A stretch of DNA of 64,000 nt from Ditylenchus dipsaci (taxonomy: Eukaryota > Nematoda > Chromadorea > Rhabditida > Anguinidae), in NCBI GenBank assembly GCA_004194705.1, contig SADC01001334.1:248001-312000 (forward strand), written 5' to 3'. A model generated the notes under the pieces. The model ran no database searches. It was not told the origin of the DNA and worked only from the letters and a program-made list of their open reading frames with translations. The number at the start of each line of letters is the position of its first letter. Positions within the stretch are counted from its first letter, which is position 1. The translations under genes and the position numbers were made by a program. This document shows positions 1-64,000 of this stretch, in pieces.

Positions 1-360
1 AAGTGTCCGAAAGCCAATAAAATCTGGTTTTCGGGGGTTTACTAAAAGGGGACAAACTTTTTGAGAAAAAACGATTGAGCAAGTCATAATCGCAATGTAA
101 TCGTGTTAATCGCTCAGAATCACACCTTCAAATATCCGAAACTATGTGTTGCTATGTGTATTGTTGAGGAGTGTGGGTGTGGGAGCCTAAGCCATGGGTG
201 GTATAGTTGAATTTAAAACACTGTTTAGGGTGGTTTAGAGTAGATCGCGATGTTCGGTTGTAAGATTCTGATCGATTTACAAGATCACATTGCGATTTTG
301 ATTCGCTCAATCGTTTTTTTTTGCAAACAATTTGTCCCCCTTTAGTAAATCTCTTGAAAA
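1..360. repeat. Core A foldback, left-truncated
   Basis: The left half reads TTACTAAAAGGGGACAAAC followed by ACGATTGAGC; the right half reads GCTCAATCGTTTTTTTTTG then TTGTCCCCCTTTAGTAAA, so the two ends are inverted copies. The centre carries TTTAGGGTGGTTTAGAG. The same core (here called core A) recurs at about 7585-8108, 13040-13540, 15460-15783, 16150-16650, 18595-18975 and 61480-61850. No coding potential is seen. The left edge is cut by the window. Confidence 0.7.
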
Positions 361-593
361 ATTAGTTTTATTAGATTTTCGCTACTGTGGCATGAGATTG
401 GTATTTCGTGAATTAATCCCCTAATAGATTATAGAATCGCGGTGGTGACAAGCTATTTTTGCCTGGACAAATAGGTTTCAATGGAACAGTAAGCTTCAGG
501 GTCAGTAGTAAGGCCATCTGGAACCTGTTATGAATGGGTATTCCCTCCCGAACCTGAAATTTTGGATTTCGGGTAGTAGAGCGCGTAATACTC

Positions 594-1384
594 AGGGGCC
601 GTAGTAACAATCATAGTAACAACTTCCGTGGCTAAAAGTGGAATACCTCGGAGTTCAGTCCACTTTTTGAATAGCAGTTTTTTGCAAACAAAAATAGACT
701 AGTTTTATCTTCAGATTTGATTACAATAATCTGAATCGCTCATCGGTAACCAGAGCTAGCACTAAATGCAAAAAAATATCCGCAGCTGCGGATATTTTTT
801 GGACCTGTGAGGCTAAAAATCAAATTTATCGTACAGGTTTGAGCTGATTGTGATAATGTTTCACTTGGTTTGTAGCCTAGATTATAAGGAACATTTTGGT
901 AGTTTCAAAAGTATTTTCGGCTTTACCAAACTTAAAATATCACTAAAAGTGCCTCTAAATATGGAGTTCGGAAAATTATCCGTGGATAGACTAAGCTAAC
1001 TTTTCAAATTCAATATTTAGAGGCACTTTTAGTAATATTTTAAGTTTGGTAAAGCCGAAAATACTTTTTAAACCACCAAAATGTTCCTTATAATCTAGGC
1101 TACAAACCAAGTGAAACATCATCACAATCAGCTCAAACCTGTACGATAAATTTGATTTTTAGCCTCACAGGTCCAAAAAATATCCGCAGCTGCGGATATT
1201 TTTTTGCATTTAGTGCTAGCTCTGGTTACCGATGAGCGATTCAGATGATTGTAATGAAATCTGAAGATAAAACTTGTCTATTTTTGTTTGCAAAAAACTG
1301 CTATTCAAAAAGTGGACTGAACTCCGAGGTATTCCACTTTTAGCCACGGAAGTTGTTACTACGATTGTTACTACGGCCCAGATG
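594..1384. repeat. Long near-perfect palindrome (arms about 370 bp)
   Basis: GGGGCCGTAGTAACAATC at the left returns inverted as GTTACTACGGCCC at the right. The two arms match almost base for base, including GAGGCACTTTTAGT, the self-complementary TATCCGCAGCTGCGGATA and TTTGGTAAAGCCGAAAATA. A spacer of about 60 bp sits near 960-1020. Short ORFs across it are by-products of the repeat. No target-site duplication was found, so the element class is open. Confidence 0.85.
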
Positions 1385-3159
1385 GTAGTCCAAAACACGT
1401 GGTATTTAGGTGATTGTACTTAGGGAGAAACACTCAGGTGATAGTATTTGGCAGTGCCTACATATTGGTACGCAGGTGGGAGTGGATCAATGGAGATTTA
1501 GACGTACTTAATTTTGCCCGAATTTGGACGAATTGCCGTTTGGACGAACTGACTTTTGCACGAAATGCTATGGCACCTTTCTACGCAATACCCATAAAGG
1601 TGAAAAAAATAAAATTTTCAAAAAATACTTTTCAGCTAGTTAAATTTTTTGCAAAAAAATCACAATTTTCCTCACCCCACCCTGTAAATGCATTGCATGA
1701 GGCAGACAAAATTGCAGCCTACTCTCTTCTACTCTCAACGACTTTGTGCTTGTTTTTGGCTCAGGCAGCGGTGTCGGCAACCACCTCCACTATTAGTAAG
1801 CCAGTCCCACTAGGCCAGCTTCCATTGGCACACCGCCGACTTAATCCGCCTGCCTGGCACCCTTCTGCCCCTTTCAGTTCTTGTCATATATATGCTCATT
1901 TTGGACCGTCAATTGTTTGGGTTGCACTAATCACATTCACATGCTTTGTTTGCCATTTTATTAACAACCAAGAGGAGTCCAGACGAAAAGATGCTTTTGT
2001 GGCCAGTGTCTGCTGTTTGTGTCTGATTTTTCTCGTGTTTTCTCTGCTCATTTGTTTATTTATTTTTTATTCTCTGTTCCCTCTGCAATTTTTTTGTTGG
2101 CTTCAGAGTCGGAGTGTGAGTCTGAGTCTTTTTTTCTTCTAATAGTTTGGGTGCCTTTTTTCGACACCATGGTTTTTTTGGCTTCTTCTTTGCTGTTTGT
2201 GGTTTTGGCGGGTGGTTAATTTTCACACGATATTATAATTTTTTATTTGTTTTTGTTGCTTTTGCTTTTTTATATATTTTATGTAGAAACCAAGAGTATA
2301 TTTTATGGTGGCCGACAGATCATGCCGATATTGACATTTTATGTAGATGTAGCGAAAAAAATTCGACATTTTTTCTTTTGGACTTTTTGTGTTTTTGGTT
2401 CGCCAGTTAATCAAATCTGAACCAAATCTATGTTTCAGAATATTTTGAAAAATAATCAGAAAATTTCCACAAGTATGTTAAGAATATTTCATGATGGAGG
2501 TGTGGGGTCAAGGCGTAACTCAGACAAGTTTTTGTGGTTTCACTGATTTTTTAAGCTTTTTTCGTCAATTTCTAGGTCCGTTACTAGAGTTGGCTCGGAA
2601 TCGATGATTGGACCGGAACCGGAATTTAAATTTTGTGAAAACCGGAACCGGAATTTCACTTTTGCCGAGACCTAAAGCGGAGCCGCATTTCTTTCTTTGC
2701 AGCCAGAATCGAAATCTAAAAAATAAATGGAATTCTGGGCCATCTATATTCGCTACTGAATAGAATTCAGTTCCCTGCGAGCTGATTTAAAAAAACAGAT
2801 TGGCATCTTTTTTCTCAAAAAATTCTCAGTGTGCTATGAGATGGAGAGTGTCTTTAAAAACTGCTTAGGGTCCTACATAGAGAGTGCACGAGCCTTATTT
2901 TGGTCACACATATTTTTTTCTTGCCGTGCGTAGGCCGGCCTTTTCCCAACCTAGGAATTAAACAGAAAAATGGACTAGAATTAAACAAAAAACAGCTGAA
3001 AGCCCTACAGATACTCCAAAACCCATGAAACTTTCACAATTTTGTAAAGAAAAATTTACCAAAAAAGTCAACGGCTGTAACTGAAAACACGCACCAAAAT
3101 ACTGATTTCCCGGAGTAAATAGATAAAGGCTCAAATTGTTTTCCCCTTCCAAATTATTT

Positions 3160-3550
3160 TTTTAACCCTCCAAATCATTCATTTATCCCCCAAATCGTAA
3201 AAATAAGTATTTCTCGGTGTTTTTATGTCGTGATTTTTTTTCTTTTGATCATCATGTAGCCCTGAATATCTTGTTTCTGATAAGCTATCAACAGACCCCT
3301 TGTTGTTAAAAAAAATTTGAGATATACCCGTTTTTATGAAACAACTCCTCTTTCATAAAAATGGGTATTTCTAAAAAAAAATGCGGGGCAGTTGGGAGCT
3401 TATGAGAAACAAGAGATTCAGGGCTACATGATGATCACAAGAAAAAAATTTACGACATAAAAACACCGAGAAATACTTATTTTTACGATTTGGGGGGGGG
3501 GAGGGGGGATAAATGAATGATTCGGAGGTGTAAAAGAATAATTTGGAGGG
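3160..3550. repeat. Inverted repeat with the TGTAGCCCTGAAT motif
   Basis: Left arm: CAAATCATTCATTTATCC, then ATCGTAAAAATAAGTATTT and TGTAGCCCTGAATATCTTG. Right arm: the reverse complements of these, ending GGATAAATGAATGATTCGG. The centre is TACCCGTTTTTATGAAAC against its inverse. A related hairpin follows at 3583-3860. No TSD could be assigned. Confidence 0.75.
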
Positions 3551-4102
3551 GGAAAGTACTTACAGCCATACATAAATAAGAGTATTTCTCAGTGTTTTCC
3601 AAATTGTAAAATTCATTTTTTGATCAACATGTAGCCTTAAATCTCTAGTTTCTAATGAGCTATCAACTGGCTCAATGTGATGTGTGAAAATGAGAGCACC
3701 AATGGTTTTGAAAAACGTGAAGTAGTTTCATAAAAACGCATTTCCTCAAATTTTTTAAACACGTTGAGCCAGTTGATAGCTCATTAGAAACTACAGATCC
3801 AGGGCTACATGTTGATCCTAAAAAATAAATTTTACAATCTAGAAAGCACTGAGATACACTCATGTTTATGTATTTACTGCGGGAAATCAGTATTTTGGTG
3901 CGTGAAATCAATTTTAGCCAAAAGTCAACTTGGTTTTGGTTTTGAAAGTACCAAAAAATATTTTTTTTGGCGTTTTGAACTAAGATTTTTTGCAAGAATT
4001 GGTAATTTCTATCATTTCACGACACTTATAGTGTTTTGGAGCTACTTTTCATATTTTTCGTTCGTGATCTCTAAAAAATTGTAAAATTTTCTGATTCAAT
4101 CA

Positions 4103-4112
4103 TTTTCAGTAA
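4103..4112 (+). promoter_or_regulatory. Splice acceptor abutting the ERK start codon
   Basis: CATTTTCAG|TAA lies directly before ATG, leaving a three-base 5' leader. No donor for a conventional 5' UTR exon is obvious nearby. Similar acceptors precede the starts of NMT, ZNHIT2-like, eEF1B and the ISXO2-like gene, so a spliced-leader addition site is plausible; an ordinary 5' UTR intron cannot be excluded. Confidence 0.5.
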
Positions 4113-8912
<4,800 letters not shown>

Positions 8913-8968
8913 ACAGCCAATGAAAAATATCTCGTACAGTTTTATTTTATGTGTTGTCTGTGTAGACC

Positions 8969-8974
8969 AATAAA
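8969..8974 (+). terminator. Poly(A) signal of ERK
   Basis: AATAAA 56 bases after the ERK stop codon, in a short 3' UTR before repetitive sequence begins. Confidence 0.6.
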
Positions 8975-8989
8975 GGTAAATTGTGTCAT

Positions 8990-9313
8990 GTGGCGTTAAG
9001 CGAATTCATCCACAATTAGTTTGTCTCGACACGAAAAGTTTTTTTATCTTTGTCTTGAAAAGTTTACGTGTTAATTGAAGGCAGTGTGGGGAATTCAGTT
9101 AATTTTAACTGGATTTTGGAAATTAGTTTTATAACCAATTTAAAAAATAGTTGATTTTAACTGCTTTAAATTTTAGTTAAAATAACTGAAACCCAAATCC
9201 AGTTAAAAATAGTTAAAATTCTTTATCATCTTGTTTCTTTTGCCCTTTTAAGCACTTTTCAATGTCTATAGTGCTTTTATCGTGCTTCTCATGGTCCAAA
9301 ACGGTAAAGGTAC
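8990..9313. other. Gene-free spacer with a short-word hairpin
   Basis: Between the ERK 3' end and the next palindrome. Around 9090-9220 the words AGTTAATTTTAACT and AGTTAAAATAACT repeat in both orientations, forming a small foldback. No ORF worth reporting. Confidence 0.5.
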
Positions 9314-10130
9314 GTTTCACCTAAAATACGCAAATGCGTATTTAGGTGAAACGTTTCACCAAAAATACGCATATGCGTATTTTAGGTGAAACGTTCAAAA
9401 ACAACAGGGGGATCAAGGCAGTTTTTTTACGTTTTTTCGAAAATTTTCAGATTATGCCCGAACCACCAAAAACCATCCAAAAGCACTTCAAGCCACCCCA
9501 AACCACCCAAAAACACCCAAAACCAGCCAAAAAGCCTCAAATTAACGGTCATTATGTAAAGTATCAAATTAACGGATATTGCTCATTTCCATGCGTCGAA
9601 ATCTGCTTGTTTCTAATCATTCCTCGCCATTCCCTTTAGTAAGTCGTTAGAATTTAAATTCCACACTGTTTATTCGAAATCCGAACTTCAACAACAATAA
9701 TAACGAGACTGAAATACAAACAACTAAGACAATCGCCCGTCTTGATTTCTTTTAACATCTTCCTTCGAAATTCACTCATATCATTCTGGCTAAAGTTCAT
9801 CGGCGCGTTCCTGGCAACGAAACAAGCAGAATAGAAAAAATAATTTCGACGCATGGAAATGAGCAATATCCGTTAATTTAATACTTTACATAATGACCGT
9901 TAATTTGAGCTTTTTGGCTGGTTTTGGGTGGTTTTGGGTGGCTTGAAGTGCTTTTGGATGGTTTTTGGTGGTTCGGGCATAATCTGAAAATTTTCGAAAA
10001 AACATAAAAAAAACTGCCTTGGTCCCCCTGTTGTTTTTGAACGTTCACCTAAAATACGCATATGCGTATTTTTGTGAAACGTTTCACCAAAAATACGCAT
10101 ATGCGTATTTTTGGTGAAACGTTCACGCAC
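9314..10130. mobile_element. Foldback element with ATACGCATATGCGTAT arrays and core B
   Basis: Both ends carry iterated GGTGAAACGTTTCACC and AATACGCATATGCGTATT. Inside each arm follow AACAACAGGGGGATCAAGGC (core B), a run of CCAAAACCACCC-like code, then TTAACGGTCATTATGTAAAG. The centre spans about 9600-9850. The two small ORFs are inverted copies of each other and are not genes. TSD not found. Confidence 0.75.
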
Positions 10131-10679
10131 CTCCAAAACCCCTAGCATGACTATTTACAGTCATAAAAAGAGGAGAAAATTTTTGCCTGATGCCAGTCTC
10201 GAACCCCAACAACAGATTTTTTTGGCCGCCCTCCTTCACCACCAGGCCATAAAGACTCATCTCTTGCTGAGACCATTTCTACAACATATAGCAACATGGA
10301 TTTATTTCCTGCTTTAGTGTTGCTTAGTCCTCTGTCGACTGTTTGCCTAGAGCGCACAAGCTAGAAAATCAAACATAAGCAGATCTTTTGTGTCGTATTT
10401 TTATCGTATTCATGTAAACATCGTATTCATCTGAAGATATGGACAATTACGAAGACGATTCAGATGAATTATTAGTTTTAGACTATCATTTGAGATTTTT
10501 AAGATTGTTTGCATAGAGGATATTTTAGAACTTCTCTAATCTTGCCATTATTGCGAAAACGTGCTTTGGCGCAATGGATCCAACACGCCCAGCGAGAGAG
10601 CATTCAAATATCCGCGAGTTATTTTTGACAATTGTGCACGAACAAGATTGCATCCATTAACTACAGCAACACTTATTCA

Positions 10680-11660
10680 CTTAAAGGGGCATGTTCGTGC
10701 GCGATGAAACACAATTTTCGAAAAAGAAAAGGCGCGAACCAGGCGTGCCAGAGATTTGAAAAAGATTTAAATTTTATATGAATTTTAAATTTCGTCAAAC
10801 CCAGCAATTGTATGTGCAGCGAAAGGCATGAGTACTCAACTTAACGACCATCAATCAGCCGGGCTGGTTCCCGAGTTAAAATTGAGCTGGACCTCTTCGG
10901 AGTGTCTCGTGCTCTGAGTTTTGGATTCGCTGAGCTTTTGGTTCGGTTGTTGATTTATGTAAGGTAACTGCTTCCTGTTGGTTATCCCTCGATTTCGGTT
11001 CAGGTAACCGAAATCGAAAATCTTGTTTACCTGACAGATCTACAAAAGAGCGAGAAAATTCGAGAAGAGTTGGTATGAAAAATTGGATTATTACTTGTTC
11101 TGCCTGTTCGCTATACAGAGTGTGCAGCCACGCACAGATAGAACGCCGAACCAAAGACAAATCTAAAACTCGACAGAAAACCGAAATCGAGGGATAACCA
11201 ACCGGAAGCAGTTACCCGAACAAACAACCGAACCAAAGCTCGGCAAATTCAAAACTCAGAGCACGAGACACTCCGAAGAGGTCCAGCTTAATTTCAACTC
11301 GGGACCCAACCCGCTGATTTATGGTGGTTAAGTTGAGCACTCATGCCTTTCGCTGCACACACAATTGCTGGTTTGACGAAATTCAAAATTCATATACAAA
11401 ATTTAAATCTTTTTCAAATCTCTGGCACGCCTGGTTCGCGCCTTTCTATTTTAAAAATTGTGTTTCATCTATGGTGGGGAAAAATACAAAATACCAAAAC
11501 TCATACAAAAATTTTGTATGAGTTAATTTAGATTTGTATGACTTTTCAAAAAGATATACAAAATCTAAATTAACTCATACAAAATTTTGTATGAGTTTTG
11601 TATTTTGTATTTTTTCCCCACCATAGTTTCATCACGCACAAACATGCCCCTTTAAGACAG
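10680..11660. mobile_element. Inverted-repeat element with about 450-bp arms
   Basis: Left end CTTAAAGGGGCATGTTCGTG, right end ...AACATGCCCCTTTAAG. The arms share CGAACCAGGCGTGCCAG, GCGAAAGGCATGAGTACTC and CCTCTTCGGAGTGTCTCGTG with their inverses. The right arm is interrupted by the 156-bp element at 11470. No coding content is convincing. Confidence 0.75.
11470..11625. mobile_element. 156-bp hAT-like MITE, TSD GTTTCATC
   Basis: Terminal inverted repeats begin TATGGTGGGGAAAAATAC and end GTATTTTTTCCCCACCATA. It is flanked on both sides by GTTTCATC (11462-11469 and 11626-11633). The opposite arm of the host palindrome (near 10710) lacks the insertion and has a single copy of the target, so empty and filled sites can be compared inside one locus. 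An 8-bp TSD is typical of hAT. Confidence 0.85.
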
Positions 11661-12850
11661 TTGTACAAACAGAAAATTGCTTAATCTTATGCAAAATAAA
11701 TCCATGTTGCTATAATCATTTTTTTGTAGCAAAAATACTTTTTTGTGGCAAGTTTATTCTTTTGTGGCTAATTTTCATTTTGCCTGATTTTATTAAAATT
11801 TTCTGTCTGTTCTCAAAAGTTATAACACCATCATGTAGCTATGCTCTTCTAGTTTCTAATGAGCTATCGTTTCATCAAACGTCTTTGCAAAATTTGGTAC
11901 GAAAAATTAAAAGTAATTATATGGGCTTGGGAGAAATCGAACATGCGAACAGAAATCACACCACATCAAACGAATAGGTACACCTGATTCTTTAAGTCGA
12001 GCAATCATTCGAGCTTTTGAGAATCCGGATCAGGAGGTGATCAACCGAGTAATTGATGATTGACCGAGACGTTTGGACGCTGTGATTCAATCCAAGGGAG
12101 GTCACTTCGAGTAATTTGTTTGATGTGGTTGTTTTTCGTAGAAAGTCTTAATAAAGTTATTTTTATTCAAGCAATCAGCAATTCAAAAAACATTGAAATA
12201 ATGAAAAAAAAACATAGGGGACCAAGGTAATAAAACGTTTAGCGATTTCGCCCCATCCTGTACATGTATATATTTGTATCTTTCGGAACCCAATCCATAA
12301 ATTTTTTTCAGATTTTATGTGAAAATCATAATTTTTGGTGCTCGAAAATCAGTAAGCGCTCGATAAAATGATACTTTTTTCGACAAGAAATGACTCAATT
12401 GACTTTATTAGGCTAACTGTACTTCTTTTTTTAACATTTGGAGCTATGCACCATTATTTTTTTTCAATTCACGACTTGAAATTTTTTTACTAAGTACATT
12501 TCTTTCGCTTGGCGACATACACTTACAATCTTTAAATCACAGACGTAAAATTTTCAATAAGCACACAATCATCTTAATTAAATTAGTTGGTGACTGAAAT
12601 TTATCCAGGCAGGACAACCCCAAAACAGGCTTAGACAGTTAATGCAAGGTAGAACCACCGTTTACACATACTACTTACGTTACACACTATGCCTGCGATG
12701 CAGGCATAGCATTTCAACGGAAAATACTTTTTTTGGCGCAAAAACATTTTTTGGCACAAATTTCACTTTTGCGTCATTAGATTGAAAATTTTCAACTTTT
12801 TTGAGAAGTTTTAACATTATCATGTAGCCCTGCTCTTCTAGTTTCTCATG
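11661..12850. other. Gene-free spacer
   Basis: No credible gene. Words of the type AAATACTTTTTTGTGGC appear at 11735-11790 and AATACTTTTTTTGGCGC at 12725, followed each time by the CATCATGTAGC...CTTCTAGTTTCT motif. These look like degraded arms of the word-array elements described elsewhere. A truncated AGGGGACCAAGG core B motif is at 12216. Confidence 0.5.
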
Positions 12851-13652
12851 AAGTAATATTTAATTCTGCCCCCTAATTGCTGAAAAATGCCCCTAATTTC
12901 GGGGAAAATGCCCCCTAATTGAATTGCCCCCTAATTACTGAAAAATGCCTCCTAATAACTGAAAAATGCCCCCTAATTCGCTGAAAAATGCCCCCTAATT
13001 ACTGAAAAATGCCCCCTAATTTTTCTTCTCATCGTTTTTAGTCAAAATTTCGCGGGAATTTTAATTTTTCAGTCAAAAAATAACTTGAATTGGTTAGAAT
13101 CCCGCTCCGGAATGGCCAGAAGCCCCTGAAAATTGGTTTTTGGAGGTTTACTATAGGGGAGTAAACTTTTTGCGGAAATTCGATTGGGCGGATCAGAATT
13201 CCAGTCCGATCGGCTGAATCGCTCAGAATTTCACCCTGAACCATTCTCAACTATCTTGAACAGCCCTAAGCACTGATTTAGGGTAGTTAGATACTGCTCT
13301 GGAGCAGTTTGGAATGGTTTAGGGCGTTTTAAGATGGTTGAGAATGGTTCTGGATGAAATTCTGAGTGATTCAGCCGATCGGCCCGGAATTCTGATCCGC
13401 CCAATCGAATTTTCGCAAAAAGTTTACTCCCCTTTAGTAAACCCCAAAAAACCAATTTTCAGGGCTTCTGGCCATTCCGGAGCGGGATTCTGACCAATTC
13501 AAGTTATTTTTGACTGAAAAATTTAAATTCCCGCGAAATTTTGACTAAAAACGATGATAAAGAAAAATTAGGGCGCATTTTTCAGTAATTAGGGGCAATT
13601 CAAATTAGCGGGCATTTTTCAGTAATTAGGGGGCAAAATTAAATACCACCCT
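12851..13652. mobile_element. hAT-like word-array foldback with core A, TSD TTCTCATG
   Basis: Right terminus is ...AAATACCACCCT (inverse AGGGTGGTATTT), left terminus the decayed AAGTAATATTTAATTC. TTCTCATG flanks both sides (12843-12850, 13653-13660). The left arm is a tandem array of CCCCTAATTACTGAAAAAT, repeated in inverse in the right arm, and the centre is core A. No transposase. Confidence 0.75.
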
Positions 13653-14099
13653 TTCTCATGAGGTATCATTTATTTTATCGATCACTACTCATTTGTGCAA
13701 AACTCATTTGCGCAAATTTTTTAAAGTTACAGGTTCGAATCCAGGTGGTAGCAGAAAGTATTTTTTCTTGAATAACAACCATAAACTAGTTTTTATAAGA
13801 TCAGTAAACCTCAGGTTGGATAGGAGGTCCACCTGGTACTTCTTTTGAATAGGCATCCAGCTCCAGAATCCGATATTTTTGATTAAGCTGAAAGTATTAT
13901 AAAATCAATGTACCCTATCCAAAATCGTGTCCTGAACACGGTTTGTTAAGACCACAATGCTGTTTTAACTAACTGGAATATCAATACCGTGGTAGTTACC
14001 CACTCCAAGGTGGTCGATCTTAAACTTTTGTGATTATTGTGAGTAGACAAACAAATTTCGCATGCCTAAATCCATCCAAATAAAAAGCTTTTGGAACAT

Positions 14100-14770
14100 G
14101 AAAAACGTAAAAAAAAATTTGATCCAAGTGGACGACCACTTGGTTTTGTTATACCTGGTGGTCGTACCCAGGTTGAAGAACTCAGGTAAAACTCCTGGGT
14201 AGTAATATTTTCGTCTTGTAAAGAACTCTTAAAATTAAAATTTTTTTCTATGATCCAACTTCAGTTCCACTGGGTAATCCATGCACCAATTAAACCAAGT
14301 GGTCGCCCACTTGGATCAAAAAATTTTTTACGTTTTTTTGTTCCAAAACTTGTTTTTTGGACTAATTCAGGCATGCTGAAGATGGTTTGATAGTGGTGAA
14401 ATGCCGTTTCGTCGAGTATTTTTTGAGTACCGTAAATCCTCTAATAGAGTCCCCGGGGGCTTTATTTTCAATCCCTGAAAAATCTTGAAATTGTCAATCA
14501 AAAATGGTGCTAACTCTGAAACTCTAGTCAAATATCGAGGGGGGGGCTCTATTAGAGGATTTACGGTATTCGGCAATAATTGATTTTACCCAAACTGGAT
14601 TTTACCAAAACTCAAGATATACCCACCAAAACGGTATTTTACCACTATCAAACCATTTTCAGCATACCCGAATTAGTCCAGAAAACAAGTTTTAAGGCCC
14701 GAAAAAGTAAAGAAAGTTTTTGCTCCAGGTTTTTGCTCCAAGTGGACGACCACTCGGTTTGTCGGTTAAG
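14100..14770. repeat. Core C foldback (CCAAGTGG palindrome)
   Basis: GATCCAAGTGGACGACCACTTG and related code flanks inverted sequence around TTTGATAGTGGTGAAATGC. The same core recurs at about 45830-46075 and 56105-56440. The copy here is broken and contains the 14430-14566 insertion. Confidence 0.65.
14430..14566. mobile_element. CCGTATTT-family MITE (private word GAGTCCCC)
   Basis: Begins CCGTAAATCCTCTAATAGAG and ends CTCTATTAGAGGATTTACGG, with TA on both sides. The interior has the family motif AATCCCTGAAAAATCTTG. Short, non-coding. Confidence 0.75.
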
Positions 14771-16005
14771 ACTAAAAAATTAAAATTACAGCAAAATTTT
14801 TACTGAAAGTGAGAGTCCAAAAAAGTCATTGAATACACTGAAAGTGAATATAAGACTGAGAGGCAAATTTTCCTATTGGGTACAACACTGAGAGTGAGAG
14901 TGAAAGGCATAGTGGGAGTGAGAGGAGAAATCACTAATTGGATACGTGGCCTTACAGGACTACTTCAGGACTGGGTTTCTATTTCAAATCGTGTTCAGGA
15001 CACGATTCTGAATAGGGTATGATACCTTCAAAGTTATTCCAGTGAAGAAAAAATAATTTCTGCTCCCACCGGGATTCGAACCTGTAACTTTAAAAAATTT
15101 GCGCAAATGAGTTTGCGCAAATGAGTTTGCGCAAATGAGTTTTGCGCAAATGAGTTTGCGCAAATGAGTTTTGCGCAAATGAGTAGTAACGATTTCATCA
15201 TCTTTGGAAAATGTCATACAAAAATAGCTACAAAAACCACATTTTTCAAAGATGATGCAATAATTGATAGGACAATACTTTTTTCTCCGCCTAATTCACT
15301 TTTTTTTCCGCCTAATTTTTTCCCGCCTAAAACACTTTTTTCTCCGCCTAATTTACTTCTTTTTCCGCCAATTTACTCTTTTTCCGCCTAATTTTAATTC
15401 TCGACACGTAATCAACCATTTTAGAAAACTTTTGTGTGAAATTCAGGGGTGGGCAAAGACCAGATGGCTGGAAACCCACTCCGGAATGGCCAAAAGGCCA
15501 AAATTATTGGTTTTTTGGGGTTTTACTAAAGGGGGAGTAAACTTTTCGAGAAAAATCGATTGAGCGGATCAGATTTCGGGTCCGATGAGCTAAATCGCTC
15601 AGAATTACAGGTTTTCGGTGTTCAGGTGGAGTTGTGGGCGATCAAGCCCATCGGACCCGAAATCTGATCCGCTCAATCGATTTTTGTCGAAAAGTTTACT
15701 CCCCCCTTTAGAAAACCCCCAAAAACCAATAATTTGGCCTTTTGGCCATTCCGGAGTGGGTTTCCAGCCATCTGGTCTTTGCCAGTGTTGTGCTGAGCTC
15801 ACTCCGAGTGAGAATCTCACTGAGAATTCTCAGTGAGAATCTCACTCACAGACTGTGAGGACAAAGTTCAAAATTCTCACTCTCACTCACAGCCTGTGAG
15901 GACAAATGCCATTCTCACTCACTCTCACTCACACAAAATATCATTCTCACTCAATTCTCAGTGAGAATTTTGAGAATTTCCGCTACATAGACGGCATCAA
16001 TTCAT

Positions 16006-16824
16006 GGATAATATTTCTTTATGCCCATAGAATACTCGTTTTGCCCATAGAATATTTTTTTTTCGCCCATAGATTTGAATGCCCATAGAATACTTGTTTG
16101 CCCATAGAATACTAGTTTTTGCCCATAGATTTATTTTTTTGACCATAGATTTTAAAATTTGCGGAAATTCAAATTTTTTGGTCAGAAAATGACTTGGATC
16201 GCTTAGAATCCCACCCCGGAATGGCCAGAAGCCATTGAAAGTTGGTTTTTTGGGGGTTTACTAAGGGGGGGGTGAACTTTTTGTGCAAAATCGATTGAGC
16301 GGATCAGATTTCGGGTCCGATGGCTCAATCGCTCAGAATTTCAACCTGAACCACTCAAACCACCAAAACCTGAAATTTTGACAAGTCTCCAGAATATTCT
16401 CGACCGAAAAGCCCACCACCTTTTTACCTTGTACGGTATTGTTGTTCGGTTTGGAGACCACCTTACACATCATTGGAGGTCCTCTACGTTTTTTGAGATC
16501 CACTTCACCACCATCAAACACATTGACGGAGATGGGACCCTTTCGTAAAGCCCCAATAAACCGAATTTCAGGGGCTTTCGTCCACTCTGGGTGAGATTCT
16601 GAGCGATCCAAGTCATTTTCTGACCAAAAAATTTAAATTTCCGCAAAATTTAAAATCTATGGGCAAAAAGAATTAATCTATGGGCAAAAAAAATAAATCT
16701 ATGGGCAAAAAGAATAAATTTATGGGCAAAAACGAGTATTCTATGGCAAAAACAAGTATTCTATGGGCGTTCAAAATCTATGGGCAAAAAAAAATATTCT
16801 ATGGGCAAAAAGAATTACCACCCT
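16006..16824. mobile_element. hAT-like word-array foldback (word GCCCATAGAATA), core A
   Basis: Right terminus AGAATTACCACCCT, left terminus the decayed GGATAATATTTC. The flanks CAATTCAT (15998-16005) and CAATTTAT (16825-16832) match in 7 of 8 bases. The left arm is a tandem array of GCCCATAGAATACTCGTTTT-like units, the right arm the inverse, TATGGGCAAAAAGAATA. Core A fills the middle. Same end type as 12851-13652. Confidence 0.7.
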
Positions 16825-17030
16825 CAATTTATATCATTCTTGAATTACTTCAGTCTTTATTATTTCAAATCATGCAACAAAATCAAGTAAGGTTGTAAAA
16901 ATAAATTGTTTACAAAGATAAGGTAGATAATTAAAATAATGAAGAGCACAAAGTAAACGTCGAGTATGTTAAGTAAATATAAAAAATTTGCATAGCTGTA
17001 AAATAGGTATTGAATAAAATGGGTGGAATA

Positions 17031-17264
17031 CCGTATTTCATTTAATAGAAGCCTCGGGATTCTATTTTTGAATCCCCGAAAATCGGAAAATTTAGAATTC
17101 GATCTCGAGATTTCAGGTGCTCAACAAAAATATAAAAAGTGAAATCAGAAGAACTGTTAGAATTAAAACAACAGCTTTGAAAAATATTGTTTCTGCCCTG
17201 AGATACAGACCCTCAAAGTTAAGGGGGCTTGTATTAGAGGGGACTTATATTAAAGGAAATACGG
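17031..17264. mobile_element. CCGTATTT-family MITE
   Basis: Starts CCGTATTTCATTTAATAGAA and ends TATTAAAGGAAATACGG. It contains the family segments CTGAGATACAG and CCTCAAAGTTAAGGGGG. Inserted in the hAT element 15783-17606. Confidence 0.75.
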
Positions 17265-17455
17265 CAGGTGATATTATTAAACCTGAGAGATCGCCAACTC
17301 AACTTGCTGGTTTGCATTCTCCTTCTGTTCTTTTTCAAGCGAATTTCAGTGATTTTAGCGTTGATTTCTTAAAAAATGTCAGGTTCGCTAAACTGACATA
17401 TCAGTGTCACTGTCAGTGTGAATTATGAAAACACTGGTTATAAAGAACATTTCAG

Positions 17456-17605
17456 GAGTGGAAATATATTGCTGAGCTGGCATTAGAAGTATCAAGCACG
17501 CCGGCGACGAGCAGCCCAATCGAACGAACTTTTTCTCAATGCGGGTTAGCAACGGCAAGACATAAAAGTACTCACAGGCCGAAAAATCGTCCTCAGCACA
17601 ACACT
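17456..17605 (+). pseudogene. hAT transposase C-terminal dimerisation remnant
   Basis: After a TTTCAG acceptor the frame reads EWKYIAELALEVSSTPATSS, then PIERTFSQCGLATARHK. This matches the hAT family C-terminal signature (LA...L..PATSAPSERVFS.AG). The remainder of the transposase, including the catalytic core, is not recognisable upstream, and the frame runs out through the terminal inverted repeat. It is a non-autonomous relic whose position inside a CAGTG-ended element with an 8-bp TSD supports a hAT origin for that element type. Confidence 0.8.
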
Positions 17606-17836
17606 GGTCTTTGCCCACCCTGAATTTCACACAAAAAATTTTAAAAATGGTTGATTTCGTGTCGAGAATCAAAATTAGGCGGAAAAAAGAATAAATTAGG
17701 CGAAAAAAGAAGTAAATTAGGCGGAGAAAAAAGTGAATTAGGCGGAGAAAAAAGTATTTTCCTAAATGATACCTCATCAGAAACAAAAATTTTGCGCCAA
17801 AAAGTGGATTTGCGCCAAAAAAAAGTATTGTCCCAT

Positions 17837-18335
17837 TTTAACTCGCCTAGAGGTGTGCACGGGTCGGGCCGTCCGGGCCGGCCTGACCCACTTTTCGAGT
17901 ACATATGTCGGCCCTAAGAATATATTATTGAAGCTAAGATTCCAGGCTACAAAACGTATATTAATGCATATTACGTATATTGTTATTATCCAATGAATTT
18001 TCCAAAAACACTCAATTTTTCAACCACGGCCGGCCCGGACAACTTGAAAATTACCGTATTTTCTCTATTAACGAACCCGGGTTCATTATTTTCAACCCTT
18101 CAAAAATGTTTAAATTGTAAATCAAAAATGGCCCTAACTCTGAAACCCTAGTCAAAAATCGAGGGGGGGGGGTTTATTATAAGAGAGGTTCTAGAGAAAA
18201 TACAGTGATAGAGAAAATACGGTACGTTCTTTTTAAAAATTATCCAAAATTTTTATTCATTCGCTATAAATATTAATATACGTTTGTAGCCTGGAATCTC
18301 AGCTTCAATAAAATATTCTTAGGCCGACATATGTA
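17837..18335. repeat. CCGTATTT-family copy and spacer
   Basis: A copy runs from CCGTATTTTCTCTATTAACG (18054) to CTAGAGAAAATACAGTG (about 18205), with private word AACCCGGGTTCATTA. Directly after it another end, TAGAGAAAATACGGTACG, lies at 18208-18226. No gene. Confidence 0.65.
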
Positions 18336-19376
18336 CCGTATTTTCTCTATGAATTACCCCGGGTAATTATTTTTCAACTTTTGAAAAATCGAAAAAAAAA
18401 TGGCTCATACTGATTTGGTTTGCGAAAAGGCTGAAATATGCCACGAAAAAGATTATTTCTGCCACGAAAAACGACATAAAACGAAAAAGCGGAAATGTAC
18501 CACGAAAAAGCTGAAACGTGCCACGAAAAAAATTATTTATGCCTTTTTCTGTCCAAGACCAACCAAATTTAGCAATATTTTGCAAGAATTCAAATTTTTA
18601 GTCATGAAATAACTTGGATCCCTCAGAATCCCACCCGGAATGGCCAGAAGCCCCTGAAAGTTGGTTTTTGGGGTTTACTAAAGGGGGAGTAAACTTTTCG
18701 AGAAAATTCGATTGAGCGGATCAGAATCCCGGTCCGATCGGCTGAATCACTCAGAATTCCAGGTTTATGGTGGTTTTGAGTGGTTCAGGGTGGAATTCTG
18801 AGTGATTCAGCCGATCGGACCGGGATTCTGATCCGCTCAATCGAATTTTCGCAAAAGTTCACTCCCTCTTTAGTAAACCCCAAAAAACCAACTTTCAGGG
18901 GCTTCTGGCCATTCCGGGGTGGGATTCTGAGGGATCCAAGTTATTTCATGACTAAAAAATTTGAATTCTTGCAAAATATTGCTAAATTTGGTTGGTCTTG
19001 GACAGAAAAAGGCATAAATAATTTTTTCGTGGCACATTTCAGCTTTTTCGTGGTACATTTCAGCTTTTTCGTGGCACATTTCCGCTTTTTCGTGGCACAT
19101 TTCCGCTTTTTCGTGGTATGTCGTTTTTCGTGGCAGAAATAATCTTTTTCGGGGCATATTTCAGCCTTTTCGCAAACCAAATCAGTTTATGCCAAAAAAA
19201 ATATTTTGATTTTGAGATTTTGGGTGCTCAACCAAATTTTAAAAAGTGGCATCAACCAAGTTCGTGGTGATTAAGAACACGTAAAAAACAGATCTGCAAA
19301 ATATTTTTTTTGAGCTGAGATACAGGGTGCCTATGGGGTAATTATTAGAGAGGGGTAATTGATAGAGAAAATACGG
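18336..19376. mobile_element. CCGTATTT-family MITE split by a later insertion
   Basis: Left end CCGTATTTTCTCTATGAATT, right end TGATAGAGAAAATACGG, private word ATTACCCCGGGTAATT. The family interior (GAGATTTTGGGTGCTCAACC) resumes at 19213 after an approximately 795-bp insertion at 18401-19195. Confidence 0.75.
18401..19195. mobile_element. Word-array foldback (CACGAAAAAGCTGAAATGTGC-type), core A
   Basis: Ends TGGCTCATACTGATTTGG and CCAAATCAGTTTATGCCA. Arrays of CACGAAAAAGCTGAAAT (18440-18535) face the inverse TTTTTCGTGGCACATTT (19020-19140). Core A lies between, with CCTGAAAGTTGGTTTTTGG and its inverse. The flanking A-runs hide any TSD. Confidence 0.75.
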
Positions 19377-19694
19377 TATTCAAAAAATGGTCAGGGCCGG
19401 CCCGAACGGCTCGCGAGCTGGTCCATTTTAGTGTTTGGTCAAACTTTCCCGCCCCCCCCCCCCCAACTTCCCTCTCTACTTCCCCTCTTCCCCAATTTAC
19501 CACTGGTCGTTCATGGCTGGCCATGCAAGTCCATGCAAACCATGTCCATGCAAACCCCTACTCGCCATCACTAACATCAAAGTCAAGAGAATGCAGAATG
19601 CCAGTTCAAAAGTATTGAATGCCAAAATTTCACTTTACAAACGTGCTGCTCGACTATATTTCTGACACTTATTCTTGTAAAATCTTCCTTTTAG
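19377..19694. other. Spacer before WDR55
   Basis: Includes a C-rich run near 19447 and repeated CCATGCAA words at 19525-19556. The missing first exon of WDR55 should lie here or further left, but no ATG-led acidic exon could be chosen with confidence. Confidence 0.4.
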
Positions 19695-22600
19695 ATAAAA
19701 AAAATAAGACGCTATGGAAAAACGTTCAGTACTCCAGTCACCTCTATTTCGTGCCATCCAACAAAGTTTGATGTTATTGCACTCGGTTAGTCCTCTTGTA
19801 CTACTTTTGTAATTACAAGAAGCTGGTCAATCAATTTCAGGTTACATGGATGGTCTCGTCCGATGCTGTGTCTTTGATGTGACCAAGAAAAAGTTGCAAT
19901 CTGTGTGGTCTAGTAGGTCGGTTGTTATCCCGTCTTAGACATTTTGGCTGTGATTTGTAATAATACCTCTTCTTAAAATTGTGCTTTTTCGGCGATTAAA
20001 ATGTTGAATGAAAACTTCAGGAGGTGCCGGACTGTGCATAAGCCGACCCGATACCGGATCGGCTCTCCCAGGGTCATGTTTTAAAATAATTACGAATGAT
20101 GGCTCTAATTAAACCACATGAGGTAACTGTAGGGTTTCTAGTGAAAAATACGAGGAATTCTACAGTTATCTCGTTGTGTTCCATTCTTAGAGAAAAGTTT
20201 AGGAAGGAAGAGGCAAAATGGTGGTGGCAGGAATCGAACCTGCAGCTTTCAGTTTGCCGGGCTGATGTGCTACCATTACACTACGCCGCCACCTCTTCCT
20301 TCTTTCCTAGGGGCTTATGTACAGGTTATTCAAGAAATTGTAACACTTTCAAACTGCCATAACTTTTTATCCCGGCACGATTTCGAAATTTTGTAAACGC
20401 AGATCGACTCAGAATTTCATGGCAATTTTTTTGGCATATAATGTCAAAAACACGATTTTTGCTTGGTCCCCCTGTGGTTTGGGCTCTGATCTGTAGATGG
20501 CCTCTGGATAGGTGAGACCCAAACCACAGGGGGGACCAAGCAAAAATCGTGTTTTTGACATTATATGCCAAAAAAATTGCCATGAAATTCTGAGTCGATC
20601 TGCGTTTACAAAATTTCGAAATCGTGCCGGGATAAAAAGTTATGGCAGTTTGAAAGTGTTACAATTTCTTGAATAACCCTGTATATCTGCTCTCTTTACA
20701 CCTCCCCCTATTTTTCCCAGACTGTCCTCAGTCTACCATAGCTCGCTGCGAGATATCTCGCTGCCGTTATGCTGCTCGCAGCCCAGGGATCTCTTCTACT
20801 GCTGCGATACACCTCGCAGCTCTGCTGCGGGACACCTCGCAGCCCAGGTTATGCCTAGACAGGGCAGACATACATAGACCCCAGTGGACCCCAGAGATCA
20901 TAAGACTTTACGTTGTGAACTTTGTTCACCATCCTCCCTCTGGCTGAACCACTCGCTGCTACCAGAAAAGTTTAGGAAGGAAGAGGCAAAATGGTGGTGG
21001 CAGGAATCGAACCTGCAGCTTTCAGTTTGCCGGGCTGATGTGCTACCATTACACTACGCCGCCACCTCTTCCTTCTTTTCCTAGGGGCTTATGTATATCT
21101 GCTCTCTTTACATTAGTCAGAATTGATGAGTGGTCATTTTAATTTCGAACAAGCTATTTTAGTCAACGGCACAAACACGTTTTTATGCCCCAAAGTCAAA
21201 AAAAAGTTCACTTGGAGGCTCTTTATATTGTACCCGGATCAATTTTGGTGAAAAAATTTTCTTCTAAAAACTGTAGATTGCCATATGATCCATGTTTTCT
21301 GCCCTTTGTGTCATTAACGGTTGAAAATATTGTTTAGATGATTTTGGAAGAGTGTAGTATAAGAACAAGTGCTCAGTCTTTCTTAAAATTTCAAAATTTT
21401 AGATTCAAGAGATCCATAAGAGCACTGGAATTTTCGGAAGATGTCATTTCCTTTATGTAGTTTGGTATGTGAACACATTCTTGTTCCAGATCCCAAATAA
21501 TTTATTTAGTGCCAACCGAGCGGCTTGCGTCTATGATGTGGAGACTGGAAAACGGTTGAGGTGTATTCGAAAAGCTCATGATGATAAGCCCACCAAAATC
21601 TGTGTCCTGCCCAATGCGGATGTTGTGACTGGTGCTGAAAATGGAGAGGTAGTTTTCGTCACTCACATTTTCGAAGTAGCTAAATTATTTGGAGATACGA
21701 ATGTGGGACTTTCGAAAAGATGAGCCAATAGTTGCCACACTCAAGGATCAGGATGACATTGTCAACGCTTTCGGGATCTACAAGAACTCCGTCTTAGCTG
21801 GTAATCATTTTTAGTGTATAAGGCCTCAGAATTAGGTAGTTTTCGGTTATCCGGAGCTTAGTCCAGAATTTTTTTATTGGCCTCTAAGTCTTTACTTTGT
21901 TTAAGTGAAGCTAAACTTGGTTTGAGTAATGAAAGTGTAGATTGTGTATTGCTTGTTGCAAGCTGCTCAATGAATATTTGTAAGGTATTTTAAACCATAT
22001 AATGTTGAACGACCATACTTTCTGGTCGCTCCAAACGACTCAAAGAGTAGCGTGAGAGACGAAAGAGAAGTGTCCCGCGCGAATTTGAATTTGTCAAATT
22101 CTCATTTGCATCAAAAAGTATGGTCCTCTAACGTTATATCTTTTAAAATGAGTAAGAAACACGAATACAGTCGACGCTCGATTTAACATGCACCCGATTT
22201 AACATACGCTCGAATTAACATGCGCCTTGGGTCGCTGCCTTCAATAATAAACTCCGTCAAATCACCCCCTCCTATATAACATACGCCCGATTTAGTCCCC
22301 AGACCGTATGTTAAATCGAGCGTCGACTGTATACTATTTGAATGAGCTTTCTTGATAAAAAAATTGCAGAAAACCACAATACTCACCCTTATGGTTGAAA
22401 AATAGAGGGCACCTGGAGCTCTTATGAAGGTATTGTACCATGTCATTTTCAGCTTCCGGCGATTGCACTGTGGCCACCTATGATTACCGTCAAAGGAGGC
22501 TTCGTCTGAGATCCGAGAAGATGCACAGTGAGCTGCTCTCCATTGCTGTTGGCGACAAGTATGCCATTTGATAGTCAACTAACACTGATGAAAAAAATGG

Positions 22601-23935
22601 TTTAGATTCACCTATGTGGGCGCAGCAGATGGACATATCGAAATTTTTAACAGTGGAGAATATGGCAATATACTGGAACGACTAGAGTAAGTTGATTTCC
22701 TGTGGTTCAGGTCTTACCTTTTACGGAAAATTTGATAATCTTGATTGTTCAGAACTCCGTTCCCGATGGGCATTGACTCAATGATCATGCTTCGACCACA
22801 ATTGCTTTTGACCGGCAGTTCTATGGGCGATGAGATGAGGTAAACTTCTGAATTATTCATGCCAGATAAAACGTTGGCCAGAAGCCGGCTGTTTTCACAG
22901 TTATTTCTACAGTCAAACCTCGTTATAACATACTCATTGCGACCGACCGTAGAGGTATGTTATATCGGGGAGTTAATTCAAAGGAGTTTATTATTGAAGG
23001 GACCGACCCTAGGGTATGTTATATCGAGAGGTATATAATGTAGAGTATGTTATAACGAGGTTCCACTGTACTACAGACTTTCATAGTTGGAAAATATTCC
23101 ATGATTACTAAGTGAAAGTGTTGGTCAAAAAGCAGGCCATTTTGAAAAGGTTCGGCCATATTCCGCCATGTGGCCATTACCCAACCTTAGTTACTTACGA
23201 GTGTTTTCAGGTTCTTTCATCTAAGTCCGAATAAACAGTTGCATTCCTTGGAGCAGTTCGGTGGTGTTGATGTCCTTGCTAAGACGAAGGTCCATTGCCA
23301 TTCATGTGGCATTGTCATAGTCTAACTGCCTTTTTCGAAATTTAGGATGACTCTTTCCTCCTTAGCGTCAGTTGCGACTCATCGTCTCTCAGGTAAAATC
23401 CATTTTTTAAAGCAATTTACCGATCTTTGATTTCAGGATCCGACCACTTCAGAACTGATCGAAAAGATACCCATGCTGAAGGCACAAGGTAGGTGTTTTT
23501 GCTTTACTACGTCCCGAGACAACCATCCCTAGTAAACCTGGTTATGGAGGTTAAATATTGGCTGGCAGGTGAGCCACCTGAATAGCAGCTGTGAACTAAA
23601 GGAAACCTTTCGGCTCCAGGGTGTCTTGTAGGATTTTTTACAAATCTACATTTAATTACTACTTTTAGATGTCCACGAATTAAAGAAAAGAAGCAAAGCA
23701 ACTCCAACAACGAGTCTACAATTCACGACTTCTACAAGGGTATGAATACGGTCCACAGAGTGGCTAATTTTGACTAAATTCATTTACAGATTTGCTGCAA
23801 GACGACAAAACCAAATCGGATGAATCAGAAGAAATCGATGAGGAAGAGGACGATGATGAAGAAGTCACCGGTAGTGAACAGGGCAACACCAGCGAAGAAG
23901 ACCAAGAAGGGGAGGAAGAATCTGAAGGAGAATAA
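19695..23935 (+). CDS. WD repeat-containing protein 55 (5' exon not found)
   Basis: Thirteen exons join to 375 codons of a WDR55-type nucleolar beta-propeller, a protein needed for rRNA processing in other animals. Diagnostic stretches: TSISCHPTKFDVIALGYMDG, RALEFSED, LFSANRAACVYDVETGKRLR, KAHDDKPTKICVLPN, IRMWDFRKDEP and, near the end, TIHDFYKDLLQDD before a long acidic Glu/Asp tail. That tail layout matches the human protein. Reading starts at an acceptor (CTTTTAG|ATA), so an N-terminal exon of perhaps 30-40 residues is missing. In the exon at 23453-23488 the second of two AGs must be used, because the first leads into a stop. The 1.5-kb intron 19917-21402 holds two tRNA-like units and a MITE; introns at 21801-22452 and 22840-23210 hold pogo-like MITEs. 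Poly(A) signal AATAAA near 24018. Confidence 0.9.
20219..20290 (-). tRNA. tRNA-like gene, cloverleaf anticodon GGC (Ala-like); probably a pseudogene or SINE head
   Basis: 72 nt. The A box TAGTGTAATGG and B box GGTTCGATTCC are perfect. D-stem GTGT/GCAC and T-stem GCAGG/CCTGC pair fully, and discriminator A is present. The acceptor stem GGCGGCG/CACCACC has two C-A mismatches (3-70, 6-67), the anticodon stem one (31-39), and position 33 is C, not U. Every defect would be repaired by C to U. Anticodon GGC is unusual for eukaryotic tRNA-Ala. Transcribable by Pol III in principle, doubtful as a functional tRNA. Confidence 0.55.
20322..20691. mobile_element. 370-bp Tc1/mariner-type MITE with TA TSD
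   Basis: Begins CAGGTTATTCAAGAAATTG and ends CAATTTCTTGAATAACCCTG. It is flanked by TA on both sides. The second tRNA-like unit has the intact target CTTATGTATATCTG with one TA, which shows directly what the site looked like before insertion. Inside are the opposed motifs TTGGTCCCCCTGTGGTTTGG and its inverse. Confidence 0.9.
20992..21063 (-). tRNA. tRNA-like gene, second copy
   Basis: Identical in the tRNA part to the copy at 20219-20290, including the three C-A mismatches and C33, so the changes predate the duplication. The flanking AGGAAGGAAGAGG and CCTCTTCCTTCTTTT are complementary and could fold the unit into a larger hairpin. Confidence 0.55.
22168..22329. mobile_element. Pogo-like MITE in a WDR55 intron
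   Basis: CAGTCGACGCTCGATTTAAC at the left and TTAAATCGAGCGTCGACTG at the right, with TA flanks. The subterminal word GATTTAACATACGCYCGA is iterated. Confidence 0.75.
22910..23068. mobile_element. Pogo-like MITE in a WDR55 intron (word GTTATAACATAC)
   Basis: CAGTCAAACCTCGTTATAAC at the left and GTTATAACGAGGTTCCACTG at the right, TA on both sides. The word TATGTTATATCG/GTATGTTATAACG is repeated through the element, and GACCGACCSTAG appears twice. Confidence 0.8.
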
Positions 23936-24017
23936 GTCGGCCGCAGAATGCTGTAGTTAAGGAAGTGTCTGAGACGTTAAATTATTCATATTGCTCGATT
24001 GTGGCACGAAGTTTGCA

Positions 24018-24023
24018 ATAAAG
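24018..24023 (+). terminator. Poly(A) signal of WDR55
   Basis: AATAAA about 80 bases after the WDR55 stop, in GCAATAAAGAG. Confidence 0.5.
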
Positions 24024-24049
24024 AGTTGTTGGTTTTGCTAGCTGTCCTT

Positions 24050-25750
24050 ACTGCTTGATTTGTAAGAAAAGTTAGACGTCTAAAAATTATCCATGATGAA
24101 AATTATATCTTCTATAGTGTTGCTATCTATCTGTACGAGTCAAATAGGTGCTATATATTTTACAGTAACTCCGAAATTTCGAGCCAGAAAAATGTCATCT
24201 GGCAGGGCTCCGTATAAAGGTTTTGGCTCAAAATTTTGAAACAGGCTAAAACTTTTTCAAATAATCCGATAAGTCCTCGATCTGAGGTGAAAAATTTGAC
24301 TCTACCGGAGTACACCCCCCCAAATGGAATTTTTTTAAAAGTGTTTCCGAAAACCTATATCGACTCAAAATCGCCTCAGAAGTTCTAAAAAGGCATTATT
24401 TTTACGTTATGGTCAATAAAAACTCGAGTTTTGGTCATTTTTAAATCTCGACCATATGACTGTTTTACCCTGTTTTTCAACATGGGACTGGGCAAAAAGT
24501 ACCTCTAAATGCCTATTTGATCAAGAGTCTTGCTCGGAATCATGTCTAAGGTAAGTGAGTGCGCGCATCTCTAACCGATCAAGCCCCCTGAGCCCCGAAG
24601 GGGGCGCAAGGGGCTTGGTTGCTTGGGTTGAGATGCGCACACTTACATACTTTAGACACCAATCATTCGAAAGTGACTCTGGATGCATGAAAAAGCATGC
24701 ATACCGGAGTTTGTTTTTGCGGTAGGCCCAGTATCATGGTACGCAAAATCGATAAATTTATCGATTTCGATAAAATCGATTCAAACGAGAATTATTCAAA
24801 AAATCGATAAAAATCGATAAAACTTTTTATCGATTTTTATCGATTTTTTTACCCTCAGGATTCGCCTACTCTTTGGTCTTTATTTTCAAAACTGCTAATC
24901 TCTAACATGTTTTGTGTTGTCTTATGAGTATCTTTTGTTGCTGCTCTTGACGTAAGTTAGTATTCTAATGCTGTTTGAAGGCTTGAGAAACAACTTTATA
25001 TTGATAATCGTCGTTAATTGGACTATGATCATTCTGTCGTCGATAACACAATCATGTTTTTTATTTAATCTATTTACATATTCTCAACTCAATAGGTTCT
25101 TGATATCCGCATAACAAGACTGCATCCATAGGCGTGCCCAGGATTTTCTGAGGGAGGGGGGCTAAACAAGCTAAAAATCCTGATGAGGGAACTATGGCCC
25201 AGCTGGCCCTCTGGTACGCTAATGGCTGCCTCGCATATCCGATATCCAGCACTTTTTATATTATTTTTTATGTAATCCATCACATACCTCCCTGATTACC
25301 CCTTCCTGGGTATCACCTTCCTGTGTACCCTCCTCCTGCCTACCCTCCCGCCTAGCCTCCTCCCGGGTACCTTTCTCCTAAACTTTAACTTTACGCAATT
25401 TAAACATAGACTTTACACAATTTAAACTTCAAAAGGTCATTCCGTCACTGGGTGGATTTTCTCTCATTTGTTCCTTTTTTCAGCCCTGGGTATAAAAGTA
25501 AAAAATTTATAACTGGTGCGATTTCTTGTGAGAATATTATGGCCGGGAATATTGTAGCCACGGGAATACCGTTCACGTATCGTCTGCACAATGGTACTCG
25601 CTCAAAAAGCAGACAAGAACACCACATTTCCAAATCACGCATTTCCCAGATTTAAAAACTAAATACCAAGACATTTTATTTAAACGACAACAACAGGTCT
25701 ACAATAATTTCAACAAATAGAGTCTGTAGAGAACGCTTTCTTAGGCAAGC
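24050..25750. other. Gene-free spacer between WDR55 and eEF1B
   Basis: No convincing gene. A hairpin at about 24545-24660 pairs AAGTGAGTGCGCGCATCTC with GAGATGCGCACACTTAC around CCCCTGAGCCCCGAAGGGGG. A short-word foldback of ATCGATAAA/TTTATCGAT lies at 24748-24850. Near 25130 GGCGTGCCCAGGATTTTCTG starts a repeat also hinted at 29803. A 67-codon ORF at 25452 has no recognisable domain. Confidence 0.5.
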
Positions 25751-25753
25751 TGT

Positions 25754-26359
25754 CTAGACCTTGTTGAAAGCGACCACATCCACCGACCGAACCAGATCTT
25801 CGTTGGCAGTGATTTCCTCTTCCAGCCAGTCCGTTGAAACTTTCTCGTCCTCGATGACACAGCAGATCTGAAAGCAGAAGGAATAATAGAATTATACTAT
25901 GACAAGGCAACTGGCACGACCTAGAGGTTCCCCAAACGAGCCCGTCCTTCTCGATAGCACGCACCTTCTCTTCGATCTGCTTGACGTCAATGGTATCTGC
26001 AAATAGAAAATCCACAAATGAATGCAAACACCAATTCACCTACCGTCCCACGGCTTTACATCGTAGATGACGGTCGACTTGGCGATGACACCCGGCTTCT
26101 TGGCTTTCTTTTCAGCATAGGCCTTGAGACGCTCCTGAACCAGGCGCTCCTTGTCTTCATCCTCTTCACTGTCATCATCGCCAAAGAACTCGAAGTCAGC
26201 ATCAGTTTTCTGACCAGCCACAGCAGCGGAGATTTCATCAGACAAGACTTTCAGATCCGGAACCAATTGAATTTCCACGCTGCTTTCTTTGAGAATTTCG
26301 GCAGTAGCAGTCGATTCGGAAGTCTGCATCACAGCAATCTTGCTCTGTTCCGAAGCCAT
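25754..26359 (-). pseudogene. Translation elongation factor 1-beta/delta (eEF1B), frame broken before the last exon
   Basis: Guanine-nucleotide exchange subunit of eEF1. Exon 1 (26044-26359) starts MASEQSKIAV and carries the acidic FEFFGDDDSEEDED stretch, then AKKPGVIAKSTVIYDVKPWD. Exon 2 continues TIDVKQIEEKVRAIEKDGLV up to WGTS. The last exon (25754-25867) encodes [20 protein letters not shown] and ends AFNKV, the usual terminus. Between WGTS and ICC the family has a KxVPVGYGIKKLQ strand. Here only VVPVA is readable, in the +1 frame, the IKKLQ part is absent, and no intron choice restores the frame. So this is either a decaying copy or a site of several dropped bases. The promoter side abuts the MULE relic. 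TTTTCAG stands 24 bases before the ATG. Confidence 0.75.
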
Positions 26360-26433
26360 ATTTTTGGAGTGTTGCACGCGAAGCTGAAAACAGGAAGGGT
26401 TTGAGGTCTGGCTTATTTACGCTTCTCAAGACA

Positions 26434-27436
26434 TGATTAGTGACCTGACTCGGTTTGAGGTCTTTCCAGTGCTGTACGCTCTTCTGCCGGACAAATCGCA
26501 AGAAACCTATGAGAAGCTTTTGAGGATGATTCGCACTGTCTGGCCGGCCTTTTACCCATCTAGCATCTCCGTGGATTACGAAATGGCGGTGATCAATGCA
26601 GTGGAAGTAGTGTTTGGAGAGTCCGAAATATGGGGATGCTTTTTTCATCTCGTCCAAACCTGAAGAAACGACTGGCCAAAGAACATCTTAAAGGGCGCTA
26701 CGAAACGGATGCCGACTTTGCTATCACATGCCGTTTGTTTTATTTACTTATTGTTGTTGGTTGGTGTAAATGAACTTCTTTTCAGGTATGATCACCGCCA
26801 TGGCCTTCATCAAAGTCGAAGACATCATGGACGCCTTCGATCAGCTGTGTGACGAATTGCCAATCGAACTGGATGGAGTGGTCGAATGGTTCCAGAAAGG
26901 TTACATTGGTAAGTTCTTTGAGTTTTGAATTGATTGGTCTAATTATCTGGTATTCTGTTTCAGGTTCTGTGGACAGAAGAGGAAACTTGACGCCGCCAAT
27001 GTTTGCACACTTGCTCTGGAACCTTTATGAAAGAACGCTCAATGGGAGACACCGAACAAACAATTACGCCGAGGCTGCCAATCATCGAATTCAGACGGAA
27101 ATTGACGTGTGCCATCCGGGACTGTGGACATTCATCACTCATCTCAAGACAGTGCAGCAAGGCCGAGACCAGAAGTTTCTCCAGTGGATGTTGGGCAAGC
27201 GACCGAAAGGAAAGCAACTCAAGTACCAAAAAGCTGACGCCAGAATTCTTACCATTGTGCAAGGATACCAAGGAAGGGATGCCACAGAATATCTCCGAGG
27301 AATCGCACACAATTTATCATGGAAGATTGATTTGTTTGGTTGTTATGTTAGAATGGTATTTTTTCGATCTTCTTTCATTTTGTTTGCCGTTATGTTATCT
27401 ACCAATAAATCGTTTACCTTGACTTGCTTGTCTTAA
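26434..27436 (+). pseudogene. MULE/Mutator-like transposase relic (5'-truncated)
   Basis: Reads VFPVLYALLPDKSQETYEKL, SVDYEMAVINAVEVVFGESE and IWGCFFHLVQ, the DDE-core segments of metazoan MULE transposases. At 26660 one base is missing (a CCC run would restore VQTLKKRLAKEHLKGRYE), after which two further exons follow across introns of about 52 and 57 bp: MITAMAFIKVEDIMDAF, then LWNLYERTLNGRHRTNNYAE, LWTFITHLKTVQQG and AHNLSW. The N-terminal FLYWCH-type region and element ends are not seen. Codon quality is good apart from the single lesion, so the copy is recent or under some constraint. It starts about 75 bp from the eEF1B start, divergently. Confidence 0.8.
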
Positions 27437-27469
27437 AACATAATTTGAGTTGTAACGTTCGAAATTTGA

Positions 27470-27660
27470 GGGGCTTTCAGGGAAACGTTCTTTGAGGGGA
27501 AACGGCCTTTGAGGGGAACTTTGAAGGGAAACGTCCTTTGAGGGGAAACGTCCTTTGAGGAAAAACGACCTTTGTGGGGAAACGGCCTTGAGGGAAACGT
27601 CCTTGAGGGGAAACGGCCTTGAGGGGAAACGTCCTTTGAGGGGAAACAGGGCGGACCCAA
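27470..27660. repeat. Tandem array of AAACGTCCTTTGAGGGG
   Basis: About ten units of GGGGAAACGTCCTTTGA, with GGCC/GTCC alternation. The inverted partner array was not found nearby, so it may be one surviving arm of a word-array element. The ORFs across it are artefacts. Confidence 0.8.
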
Positions 27661-28960
27661 TTTGAGTCGATATAGGGTGTTTGGAACACTTTTAAAAAAA
27701 TTCCATTGGGGGGGGGGGGTGATGGTATACTCCGGTAGCGCCAAAAATTTGAACCTAATATGTCGAACCCTCGCATTGTTGCTCTACAAAAAATTTGGCG
27801 CTACTCAGTTTTACCATCCGCGCCCCCTCCCCCCCCCCCCCATCGAACAATTTTTAGGGTTAGCAATTTGGCTTAGCCCTTAGGCTTAGAAGCCTAGGCT
27901 TAGATTTAGGCCTAGATATTAGCTACATTTTGATGCTTGTCTTGGCTGGGGGAGGGGGGGGCTTGGTAAGTTTAATTTTTTTTGAATAATTTGAGCTTAT
28001 TGCTAAACACCACCTACTACTCCAGCTGCTAATTGTTCGTAGATAAAGAAAATTGTGCACTGCTTTCCCTAAGCACATTTACCCGTGTGGAAATCATTTC
28101 GATGCTTTCGATATTCCTTTCTATAAACATTTTTTTATTTAATTAGATATTATAAAGATTTTACCTTTTTTTCATTTGTTAGGCTTGAGTAAAATAGCAA
28201 GAATGATTTGTTAATTTTAGTAAAGTGTGGATTTCAGTAATTTCATGTTGCAATACTTTTTGATCCGCTGAAGGCATTAGGCTCGAGGACAACCCGTACT
28301 AATTTCAGCATCTTTCAAAAAAAAGGATGTCCCGCTTTTTGAAAGGATGTCTCGAAAAAGGATGTCTCGTAGCGTCAAAAATTTGACAGTTCATTCATTT
28401 TTCATACCGAAAATCTCAAATTATCGTTTTCCTAAATTCAAGATCGTGTTTTTGGCATTTCGTTTTTTGACCCAGTTTTTGCAAACTCGTCTCACGTAAT
28501 TTACCGCACATTTACTTTAGCTACAAATTGAGGGTGACTAGTTTGAGAACAGTGGTGTATAATCTCTCTTTCTTGCTCTTGCTCTGGCTCTGATTTTTCT
28601 AAAATTTTCGCTTTGGCTTAGAGCCAGAGCTGAAGCGTTATATACCACTGCTTGAGAGTAATCTCTGAATAGTGGACCGAAAACGCAATGCCCAAAACTT
28701 TCTTTTGAATCAGTGGAGGTGACAACTAAATATTTACGATAATTTTGCTATAAGTTTCAAAAGCAATCAAACATCGTATAGTGCGACCCCGATATAGCGC
28801 AACCTTGAATTCGATGGGCTTGGTTAAAAGTTTTTGAAAGTCTCGATGTAGTGCGAGTCTCGTTACAGTTCGATATTTTTCGGTCCCTAGGGTCAACTGC
28901 AGTTGCTTCTCTTCCCTGTCTAAGCAAGCAGGATCCAATAAAATATGAATATTGGTATTG
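27661..28960. other. Gene-free spacer
   Basis: Holds a G-run at 27709 facing a C-run at 27828 inside TTTGGCGCTAC-type inverted code (27740-27815), a repeated TTAGGCTTAG word (27880-27920), an AAAGGATGTCTCG word (28320-28370), and a pogo-like fragment near 28776-28875 (ATAGTGCGACCCCGATATAG against GTAGTGCGAGTCTCG). Confidence 0.5.
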
Positions 28961-28966
28961 CAGATC

Positions 28967-30779
28967 ATGTATTCTGACAAATTCTACCTCTGCGCCTTTT
29001 GTCCGACCGAGAAAAAAGATGTAAGTTGCCTTTCTATTTATGAAACGCATGAGAAATATTTTTTTTGTCTAAGCGTCCATCGATTTTTCAGTGATTTGGT
29101 GTTAAAGTCGCTCAGCCTTTTTTTCTAGTGCGTGTTGTCTCGAATAGCGGTAATCACTATCACTTATTTAGATCTACACATGCCCCAAGTGCAAACGATA
29201 TTACTGTAGGTGACTGGGTAAAAAGTTAAACTTCTTCTCAAAGACCAGTTATTCCAGGTACCATTCGCTGCTACAGGAGCAAGAAGCATTCCGAATGTTC
29301 TGAAAATTTCTACAGAGAGCAATGCGAAGATCAGGCTGGCGAAAAGGCACCGGTGAGTGGTGCACAGTTGACTTTGCTTCCTTAAAGTCGACTAAAAAAT
29401 TTCAGGCCTCAAGAGAAAAAAGCGATGCTAAGATCGAGAGACCGAGCACAACTTTCGAGGTAATTTGGACGCTGGATTGACAAATTGTGTAACAAATTAA
29501 ACAATTGTAGGAGTACATGACAAGTAAAGGACAAGGCGAAAATCCAACATGGACAGCCAGACGGCAAACCCTCAAATAGAAATTGGGTATGACCATATTT
29601 AGCTTTTTCGGACCTGCAGGGGACACTAGTCAACTGTAAACTTTTCAAAACCGTAATTTTAGAGCGGTATTTCCAAGAAATTTCTAGGCGTTGCAAAATC
29701 CAAAATTTTTCTAAAACCTTGCCGAGATATGCGATTTGATAAAGAAAGTCAAAAAATGTTTGTAAGAAAAAGGAAAAGCCTCTAAAAATACCTCCAGCCA
29801 TAGGCGCACCCGGGGGTGGTCTATTCGGGCTGTAGCCCCCGTCCGATTTTTTTTAGAAAAAGTTTGGCTGCCCTTCACGTCAGAAATTTTTTTCAAGTCC
29901 TGTGCGCGCCTACGCCTCCAGCAAAGAGTTATTGCCACTGCAAAACCTCCGAAATATTCCCCTTACTCGGTAATACGCTAAAAATTGTCGGTGGACACCC
30001 GATTTTCGTTGAACTAGTAATTTCCTCAGGACTTTTTACTAATTCTAAAGTGTGCTATCTTAATTGTCGGCTGCCTTTTTTGGCATAGTCGATGTGGTTT
30101 GAAAAAGATTCCTATACTTCACCACGGTGACTTATAGGAATAGTTGCGGCAACAGCCAGAGAGCGGCAATAGCCAGCCGTAAGAAATATCTGCGTGCTCC
30201 ACTGGCAAGAGCCATTATGGTACAAGCCATTCAATATGAAGATTTTCAGTCCTGAAAACAAAACCTCAGGAATCGGGTTTTCAGAAATAGACTGATGGGT
30301 GTTGTCCCCTGCTGATCATGTGGATATTCAGTAAACACTATATTATTCACGTGAAACTACCCAACATTTTCAGTGCAGACGAAGAAATTGTCTTTGACAG
30401 CGATGATGAGCCGGAATATTTGATGGATGTGGTTCAGACTACGGTTAGGGAGTAAGCTTTTGCTACGATTCAAAATTAGCAAAATTACCAAGCAAGTCTT
30501 AGGTTCGAAAACTTGGACACAAATGAATTGGTTGGTTTGTTGCTCTTGACTGTGAAGTAACAGTAATCCGGATTAACTTAGGACCGCAAAATGATGCTTG
30601 CTGGAATTTCCTCTATTGATGCGCCATCCACCACAGAAGAAGAACAGATGGAGAAGCTCTACGCTAATCTGAACGACGAAGAGAGAAAAGCATTCACAAG
30701 GCTAGCCGATGAAATGTTTTATAAAGAATCTGGTCTGATGAATTCATGTTTTGTGAAGAAAGGTGGAAAAAAGAAATAA
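28967..30779 (+). CDS. HIT-type zinc finger protein, ZNHIT2-like
   Basis: Eight exons join to 555 nt (185 codons with stop). The HIT finger is split over exons 1-3: CAFC near residue 9, YTCPKCKRYYC, then HSECSENFYREQC. In ZNHIT2 the same segment is followed by an acidic region, as here (EEIVFDSDDEPEYLMDVV), and by an EERKAF-type helix (NLNDEERKAFTRLADEMF). ZNHIT2 is an R2TP-linked assembly factor. Exon 3 must start at the second AG (CTACAG|GAGC); the first leads into a stop. The link from exon 5 (29511-29523) to exon 6 (30379-30451) uses an 855-bp intron and is my best guess; the intron at 30552-30581 would be only 30 nt. An ATTGCAG acceptor precedes the ATG by three bases. Finger assignment is secure, orthology probable, middle exons uncertain. 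Confidence 0.75.
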
Positions 30780-31815
30780 ATTTTTTGTTTTGAAACTGCT
30801 TTTTTATTTAAAAATTTGTTGGTACTGCAAGTAATTTTCTAACTTTTATGGCTAAAACTGGGCTGTTTGCTGACTTTATGTGTTCTAGTAAAATGCTTCG
30901 CCGATCAAAGTTCTGCTTGGATGCACTGTGCAAGTCTCTCTTCCTGCCATCGTCATCATTGAATGCAAGCCGCATGGTGCATAGCCAGAGTGAGGAAGTG
31001 GTCCATCCAGAAATGATATCAAGCAATCGTAAGAATTTAACCATGATTAGATATTAGTTGCTGGCCCTTCGAAAAATCTCTACTTCCGAGCATAGTGACC
31101 CCGGCCTCTCTCGGCCAGATGGAGCCAGCTTGGATTAGACGGCGGACTGTCGATAAACAGGACGGCGAAGGAAGTACGGTCGATATGTTTTTAGAACAGT
31201 ACGGGAAAATGGAAAAATAGGCCGGCTGGTGTAATTTGCTCACTATGATTTTAAGTAATTACTTCCCGAAAAAGATAAGTATCTGTGGTCGAGATTTGGC
31301 TAGATTGTAAAGAAAAGCACCGTTTTTTTTCTAATAACCCACCACTCTCTATTAATCCACCCCTCAAATTTGAGGACCTATATCTCAGCCCCGGTAAAAT
31401 ATTTGGCCAAGGTTAAGAACAAGCACCCCACTCGAGTAAAGGACAGGCACCCCACAATCAGCTTGGTCCCCCTGTTGATTTTATAAATTTAAAAAAAATC
31501 AACAGGGGGACCAAGCTGTTTTTTGGGTGCTTGTTCTTTACTCGAGTGGGGTGCTTGTTCGTTACCTGTGCCAAATATTTCCATCGCTGTTTACTGGTTT
31601 ACATTTCTGAGCCATCACGAGCTCTACCGATCTCGATTTTTCGGTCAAGCATCAAAAGATCTCGAGATAGACCTAGGAGTTTTCCGATTTTCGTGGGGTT
31701 GAGAAATAATTCATTCGGGTGAGCTGTTAGAGAAAATACGGTATCAATTTATTTGAAGTAACATATCAGAACTACTTTTTGTGACTGTGGTTAATTAACT
31801 GTAGCCAAAATTTAG
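30780..31815. other. Spacer with repeat units
   Basis: Contains a core B unit at 31411-31575 (AGAACAAGCACCCCACTCGA, AACAGGGGGACCAAGC and inverses) that interrupts a CCGTATTT-family element whose right end is GAGAAAATACGG at about 31741 and whose left part begins near 31330 (AATAACCCACC). Upstream, 30800-31250 shows no gene. Confidence 0.5.
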
Positions 31816-32766
31816 AAACTCAGAACTGGGTGACCAACAACATCAGTGAAATGGCTTCGGATCCAACAAATCGTCTCTTCGCCGTCGTCTACATCCATCG
31901 AAAGCAGTTCAAGGTCAGCCAAGGGGATATAATCCAATTAGAGCAGAATATTTGCTTGGATGTTGGTGAGAAGATCAAGTTTAGCAAGGTCATATTCTTA
32001 AGGTTTTTTAGCAATCATTGACTGTTTTATTTGCAGGTCCTTTTTGTAGGTGGAGAGAACTTTTCTGTGATAGGCAGGCCTCTTCTTAATTCGAAATACG
32101 TCGATGTGAATGCAACGGTTGGTTTTGTTATTTATTATCAGTACTCGAACTTGGTTTATGGTCGAAATTTTGGGTACTCTTTGGGTGTTTCTCATTGAGT
32201 ATGTTAACCTTGGGTTTTTCGCCATCACGCAACGCCCATTGACAGCACCCTAAGTAACCCCCCCCCTCTCCAAAGAGTACCAGCTCTCTAAGCCTGAAAT
32301 TGGTGAGAGAGATGACACTCTTTGTAGGTTGACGGCTAGAGAACTTATATTTTTTGGGGTGTGGCTGTACTCGGGTTTTGCGCGCCCATTGACCAAAGAT
32401 TCAGAAGAGGTCATACTCTTGACAGATTGTGATCGATTATACTGGTAGCAATAACAGTTGAATATTTAGGTGATTGAGAAAACTACTACGTCTCCTTCGG
32501 TCAAGTATAACTGTAAGTGCCTTTTCTAATATCCACAAATAGTCGGAAATTATTGAAATTTTAGATGTTGGAAATCACCCGCATGATGTTCAGTGTAAGT
32601 TTTTTTTATTGATGAACTGCTTGTGCTCCAGTGTTTAGCGCGTTTGACTCTAGTCTTCCACCTCTAGTCTTATATCCTTTCAATAATTTGATTTGCAGGG
32701 TGGAGCAAAGAATTAACTGTGCTGCGAATCAATGATGTGAAGCTAGACAAGAGAATATTCGATTGA
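31816..32766 (+). CDS. Mitochondrial ribosomal protein L21 (5' exon not found)
   Basis: bL21m of the large subunit of the mitochondrial ribosome. Six exons: 31816-31988, 32037-32117, 32470-32512, 32565-32594, 32699-32766 with clear GT-AG borders. The protein reads NRLFAVVYIHRKQFKVSQGD, ICLDVGEKIKFSKVLFVGG, GRPLLNSKYVDVNATVIEKT and ends ELTVLRINDVKLDKRIFD, the bL21 fold from first to last strand. Coding sequence is open upstream of the first ATG (31851) to an acceptor at 31815 (ETQNWVTNNISE), so the mitochondrial targeting peptide must be in an earlier exon not identified. The C-terminus is close to the usual end. No lesion seen. Confidence 0.88.
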
Positions 32767-33059
32767 ATCTTGGTAGTATATACGTGCATTTGTTTTTGCT
32801 TGTTGGATTGTAGTAGGAGTGGTTGATGGTTATAAATAAAATGTTGTGGAATTTTGTGTGTGATAAACTTATGGGGTAGTCGCTAGGGGCCAGATGTAGG
32901 TGTTAGGGATTTTTGTTTCTTAAAGAGTTTCGACTAAACCAGCAATTTACCAATGGACCGCCATTGGATTAGAAACACTTTTTTCGAATTTGCGCCTTTT
33001 GGTGCTCACTCAAAGACACACGTTTGAGCCCGTCCTTACAGGCGCTGGCCTACTCTTGC

Positions 33060-33810
33060 CTCATCCTAAGGTTACTACGCATTTGGGCACATCGCATTTG
33101 GGCACCCGCATTTGGGTACCCGCATTTGGGCACCCGCATTTGGGCACCCGCATTTGGGCCCCCGCATTTGGGCACCGCATTTGGGCCCCGATTTTAAAGT
33201 TCCATATTTTGAAATTATAAATTGAAATGTATCAATATGTTACTGTTTTATAATAAAATTTGTATTCATTTCAGGTCCTATAGGTGCCTTATTCAAATTT
33301 TCTGCGACTCGCTACAAATTGTGACTCGCTACAGATTGAATTATCTATTGTTATGTGGGTACAGATTGTTGTACCAGACATATTGTTGGCCGCTTCGCGG
33401 CCAAGACCAGCACACTCCACATTGCAAGGGATAGGGAGCATGTAGTACATGTTTTTGGGTGAAGTGGACAAAAAAGTTAAAGTGTAGCGAGTCGCAAAAA
33501 GTGTAGCGAGTCACAATTGTAGCGAGTCGAAGTTTTACCATATCTGGCACCTTGAGACCGGTCCCCAGGGGATTGACATCCTTCCTGGATGCATATAAAA
33601 ATATAAGCACATGCATGTTTCTCTAATCGGTGGGTTCCATTTGCGCAGTGAGAGAAACTGAATAAAACAGTGAAAAATTGACAAATTTCACTTTATAATT
33701 TAAAAATATGGAATTTTAAAATCGGGGCCCAAATGCGGCGTGCCCAAATGCGGGTGCCCAAATGCGGGTGCCCAAATGCGGTGTGCCCAAATGCGTGGTA
33801 ACGCATCCTA
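33060..33810. mobile_element. Word-array foldback of GGGCACCCGCATTT
   Basis: Left arm: eight iterations of GCATTTGGGCACCC-like units (33078-33190); right arm: the inverse GTGCCCAAATGCGG (33724-33805). Inside lie matching inverted blocks ATTTTAAAGTTCCATATTTTG, and a second layer with TGTAGCGAGTCG words. A 33290-33470 stretch contains CCTTGCAATGTGGAGTGTG, also found at 63783 on the other strand. Non-coding. Confidence 0.75.
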
Positions 33811-33930
33811 ATGCCTAGGTTAAAAGAAGTTAAAAAGACACGCAAAAAACCGAATTATGAAAACGCGACAATTTGAAAAATTGTATCCAATAACAATTTG
33901 TATCCAACTGCTATGGTTAGCAGGGTAATA

Positions 33931-34164
33931 CAGGGTGTGTCAGAATTACGCGCACTTTTTTTCAAATGAGCCTTTTGAGGCATTGTATTTTTTTTCACAT
34001 TTTGATATCATTTTTTTAAAGTTGACCACTCATTTTGTAGCTGACATTCTTAGCTACAAAATGAGTGGTCAACTATAAAAAAATATTCATAAATTTTATA
34101 GAAAAAACACAATGCCACAAAAGGCTCATTTAAAAAAAAGTGCGCGTAATTCTGACACACTCTG
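33931..34164. mobile_element. Mariner-like MITE, TA TSD
   Basis: CAGGGTGTGTCAGAATTACG at the left, CGTAATTCTGACACACTCTG at the right, TA flanks. The centre is a hairpin of TTTGTAGCTGACATTC and its inverse. Non-coding, 234 bp. Confidence 0.85.
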
Positions 34165-34967
34165 TACTTAAATCTAGTACCAAAATACTTATTTCAAGTA
34201 CCATAAGACTTTTTTCTAGTACCACAATTTAGCATGCATGGAAAAACTCTTTGTAAAGTTGGAGATTTTTTCCTTTACACATGAACGTGTAGCCCTGAAT
34301 CTCAGATTTCTAACTTGACTTCGATGTCCTGTAAAAGATTGCAAATATATAGAGATTTTGAGCTTTGTATGAAGTAACTTTTTCGACCAAGTTCCTTTAT
34401 TCAGACCTCTAAATCTCATACTTTTTAAAATCTTTCACTGAAAAAAGATATCTTGTTGAGTAGCTGAGATTCAAAAAAATTAAAAATTAAAAAATTTCAA
34501 AAGTACTTATAATGTGAGGAGAAAAAGATAAAAGTTAAAAAAATGAAAATGTTAGTACTAAAATTAAGTATTTCGGTACTCGAATTCAGTGTTTTCAAAA
34601 ATGGAATGGAAAATGGAATATTCCATATTCCATTATGGAAATGGAATGGAATTCCATTCCACCTTCAAAATGGAATGGAATTTAAATTCCATTCCATTTT
34701 GGCTCAAAATGGAATTGAATTTAAATTCCATTCCATTTTGAAGGTGGAATGGAATTCCATTCCATTTCCATAATGGAATATGGAATATTCCATTCCATTT
34801 TCAGTGGATGGAACTACTCCACATTCCGTTATATTTTCAATAGAATGGAACCATTTTTTTATGATGGATATGCAGTTGTTTATTGGTTGCTGAATTGTCA
34901 CTGCTCTTTATAGGGCTTTCAAAATGAGTGCGGAAATTCCCCCTGATCAGACTTTAGCAAAGTAGCG

Positions 34968-35562
34968 GTCTCAAGTCTGGATCACAGTCGATGAGCTTAC
35001 AGATGTATTCGGCGAAAAGATCGTAAAATGCAAAGAACATTCAAAAGATTCTAATAACAAGTGTGTGCTTTTGCTGACTATTATGTTCTATTCTTGCTTT
35101 TCAGAAACTCCAAGATTCGATGGGGCTTTAGCTGCAAACGTGGTGATTCCATTAATTTCAATAACAGCTTTTCAAATCATTTGGTCTTTTTTCTTTGGTT
35201 TTGGCAAGCTTCGTGACATTTTCATCAAGAATGGCCTTGCTTTCGTCCTAAGTCCACATTTTTTTTCTATTTTTTTTGAGTTTTTGAAAATAATTGATTT
35301 TGGTGAAATCAATCATCGTCCGAAACTCAGACGATCTTTAAAAGTGGCCAAAATTGTTGTTACAACCTATATGATAAATACCGAAAGCAAAGAACACACA
35401 TTTTTTTATTACCCAAACACACATCTAACGACCTACACACTATACGGAACAGACAACAATAATGGTTTTCTTAGATCACCCTTCAATTTCTCTTTTGCTT
35501 CCTGCAGCTCAGAGGAAATGGACCATCTCTCGCAATCGGCCTTGACTTTCACGGTTGCCTAG
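34968..35562 (+). pseudogene. Possible hAT/DUF659-like transposase fragment
   Basis: Two blocks joined by a 44-bp intron (35061-35104): VWITVDELTDVFGEKIV, then TPRFDGALAANVVIPLI. The first recalls the W-x-x-xDExTDxxG segment of hAT/DUF659 transposases. The downstream 165-codon ORF has no other recognisable block and grows hydrophobic, so it is probably decayed or misread. Its place inside a hAT-like element fits a relic of that element's own enzyme. Confidence 0.35.
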
Positions 35563-36316
35563 GAATAAATGTACGTCGAAAACCATTGAACAAGAATAAA
35601 AACCGAAAAAACAAACCCAAATCCCAAATCATGACCATTGTAGCACCACTTCCAACCAAGCTAGAGCGAAGACCATAAGGAGAGCGGAACAGTGCACCAG
35701 CCATTGCAGCAGCAGCGATTGAATTTAAGTCGTCATCAGTTATAGGAAACTTCAGGCCTACATGGATAGCCGAGTACAGGAACATGGCGACACCAGCTTG
35801 CTAAGCGAATCCACTTTCATGTTTGACAGTAGCACTGGCGAGACGAGTCATGTAAGGTCGAGTACGCTGTAAAATCAAGTTGATGAGTGGACCAGAACCA
35901 ACAATGCAGAAAATAACTCACTAGCTTCCTTGTTTCGGCATTAAACATTTCTCCGCCAAGTCCACGAGCACAATTAACACCAAAGGCACCACCAACAACC
36001 ACACCGATTTGACCAAGGACCAGCTCGAAGTTGCCTCTTCCATGCTCATTGCCTTCCGGGAGAATATACTGAGGCTGGGAATTGCGGAATTGACGGATCC
36101 ATCTAGAAAAAGAAGCGACATGGAAAAGCCGCAGGAAAAAAAACTAGAAATCACCTGTAAGTAGGGAGTCATCTGAACACGCAATGGCACACCGAAATGC
36201 TTCAGCGAATCAAGGGCATAAGTTGGCATTGACATCAGATCTTGCTTCTCAAAGAGATCGATAGTCTCGAACAGCTCCGATTTGACCATCTGATTGCCGG
36301 CATAGAAAATGAACAA
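35549..36316 (-). pseudogene. TIM23-like inner-membrane translocase copy, damaged
   Basis: Tim17/22/23-family protein, pore subunit of the mitochondrial TIM23 complex in other organisms. Exon 1 (36155-36316) gives DSLKHFGVPLRVQMTPYLQ. Exon 2 (35922-36102) gives QYILPEGNEHGRGNFELVLG and QIGVVVGGAFGVNCARGLGG. Exon 3 (35549-35866) gives RPYMTRLASATVKHESGFA, a TAG at 35799-35801, then QAGVAMFLYSAIHVGL and DDDLNSIAAAAMAGALFRSP, YGLRSSLVGSGA. Two lesions: the in-frame TAG, where Gln is expected, and a phase clash between exon 1 (ending phase 0) and exon 2 (needing two bases). No N-terminal ATG exon is certain. It lies wholly inside the element 34587-36724, so it is best read as a captured gene copy that has decayed; introns are retained, so capture was from DNA. 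Confidence 0.8.
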
Positions 36317-36774
36317 CTAAAAGAATGAAAAATGACCGAATACAAGCAGAACCCAACCAGCTAAGATTCCGACAAGATTCGATTTGAGGGCGTGAATAAT
36401 AAATTTGAGAAATTTGAAAAATATGTATGGATAAGAATAGATTACAGAACAGAATGATGTGGTTCCATTCCATTTTTAAAATAGGGAAATGGAATGGAAT
36501 ATTCCATTTTCCATTATGGAAATGGAATGGAATATTCCATATTCCATTATGGAAATGGAATGGAATTCCATTCCACCTTCAAAATGGAATGGAATTTAAA
36601 TTCCATTCCATTTTGAGCCAAAATGGAATGGAATTTAAATTCCATTCCATTTTGAGGGTGGAATGGAATGGAATCCATTTTTGCATGGAATATTCCATTT
36701 TCCATTCCATTTTTGAAAACACTGCTCGAATTAAGTATTTTGGTACAAGAAAAAAGTACCACCCTGGTTAGCAT

Positions 36775-37020
36775 CAGTGTTTTCAAAAAGCAGAAGCGGA
36801 ATGCCACAAGCAGAAGCAGAAACATAAATTCTGTTTCTGCTTCTGTTTCTGCTTTTGAAACCTTCTGTTTCTGCTTTTGAAACTTTCTGTTTCTGCTTTC
36901 TATTTCTGCTTTTGAAACCGTCTGTTTCTGCTTTCTGATTCTGCTTTCTTTTTCTGCTTTTTCAAGCTTTCTGCTTCTGCTTGTGATATCTGTTTCTGCT
37001 TTTGATTTCTGAGTTTGAAA
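36775..37020. repeat. Array of CTGTTTCTGCTTTTGAAAC words
   Basis: Begins CAGTGTTTTCAAAAAGCAG, the same end as the hAT-like elements, then short GCAGAAGCAGAAAC units followed by the inverse TTTCTGCTTCTGTTTCTGC. The matching CACTG end was not found before 37080, so the element may be truncated. Confidence 0.7.
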
Positions 37021-37295
37021 ATAATGTATTTTATTTCTATTTATGCAGTTTATTTTCATTTTTCTCATATTATTCCCTGAAACTTTTTTATTCAACGTTC
37101 AATTTTGATTACAAGCCCCTATAATCTGATAACCTTAAAGGACCATGAAACCTGATAAGCACAGCAATTTGTGGAATTCAAATTCGCGCGGGACCACTCT
37201 AATTTTGTCCATAATGTTTTTGAATTAAATTTTGTTTGTGTGCATTGAAAATTTGAATTTAATTTATGAGTGAATTTTCAACACAGACTGATATA

Positions 37296-37478
37296 CAGTT
37301 GAAGCTCTCTATAACGACTCTCAAGGGACCGGCTAAACCGAGTCGTTATAGAGAGCGTCGTAATAAAGAGCGTCGTTTTGACTTGAATAACTTAGCTCAG
37401 GACTAAATAGTTCTTTTTTCCGGATCGTTATAAAGAGCGAGTCGTTATAAAGAGCGTCGTTATAGAGAGCGTCGACTG
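37296..37478. mobile_element. Pogo-like MITE (word CGTTATAGAGAG)
   Basis: CAGTTGAAGCTCTCTATAAC at the left, GTTATAGAGAGCGTCGACTG at the right, TA flanks. GTCGTTATAAAGAGCG is iterated in the right arm. Confidence 0.8.
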
Positions 37479-37924
37479 TAAGTAGTTATGGTGCAGTGAA
37501 AGTAGGATTAGTCGTCCGCTCTGGCAATGTCGAGCAACGTTGGGCTCGACTAGTAAACGGTTCTATATTTTGAAAAAATTTTACATGCAAACAAAAACAA
37601 TTCGAAAATATTATTAACAAAATAAGGGTGGTCCCGCGCGAATTCAAAATTTCCAAATAGCTGTGCTTATCAAGTTTCATGGTGCTTTAATAACCCGCAA
37701 CTTTTTTACCCAAATTAATCAGAATTTATTTAAACATAACGTTTATCCTGTAAAAAGACGTTCGCCCCATAAGACATTCCTCGGCTCCAAAGCCGTATTT
37801 CTTAGCCTAGAGAATATGTTAAAGATCTATTTTTCATTGCTTTTTTACGGATTTTAGAAACTCTGATTTTTAAATTTTGGCTGTTCACTAAAAAAATTTC
37901 GAGATCAACCTATAAAGTGTGGTA

Positions 37925-38109
37925 CAGTCAAACCTCTATATAGCAACCCTCTACATTGCATCCACCTCTTTATTGCATCCGCTTTTTTTTTTTGGTTTGG
38001 TTGGCCTGCAAAGAAATTACCTATAATCGACCCTCTATATTGCGTCCACCTCTACATTGCATCCGGGCAGGGCCGGTCCCTTGTGGGATGCTATATAGAG
38101 GTTTGACTG
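37925..38109. mobile_element. Pogo-like MITE (word CTCTATATTGC)
   Basis: CAGTCAAACCTCTATATAGC at the left, GCTATATAGAGGTTTGACTG at the right, TA flanks. The word CCACCTCTACATTGCATCC is iterated. Confidence 0.85.
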
Positions 38110-39433
38110 TAGTCAATAACTTTCATAACTCTTTTTTATTAACCGAAACAAATCTACATCATGATATTTCAACACATCCATCTCGATTCCAACTTTTTAT
38201 ACCTAATGCACTAGCTGATTACAAAATACTACAAGCTGTGAGTTGAGCGAAGTTATTTCTGTGCGATTTCTTTGATTCCTTGTTGCTAGACCAGCCAAAG
38301 AAAAAATTCGTTCAATCGGTGCGCTTGTAGCCGGCACAGTTAGAACATCCAGCGCCAAAACCGCCACCGATTTGTATTCCTAGCTGGAAATAGACGATCT
38401 GTTATAGCTAATACGCAATAAAAAAACCAACCGATCCCAGCGAGTTTGTCCAGTACTTTAACGCATCAATTAGTGTTTTAGATGCAGCCTACGTGAGCGT
38501 ATTTTCACTAATTAATCCTGGTTATTCACGTAAACCGCAAAGAAGTTGAGTATTACAAGCTGCAGGCACTGAACACGTGTCTAAGACGCAAAAAAAGTTG
38601 TCATACTGCTTTCTTGATTGAAGTTGCCACTACGTGAACTTCGGCTGCTTTATTATCATCAAGTTCTTCATCATCCATCATTTCACTGCCATCTGACCAA
38701 TCAGAATTAGCATCCACTAAATTCTGGGCGGTCTCCTGCTTACCCCTTCCTATGTGTCCCACTCTGGCTACTTTTCAATAGGTGTCCTTGGTTGATTATC
38801 ACTCAGATTTCCCGCAGGTTTCAAACTTAAATTTAGGATAATATGCAAATTTTAAGTAAATTTGGAAATGGGACAGAAGTGTCGGGACAGAAATGTCCGG
38901 GACAGAAGTGTCCGGTTCCCTCATGAGGCCTTATTTTTCAAACCCCTAAAAATCAGAAAAATTTGAAGTCGATCTCAAGATTTTCGGGTGCTTAGCCAAA
39001 ATCCAAAAAGCGGAATCAATATAGCGCGTGGGAGTTAAGAGAACGCAATAAACAGATGTACAAAATATTTCTCTGGGCTGAGATATAGGTCGTCAGAGTT
39101 GAGGGTACGCCTTATTAGAGCATGAGGCCTTATTAGAGGAAATACGGTAGGTTACATTTGGTCAGAAATGCATGTCATTTCGGCAAAAAAGAACAATGAG
39201 AAACAGAAGATGAAATGAAAAAGCGAGATATAACGAAACCGATGGTGCAAACGTATCTTTGCATAAAATACATTTAGCAAAAAGTTCTATAACCTAGCCT
39301 CTAATTTAATTCGCCAGTTTGAAAAATCAAAAGGATTCCGATTAGGCTGGTCATCATGTACCTGCACACGCTAGTTTCGATACTTAGACTCGCATTTATC
39401 CTAGTAGGGAGCACTTATTCAGGGTTGCATATA
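38110..39433. other. Gene-free spacer
   Basis: No gene recognised. Around 38870-38905 GGGACAGAAGTGTCCG repeats. A CCGTATTT-family element (private word ATGAGGCCTTATT) runs from about 38920 to its end GGAAATACGG at 39147; its left end is degraded. Confidence 0.5.
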
Positions 39434-40257
39434 CAGGGTGTATCAAAATTACGTTAACATTTAAAAAAAAATCGGGCAACATAACATTGTAGCGGCCCGT
39501 TTCCGGATTTTTGGGTGGCAAGCCCCGGAAACGTCCCCAATAAGGCCTTTATAAACAAAACAACACAGAAAAACAAATCATAAAAGCAAAAAAGAATGAC
39601 GGTAAACGATAAAACTATCTTTATTGATGATTCCCGGAGTATTTCTTCTCAGCCAAGCTTGTGTCAATCTGGCAGTTTGAGGCGTTTGAGGCAGTGCACC
39701 ATCCTGAAAAATTACGACACAATTTCAGTAGTAAGACAGTAAAACAGTAAAAAAGCTGACAGCGAGAAATAGCTGCTCTTATCTTAAAAAATTTGTGAAA
39801 TGAAAACCAAAAATTAAGACCATTGAATCAAACCAGATGCTCTTCATGTCTTGCACTCCTCTTTCTTCCCTGCCCAATCCGGTTCTTGTTAGCGCCTGTT
39901 TCTTCAAATCGACGAGCCTCATTGCTGACCGTCTGCCTTGCCACTCCAAATAGCTGCCCGATCCGCGCATACCCAAGACCTCGGTGACGAAGATGGACAA
40001 AACCGGCACGTAGCTCCTCTTTCTTGACTGCAGCCATATCTGCAAAATTGACTGAAATTAATTTGATGAATCGACTTCGAAAGTAATCGTGAAATATTTA
40101 AAAGAGACGACAGAAATAAATGCGATGGAAAATTCGAGGAATGATAAAAAAAAAATAGAAGGCAAGTGAGAAAACAAGCGGGAAAGTGAACAAAAAATTG
40201 AATTCTGACCGAAAATATTAAATTTCAAAATGTTAACGTAATTTTGAGACACCCTGT
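39434..40257 (-). mobile_element. Tc1/mariner-type element, deleted, TA TSD
   Basis: Ends CAGGGTGTATCAAAATTACG and CGTAATTTTGAGACACCCTG with TA on both sides. At 824 bp it keeps only the 5' part of a transposase gene: AAVKKEELRAGFVHLRHRG, then LGYARIGQLFGVARQTVSNE, a helix-turn-helix DNA-binding domain, and ARRFEETGANKNRIG. The DDE catalytic part is absent. Transposase reading is on the minus strand from 40037. Confidence 0.85.
39828..40037 (-). pseudogene. Tc1/mariner transposase N-terminal HTH fragment
   Basis: 69 codons starting MAAVKKEELRAG, with one predicted helix-turn-helix (IGQLFGVARQTVSNEARR) followed by a basic linker KNRIGQGRKRSARH. The frame ends soon after; no catalytic triad. 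Such finger/HTH-only remnants can still bind element ends, but no evidence for that here. Confidence 0.7.
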
Positions 40258-40573
40258 AGAATTGGCATAACCAATAGAATCTTCTAAAGTTTTAGGAAAA
40301 CAAGAAAATATCTAGGTGGAGAGCTGAACTGTGTCAGAATTTTCCCATAGTATCAGCAGACCGCAAAAATCCGATAATTTATGTGTCAATCCTCATTCAC
40401 CTTACATTTCCAACCGATGCTGAAGTTTGAGCTCAATCACACTAAAACAAAGAAGCAGAAAAACTGCCAGATAAATTTATTGGTCGACACACCACACACA
40501 CAGTACAACAAGCACGATGGAAGGATGGATAATAATATCTTGGATGTAAATTCCCAGACACACAACAATCTGC

Positions 40574-43500
40574 CTATTGAAGGACTAGGCCAATGCGGTC
40601 AGGCTTCAGATCGGGACATTTCCAGTTAAAGAGGTAGTACTGCAGATTTCCATCGCCAATGCCAAACTTGAGCTCCTCCAAGAACGTCAAATTCTCCATC
40701 AAATCCAGGGCGTTAAACACGTCAAAGTTTTCCTGAAATGAGAATTTCAATTTGTAACACTCGAAAATTTCAACCAAACCCACTTTCTTGGCCATAATCA
40801 ATGCATTGTTCATGAGTTCGGAAAGAGGCAAAGTAGTGGCCACATTGTAGAAAGAATAGGCTGCTTTGATATGTGAATGCTTGGCATGGTTCATCACGGT
40901 CGATGGCAGACAATAGAAACTGATTAAATCCGTCACTTCACCATCAGGGTTCTGGAATAAAAATTAGGTTCAACAGCTTGATTTGTGAGGGTAAACAAAT
41001 CCGTCCACAATTTTATTGTTGTTACAAGTCACCAGTTATCTTCAAACACTATTTTAGAACAAATGTCTATTCAGTCCAACTTTTAGCGCATATTTTTTTC
41101 ACCCAATCTGTTGAAACCCACTAGTCTGTAAGAAAAAAGTTCATGACATCCAGTCGGGAAAACCGAATACCTAGCCCACAAGACTGTGACTTGCAATGAC
41201 TATAAAAATTCGTGGAAATTTTTACAAAAATACCTCTATTACAAAAGAATAGACCACGTTGTCCCTTGGCACGAAAAAATGTTTAAATTCATCCTCGGCA
41301 AAAACGGGAGCCATGTCATACTTCTCTAAAAAAGACGGTATTAATCAACAAAACCGAAAATTTGCTACAGAAGGTCAGGTGATCCTGACCAGTAGAGATT
41401 TCGGTGTTTGCATACGGCTGCCCATCATACCCCTGAATACACACAAATTTACCCACTTAAGTAATTGTTGAGCAGTGAGAAAGCACTTGAAACATGGCGA
41501 GACTCCATCTTCTTCAGACCATTAACTCGGGGTTCCTGAACACACAAAGGTGGATGAAGGTAATCAAAAGAATTTGAACTGGACAAACCTCAGGGAGTTT
41601 GTAAAATTTGAGCGTTCTCTGTAAGGTCATATTCTTGCCGACATGAGAAAAGTTGGTCTCGATCAGCTTCTTTGGATTCAGAGATCTGTGCCAGTATCTG
41701 GAAAAAAACATAAGAATCCTAACTTTGCTTACCGTATTTCCTCTAATAACTCACCCGGGTGAGTTATTTTTTGGATCGCTGAAAATTGGAAAAATTTGGG
41801 GTCGAACTCGAGATTTTTGGGTGAAAATATTAAATTTAAAAACTGGAATCGGTAGAGCTCGTGGGAATTAAGAAAACGCAATAAACAGCTTCGCAAAATA
41901 TTTGTTCCGAGCTGAGATATAGGCCCTCAAAGTTGAGGGGGTGAGTTATTAGAGCAGGGTGAGCTATTAGAGGAAATACGGTATTTCCATTCTTATGGAA
42001 ATCTAGGCCAATGGACTCAAAACCTCACCTGCAGGCGCCAACTGGCTTTGGAATGATGATACCAGCAGTGAAAGTCGCTTGAAAAATTCCCTTTAGGTTT
42101 ACACGTCGAGTAATCTCACGAATCAGGACTGGAGCCACTCTCTTGGAACGGAGCTTCTTGTGCACACACAGAAAGTTGATCTGAATTCTCCTGATTAGCT
42201 CACAAAAAAACCCAAAGTAAACGGTGATAACAGACCTCAACCATTTTCAATGCCTCCTTGTAAATCCGTATGGTGGCCGGAACTGCAGAAATGAAGGCGA
42301 GCAACTTGCTGGAATTCACAGCTCTAACACCACAATGCCAGTCTCCGAACCATCCCGGAGCCATCAGAGCCCTAAACATATTGACAAAAATAAATACTAG
42401 GTAACAGTGAACAGGTGGCGACCAACCATCTCAGGAATTCAGGAGAATAGTCAAAGCGGAACATGTTCTCGTCGTCTTCCACATAGTTCTCGGTCAACAA
42501 AGTGTAGCTGAAAAATGAAAACTCATCAGGGATATCCAATAGAACAACACCCCAAGTGCACACCCCCAAAAGTATGGTTGGAAAGTTCTTTCACTTCTTT
42601 CGTTAGAAGGTGGGCTTTTTTAGAATATTTACGGTATATATTTTTACTTTCCATACTTTTTACGGGTAAGCATATATTCGCCAGCTTTTCTTGTAGCGAA
42701 GGAGGATCGGCCTTGTCTCTTTCCAAGTTTCAAAAAGTTGATACAGTGAAACCTCGGTAATACGCCACCCCAGGGGACCGCCTTTAGGGTGGCGCATAAC
42801 CGAGGTTTGACTTTACTTGCAAAAGGCACCAGGAATAGTTTGACGACGGTTCTTGTACAAAAATAGTTCAGTTTTAGTATGTTTTTGAACTATTTAATGA
42901 GTTAACGGCCGGACGGTAGTTCTTTTGTGAAAATTCACGTCAAAAATACAGTTTGTAAGTATAGTCATTGCCGTATTATATGATTGTCAGGTTAATTTAT
43001 CTTGAGCGTCCTATCTGTTTCTTTCAAAAGTATGTGTTTTCGGGTCGAATATGATGCAAGTTCACTAGCTAACTTTTCACCAAATTACGTCAACGACCAC
43101 ACAACGATTAAACCCCACTTACAGCTCTCCCAGATGGTCATCACTCATAATGTCGATGTCGGACCATACAAATTCGGCAGGCAGCGAGTACGGAGTGGAA
43201 CGGATCTGAGCAACGTCTTTCGCAGGTTCAATTGGTCCATTCTGAGTAATTTTTTCTTCTAAAAATTAACAAGTTACAACTATAAATTGATCCACCTGAT
43301 AAAAAAAGACCTAGCTTGGGAACAGGTTGCGTGGTCCAGAACTGATAGTTGTGCTGCTTAGCTTCTGTGATGTCCTTGGCAGCTGAAGTTGAGGCTTGGA
43401 GCAGCTGAATTTTTTTGGCCAAATCCACCATGTCCTGATTGGAAACACTGTTGAGCGCCACATCAGACGAGTCCTCTTTAGACGGTTTTTCGGCTTGTTT

Positions 43501-43581
43501 CTTTTTCTTGTCTTTCTTAGTGGCAACAGTATTTTCGCTCACATCTGCCGGCTTTTTCTCGTCATTTTCTTTAGTCATCAT
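40574..43581 (-). CDS. NMT: Glycylpeptide N-tetradecanoyltransferase (N-myristoyltransferase)
   Basis: Ten exons (43311-43581, 43123-43258, 42427-42507, 42236-42371, 42029-42180, 41589-41697, 41457-41535, 41234-41325, 40784-40951, 40574-40732) give 460 residues, the normal metazoan length. The enzyme transfers myristate from myristoyl-CoA to N-terminal glycines on ribosomes. Seen in order: Lys-rich N-terminal region ([16 protein letters not shown]), [34 protein letters not shown], the signature [61 protein letters not shown], and [19 protein letters not shown] ending in GLVLQ, the expected catalytic C-terminal carboxylate. All junctions keep phase and there is no lesion. TTCTTCAG stands five bases before the tandem ATGATG. 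Introns at 41698-42028 and 42508-43122 carry a CCGTATTT and a pogo-like element. Confidence 0.97.
41732..41981. mobile_element. CCGTATTT-family MITE (word GGGTGAGTTATT) in an NMT intron
   Basis: CCGTATTTCCTCTAATAACT at the left, AGCTATTAGAGGAAATACGG at the right, TA flanks. The most complete copy in the window: it has CTCACCCGGGTGAG, GGTAGAGCTCGTGGGAATTA and CTGAGATATAGGCCCTCAAA. Confidence 0.85.
42744..42813. mobile_element. Short pogo-like MITE (word GGTAATACGCCACC) in an NMT intron
   Basis: CAGTGAAACCTCGGTAATAC and, inverted, GCGCATAACCGAGGTTTGAC with GGTGGCG/CGCCACC between. Only 70 bp. Confidence 0.75.
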
Positions 43582-43952
43582 GAAATCTGAAGAAAAAGTA
43601 TTAGCGGGACTGGACCAGACTGGCACAAAACCGCAGTTATAAACAGCAAAATGGCAATTTAGCTAGCAATTGATTTCAGAAAAGCATTTGCAGCAGAATT
43701 AAACATTTTCTTGAGAAGTTCAAACAGTGCGCGAATTTAAACTGCATTTATGCCAGCTAGAATTTTCTAAAATTTGTAGACAGTATGAAATTTAAGGAGC
43801 TGAATCATTTCCAGTGATGTGAACAATGCCGAAAAACTGTACTGCAGTTGCAAAAGCTGTACTAGAGTTTAGAACTGTACTACACTTTAAAAACTGTAAT
43901 ACAGTTTCAAAACTGTAGTACAGTTTAAAATAGTAGTCACAACTGTACTACT
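43582..43952. repeat. CTGTACTACAGTTT word array
   Basis: Units AACTGTACTACAGTTT, AAACTGTAATACAGTTTC and variants fill 43835-43950. The same words resume inverted at 50059-50120 and weakly at 50635-50695, so they are probably arms of an outermost foldback around the 43953-50058 element. CAGTGATGTGAACAATGCC at 43812 may be its left end; no matching TSD was found. Confidence 0.6.
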
Positions 43953-44034
43953 TAGGCTTGTCGAATAGAGACAGAAAAATGCCGTCGTCGGGGTTTCGGG
44001 CGGGGTTTTTTAGCTCTAGAATTTCGGGTTCAGG

Positions 44035-45095
44035 CCGTTTCGTCGCCACAATTTTCGTCGCCACAATTTCGTCGCCCACAATTTTCGTCGCCCACAATTT
44101 CGTCGCCATCATATTTTCGTCGCCACAATTTTCGTCGCCAAAAATTTTCGTCGCCCACACTTTTCGTCGCCACAATTTTCGTCGCCCGCAATTTTCGTCG
44201 CCGGCATATTTTCGTCGCCGGTATATTTTCGTCGCCACAGTTTTCGTCGCCCGCAATTTTCGTCGCCGGCATATTTTTTGCCTTGAGTTGTTAAATCGAG
44301 CATGGAATGTATTTTTGTTGGCACAATTGTCTATTGATTTTACGTGTTTAGCGTCGTTACGGTTTGTCACGCTTCTTTCTCTTTTTATTTGTTGACTGTA
44401 CTTAAACACCCGTCAAAAACATTAAATCTCCAGTCAAAATAATTGAATCTCCCGTCCAATTTGAAAAGTGGTAGAACAGTTCGTTTTGAAAAAAGGTGTG
44501 GTTTTGAAAAACTCAATTTTTCTCCTGTTTTTCAAAATTGTATCAAGCTAGTTGATAGCTTATCAGAAACTAGAGATTCAGGGCTACAAGCTTATGCAAA
44601 AAAAATTCGAACACTAAACACCGAGAACGAGAACTTTTAAAAATCGGACGGGAGATTTAATGATTTTGACGGGAGATTCAAAGATTTTGACGGGTGTTCT
44701 TGATTTGAGCCTTTTATTTTCATAGAACTGGCATTTTTATGTTTATGTTGCTCAGCTCTATGTATTGGTCTCTGAACGTACGAGAACAATACTGCAGGAA
44801 GATGAAAGTACAAAGGTCCACCGGTTTGTCCACCAAAATATGCCGGCGATGAAAATTGTGGGCGACGAAAATTCTGGGCGATGAAAATTGTTGGCGACGA
44901 AAATTGTGAGCGACGAAAACTGTGGCGACGAAAATATACCGGCGACGAAAATATACCGGCGACCAAAATATGCCGGCGACGAAAATTGTGGGTGACGAAA
45001 ATTCTGGCGACGAAAATTGTGGGCGACGAAAATTGTGGGAGACGAAAACTGTAGCGACGAAATTGTGGCGACGAAAATTGTGGCGACGAAACGGC
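44035..45095. repeat. Array pair of CGTCGCCACAATTTT words
   Basis: About 15 units of TTTTCGTCGCCCACAA on the left (44035-44280) return inverted as GCGACGAAAATTGTGG (44840-45095). Alternating units read CCGGCATATTTTCGTCG. Within the loop a further hairpin (44408-44700) pairs TCCCGTCCAATTTG-type code with CGGACGGGAGATTTA. Long ORFs (ATKIVATKIV repeats) are repeat artefacts. Confidence 0.85.
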
Positions 45096-45433
45096 CTGCA
45101 CCCGAATTTCGGTCGGGGTTCGGGGTTACGCCAAAAAAATTTCGGGGCCCCGCGGGGCCCCGTCCTAAATTTTGAAGTTTGTGAAAAGCGTAAAAGTCGA
45201 ACGAAAATGGATACTTTCACAAAATTTACAGTTTTTCGATTTTTTGATATTAATCATAAAGAACATCAAATTTCAACCTATTAAACCAAAATTTGAGGTT
45301 TTACTAACTGAGTCCAAAATCAATATTTATTGACAACCATCATGTCTCATATTTATTGGCTACCAACATATACATTCCACAACAAAAAAAAACTTCAGTA
45401 ACAATAATTGATTGGTGAATAGATGTCCGGGTA

Positions 45434-46405
45434 GGGGCTAGGGGAAACTTGCCAAAACGAAATTTGCCAAACGTATGTTTTGCCAAAACGAAATTTGCCG
45501 AAACGAAATTTGCCAAAACGAAATTTGCCAAATCGAAATGCGCCAAAACGAAATATGCCAATACGAAATTTGCCGAAACGAAATTTGGCCAACGAACCAA
45601 CAGGGGGACCAAGGCTGTTTTTGCGTTTTTTTCAAAATTTTCGAAATTGTGTCCCGAAATTGTGTCCTAATCACCCAAACCAGCGAAAACCATCCAAAAT
45701 CACCCAAATCACCCAAAATCACACAAAACCACCCAGAACACCAAAAACCACCAGAAACCATTCAAAACTTCACCAAACAAAAATTAAAATTTATAAATTT
45801 AATTTAAATTTTTAGTCTGAACCAACCAAACCAAGTGGTCGTCGACTTGGATCGATTTTTTTTTTGTTTTTGAAAATTTTTGAGTTTTTGGGGAATAATT
45901 GATTTTGGTAAAATCAATTATTTGCCAAAACTCAAAAAATAACTGAGAAAACGGCATTTTGCCACTGTCAAACCATGTTAAGCGTGCACGAATAAGTCCA
46001 GAAAATAGGATTTGGAATCCAAAAACGTAAAAAAAAAATTCGATCCAAGTGGACGACCACTTGGTTTAGTTGGTTCAGACTAAAAATTCAAATTCCCGCA
46101 AAATTTTTGTTTAGTGTAGTTTTGGATGGTTTCGGGTGGTTTGGGGTGTTTTGAGTTGTTTAGTGTGATTTTGGGTGGTTTTGCTATTTTAGGAGGTTTT
46201 TGGTTGTTTGGGGTGGTTTTAGGTGGTTAGGACACAGTTTCGAAAATTTCGAAAAAAACGTAAAAACGGCCTTGGTCCCCCCTGTTGGTTCGTTGGCCAA
46301 ATTTCGTTTCGGCAAATTTCGTTTCGGCAAATTTCGTTTTGGCGCATTTCGATTTGGCAAATTTCGTTTTGGCAAATTTCGTATTTGGCAAGTTTCCCCC
46401 AGCCC
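45434..46405. mobile_element. Word-array foldback (GCCAAAACGAAATTT) with cores B and C
   Basis: Left end GGGGCTAGGGGAAACTTGCC, right end GGCAAGTTTCCCCCAGCCC. Arrays of TTGCCAAAACGAAA (45450-45590) return inverted at 46290-46390. Next inward on both sides is core B (CAACAGGGGGACCAAGGC and CACCCAAAACCACC-like code), and the centre is core C (CCAAGTGGTCGTCGACTTGG). It shows cores B and C combined in one element. Confidence 0.8.
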
Positions 46406-46549
46406 AGGTAGGTAGGTGAAAATAAGAAAGTTAACTGTTTCGTTTCATTCAATCCACATCCAGGAACAAGTGGTGCAAATTTCGGAGGTGAGTTTAGTCG
46501 ATTTGGTACAAGAAGTAGTAAATTTGATACAAAAAATACAATTTGTTAT

Positions 46550-46660
46550 AAAAAAATTGAAAATATTGTACCGACTCGTTGTACCCAGTCGTACGTTGTA
46601 CCGAGTCGGTGTACCGAGTCATACTTGTACCGACTCGTTGTAGCGAGTCGTACGTCAGTC
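46550..46660. repeat. GTACCGACTCG word cluster
   Basis: TTGTACCGACTCGTTGTACC and TACCGAGTCG alternate about six times, self-complementary in pairs. Non-coding. Confidence 0.7.
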
Positions 46661-47066
46661 GGATAAATTAGTGACTTTGACAAAAGTACGACAATGAGAA
46701 AACCAAAAAACCAGCAGAAATTTGATTATACACGTGTTAGAACATTATGCCACGGGACGGGGTTTGCCGTATTTCGGGGCGGGGTTTCGGGGTTTTTGAA
46801 TTGTTCGGGCGGGTTTTCGAGGCGGTGTTTTTGCCAAAAATCGGCCCGGTCGGGGCGGGGTCCCGTTCGGGGCCCCGCCCCGTTTCTGTCTCTATTGTCG
46901 AATCGAACGTTCGATTTCGAACATTGTTCGAAATGTTCGAGATTTTTCGAACGTTCGACTTTGAATCGAACGTTCGTTCGAAAATTTTCGAACCCAAACT
47001 TCGAACCAAACGTTCTTTCGAAAATTTTCGAACTCGAACTTCGAATCGAACGTTCGATTCGAAATA

Positions 47067-48011
47067 CAGGGTGGCGCAACATAAACGCATGAATGAATTT
47101 TCGCCATAACTTTTTAAATTTGCGGTACTTTGACGAGATCTTTTTTTATTCGAAAGCTGAATGAATGAGAAATCGAATGACACCAAACATGCAAAGAATC
47201 TTTATTCGAACACACCCAATTCTAACGGACAAAAATAACAATGATTTTCACTCATATTCCTGTTCTGTACTTTTCCCATTCACTTCTAGGCAGTATTCGA
47301 GGCGAGTTTCGTAGGCTCCGATTGCTCTGTTGACCATCTCCTGCGGCAGACTCATGAAAGCACGCTCAATCCGTTCTCGAAGCTCATTCATACTGGCGAT
47401 TGGTGTTGTGTAGACTTGGCTCTTGATCCACCACCACAGGAAGAAGTCACACGGCGTCAAATCAGGCGAATACGGCGGCCAGGCGAAGGGAGCAGGAGCA
47501 GTAGACGTCCCACGACCCATCCAGCGAAGAGGAAAAAGCAAAAAATCAATTGCAGCAAAAAATCAACCAAATTCATCATCCAATCAACCAAACCCAAAAA
47601 ATCCAACCTTGATGTTTGGCCTCTTCTTCCTTTCGACGCTTCCTTGCCCCTTGAATTTGTTGTACCAGTCAATAATCTTAAGTCAAGAATCCGGTCCGGC
47701 ACTTTAGCATGAATCCCGAGCTCCCTCCGATATCGAACACCAAAATTGGCCACGCTTTTGCCTTCCTCAATGAACATTTCGACGCACTTTGCCTTCTCTT
47801 GAGCACTGTAGACCATGGCTAAAAGAAGAAAAAATAAATTTTCAATCAAACATGTTTTAACAGTGATAACAAACACGAAAATCAATAAGTTTGGTGTCAT
47901 TCGATTTCTCATTCATTCAGCTTTTGAATAAAAAAAAGATCTCGTCAAAGTACCGCAAATTTAAAAAGTTATGGCGAAAATTCATTCATGCATTTATGTT
48001 GCGCCACCCTG
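47067..48011 (-). mobile_element. Mariner-type element with transposase remnants, TA TSD
   Basis: Ends CAGGGTGGCGCAACATAAAC and GTTGCGCCACCCTG extend to TIRs of about 70 bp (ATTTTCGCCATAACTTTTTA), TA flanks. Minus-strand coding remnants: MVYSAQEKAKCVEMFIEEGK (N-terminal HTH start, from 47817) and WPPYSPDLTPCDFFLWWWIK, the mariner DDE-region signature, with NELRERIERAFMSLP after it. The middle is deleted or scrambled, so the copy is dead. Inserted in the TCGAACG array of the surrounding element. Confidence 0.88.
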
Positions 48012-48176
48012 TACATCGAATTTCGTGCCAAATACTTTCAGTGAGAACTTAGAAAGACTAAAAAGATTCGACCAAAACATGCGCAGCATCATAAAAAAGG
48101 CATCAAAAATGGGTTGGGCTCGTTTTGAAGTTCAGATTCGAAAAAAGCCAAAATTTTCGGTGCGTAGTCGTTTGAG

Positions 48177-48530
48177 TTATGGCGTGCAACAGGGCACAAA
48201 GTAACTCAAACGACTTATTATGGACGTTTGAGTTACTTTGTGCCCTTTTGCACAAAGTAACTGAAACGTCTTAAAATTTATTTTTGCGATATTTGTTTGT
48301 TTTTGATTTCTTTTCTCTTTCGTTACTCTTTGCAAATGTCTATGTCTTCTCCAGACGTCTTCTTCCTTGACCGATGAAAATACTGCTGGCCCTGAACCAA
48401 TCAAACCTATTTCTATGTACTGTTCGGGAATTTTCTGTGCAAAGTTTCGCAAACTTTTCAGTTCTGATGTAACTGCGAATGTCTCAGTTTTAGCTTGATC
48501 CTCTGTGTTGTTGAAATCATCTTTCAACAT
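48177..48530 (-). CDS. Unrecognised ORF in inverted-repeat arm
   Basis: 117 codons: MLKDDFNNTEDQAKTETF, then LRNFAQKIPEQYIEIGL, AVFSSVKEEDVWRRHRHLQ and a basic tail. A partner ORF on the plus strand (49503-49817) shares about 60 residues and differs by few changes, one of them K to E. The upstream part (before LRNF) lies outside the arm and is not shared. It resembles a captured exon rather than a full gene; no family recognised. Confidence 0.35.
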   Translation of the reverse strand: MLKDDFNNTEDQAKTETFAVTSELKSLRNFAQKIPEQYIEIGLIGSGPAVFSSVKEEDVWRRHRHLQRVTKEKRNQKQTNIAKINFKTFQLLCAKGHKVTQTSIISRLSYFVPCCTP

Positions 48531-49251
48531 GTTTGATTTGAGTGAAAATTCCTGAACACCTTGATTCCACTTCTTAGGTGCCTAAAAAAATTGCTCAAAA
48601 GTGAATGGAGATGAAAGATAAATTTGCTGGCATTAGTTATCTACCATCTGTGTTAAGGTTTCAAATCACAAATCGAACGTCTTTTTATTCCAGGGTTCCA
48701 GCAAGGAGGTGGTGTGATACCGACTGGTGAAAAGTTTCCTCTCTCGGTAGGCAGCCTTTTCTGGATCTTGTGAACCAGCTCTCCTATTCACTAAAAATCG
48801 TCATCATTGTTCCAATTGTTGTTGTATATCCATTACATAATTTTTTTTGGTTGTCAAAAATCATTATTGTGTAACTTATCTATTTTGAAAAGGGTTACTA
48901 TAATTTGGTACAGGTCGGTAAAAAGTATGAGTCGGTGCAATTATAACCTGGTACACTTTTTCAAATTTTATGGCCGTTTGTCCACAACCTTAATACTACC
49001 ATTTGCGGAATACCGGCTCTTATTCCCTTAGGAGGTGCCGCAGACTTTTTTATTTCTATCATTTGTGATGAAGAGTGTGCTGGCTGCGAAGTGGCCAACC
49101 TTTGACAGGTACTTGAAAATATACCCGTTACCTGAAAACTGGCCAGGATTACATAAAGACAGGATGGTTTTATTTCATCAGCGCAAATGCTAAACAACGA
49201 GACAATGCAAACATGAGAAGAACAAAAACGAGCAAGATTCTCTTGATTAGC

Positions 49252-49395
49252 GCTGACCCTGAGAGTATTCACGACTCATATGGACGGTTTCCTGGCACTT
49301 GTAGCAACGACAACCTCCGCCACCACCATTTCGAGGCTGAAAGCATTCGCAAGACATGTGTCCAGGCTTGACGCAGTTGCAGCACGACGAACCAC
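49252..49395 (-). pseudogene. CCHC zinc-knuckle protein fragment (CNBP/GLH-like)
   Basis: After a TTTTCAG acceptor the minus strand reads GGSSCCNCVKPGHMSCEC, a GGGGG linker and CRCYKCQETVHMSREYSQG. These are two CxxC-x4-H-x4-C knuckles; the second has lost its last Cys (Tyr instead) and its Gly-His (Val-His), so it cannot fold normally. Found within a transposable element next to an intron, which suggests DNA-level capture of a host gene piece, followed by decay. Confidence 0.7.
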
Positions 49396-50066
49396 CTGAA
49401 AACAGTTGCAATTAGTTCGATGGCAAGAAAACGCAAGAGAAATACACCTTCTTTATTGATCTTCGAGAGCTTGATGCGCAAAAACTTCAACAACTAAAAA
49501 ACTTGGTAGAATTCACGGCAATCAGTGCAAACATTATTTTGACAGGTGAAATTAGTGCAGTCTGCACTGCTCATCGGGATGAGACCTTTTGGCATATAGA
49601 TGTTTGCGAATATATCAGAACTGAAAACTACTGTTTGCGAAACTTTGCACAGAAAATTCCCGAGCAGTACATAGAAATAGGTTTGATTGGTTCAGGACCA
49701 GCAGTATTTTCATCGGTCGAGGAAGAAGACGTCTGGAGAAGACATAGACATTTGCAAAGAGTAACGAAAGAGAAAAAGAAATCAAAAACAAACAAATATC
49801 GCAAAAATAAATTTTAAGACGTTTCAGTTACTTTGTGCAAAAGGCACAAAGTAACTCGAACGTCCATAATAAGTCGTTTAAGTTACTTTGTGCCCTTTTG
49901 CACGCCATAACTCAAACGCATCTATGCTGAAATTTTCAAATCGAACGTTCGAAAATTTTCGAACTCGAGTTTCGAATCGAACCAAACGTTCGAAAATTTC
50001 AAACTTCGAATGTTCGTCGAATCGAACGTTCGAAAATTTCGTACGTTTGACAACCCTAGTACTACT

Positions 50067-50870
50067 GTTTTGAAAACAGTAGTACAGTTGTGACTACTAT
50101 TTTAAACTGTACTACAGTTTTTAAAGTGATTGATTCATTTCTATGAACAATGTAACAAACAGTTTTTTTTTGGAAATCCATATGTTTTGCTTGCGCATAT
50201 GTGCTGAATTATAATAATTTGGTGAAAAATAGTCAGCTTAGGCCCAGACATATTTAAAAAGCTATAAATTGCTTTAGTTCAGATGTGCATGGTCACACAC
50301 TTTAATTTTCGACTCCACCTGAAGGAACCCGAACCGAATATTGAGTAGGACTTATTAAAAGTTTGTAACAATAGCTATGAATTCCGACAAACTCAGCAAC
50401 CACTTATTTTGCCTCTCAGTCAGACACAATGTCACTCTCCATCTGATTTTTTTAGCGAAAACAGAAAAAATGGTCTTGGCAGGTGGTCTCCTTCGATTTT
50501 CTTGGGCAGGATTTAAGTTAGGCCTTACCAACTAGCTCAGTCTAGACTTTTCAAAGCTCCTGCATTCATAGGGTCAACCTTTTTGGAACCGCCTTGTGAA
50601 ATTTAAGGTGGTCAGTAAAACTGTATTATAGTTTACAGTATTCTCATACAGCTTTCTCTAGGAATAATACAATTTTGCAACTGTATTACAGTTGACATCC
50701 ATAAATTCTTGGTATTGTATATCCACTGTGCTAAAAACCTCAATGAGGCCGCCTCATCTATCCCAACAACTAAAATTTACCCAGTGTCGACAACAACATA
50801 AATGAATTTTCAAAATTTTATTCAATTCTTTGTATAAATTAAAGGTGACAAAATATTTCTTGGTTTTCCT
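50067..50870. other. Spacer after the nested element
   Basis: CTGTACTACAGTTTTTAAAG words at 50080-50120 continue the array seen left of 43953. Similar AACTGTATTACAGTT words recur at 50635-50695. No gene in between. Confidence 0.5.
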
Positions 50871-50876
50871 GATTGG

Positions 50877-53800
50877 TCAAATAGGAGAGTTCGGCCTGCT
50901 CGGCCCACATTCCAATTCTACTCCATTTCCCGCTTCTATCTTCACATCTCTGGCCTTGGTCTCCAACAAGTTGAACCAAGTGACTTTGGTGGCTGTGGAA
51001 TCAAGTAGGAAGGCAGTGTTGCGACTGCCCGACACTTTAAGTAGGCTGATGTCTTTCAAGCAGTGCGTATTCTAAACACACAAAAATCAAAATTTCCGGT
51101 ATAAATTTGTGATTGCTCTTCTGTCTGGACGAAAAATCGAAAATTTAGCCGGAAAGTTAATCGGACAAGAATTTTAATTAAGAATTTTAGTTAACACATA
51201 CCATATTTAATAACTGAAGTTTTTTTATATATTATAGAGGAATTACACATTTATCTATAACTGTAGAATTTCTGGTATATTATACGAGAAATTTTAAAGC
51301 TATCTATGACTGTAGAATTTGTCGTACACAAGGTGGTCCAAGAAATCCGCTAATTTCAAATGGTCATAACTTTTTGTGAACGTCGATATTTGACAAACAG
51401 TTTTTGGCAATCTTCTAAGAAAAATATACATTTTCGGTACATAATGTCAAAAACACTATTTTCGCTTGGTCCCCCATGTAGTTTGGGCCTTGCCCACTTA
51501 GAGGCCATCCAAAGATCGAGGCCAAACCACAGGGGGCAACAAGCAAAATCGCCTTTTTGACATTACATACCAAACAGCAGTTATATTTTTTCTGACAAGA
51601 TTGCAAAGAACGGTTTTTCAAAATTCGATGTGCACAAACAGTTATAAGCGTTTGAAATCCTCGGAATCTCTTGGGCCACCCTCCATTATACGAGAAATTA
51701 CACAGTTATCATCGTAAAGTAATTTTTAATTTCTTTCGGGGAACTTGCTGCATTTTTTCTGTCCGATTTTTTTTTTATCAAGCAACCCTAGTATAAACAT
51801 CCAAAACTAACCTGATCCACCACAATCTCGCCTCCAAAAAAGTTGGCTTTGTAGGCGAACATGGTGTCGGCCAGCTCCTTGGTGTCTACACTCAACATAC
51901 CATAGTAGTAGCAACTGTGCAGGTGGTGGAAATGGTGCACTTTGTAGGGCGATCCTCGTTTCAATTCTCGAACTATAGGTGAAGAGCCTTGGAATTTGCA
52001 CTCCAAACCACCTTCTAAAACTCTAGGCAACAGGTTCTGAAATTCAAAAAAATTGTGTTTTTAGATATTATTTTTTTATCAGTTACCGATTCTTGACGAA
52101 AATCCAGAGCACTTTTCAAAACTTGCGGTGTAAGGGATCTGGCTTGGAGTTGACTATCTTTTTGGAGACTATGTAGGTTTCCAGTACTTTTTCTTCGTCT
52201 TTGTGAGCTGAAATTAGTGAAATATATTTTTTGGTTGATTAGCTAGGTAGATCCAGTGGGTTTTTGTGCCATTTTTTGAATTCGCGCCCTTTTCAAATTT
52301 TCATTTATTTTGTATTTCAGAAGACATTTTTTAGTTTACGCTAAAATTCGCTGGCTTATCATGCACTTAAGCCTTCACCAAAGTTAAACTTTTTTAAAAT
52401 TCATTAGAAAGCCAAAATGAAAAATAAAATTTGAAAGACGCAAATTCAAACAGAATGGCACAACAGTATTAAACACCCCTACTGCGGCAGATCCATGACC
52501 TGGATTTTAGGAAGACTAGATTTTTATTTCAAAAGGTTTCAGGTGTGATGCTTGTAGTGTGTAAATCATGTTTTATATATGAAACGCTAACTGAGAAACT
52601 TCTCTACATATTTAATCAAACAACTGGTTTAGAACTTAATTTTTTTGTCCAAAATGAGTAATTTAAAATTTGAGTGGACGGGCTAAGCAAGGGGATCGTA
52701 AAGTGATCCAAAAATGAGGTTTGACTACGTTTTCAATTTTATTGAAAAGACTGGCCAGTGCATTTTGAAAAACACATTTTCTATAATTTTTTTAAAACTG
52801 GTCAAATTTGTGGGCCACTTCACAGTCTACCGGTAGTTGTACTAGGCAGTAATTTTTTTGACAGTGTGGACATATGGAATTTTTTAAACTATAAAGAAGT
52901 GTTTGATGTAATTGCTAGAAGAGATTTCAGCTCTAATTACCCTAATAGCAGTGTAAACACTCGACAACTCCAAAATATAATTTTGTCTGGACCAACCTGC
53001 TAAAAGAGAACATGGCTTCTCAGTTGGTTTCACTGGACTTTTCTTCAAACTGCCAAAGGCATACTCATCTTTTTGGTTGGTTGAAGAAGTCACCTCACTC
53101 CACTCTAGCAACGAGACACTGCTAAAGCACTGGGCATCGGCTTTTTGGATGTCCACTATTTGACATGTGTTAATGCAGCTAAAAACTGTCTACTATACAG
53201 TTTAATCTCGATCCAACGACATTTCCTCAAGTTCGATCCAGGTAATCTTTTTTCTTGGCCAAATATGCTTTTCTGGGCAGTTTAATTTTGGAGCAAATTT
53301 ACTTTTTTGGGTGCAAATTTTACTCTTTTTCGGGGCAAATTTTTCTTTCGACTGATTTCAGTATTTTTTCTCATCTTTTTTCAAAAGTGATGACACCATT
53401 ATGTAGCCCTGCGCTTCTAGTTTTTAATGAGATATCGGTTGTAGCATCATCTTTGCAAAAGGTACCACAAAGAGATAAAAGTAGAAACCGAATTATTTTT
53501 CTGACTTGCTTCATACTTTCACCTTTTTGTGCTAGATTTTGCAAATATGATGCAATAATCCATATCTCGTTAGAAACTAGAAGCGCAGGGATACATAATG
53601 GTGTCATCATTTTTGAAAAAAGATGAGAAAAATAATTAAATCAGTCGAAAGAAATATTTGCCCCAAAAAGAGTAAAATTTATCACACCAAAAAAGTATAT
53701 TTGCCACAAGAAAAAAGATTACCCATATTTTATTTGGACAGACCGTATAAGTATATATAGTTATAAGACAATAAACTGGCGGGTTCTAAGCAGGGCTGTA

Positions 53801-56800
53801 ATTTTTTTATTTTTGACATCCTACATCCACATCCGGCCAAAAAATTTTTGACATCCACATCCATCCGGATGTCAACTTTTTTTGACATCCTGACATCCGA
53901 ATGACATCCGGATGTCAAAATTTTTGACATCCGGATTTCCAAGTGATATCTGGATGTTTACATCCACCTTCGGCTGGATGTAGATGTCAAAAATTTGCTG
54001 ATATTCACTTTTAATTAATAGTATGGGTACAATGGCCTAATTCGGCAAGAGATATAAAGAAGATACGGTCACAATACATGCGCACAACGATTGTAAAGTT
54101 TTATTTCGACGTCAAACCAAGACACTTAGGTGAAACAAATAAAACATTCATCAGATAATCCCAGGAGCACTTTCCTTTGAAGGAACTCCTCAATCGAGCA
54201 GCCCTTGATACCAACAGAGTTAATCGACAAACGGGAGAAACCTCGCTTTGGAGCTTGTTATATTGGAAATATTAGAATTCACCGGCATAGTAGAGGTTGC
54301 GACTAATTGAGTGAAAATTTTTAGCGGGCGACTCTTAGTTTTGACGACGGGAAATTCGAGAGGGTTATCCGACTGCGTTTTTGCCATCGATTTTAGATTA
54401 TTCATTTTTGCGGATTACGGCCTATGGTTTTTTTCGAAACAACAAAGAAGAAGATTTAGAACAAGGAAACAAGTATCTCTCAACCACAGACTCAAAAAAT
54501 CCGTAAAAGCATATTGACATCCGCCATGAAAACATCCAAAAAACATCTGGAAATCCGCTGACATCCGCCATGAAAACATCCGAAAAACATCCGGCAAAAC
54601 ATCCGGACATTTGCTGACATCCGCCATGAAACATCCGAAAAAACATCCGGACATCCGCTGACATCCGATCTAGAAATTTTGACATCCAACATCCACATCC
54701 GGCCAAAAAAATTTTTGACATCCACATCCGACATCCGACCCAAAATTTTTTGACATCCGACATCCACATCCGCCGGATGTGGATGTTTCGGATGTACACA
54801 TCCACATCCGGATGTATCTTCCGGATGTTTTTACAGCCCTGGTTCTAAGGTTAAAATTTATGTGGAAAATTTTAAACTTTGAAACCCATCAAACAATTGT
54901 TCTTATTAAAAATTTAGTTTCAAATCTGCGACAACTTCACTGATGTAAAGATGAACATCTGCTAAAACCAGGGATGGGAATTATACTTTCTGAACAGATT
55001 TGTACTTTGGCTGACATCAGACTGGGCTGACATCAGACTGAGCCTTTCACAATTCATTTTGTTGACAACTCAGCCTTTTGACAACTCAGCCTTTTGACAA
55101 CTCATCCTTTTGACAATTCGGAAAATCGAAATTCGAACTTTCGAAATTCGTCTTAAGACGATTCATTCGAATCATCATTCAAATTTTTGTTAGCTCATTC
55201 GAACGAGGATTCATTCATTCTGTATCTCAGACGACATATTGTTCATATCTCTGTTGTTAAGAAATAACCGGCGGGGTACCGAAAAAAAACGACCGCCAAC
55301 AACCCTAGTGCATAGACGTTTTCCCAAAATAAAATTTTTTTTCAAACAACAGGAGGGACCAAGGCAGATTTTTAAGTTTCTTTTAGAATTTTTTTAGATT
55401 GTGTCCGAACCACTCCAAACCGTCCCAAACCATCGCAAACCACCTCGAATACCCTCAAACCGCCCGAAACATCAAACCCATAAATGAGAAATAAAAATTT
55501 CTTAAAAATAAAAAATAACATGTTTTTCTAACTTAAAATTGTGCGGAGAATCAGGTTTGTAAAGACCGAAATCAATATTTCACCCACGCAAACCCTAAAA
55601 CGTGCGGTGGGTTACTCTTGGTCAGATGAATATCCGCCTGGATGGCCTGAAAGTTAAAATTTCTTAAGAATAAAAAATAAACCGATTTTTCTAACTTAAA
55701 ATTGTGTGAGTGATTGGATTTTTTTAAGTCCAAAGTTGAGATTTAAGGTACCACCTCGCCAGGTGGTACCACCTGGCCATCCAACTGGATGGCCTAAAAT
55801 AAAATGGTTAATTTTAAATGAAAAATAAATTTTTCCAAACTAAAATTTGTGTGAGGAATTGGGCTTGTCAAGACCGAAAAAGCAGTTTTATCTACCCAAC
55901 CCCAAACTTATGGTGGTTACCACCTGGACAGGTTGATATCCAGGTAACTCCACAGTAGGGGTATATCCACCCAAATGACCTGAAAAGTCAAGCGCTTGTC
56001 TTTTTATATCTAAAATTATGGTGAAATAAGGTACGTGACTAGGTGGATTTGAACCAGCAACCTCTGCATCACCCCTTAGAATCGCTCAGAACCCCATCCA
56101 GAGAGACCAAACAAGTGGTCGTCCACTTGGATCGAAATTTTTTTCAAGGTTTTCGGGTTCCAAAACAATTTTCGTGCACTAAGTCGACCACGCTGAAGAT
56201 GGTTTGATAGTGGTAGAATCACGTTTTATCGAGAAATTTTTGAGCTATTGCTAACGATTGATTTTGAAAAATCAAGAATTAGCAATAACTCAAAAAATTT
56301 TCGATAAAACGTGATTTTACCACTATCACACCATCTTCAGCATACTCGAATCAGTGCAGAAAAATTGTTTTGGAACCCGAAAACCTTGAAAAAAAATTTA
56401 GATCCAAGTGGACGACCACTTGGTTTGGTCTCTCTGGATGGGGTTCTGAGCGATTCTAAGGGTGATGCAGAGGTTGCTGGTTCAAATCCATCTGGGCGCA
56501 TACCTTATTTTTCATTATAATTTTGAGTGTTTGATTGGTGAAGAGGTCCATATATTCATCACCAAGGTTGCTGGTTCGAAGCTCCAACCAATGGCCATAT
56601 ACATATAGTATAGCATATACATATAGTAAGAGCAGTGTTTCCAAAAATGAGAATGAGAATACAGAATGAGAATGAGAATTGTCAGAATGAGAATTGCTCA
56701 TAACTCAATTTTTTCATGGAAAAATGCCAAATCTGATATGGACGACCTATATCTACTTTTTAATTCTAAGTATACCGTATTTCCTCTAATATAACCACCC

Positions 56801-59800
56801 GCTCTAATAAACCCACCCCCTCAACTTCCAGTGTCTGTATCTCGGAACAGAGTAAATATTCTGCAAAGCTGTTTTTCGCGTTTTCTTAGTTCCCACGAGC
56901 TCTACCGATTCCGCTTTTTGGATTTGGTTGAAGCCACAAAAATCTCAAAATGACTCTAATAAACCCACCCCTCACAAGGGGTTTGAAAAATAAACCCACC
57001 GGTGGTTATATTAGAGGAAATACGGTAGATCATCTATATCAGATTTGGCATTTTCATGAAAAACCGAATTATGAGAAATTCTCATTCTGTATTCTCATTT
57101 TTGAAAACACTGGTATAGAGTGAAGATACATCCGAAAAGATATATGGGTGCTAATAAGTAAGAATATACAACAATACGAATCTAAATACGGATGAGTTGT
57201 CAATAATTACAATGTTGTTTCGACACGATAATCAAAAATTTGAATTTGAAAAAGCCGAATTGTCAAAAGGATGAGTTGTCAAAAGGCTGAGTTGTCAACA
57301 AAATGAATTGTGAAAGGCTCAGTCTGATGTCAGCCAAAGTACTTTTAGGACCCGAAATCTTTTTTATTTTCAAAGTTATAGCCAAAATTTTTTTTGGACT
57401 CAAAATAGCAATGAACACTGGATAAATATTTTTTTTCTCAAAAGTAGTCAAAATGTTCTTTTTTAGAAAAATTTTCATTCCCATCCCTGGCTAAAACCAT
57501 TTAAAAATCAAAGTCGCAAATTGCTGATGAAAGCCTTTTTTGTCAGATTCATCTACTCAAAAATTTTTGCTCAATTCTCAGGACAATTTTAAATTATTGA
57601 AAAATTTTCGATGAGTTGATTAATTTAATTTCAAACCCACCTCAAGTCTGAAATACCGTCTTTAAGCAATGTTCGCACTTGTTGAAAGCACTTTTCAGTG
57701 GCTGAGGGAATAGTTGTGCATTCTTCAAAAGCTTGCTCATATGCTGGCACACTAATTTCAGGGTGGGTAAGCGAAAGCATGGCTAGGAATTGGGCATCTT
57801 CTTTCTGTTTTGACTCATTGTTTGGGCCATTTTCTAAGTAGGACAGCACTCTGTCCAACTTTTTGACAAAATTTTTGGTGTGTGGGCAGAAAATAGGTCG
57901 TCTTCGGGTTGGAGATCTTTTTCTTTCAGGTGGTCCAGCCATTTCTGGAAGTTTGTCATTGTTGAAGAAGATGATTGTTAGTAAAGGATTACCTCAAAAA
58001 ATGAAAAATCAAAGTTCTTTGAGCTAGTAGGTGCAGTGGAGTAGCTGAAGCTAGAAGAGTCATCCACCAGAGATTGCACAAACTAAATGATGGAAAGTTG
58101 GATTTCAGTCAAATTTGGATTTTAAAAAACAAGTTTCAGGTTCGATCCCACCTGGAGACTGATTTAGTTTCTTTTTATCATAATTACAGTGCTACAGTCA
58201 ATTGCCGTTATAATGACAACCACTCAAGTTAGTCTACCAGCTGGGCTCGCTGCTTTTTTATCCAGAAAAAATTAATTTTAACTGTTTCAAACAATGAAAT
58301 ACCCTGGGCGCGTAAGCCCCTTTTCACACTTTTTAGCTTTTTGTCCTCATCATTTTTTTCGCTGTCCAGCGACAATATTAAAACTTCACACACGAAACCG
58401 CACGTTTCCAACATTTTTCAAATAGGGTTGTTTGTCAGGTTGAAAAGACAGCTTGGGTGAGTCTTAGAATGAAAGCCACCAAATTAAATGTAGAATTTCT
58501 GGTATATTAAACGACAAACTCAGCAGTTGTCTCGTCCTGCTTGGATTTCCATTCTAAGTTGTTTTGAAAAAAAAAGTCGACGGGACAGAAACGGGTTAAG
58601 TTTTTGGCTTCAAAATGCTTTTTTTGGCCCTAAGCCTAAGCGCTAAAAGGCTTCCATGTGGCCCTCATCCTACAAACGACTATTTCTCGGTGTTTTCTAA
58701 TCCTAAGTTGATTATTTTTGTATCAGCTTGTAGTTTTGAATCACTAGTTTCTAATGAGCTTCTGACTGAGTTGCGGGGCGTAATCGTTTCGCCAATGAAA
58801 TGTTCGTCAATGAGATCACTTCATCAATGGTATGTTTTCGCCAATAGTTTCTTTTTGCAAACACTCTTAGTCCTTCGGCAGCCAAATGACCAATCATTTA
58901 ATAGCTCATCTAGGTGGCTACAAAATGAGCAGTGATTTGCGTTAACAGAAGTGGAAGAACTTGAGATAAAGAAGCTATTGACCAAAACATACCATTAATT
59001 TCATTGGCGGAAAGATGACATTGGCGAAAGCTTCATAGGCGATATGATTTCTTCGCGCTGCCACGGGTCAGGTTGGCACAAAGTTTATCCTTACTGAAAA
59101 GCACTTTCTGATGAGTTGCAAAAAAAGCTGGAAAACTTTCGTTTACTCAAAAAGGGTATTTTTCAAAAATTTGAAACTACAGGGTGTCCCGAGAAACGGA
59201 AAAGACTTTTTTGTGGTCAAAAATCTCTTTTTGTGGCCGATTCTGTTCTCTTCGATCGCTCATCACCGAAAAGAAAGAAACCGGCTACAAAAAAGAGATT
59301 TTCGGCCACAAAAAAACTTTTGCCCAAAGAAAAACTCTTCGAGAAAGACTTATATAGAAAGAGAATAAAAATCATATGTTGAGTTTCAAAAGTTGAATTT
59401 TAATATTCAAAATTCACTTCTGAAACCCATCATCTGATTTTTATTCTCTTTTTATATGATGTTTTCTCTAAGCAGGTTTTCACCTAGCCCCTAACTCGGT
59501 AAATAAAATTACCTTGGTGATCAGCTTGAGATCTATCTTCCTAGAGTCCATACTTTTTCCTTCGCCTTCCTGCTCACTCTCCACACATTTGGCACATATT
59601 GCTGCGAACCATCTGAGCAGGTGTTTCAGCTCTTTTCTGAAAAGTATTATTCATGTTGCATCTGGAGGCGCAAAATGAGTACCTGTTGTGTTCACAAACC
59701 CCAACAACTTCAACCAAACGCCTCTCAAACACGATTAGAGACTGGTGGATTAGACTTAGGAAGTGGAGGAATTGGGCAATGGCTGGATTGGAATGGTGGT

Positions 59801-62800
59801 TGTAAGGTTGGCACAAGGCTTCTGGCTCTGTGTTGATCTTGCAGAGAGTGTCCAGCAAACTAAATTATTATCACATTTTATGTGAGTCACCCGGCTGTCA
59901 GAGAAGACCCGACACTACCTTAAAAAGGTACTAATATCTAATTTTTTCCAACATAAAAAAAATATTGAAAAAGAAATATTTTTGTTGGCTTTCCAAGATA
60001 AAATTGGGTAATTCTTTTTTTGGGGAAAATACATTGTGTTAGAGCAAATTTATTTTTTATGGTGCGAATTTTTCTCTTTTTTGTGGAAAATAATTAAAAT
60101 CCCGCAAAAAGTTGTCGATGATTGCTTGTATGTAATTTTTATTTTATTTACTCGTCTGCAGTGTTTTAAAAATTTCGCGGGAGATTTACTTATTTTGACG
60201 CGTGTTTTCACCTACAGCCATTATTACCGTATTTTCTCTATTAATCCCTTTCCCCAAATCCGGTATTTCTTAATTCATTCTCCTCCTTTTATACCGAGTT
60301 TTGTTTTCGAACGCCTCATATATTATATACCAAATGTAGCCGGGAATCTGCGCTACATTTTGGTATTTAACATATGTGGCGTTCGAAAACAAAAACCCGG
60401 TATAAAAGGAGGAGAATGAATTTAAGAAATACCGGATTTTGGGGAGGGGATTAATAGAGAAAATACGGTATATATAAAAAATTTATGCAACCTATTGGAA
60501 AGCTGAGCTTTGGAATAGGTTGCTCAAGGGGCTTTCCGGACAACCTGGTAATATGTTCTAACATCAATTTTATCAGTGCCCACCTGTTTTTCAATCTCAA
60601 ATCTTTTTGGGAGTCTATTGTGGCTAGTGTTGCAATGGAACTTTGGATGCAACCCAAATGGTGTTGGAACATTTGCAAGGCTGGTCTAAATTGTCATTTT
60701 AGTTATCAAAATAATGTTTGCGCAAATCGAAATTCACCTTAGGCCTGATGAAATACCAATTAGAAGGACTCTGAAAAACAATTGTTTCAAATATTAAAAA
60801 ATCGCTAATTGAAAAATACGGGAAAAAGTCGTCGACAAAAGCATTAGCCTGTTTTATGTCTTTGGCTGTGGTTTCACTGATCAGGAAGCTGTGCATCGAC
60901 GGTTTGATGACCCAGTGGAGAGGACCAAAAAGAAGTCTCGACAGAAGTCAAAACTGGTAGGGCCTCCACTAGATCCGATCCGTACATTTGACAAAAGGCG
61001 CTGGTGGAAGGCCTGCAAAACAGAGAATTGAATTTTGATTTTTTTTAATAGTAAGGAAGATTTTGAAGGAATGTTGATAAGGGCGAATTATAATTTCGAT
61101 TTGATTAGAAAATTGAAAGTCTTTTAAAAAATTTACCGCACCTCACTCTGCACCTTCCAGTCATTAGTCATATAGGCAAACATTTCTTGGATGTAGACAG
61201 CACAAAATGAAATCCAACAGGTGCTGAAATGTTGACTTTGCAAACAAAGAATAAAAAGATTTGAATGAAAAAAGGGTAATATTTTTTTCTCACCGCAAAT
61301 ACACTGCGAATGCACCGCAAATTATTTTTTCTCACCGCGATTTGATCTTCCCGCAAAATACTTTTTTCTCACCGCAAAATACTTTTTTCTCACCGCAAAA
61401 ATACTTTTTCCCCCCGCAAACCTAATTTCTGTCTAAGACCAACTAAATTTGCATAATTTTGCAAGAATTTGAATTTTCAGTCAGGAAACAACTTGGATCC
61501 CTCAGAATCCCACCAGAATGGCCAGAAGCCCTGAAAGTTGGTTTTTTCGGGGTTTACTAAAGTGGGGGTAAACTTTTTGCGAAAATTCGATTGAGCGGAT
61601 CAGATTTCGGGTCCGATGGGCTTAATCGCTCAAAATTATAGGTATATAGTGGTTTCAAGTGGTTCAGGGTGGAGTTGTGGGCGATTGAGCCGATCGGACC
61701 CGAAATCTGATCCGCTCAATCGAATTTTCGCAAAAAGTTTACTCCCCCTTTAGTAAACCCCAAAAAACCAACTTTCAGGGGCTTCTGGCCATTCTGGGGT
61801 GGGATTCTGAGGGATCCAAGTTGTTTCCTGACTGAAAAATTTGAATTCTTGCAAATTATGCAAAATTTGGTTGGTCTTAGACAGAAATTAGGTTTGCGGG
61901 GGGGGGGGAAAGTATTTTTGCGGTGAGAAAAAAGTATTTTGCCGCCAATTCAAAATTTGAACACTTCAAAGAAATAGCTTTTTTAATTTCGAGGTGTTTT
62001 TTTCGGATTCCTTGTCAAAATTTTGGGCTAATATTTGGCCAAATAGAAATGTTGGCGCTACTCGGTTATAGTTATAGTTACTCGCAACTTTTTTCATTTT
62101 CGAGTAAACTTTCCAAATTTGAAGCTTGGTCCCCCTGTTTATTTTTTTCAACTTTTTTCGATTTTTTGAATATTCAGGGTAGGCCATCGCATGTTAGTAC
62201 GGACTCAAACGTGTGGTTTAAACATTATTTGAACAGAATTTTTTTGCAAAAAAAATAGGGGGGACCGAGGCATGAAAAAGTTTCATTTTCGAGGAAACGT
62301 ATAAATTGTAAATTTTGATTATAACACCATACCTAATAGCAATTTCGGTGTAGACCTGAACTTTTTCAACCGAAAAGGCCAGATCAAACTCCAATATCGA
62401 CGTGTTCCAGCCAAAAGACTCAGCGCCATCCACCTGGCTCTTCACATTGTATTTACAGACAATTTGGATGAGACCCGTTTTGAAGAGTAGAATATCCAGG
62501 ACTTCAATTGTGGACGGAAAAATTTCAACTAAAAATTTTGAAAAAAGTTAGATAATCTAAATTTTTGGTGTTTGGATCTAGCCTGTTTGTTGTGGTTGAT
62601 GGTGAGACATTAAGCCTTGGGTAACATTCAAGCGAGCCACTTTGAAAACAGCGGATGCAAATACATCAACATAGGTGATCTCATCTATTTCACAGGCCAC
62701 ACACAAGAAGGTGCCGATAAGTGATTTGAGCAGAAGGCTAGTGCCTGCAAACAAAACTTCATTTGGTCGAAAAGAGCAGTGTTTGGCTAAGGACATTTTC

Positions 62801-62879
62801 TGGACCTGTGAGTGAGAGTCGTAAAAGCGCAAGTGCCCGCCTCCTCCAAAGAGTATTTTTGCTTTGGCCCTAGTGCAGA
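50877..62879 (-). CDS. ANAPC4: Anaphase-promoting complex subunit 4 (N-terminal part not in view, one frameshift)
   Basis: Scaffold subunit of the APC/C ubiquitin ligase. Exons from 5': 62816-62879 (AKAKILFGGGGHLRFYDSH), 62583-62744 (VFASAVFKVARLNV), 62333-62528, 61137-61223 (CWISFCAVYIQEMFAYM), 60986-61012, 60738-60936 (LLFGPLHWVIKPSMHSFL), 60545-60685, 59683-59859, 59513-59636 (KELKHLLRWFAAICAKCVES), 57993-58080, 57642-57944 (KWLDHLKEKDLQPEDDLFSA), 52997-53155, 52087-52207, 51812-52036, 50877-51071. The layout tracks human APC4: last propeller blade, helical middle, WYDFL-type block, C-terminal KVSGSRNTAFLLD strand. The first 150-170 residues are missing. In exon 57642-57944 the frame slips by one base at a CCAAAAATTTTG run. 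Joins 60738|60685 and 57642|53155 are unresolved in phase. The second intron uses a GC donor. The three 3' exons are assigned with less certainty. Confidence 0.8.
51327..51683. mobile_element. MITE in the last ANAPC4 intron region
   Basis: CACAAGGTGGTCCAAGAAATCC at the left faces GAATCTCTTGGGCCACCCTCC at the right. The interior has TTGGTCCCCCATGTAGTTTGG and its inverse, as in the element 20322-20691. A TA precedes it. Confidence 0.65.
53237..53728. mobile_element. Foldback with GGGTAATC ends (word GGGCAAATTTACTTTTTT-like)
   Basis: Left GGTAATCTTTTTTCTTGGCC, right GCCACAAGAAAAAAGATTACCC. Arms have TTTTGGGTGCAAATTTTAC units, then the ATTATGTAGCCCTGCGCTTC motif. No TSD found. In a 4.5-kb ANAPC4 intron. 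Confidence 0.7.
53791..54841. mobile_element. hAT-like element of GACATCCGGATGTC words, TSD GTTCTAAG
   Basis: Begins CAGGGCTGTAATTTTTT and ends GTTTTTACAGCCCTG, with GTTCTAAG on both sides (53783-53790, 54842-54849). Both arms are packed with GACATCCACATCCGG and GACATCCGGATGTC. The middle (54000-54480) is unique sequence with no gene recognised. In an ANAPC4 intron. Confidence 0.85.
56105..56500. repeat. Core C foldback with B-box-like arms
   Basis: AAACAAGTGGTCGTCCACTTG at the left and CAAGTGGACGACCACTTGG at the right; the outer arms hold GATTTGAACCAGCAACCTCTG and its inverse, CAGAGGTTGCTGGTTCAAATC, which resembles a Pol III B box. The middle is a hairpin of TTTGATAGTGGTAGAATC. Confidence 0.7.
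56633..57112. mobile_element. CAGTG-ended foldback of GAATGAGAATGAGAA words
   Basis: Left CAGTGTTTCCAAAAATGAG, right CTCATTTTTGAAAACACTG. Arms: GAATGAGAATACAGAATGAG and inverse. Its core is the CCGTATTT-family element 56775-57025. Flanks do not give a clean 8-bp duplication. Confidence 0.7.
56775..57025. mobile_element. CCGTATTT-family MITE (word AACCACCSGTGGTT)
   Basis: CCGTATTTCCTCTAATATAA at the left, TTATATTAGAGGAAATACGG at the right, TA flanks. Interior AGCTCTACCGATTCCGC and CCTCAACTTCCAGTG are family segments in inverse orientation to 41732-41981. Confidence 0.85.
58081..59512. other. ANAPC4 intron content
   Basis: The 1.4-kb intron between exons 59513-59636 and 57993-58080. It includes a B-box-like CAGGTTCGATCCCACC at 58138, the TGTAG...CTAGTTTCTAATGAGCT motif near 58720, and a hairpin near 59200-59300 built on TTTTGTGGTCAAAAATC and ACAAAAAAG words. 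No separate gene is supported. Confidence 0.5.
60227..60468. mobile_element. CCGTATTT-family MITE in an ANAPC4 intron
   Basis: CCGTATTTTCTCTATTAATC at the left, GATTAATAGAGAAAATACGG at the right, TA flanks. The arms pair over about 120 bp (AAATCCGGTATTTCTTAA; TTTATACCGAGTTTTG). The centre has ATGTAGCCGGGAATCTGCG. Confidence 0.85.
61275..61945. mobile_element. Word-array foldback (CACCGCAAAATACTTTTTT), core A
   Basis: Left end GGGTAATATTTTTTTCTCACC, right arm GGTGAGAAAAAAGTATTTTG. Four or more CACCGCAAAATACTTTTTT units on the left and two on the right surround core A (AAGCCCTGAAAGTTGGTTT and inverse). Lies in the ANAPC4 intron between exons 62333-62528 and 61137-61223. Confidence 0.75.
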
Positions 62880-63064
62880 AGCTGTTGCCAAAATTTGCCT
62901 TGGTCCCCCTGTTGTTTTTGGCAAAATTTGCCTTGGTCCCCCTGTTGTTTTTTAATTTGCTTTGAATTGAATATTTGCGATCAATCATTTGTTTGTAGAT
63001 TGGCTTTTTGCTTTTAATTTATCCTGCAGAAAAACTATTTTGTCAATGTTTTTTCTTGCAGCAA

Positions 63065-63539
63065 ATGAAACCAAAATATTTTCTGATTGAACAGTCATGT
63101 CTCAAGCAATCGCTCGACTTCAATGCCATAACTCTTCGTGACCTGTTTTCGATGACCAACTTCGATGTGATTTCGGCACTGGTCGGTCTCAATTTGCTGA
63201 AGAATTTTATGGTGTGTGAAAAGTGTAACAATCGAATGCGGATAGTGAAACGTTCACAAGTTCAGGATGACGCTCAGGTACAATTTGAAAATCAAGCTTT
63301 TTTCAATTTATTTTTCTCAGTGGATTTGCAAGTCGAAGGGCGTTTTCTGTTCCACAAAGTCCCTTAGGTCCGGTTCGTTCTTCCAGCTGTCACACCTTCC
63401 CTTGTGTGAAGAGCTAAAAGAATCTTATGTCGCAGAAGCTGTATTCAGACAAAATTGCAGCGCCGAAAAGAAGAATGTTTTGGAAATTTTCTTTGAGCGT
63501 ATATCAATGATACATCGCATTGATAATTACGAAATTTAA
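63065..63539 (+). CDS. ISXO2/Merlin-like zinc-finger protein without transposase core
   Basis: Two exons (63065-63277, 63321-63539) make an intact ORF of about 143 residues: MKPKYFLIEQSCLKQSLDF, then VCEKCNNRMRIVKRS, across a 43-bp intron WICKSKGVFCSTKS, LRSGSFFQLSHLPL, and a tail ending DNYEI. The CxxC-x(n)-WxC-x(n)-SxRxGSFF pattern is the zinc ribbon at the N-terminus of ISXO2-like (Merlin) transposase proteins common in invertebrate genomes. The DDE part is absent after HLPL, so the product would be a finger-only protein. Acceptor TTTTCTTGCAG stands three bases before the ATG. It points away from the neighbouring ANAPC4 exon. Relic or co-opted gene cannot be told apart here. Confidence 0.7.
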
Positions 63540-63639
63540 TGTTCCACAAGCTCTATTACACACATTATTGTTATTTGTATAGCTGTGTCTATTAATTTCC
63601 ACATACCAAATAAAAATATAAAAATGTGTAATGTGTAAA

Positions 63640-64000
63640 AACAACAGGGGGATCAAGGCATATTTTGCAAAAAAAAACAACAGGGGGGACCAAGGCATAT
63701 TTTGGCAACCGCTTCTGCACTAGGAACGTATTTTTCTCTAAGCCTACTTTTTTCAGTTCCCTTGATTTTTTCTTCCCAATCCATTGCAATGTGGAATGTG
63801 TTGGTCTTTGGCTACGAACCGGACAAATATCCTTGGTATTGTGTGCGCAAAAGGTGTGAAATAGGTGAAAAATGAAAAAAATTTGGCTTAGAGAAAAATA
63901 CTCTTTGGAGGGGGATGGCACTTGGGCTGCTGTCATTTGTCCTCACAGTAAGTGAGTGAGAGTGAGAATTGAAAAAAACCCTAGTAAGATTCTCACTCGG
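63640..64000 (+). repeat. Core B repeats and a degenerate inverted copy of an ANAPC4 exon
   Basis: Two AACAGGGGGGACCAAGGC motifs, then TTTTGGCAACCGCTTCTGCAC, matching the inverse of sequence just upstream of the ANAPC4 exon 62816-62879. After an insertion of about 190 bp, AAAAATACTCTTTGGAGGGG and GGCACTTGG recall that exon's AAAAATACTCTTTGGAGGAG. The insertion includes CCATTGCAATGTGGAATGTG, also at 33430 inverted. GTGAGAGTGAGAAT words begin at the window edge. Confidence 0.55.

Follow-up and report, generated by a model that had tools for sequence, protein, structure and literature searches.

How can related foldback elements carry different short words in their arms while the left and right arms of each copy stay matched? 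The question is raised by a stretch of 64,000 nucleotides of Ditylenchus dipsaci (contig SADC01001334.1, positions 248,001 to 312,000), called here the window, in which a sequence-only reading had described five elements with one palindromic core, each bordered by inverted arrays of a short word of its own. The five elements, with related palindromic cores and inverted arrays of different words, proved to be real, and a sixth, decayed one is added to them here. The features, in positions of the window, are as follows.

about 7534..8197, unstranded: sixth, decayed element, with the 21-bp word TTTGCAGCAAATTTTCGTAAT inverted on both sides
12842..12850 and 13652-13660, unstranded: left and right copies of the 9-bp target duplication TTTCTCATG of E1
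12851..13651, unstranded: foldback element E1, motif GCCCCCTAATT family (word 4)
12867..13021, strand +: left 21-bp array TGCCCCCTAATTACTGAAAAA of E1
13566..13635, strand -: right array of E1, the word of the left array inverted
15261-15269 and 17763-17771: target duplication of E2, TAATTGATA and TAAATGATA, read by eye
15270..15782, unstranded: foldback element E2, left piece, with the left array (15277-15393) and the core halves; motif CCGCC
15783..17606, unstranded: hAT-type element inside E2, terminal inverted repeat CAGTGTTGTGCTGAG, 8-bp GTCTTTGC on both sides
16006..16823, unstranded: foldback element E3, motif GCCCATAG, target duplication TCAATTCAT/TCAATTTAT
17607-17614: second copy of the hAT duplication, directly before the right piece of E2
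about 17615-17762, unstranded: right piece of E2, with the inverted right array (17672-17756)
18402..19193, unstranded: foldback element E4, motif CCACGAAAAAG, target duplication AAAAAAAAT twice
61274..61942, unstranded: foldback element E5, motif CTCACCGC family, right arm truncated

E2 as a single 2.6-kb element (15270-17836) is rejected, since it is split by the hAT-type insertion; E3 is nested within the latter, and the hAT-type element is itself no part of the foldback E2. A match to the hAT dimerisation region was obtained near 17450-17600 (E = 7.9e-4; 19.6 bits, below the Pfam cut-off of 21.4). The two termini of E4 are unequal (GGCTCATACTG and GGCATAAACTG), a search for a target duplication around E5 found none, and the core match of the sixth element is weak.

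The 17-mer of the core has 1,213 exact matches (605 + 608) in the 227-Mb genome and the reversed 17-mer none (0 + 0), so that the abundance of the core is not due to chance. From 79 core pairs, four overlapping duplicates were dropped, leaving 75. Word calling admitted only periods of 18-24 bp, and within these limits the period was 21 bp in 100 of the 118 arms with a called word; the arms hold about 2-12 units of about 21 bp. Where both arms have a called word (49 elements), left and right agree in 48. The words are mostly not private to single elements, as had been supposed: that of E1 is present in 5 of the 75 core pairs and those of E4 and E5 each in more, while the word of E3 is found in E3 alone among the core pairs and its pattern occurs at 60 + 68 places genome-wide, counted irrespective of the core.

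Most words recur as subfamilies, each with its own diverged core. Half-cores long enough for comparison numbered 135 of 150 possible, from 74 elements (both halves in 61, one in 13); 114 were labelled by the word of their own arm, 12 by that of the other arm and 9 remained without a label. Among the 120 half-cores whose words were seen in more than one element, the nearest neighbour shared the word in 103, against a mean of 18.8 and a maximum of 37 in 500 shuffles of the labels. The sequence-only reading had itself named ordinary subfamilies with diverged cores as the outcome that would contradict it, and among the core pairs this is largely what is found; L054 and L041/L084 are apparent mosaics.

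Structurally the elements are foldbacks, with long inverted arms of tandem subrepeats around a small centre. Their 9-bp flanks match with at most one mismatch in 32 of the 46 elements with both ends recognised, and in 20 of 2,070 swapped-flank controls; an exact repeat of at least 6 bp is missing from the flanks of 18 of the 46. Target duplications of about 9 bp are those of the Mutator superfamily. In families with two types of end, 20 of 23 elements have one end of each type.

The internal organisation of the arms was resolved by parsing units into motif and spacer at loci lying outside the window and for words other than those of E1, E3 and E4. Of 111 parsed arms, 78 passed the filters, which removed arms read in the inner register, arms scoring under the limit and any second arm on a strand. 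Six of the 78, including the second arm of L054, stayed without a class, and 72 arms from 52 loci fell into ten motif classes. All ten have in common one position-specific, AT-rich spacer layout, the spacer sequence within a unit depending on its position in the arm, and in each unit a G+C-rich motif of 6-8 bp that is class-specific and nearly uniform along both arms. In a parse seeded and aligned by a spacer template, which favours spacer similarity, motif distance is 0.19 within an arm and 0.50 to the same slot of another class, whereas spacer distance is 0.37 within an arm and 0.25 to the same slot of another class. Restricted to the 45 arms of loci found by the core, the values are 0.21 and 0.47 for motifs and 0.38 and 0.28 for spacers. 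Chance likeness of AT-rich spacers is rejected, the letter-shuffled baseline being 0.486 against 0.227 in the real spacers at class level.

Neighbouring units rarely mix motifs. Mixed pairs numbered 3 of 100 for GCC/GTC among the matches listed (76 and 21 pure), 0 of 59 for CCCCCAGT/CCCGCAGT (30 and 29 pure), 0 of 100 for TTACC/TCACC among the matches listed, these two classes differing in spacer bases too, and 3 of 58 for CCGCC/CCGAC among the rows shown with letters. All three slots belong to one class in only 46 of the 72 arms; the third slot is consistently different in 6 (the CTCCCGTC class), and one slot is uncalled or miscalled in 20. The arms of the same locus agree in class in 20 of 20 cases, a count outside which the mosaic L054 stands, its second arm being unclassed.

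Upstream of 20 of 21 N-terminal exons encoding a transposase-like protein, arms of this kind could be identified by eye; L112 is the sole copy with no recognisable arm. The coding copies represent five motif groups (CCCGCAGT; CCCCCAGT and other CAGT variants; ACCCCGCC; ACGCCCTC; CCCGTC-like), labelled by eye and with the CAGT variants lumped; none of them is a word of the window. Copies of the L113 type carry degenerate CCCGTC units together with a CCCCCC array. With L112 left out and 8 near-identical copies (more than 90% alike) collapsed, all 12 remaining copies have a nearest neighbour, by N-terminal domain, of their own motif group, and amino-acid identity of this domain is 0.71 (0.53-0.86) within motif groups and 0.44 (0.27-0.54) between them. 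Motif and N-terminus sit in one element and plain descent suffices for such tracking, which therefore shows a lack of swapping, not a function.

Mean identity among 18 divergent copies is 47% for the N-terminal and 67% for the C-terminal piece, from 46 N-terminal and 40 C-terminal matches picked by eye, seemingly on the same contig, from 141 and 150 listed. An N-terminal match of at least 50 aa was present in 26 of 40 pairs, of which 19 have the higher identity in the C-terminal piece; the remaining 7 are close to the reference sequences, which were taken from two separate copies. A faster N-terminus would also be expected if the C-terminal piece were merely more constrained.

In coding copies, a non-coding stretch immediately interior to the right arm is matched by the outer half of the foldback core (L106, E = 1.9e-8; L097, 3e-5; L088, 4e-11); in L094, a copy with a right end, the core found no match. 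Because of this correspondence, the foldbacks look like inverted duplications of the right end of coding copies that kept one foreign terminus. They are probably non-autonomous and derived from a single, diversified cut-and-paste transposon family of the Mutator superfamily. Beside the coding copies, PF10551 (MULE) gave no match in the 150 of 504 candidates scored, compared by eye; PF21056 gave none either, an uninformative negative since it matched nothing in control genomes. In intact copies 1.2 kb lie between the N-terminal and C-terminal exons (for example C17:231151-232378). Pfam detected neither FLYWCH nor SWIM in the transposase-like pieces, a 115-aa N-terminus matched 0 Pfam families at E up to 10, and a PDB search with the N-terminus returned nothing. 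The elements are not filed as Phantom because no N-terminal FLYWCH domain was found by Pfam. In L106, CNCPVGIKDELCKH fits what we take to be the C-terminal SWIM-type CxC..CxH pattern, for which Pfam gives no match. The window does contain a MULE match at 26457-26657 (C1299:274457-274657), which belongs to something else than the foldbacks; the neighbouring ORF (26792-27433) gave nothing in Pfam and NCBIfam scans.

Judging from these sequence comparisons, we consider it likely that the elements are Mutator-type foldbacks in which a putative transposase-binding motif turns over together with the predicted DNA-binding domain of the protein. In the model that we propose, the N-terminal domain of the transposase-like protein would bind the motif present in each unit. 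As this domain drifts in a coding lineage, the motif would follow in almost every unit of the two arms, with layout and spacers kept as they are. Foldbacks would then bud from the changed coding lineage, and the new motif would spread as a subfamily. The co-evolution with transposase-binding sites that had been suggested for the window is consistent with the motif switch in the parsed classes and with the N-terminal tracking; the sites themselves are candidates. We infer that selection would be the cause of the concerted switch, that the elements belong to the Mutator superfamily and that the scheme extends to the words of E1, E3 and E4.

Under one alternative, arms and core drift together by lineage, and the motif switch is ordinary concerted evolution by unequal crossing-over or conversion, with no binding protein involved. 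The co-segregation of words and cores agrees with such subfamily divergence, as do the unequal unit numbers of the two arms, the single unit that differs in one arm of the duplicated pair L060/L061, and an array in which CCGCC and CCGAC units stand together (C64:197883-198024). Homogenisation of whole units, however, should level the spacers also, yet these remain position-specific and are nearer to the same slot of another class than to other slots of their own arm, the reverse of what the motifs do. We therefore regard divergence of this kind as unlikely to be the whole explanation.

Modular exchange and arm-to-arm conversion, both raised in the first description of the window, are less likely still. 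Swapping of whole arrays around a fixed core, by recombination or by templated synthesis during mobilisation, could account for L054, which combines a CCCGCAGT-class arm with a TTACCGC-like arm and has no target duplication, for L041 and L084, whose cores are closest to family 3 (distance 0.049-0.079, three of four half-cores) and whose word is a different one, and for the inner junction TTTCTGTCCAAGACCAACCA, common, as such or as a close variant, to several families. Nevertheless, words match within elements and predict their cores, and the arm layout common to the parsed classes is not what an exchange of unrelated arrays would produce; whole-word exchange is rejected as the main process, its operation in any general form is quite improbable, and arm/core recombination, judged from the apparent mosaics, looks uncommon. 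Active arm-to-arm conversion in a hairpin, which would keep the arms alike after insertion, would explain why half-cores are on average 0.082 apart within an element and about 0.12 between different elements with the same word, and why 9 mirrored private core changes are observed against 0.05 expected under independent mutation. On the other hand, 80 private changes are single-armed, the arms of L060 and L061 show no mirrored change, the difference being a 21-bp unit on one side and 4 bp on the other, the ends remain unequal, and the likeness of the two arms can stem from the source copy. The arms change mostly one at a time after insertion; active matching is not supported, and we give conversion hardly any credence.

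Foldback arms of short tandem repeats, as found here, are known from Drosophila Foldback/NOF and plant FARE elements, and such arms have been suspected of being transposase-site arrays. Both kinds of element are cited in the parts of PMC3169594 considered here, which describe Tm1, the Mutator/Foldback elements of root-knot nematodes. Like the present elements, Tm1 resides in nematodes, has composite inverted repeats that are long and contain tandem units, duplicates 9 bp of target, ends in short motifs that are unequal and generally of one type per end, and exists in MITE-like as well as coding forms; within an element the two repeats are about 93% alike. It differs in a unit of 13-15 bp for which one consensus is given, against about 21 bp and at least ten motif classes in a common layout here, and in a transposase with Pfam FLYWCH and MULE domains, neither of which was found here (PMC3169594, in part). 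The resemblance to the VANDAL elements of Arabidopsis and their VANC proteins lies in motif behaviour only: a short protein-binding motif occurs in tandem, and its units often diverge together and differ between related families. VANC is an anti-silencing protein acting on non-coding regions of the element, whereas the candidate partner here is the transposase-like protein itself, the arrays occupy the inverted arms at the ends of the element, and the spacers persist across classes with different motifs; for VANC, emphasis is placed on repeat units being gained and lost (parts of PMC5735166 and PMC10398659). Galileo shares foldback-like arms with several sites for the N-terminal (THAP) domain of its transposase, which binds several other subfamilies weakly or not at all, and its chimeric copies are likewise rare (12 of 170) and lack matching target duplications; it differs in belonging to the P superfamily, with 7-bp duplications and three sites identified in one subfamily (PMC3688188, PMC3573991). 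In the parts of these papers considered, a fixed layout with a switched motif is not described; according to the 2013 Galileo paper, the idea of foldback arms as transposase-site arrays was still untested for Foldback and Phantom elements. The sources searched, seen in part, gave no description of such a combination in foldback arms, which may still exist elsewhere.

Since a single genome offers ten or more motif classes built on one layout, and coding copies for five motif groups, the way in which multi-site recognition changes all its sites becomes testable, and ordinary concerted evolution of repeats can be separated from motif-restricted change. The families with switched motifs would naturally document joint change of a mobile element and its key. 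We raise as a tentative possibility that one genome preserves at least ten lock-and-key steps, in each of which a shift in N-terminal specificity would have rewritten the 6-8 bp motif in nearly all units of both arms, about two helical turns apart and with the spacers untouched, isolating the subfamily from the transposases of its relatives. If so, foldback subfamilies would be born through rewriting confined to the motif, driven either by very short conversion tracts or by selection for binding at many sites.

All five foldback elements of the window (E1 to E5), in which a palindromic core lies between inverted arrays of a short tandem word, are present, and the boundaries of E1, E3 and E4 were placed because of the 9-bp repeats at their flanks. 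E3 is nested within the hAT-type element that splits E2, E5 is truncated on its right side, and a sixth, decayed relative was found.

12851-13651, E1, 9-bp flanking repeat TTTCTCATG
end at 17762, E2, flanking repeats TAATTGATA/TAAATGATA
15783-17606, hAT-type element splitting E2, GTCTTTGC at each side
16006-16823, E3, 9-bp flanking repeats TCAATTCAT/TCAATTTAT
18402-19193, E4, 9-bp flanking repeat AAAAAAAAT
near 7534-8197, decayed sixth relative

The sequence-only reading had taken the word to be private to each element and exchanged whole around a fixed core. Sampling of 77 regions around listed exact matches of a core 17-mer (1,213 in the 227-Mb genome overall) gave, with the window, 79 core pairs, reduced to 75 by removal of four overlapping ones. 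The word call, which admits 18-24 bp, was obtained in both arms of 49 pairs, in one arm of 20 and in neither of 6, with a 21-bp period in 100 of 118 arms. Single-linkage clustering produced six families of at least five arms plus six smaller groups; words are mostly not private, since families recur among the 75 core pairs, within which the E3 word is confined to E3. The claim that left and right words match was borne out: 48 of 49 elements have both words in a single cluster; the arms of the exception, locus L054, come from two families. The nearest half-core (one side of the core) from another element carried the same word in 103 of 120 cases, compared with a mean of 18.8 and a maximum of 37 in 500 label shuffles. 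The 17 exceptions include L041 and L084, which combine a family-3-like core with another word and may be real recombinants. Cluster 1 merges the variants CTTACCGC, CTCACCGC, CCGAC and CCGCC, the type that includes E2, and its core spread (0.18) is therefore as wide as that between families. Because words recur and agree with cores, they largely mark subfamilies with cores of their own, and modular exchange is not the main process.

Printed side by side, the arms of many subfamilies have a common layout within which the motif, the 6-8 bp G+C-rich part of the word, differs by subfamily: the end (GG..), motif, AAATTACTGATTT, motif, AAATTTATTTTTT, motif and then the 30-bp spacer AAATTTGAATTTYRARCAAAATACTGATTT, motif, AAATTACTGATTT, motif. 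With the spacers fixed and the motif free, 1,026 and 350 genome matches were obtained versus 3 and 2 for the reversed control, counts in which a single site may figure several times; a dozen or so motif strings are listed among them, some probably being single decayed copies. The parse covered 78 arms from 56 loci outside the window and outside families 0, 3, 4 and 8, to which the words of E4, E1 and E3 belong and whose arms appear related only on visual inspection; 72 arms (52 loci) fall into ten classes. Motif distance was 0.19 inside an arm versus 0.50 between classes when equivalent slots were compared, and rose to 0.456 (minimum 0.422, 200 shuffles) when motif slots were shuffled among arms. 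Spacer distance was 0.37 between slots of one arm versus 0.25 between classes at equivalent slots, against a letter-shuffled baseline of 0.486; spacer similarity is favoured here, since the parse started from fuzzy spacer matches and relied on a spacer template. The same comparisons gave 0.21 and 0.47 (motif) and 0.38 and 0.28 (spacer) in the 45 arms of core-found loci, and 0.13 and 0.47 (motif) and 0.37 and 0.23 (spacer) at class level. The class call was identical in all three slots of 46 of the 72 arms. Six more, the arms of the CTCCCGTC class, carry ACCCCGTC in the third slot and were treated as uniform in the distance analysis, and the other 20 have one slot that lacks a call or, for L125, a miscall at a truncated unit. 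Both arms shared one class in 20 of 20 loci with both arms classed, the mosaic L054 standing outside this count because its second arm was unclassed.

Mixed neighbours are rare. Around an identical spacer, 100 listed of 516 places comprised 76 GCC/GCC, 21 GTC/GTC and 3 mixed, and the complete set of CCCCCAGT/CCCGCAGT neighbours 30 and 29 pure and 0 of 59 mixed. With patterns that also admit spacer variants, none was mixed among 100 listed of 205 TTACC/TCACC places, classes that differ in spacer bases as well, and 3 were mixed among 58 lettered rows listed of 507 CCGCC/CCGAC places; two of these three lie in one array, C64:197939-198024, a possible intermediate. In the CCCGCAGT/CCCCCAGT classes, the outermost unit carries CACACACC, CACACCCC, CACGCACC or similar in place of the CAGT motif (L088, L094, L095, L097, L099-L101, L105, L106), and looks as if it had escaped the motif switch.

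Loci L105 and L106 hold a 2-kb copy that has CCCGCAGT arms, an end of each type and protein-like sequence. Its N-terminal exon type, shared with L095, has at least 141 genome matches at 100% to 29% identity among the 150 candidates scored out of 271. Five UniRef proteins, every one of them from Ditylenchus dipsaci, matched the N-terminus of the transposase-like protein (68-96% identity across 35-49% of the query), and in 18 divergent copies N-terminal pieces were more divergent than C-terminal ones (mean identity 47% versus 67%). Among 20 N-terminal matches taken with 400 bp upstream, plus L095, arms were recognised by eye in 20 of 21 coding copies, and motif groups were assigned by eye.

Motif groups of the coding copies
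CAGT variants: L095, L108-L111
ACCCCGCC: L116, L122
ACGCCCTC: L117, L119-L121, L123, L125, L126
CCCGTC-like: L113-L115, L118, L124, L127

None of the words of the window occurs among the groups of these 21 copies. Once copies more than 90% alike were collapsed, the nearest neighbour belonged to the same group for 12 of 12 labelled copies, and N-terminal identity was 0.71 (0.53-0.86) within and 0.44 (0.27-0.54) between groups (label permutation p=0.00005, which ignores descent). Motif and gene lie within one element, so this tracking signifies a lack of reshuffling and not that one drives the other. Separately from the labels, match listings were compared by eye within 3 kb: 8 of 29 CCCGCAGT places (contigs C48, C438, C841, C863, C874, C1105, C1248, C1250) were near listed N-terminal matches of 78-99% identity, 1 of 30 CCCCCAGT places (C141) was near a listed 72% match, and ACCCCGCC places on C62, C98 and C132 were near four of 41-42% among the matches listed, spanning only the first 36-37 residues. 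Judged from sequence, motif turnover appears linked to the N-terminal domain of the coding copy. The upstream regions of L113, L114, L115, L118 and L127 are nearly alike and combine degenerate CCCGTC units with a CCCCCC array, which may represent an element in transition from one motif to another. Immediately beyond two CCCGCAGT coding copies (upstream of L108 on C841; C863:375284-375317) there is a TTACCGC or TCACCGC array from the other family, as either a neighbouring insertion or a composite.

With a helical turn of 10.5 bp, the 21-bp period would correspond to two turns and place the motifs on one face. Passages of PMC3688188 describe an N-terminal THAP domain of Galileo that binds repeated sites in the long arms, with weak or no binding to several other subfamilies, and passages of PMC5735166 and PMC10398659 describe the VANC motifs of VANDAL arrays as synchronously evolving. 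By analogy with both systems, the N-terminal domain is proposed as a putative binder of the motif. Selection at each site would be a candidate route by which many sites switch while spacers stay; alternatively, the switch could proceed through conversion tracts whose length does not exceed that of the motif plus its common AAATT flank.

Among 46 elements in which both ends could be recognised, 32 have 9-bp flanks that match with at most one mismatch, versus 20 of 2,070 swapped pairs; exact repeats measure 9 bp in 25 elements, 10 bp in 2 and 8 bp in 1, and one of at least 6 bp is absent in 18. In families with two-typed ends, 20 of 23 elements carry one type at each end. Tm1 is likewise reported, in a passage of PMC3169594, with 9-bp duplications and two-typed unequal ends. 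The elements constitute a foldback family resembling Tm1, probably of the Mutator superfamily, in which the motif turns over in concert on a conserved layout. For ~80 bp the two flanks of foldback L028 repeat each other in inverted orientation, which places its insertion close to the middle of another palindrome.

Half-cores differ by 0.082 within an element versus 0.12 between elements of the same word. Active arm-to-arm matching, as earlier envisaged, finds no backing: 80 private core changes are single-armed versus 9 mirrored, and arms change separately in L060/L061, a segmental duplication in inverted orientation (97.6% over 2,526 bp) with zero substitutions and two single-base gaps inside the element, one 21-bp unit difference in one arm and 4 bp in the other. 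Arm matching looks inherited, not actively kept (n=1 duplicated pair). The outer half of the core resembles a non-coding segment that coding copies carry inside their right arm (E1 half-core with L106, E=1.9e-8, 72% over 89 bp; half-core with L097, E=3e-5, and L088, E=3.7e-11). No match was found to the left-end loci L095, L105 and L109 at E up to 1e-3, nor to L094, a locus with a right end. Given right-arm matches without left-end ones, foldbacks would seem to have arisen by duplication of the right end in inverted orientation, a step suggested by this modest match.

Several foldback families of differing period coexist in this one window; the E4 half-core matched none of the four additional pairs.

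44038-44267/44845-45091, 16-bp units
45444-45592/46293-46396, 15-bp units
45672-45768/46119-46228, 10-bp units
33078-33194/33719-33795, 14-bp units

A PF10551 (MULE) match at 26457-26657 (E=1.5e-6) is followed by an ORF at 26792-27436 and a 17-bp array, GGGAAACGCCTTTGAG, at 27480-27647, which together may represent a further MULE that has an array of its own. Two equal-scoring tRNA matches on the minus strand (20219-20290, 20992-21063) enclose a 370-bp palindrome (20317-20686). The inverted pair 13687-13769/15045-15126, 94% alike, contains GGTTCGAATCC, which we take to resemble a tRNA B-box, and may be a SINE or else the arms of a further element. A passage of PMC11118728 gives the D. dipsaci genome as 227.2 Mb with 55.7% repeats. 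SL1 RNA matches were obtained for 50 of 50 scored candidates (best E 2.4e-8), under the curated cut-off, and SL1-like repeats spaced about every 1.08 kb at C351:6620-19444 and 1.17 kb at C409:50373-59806 constitute two SL1 repeat arrays.
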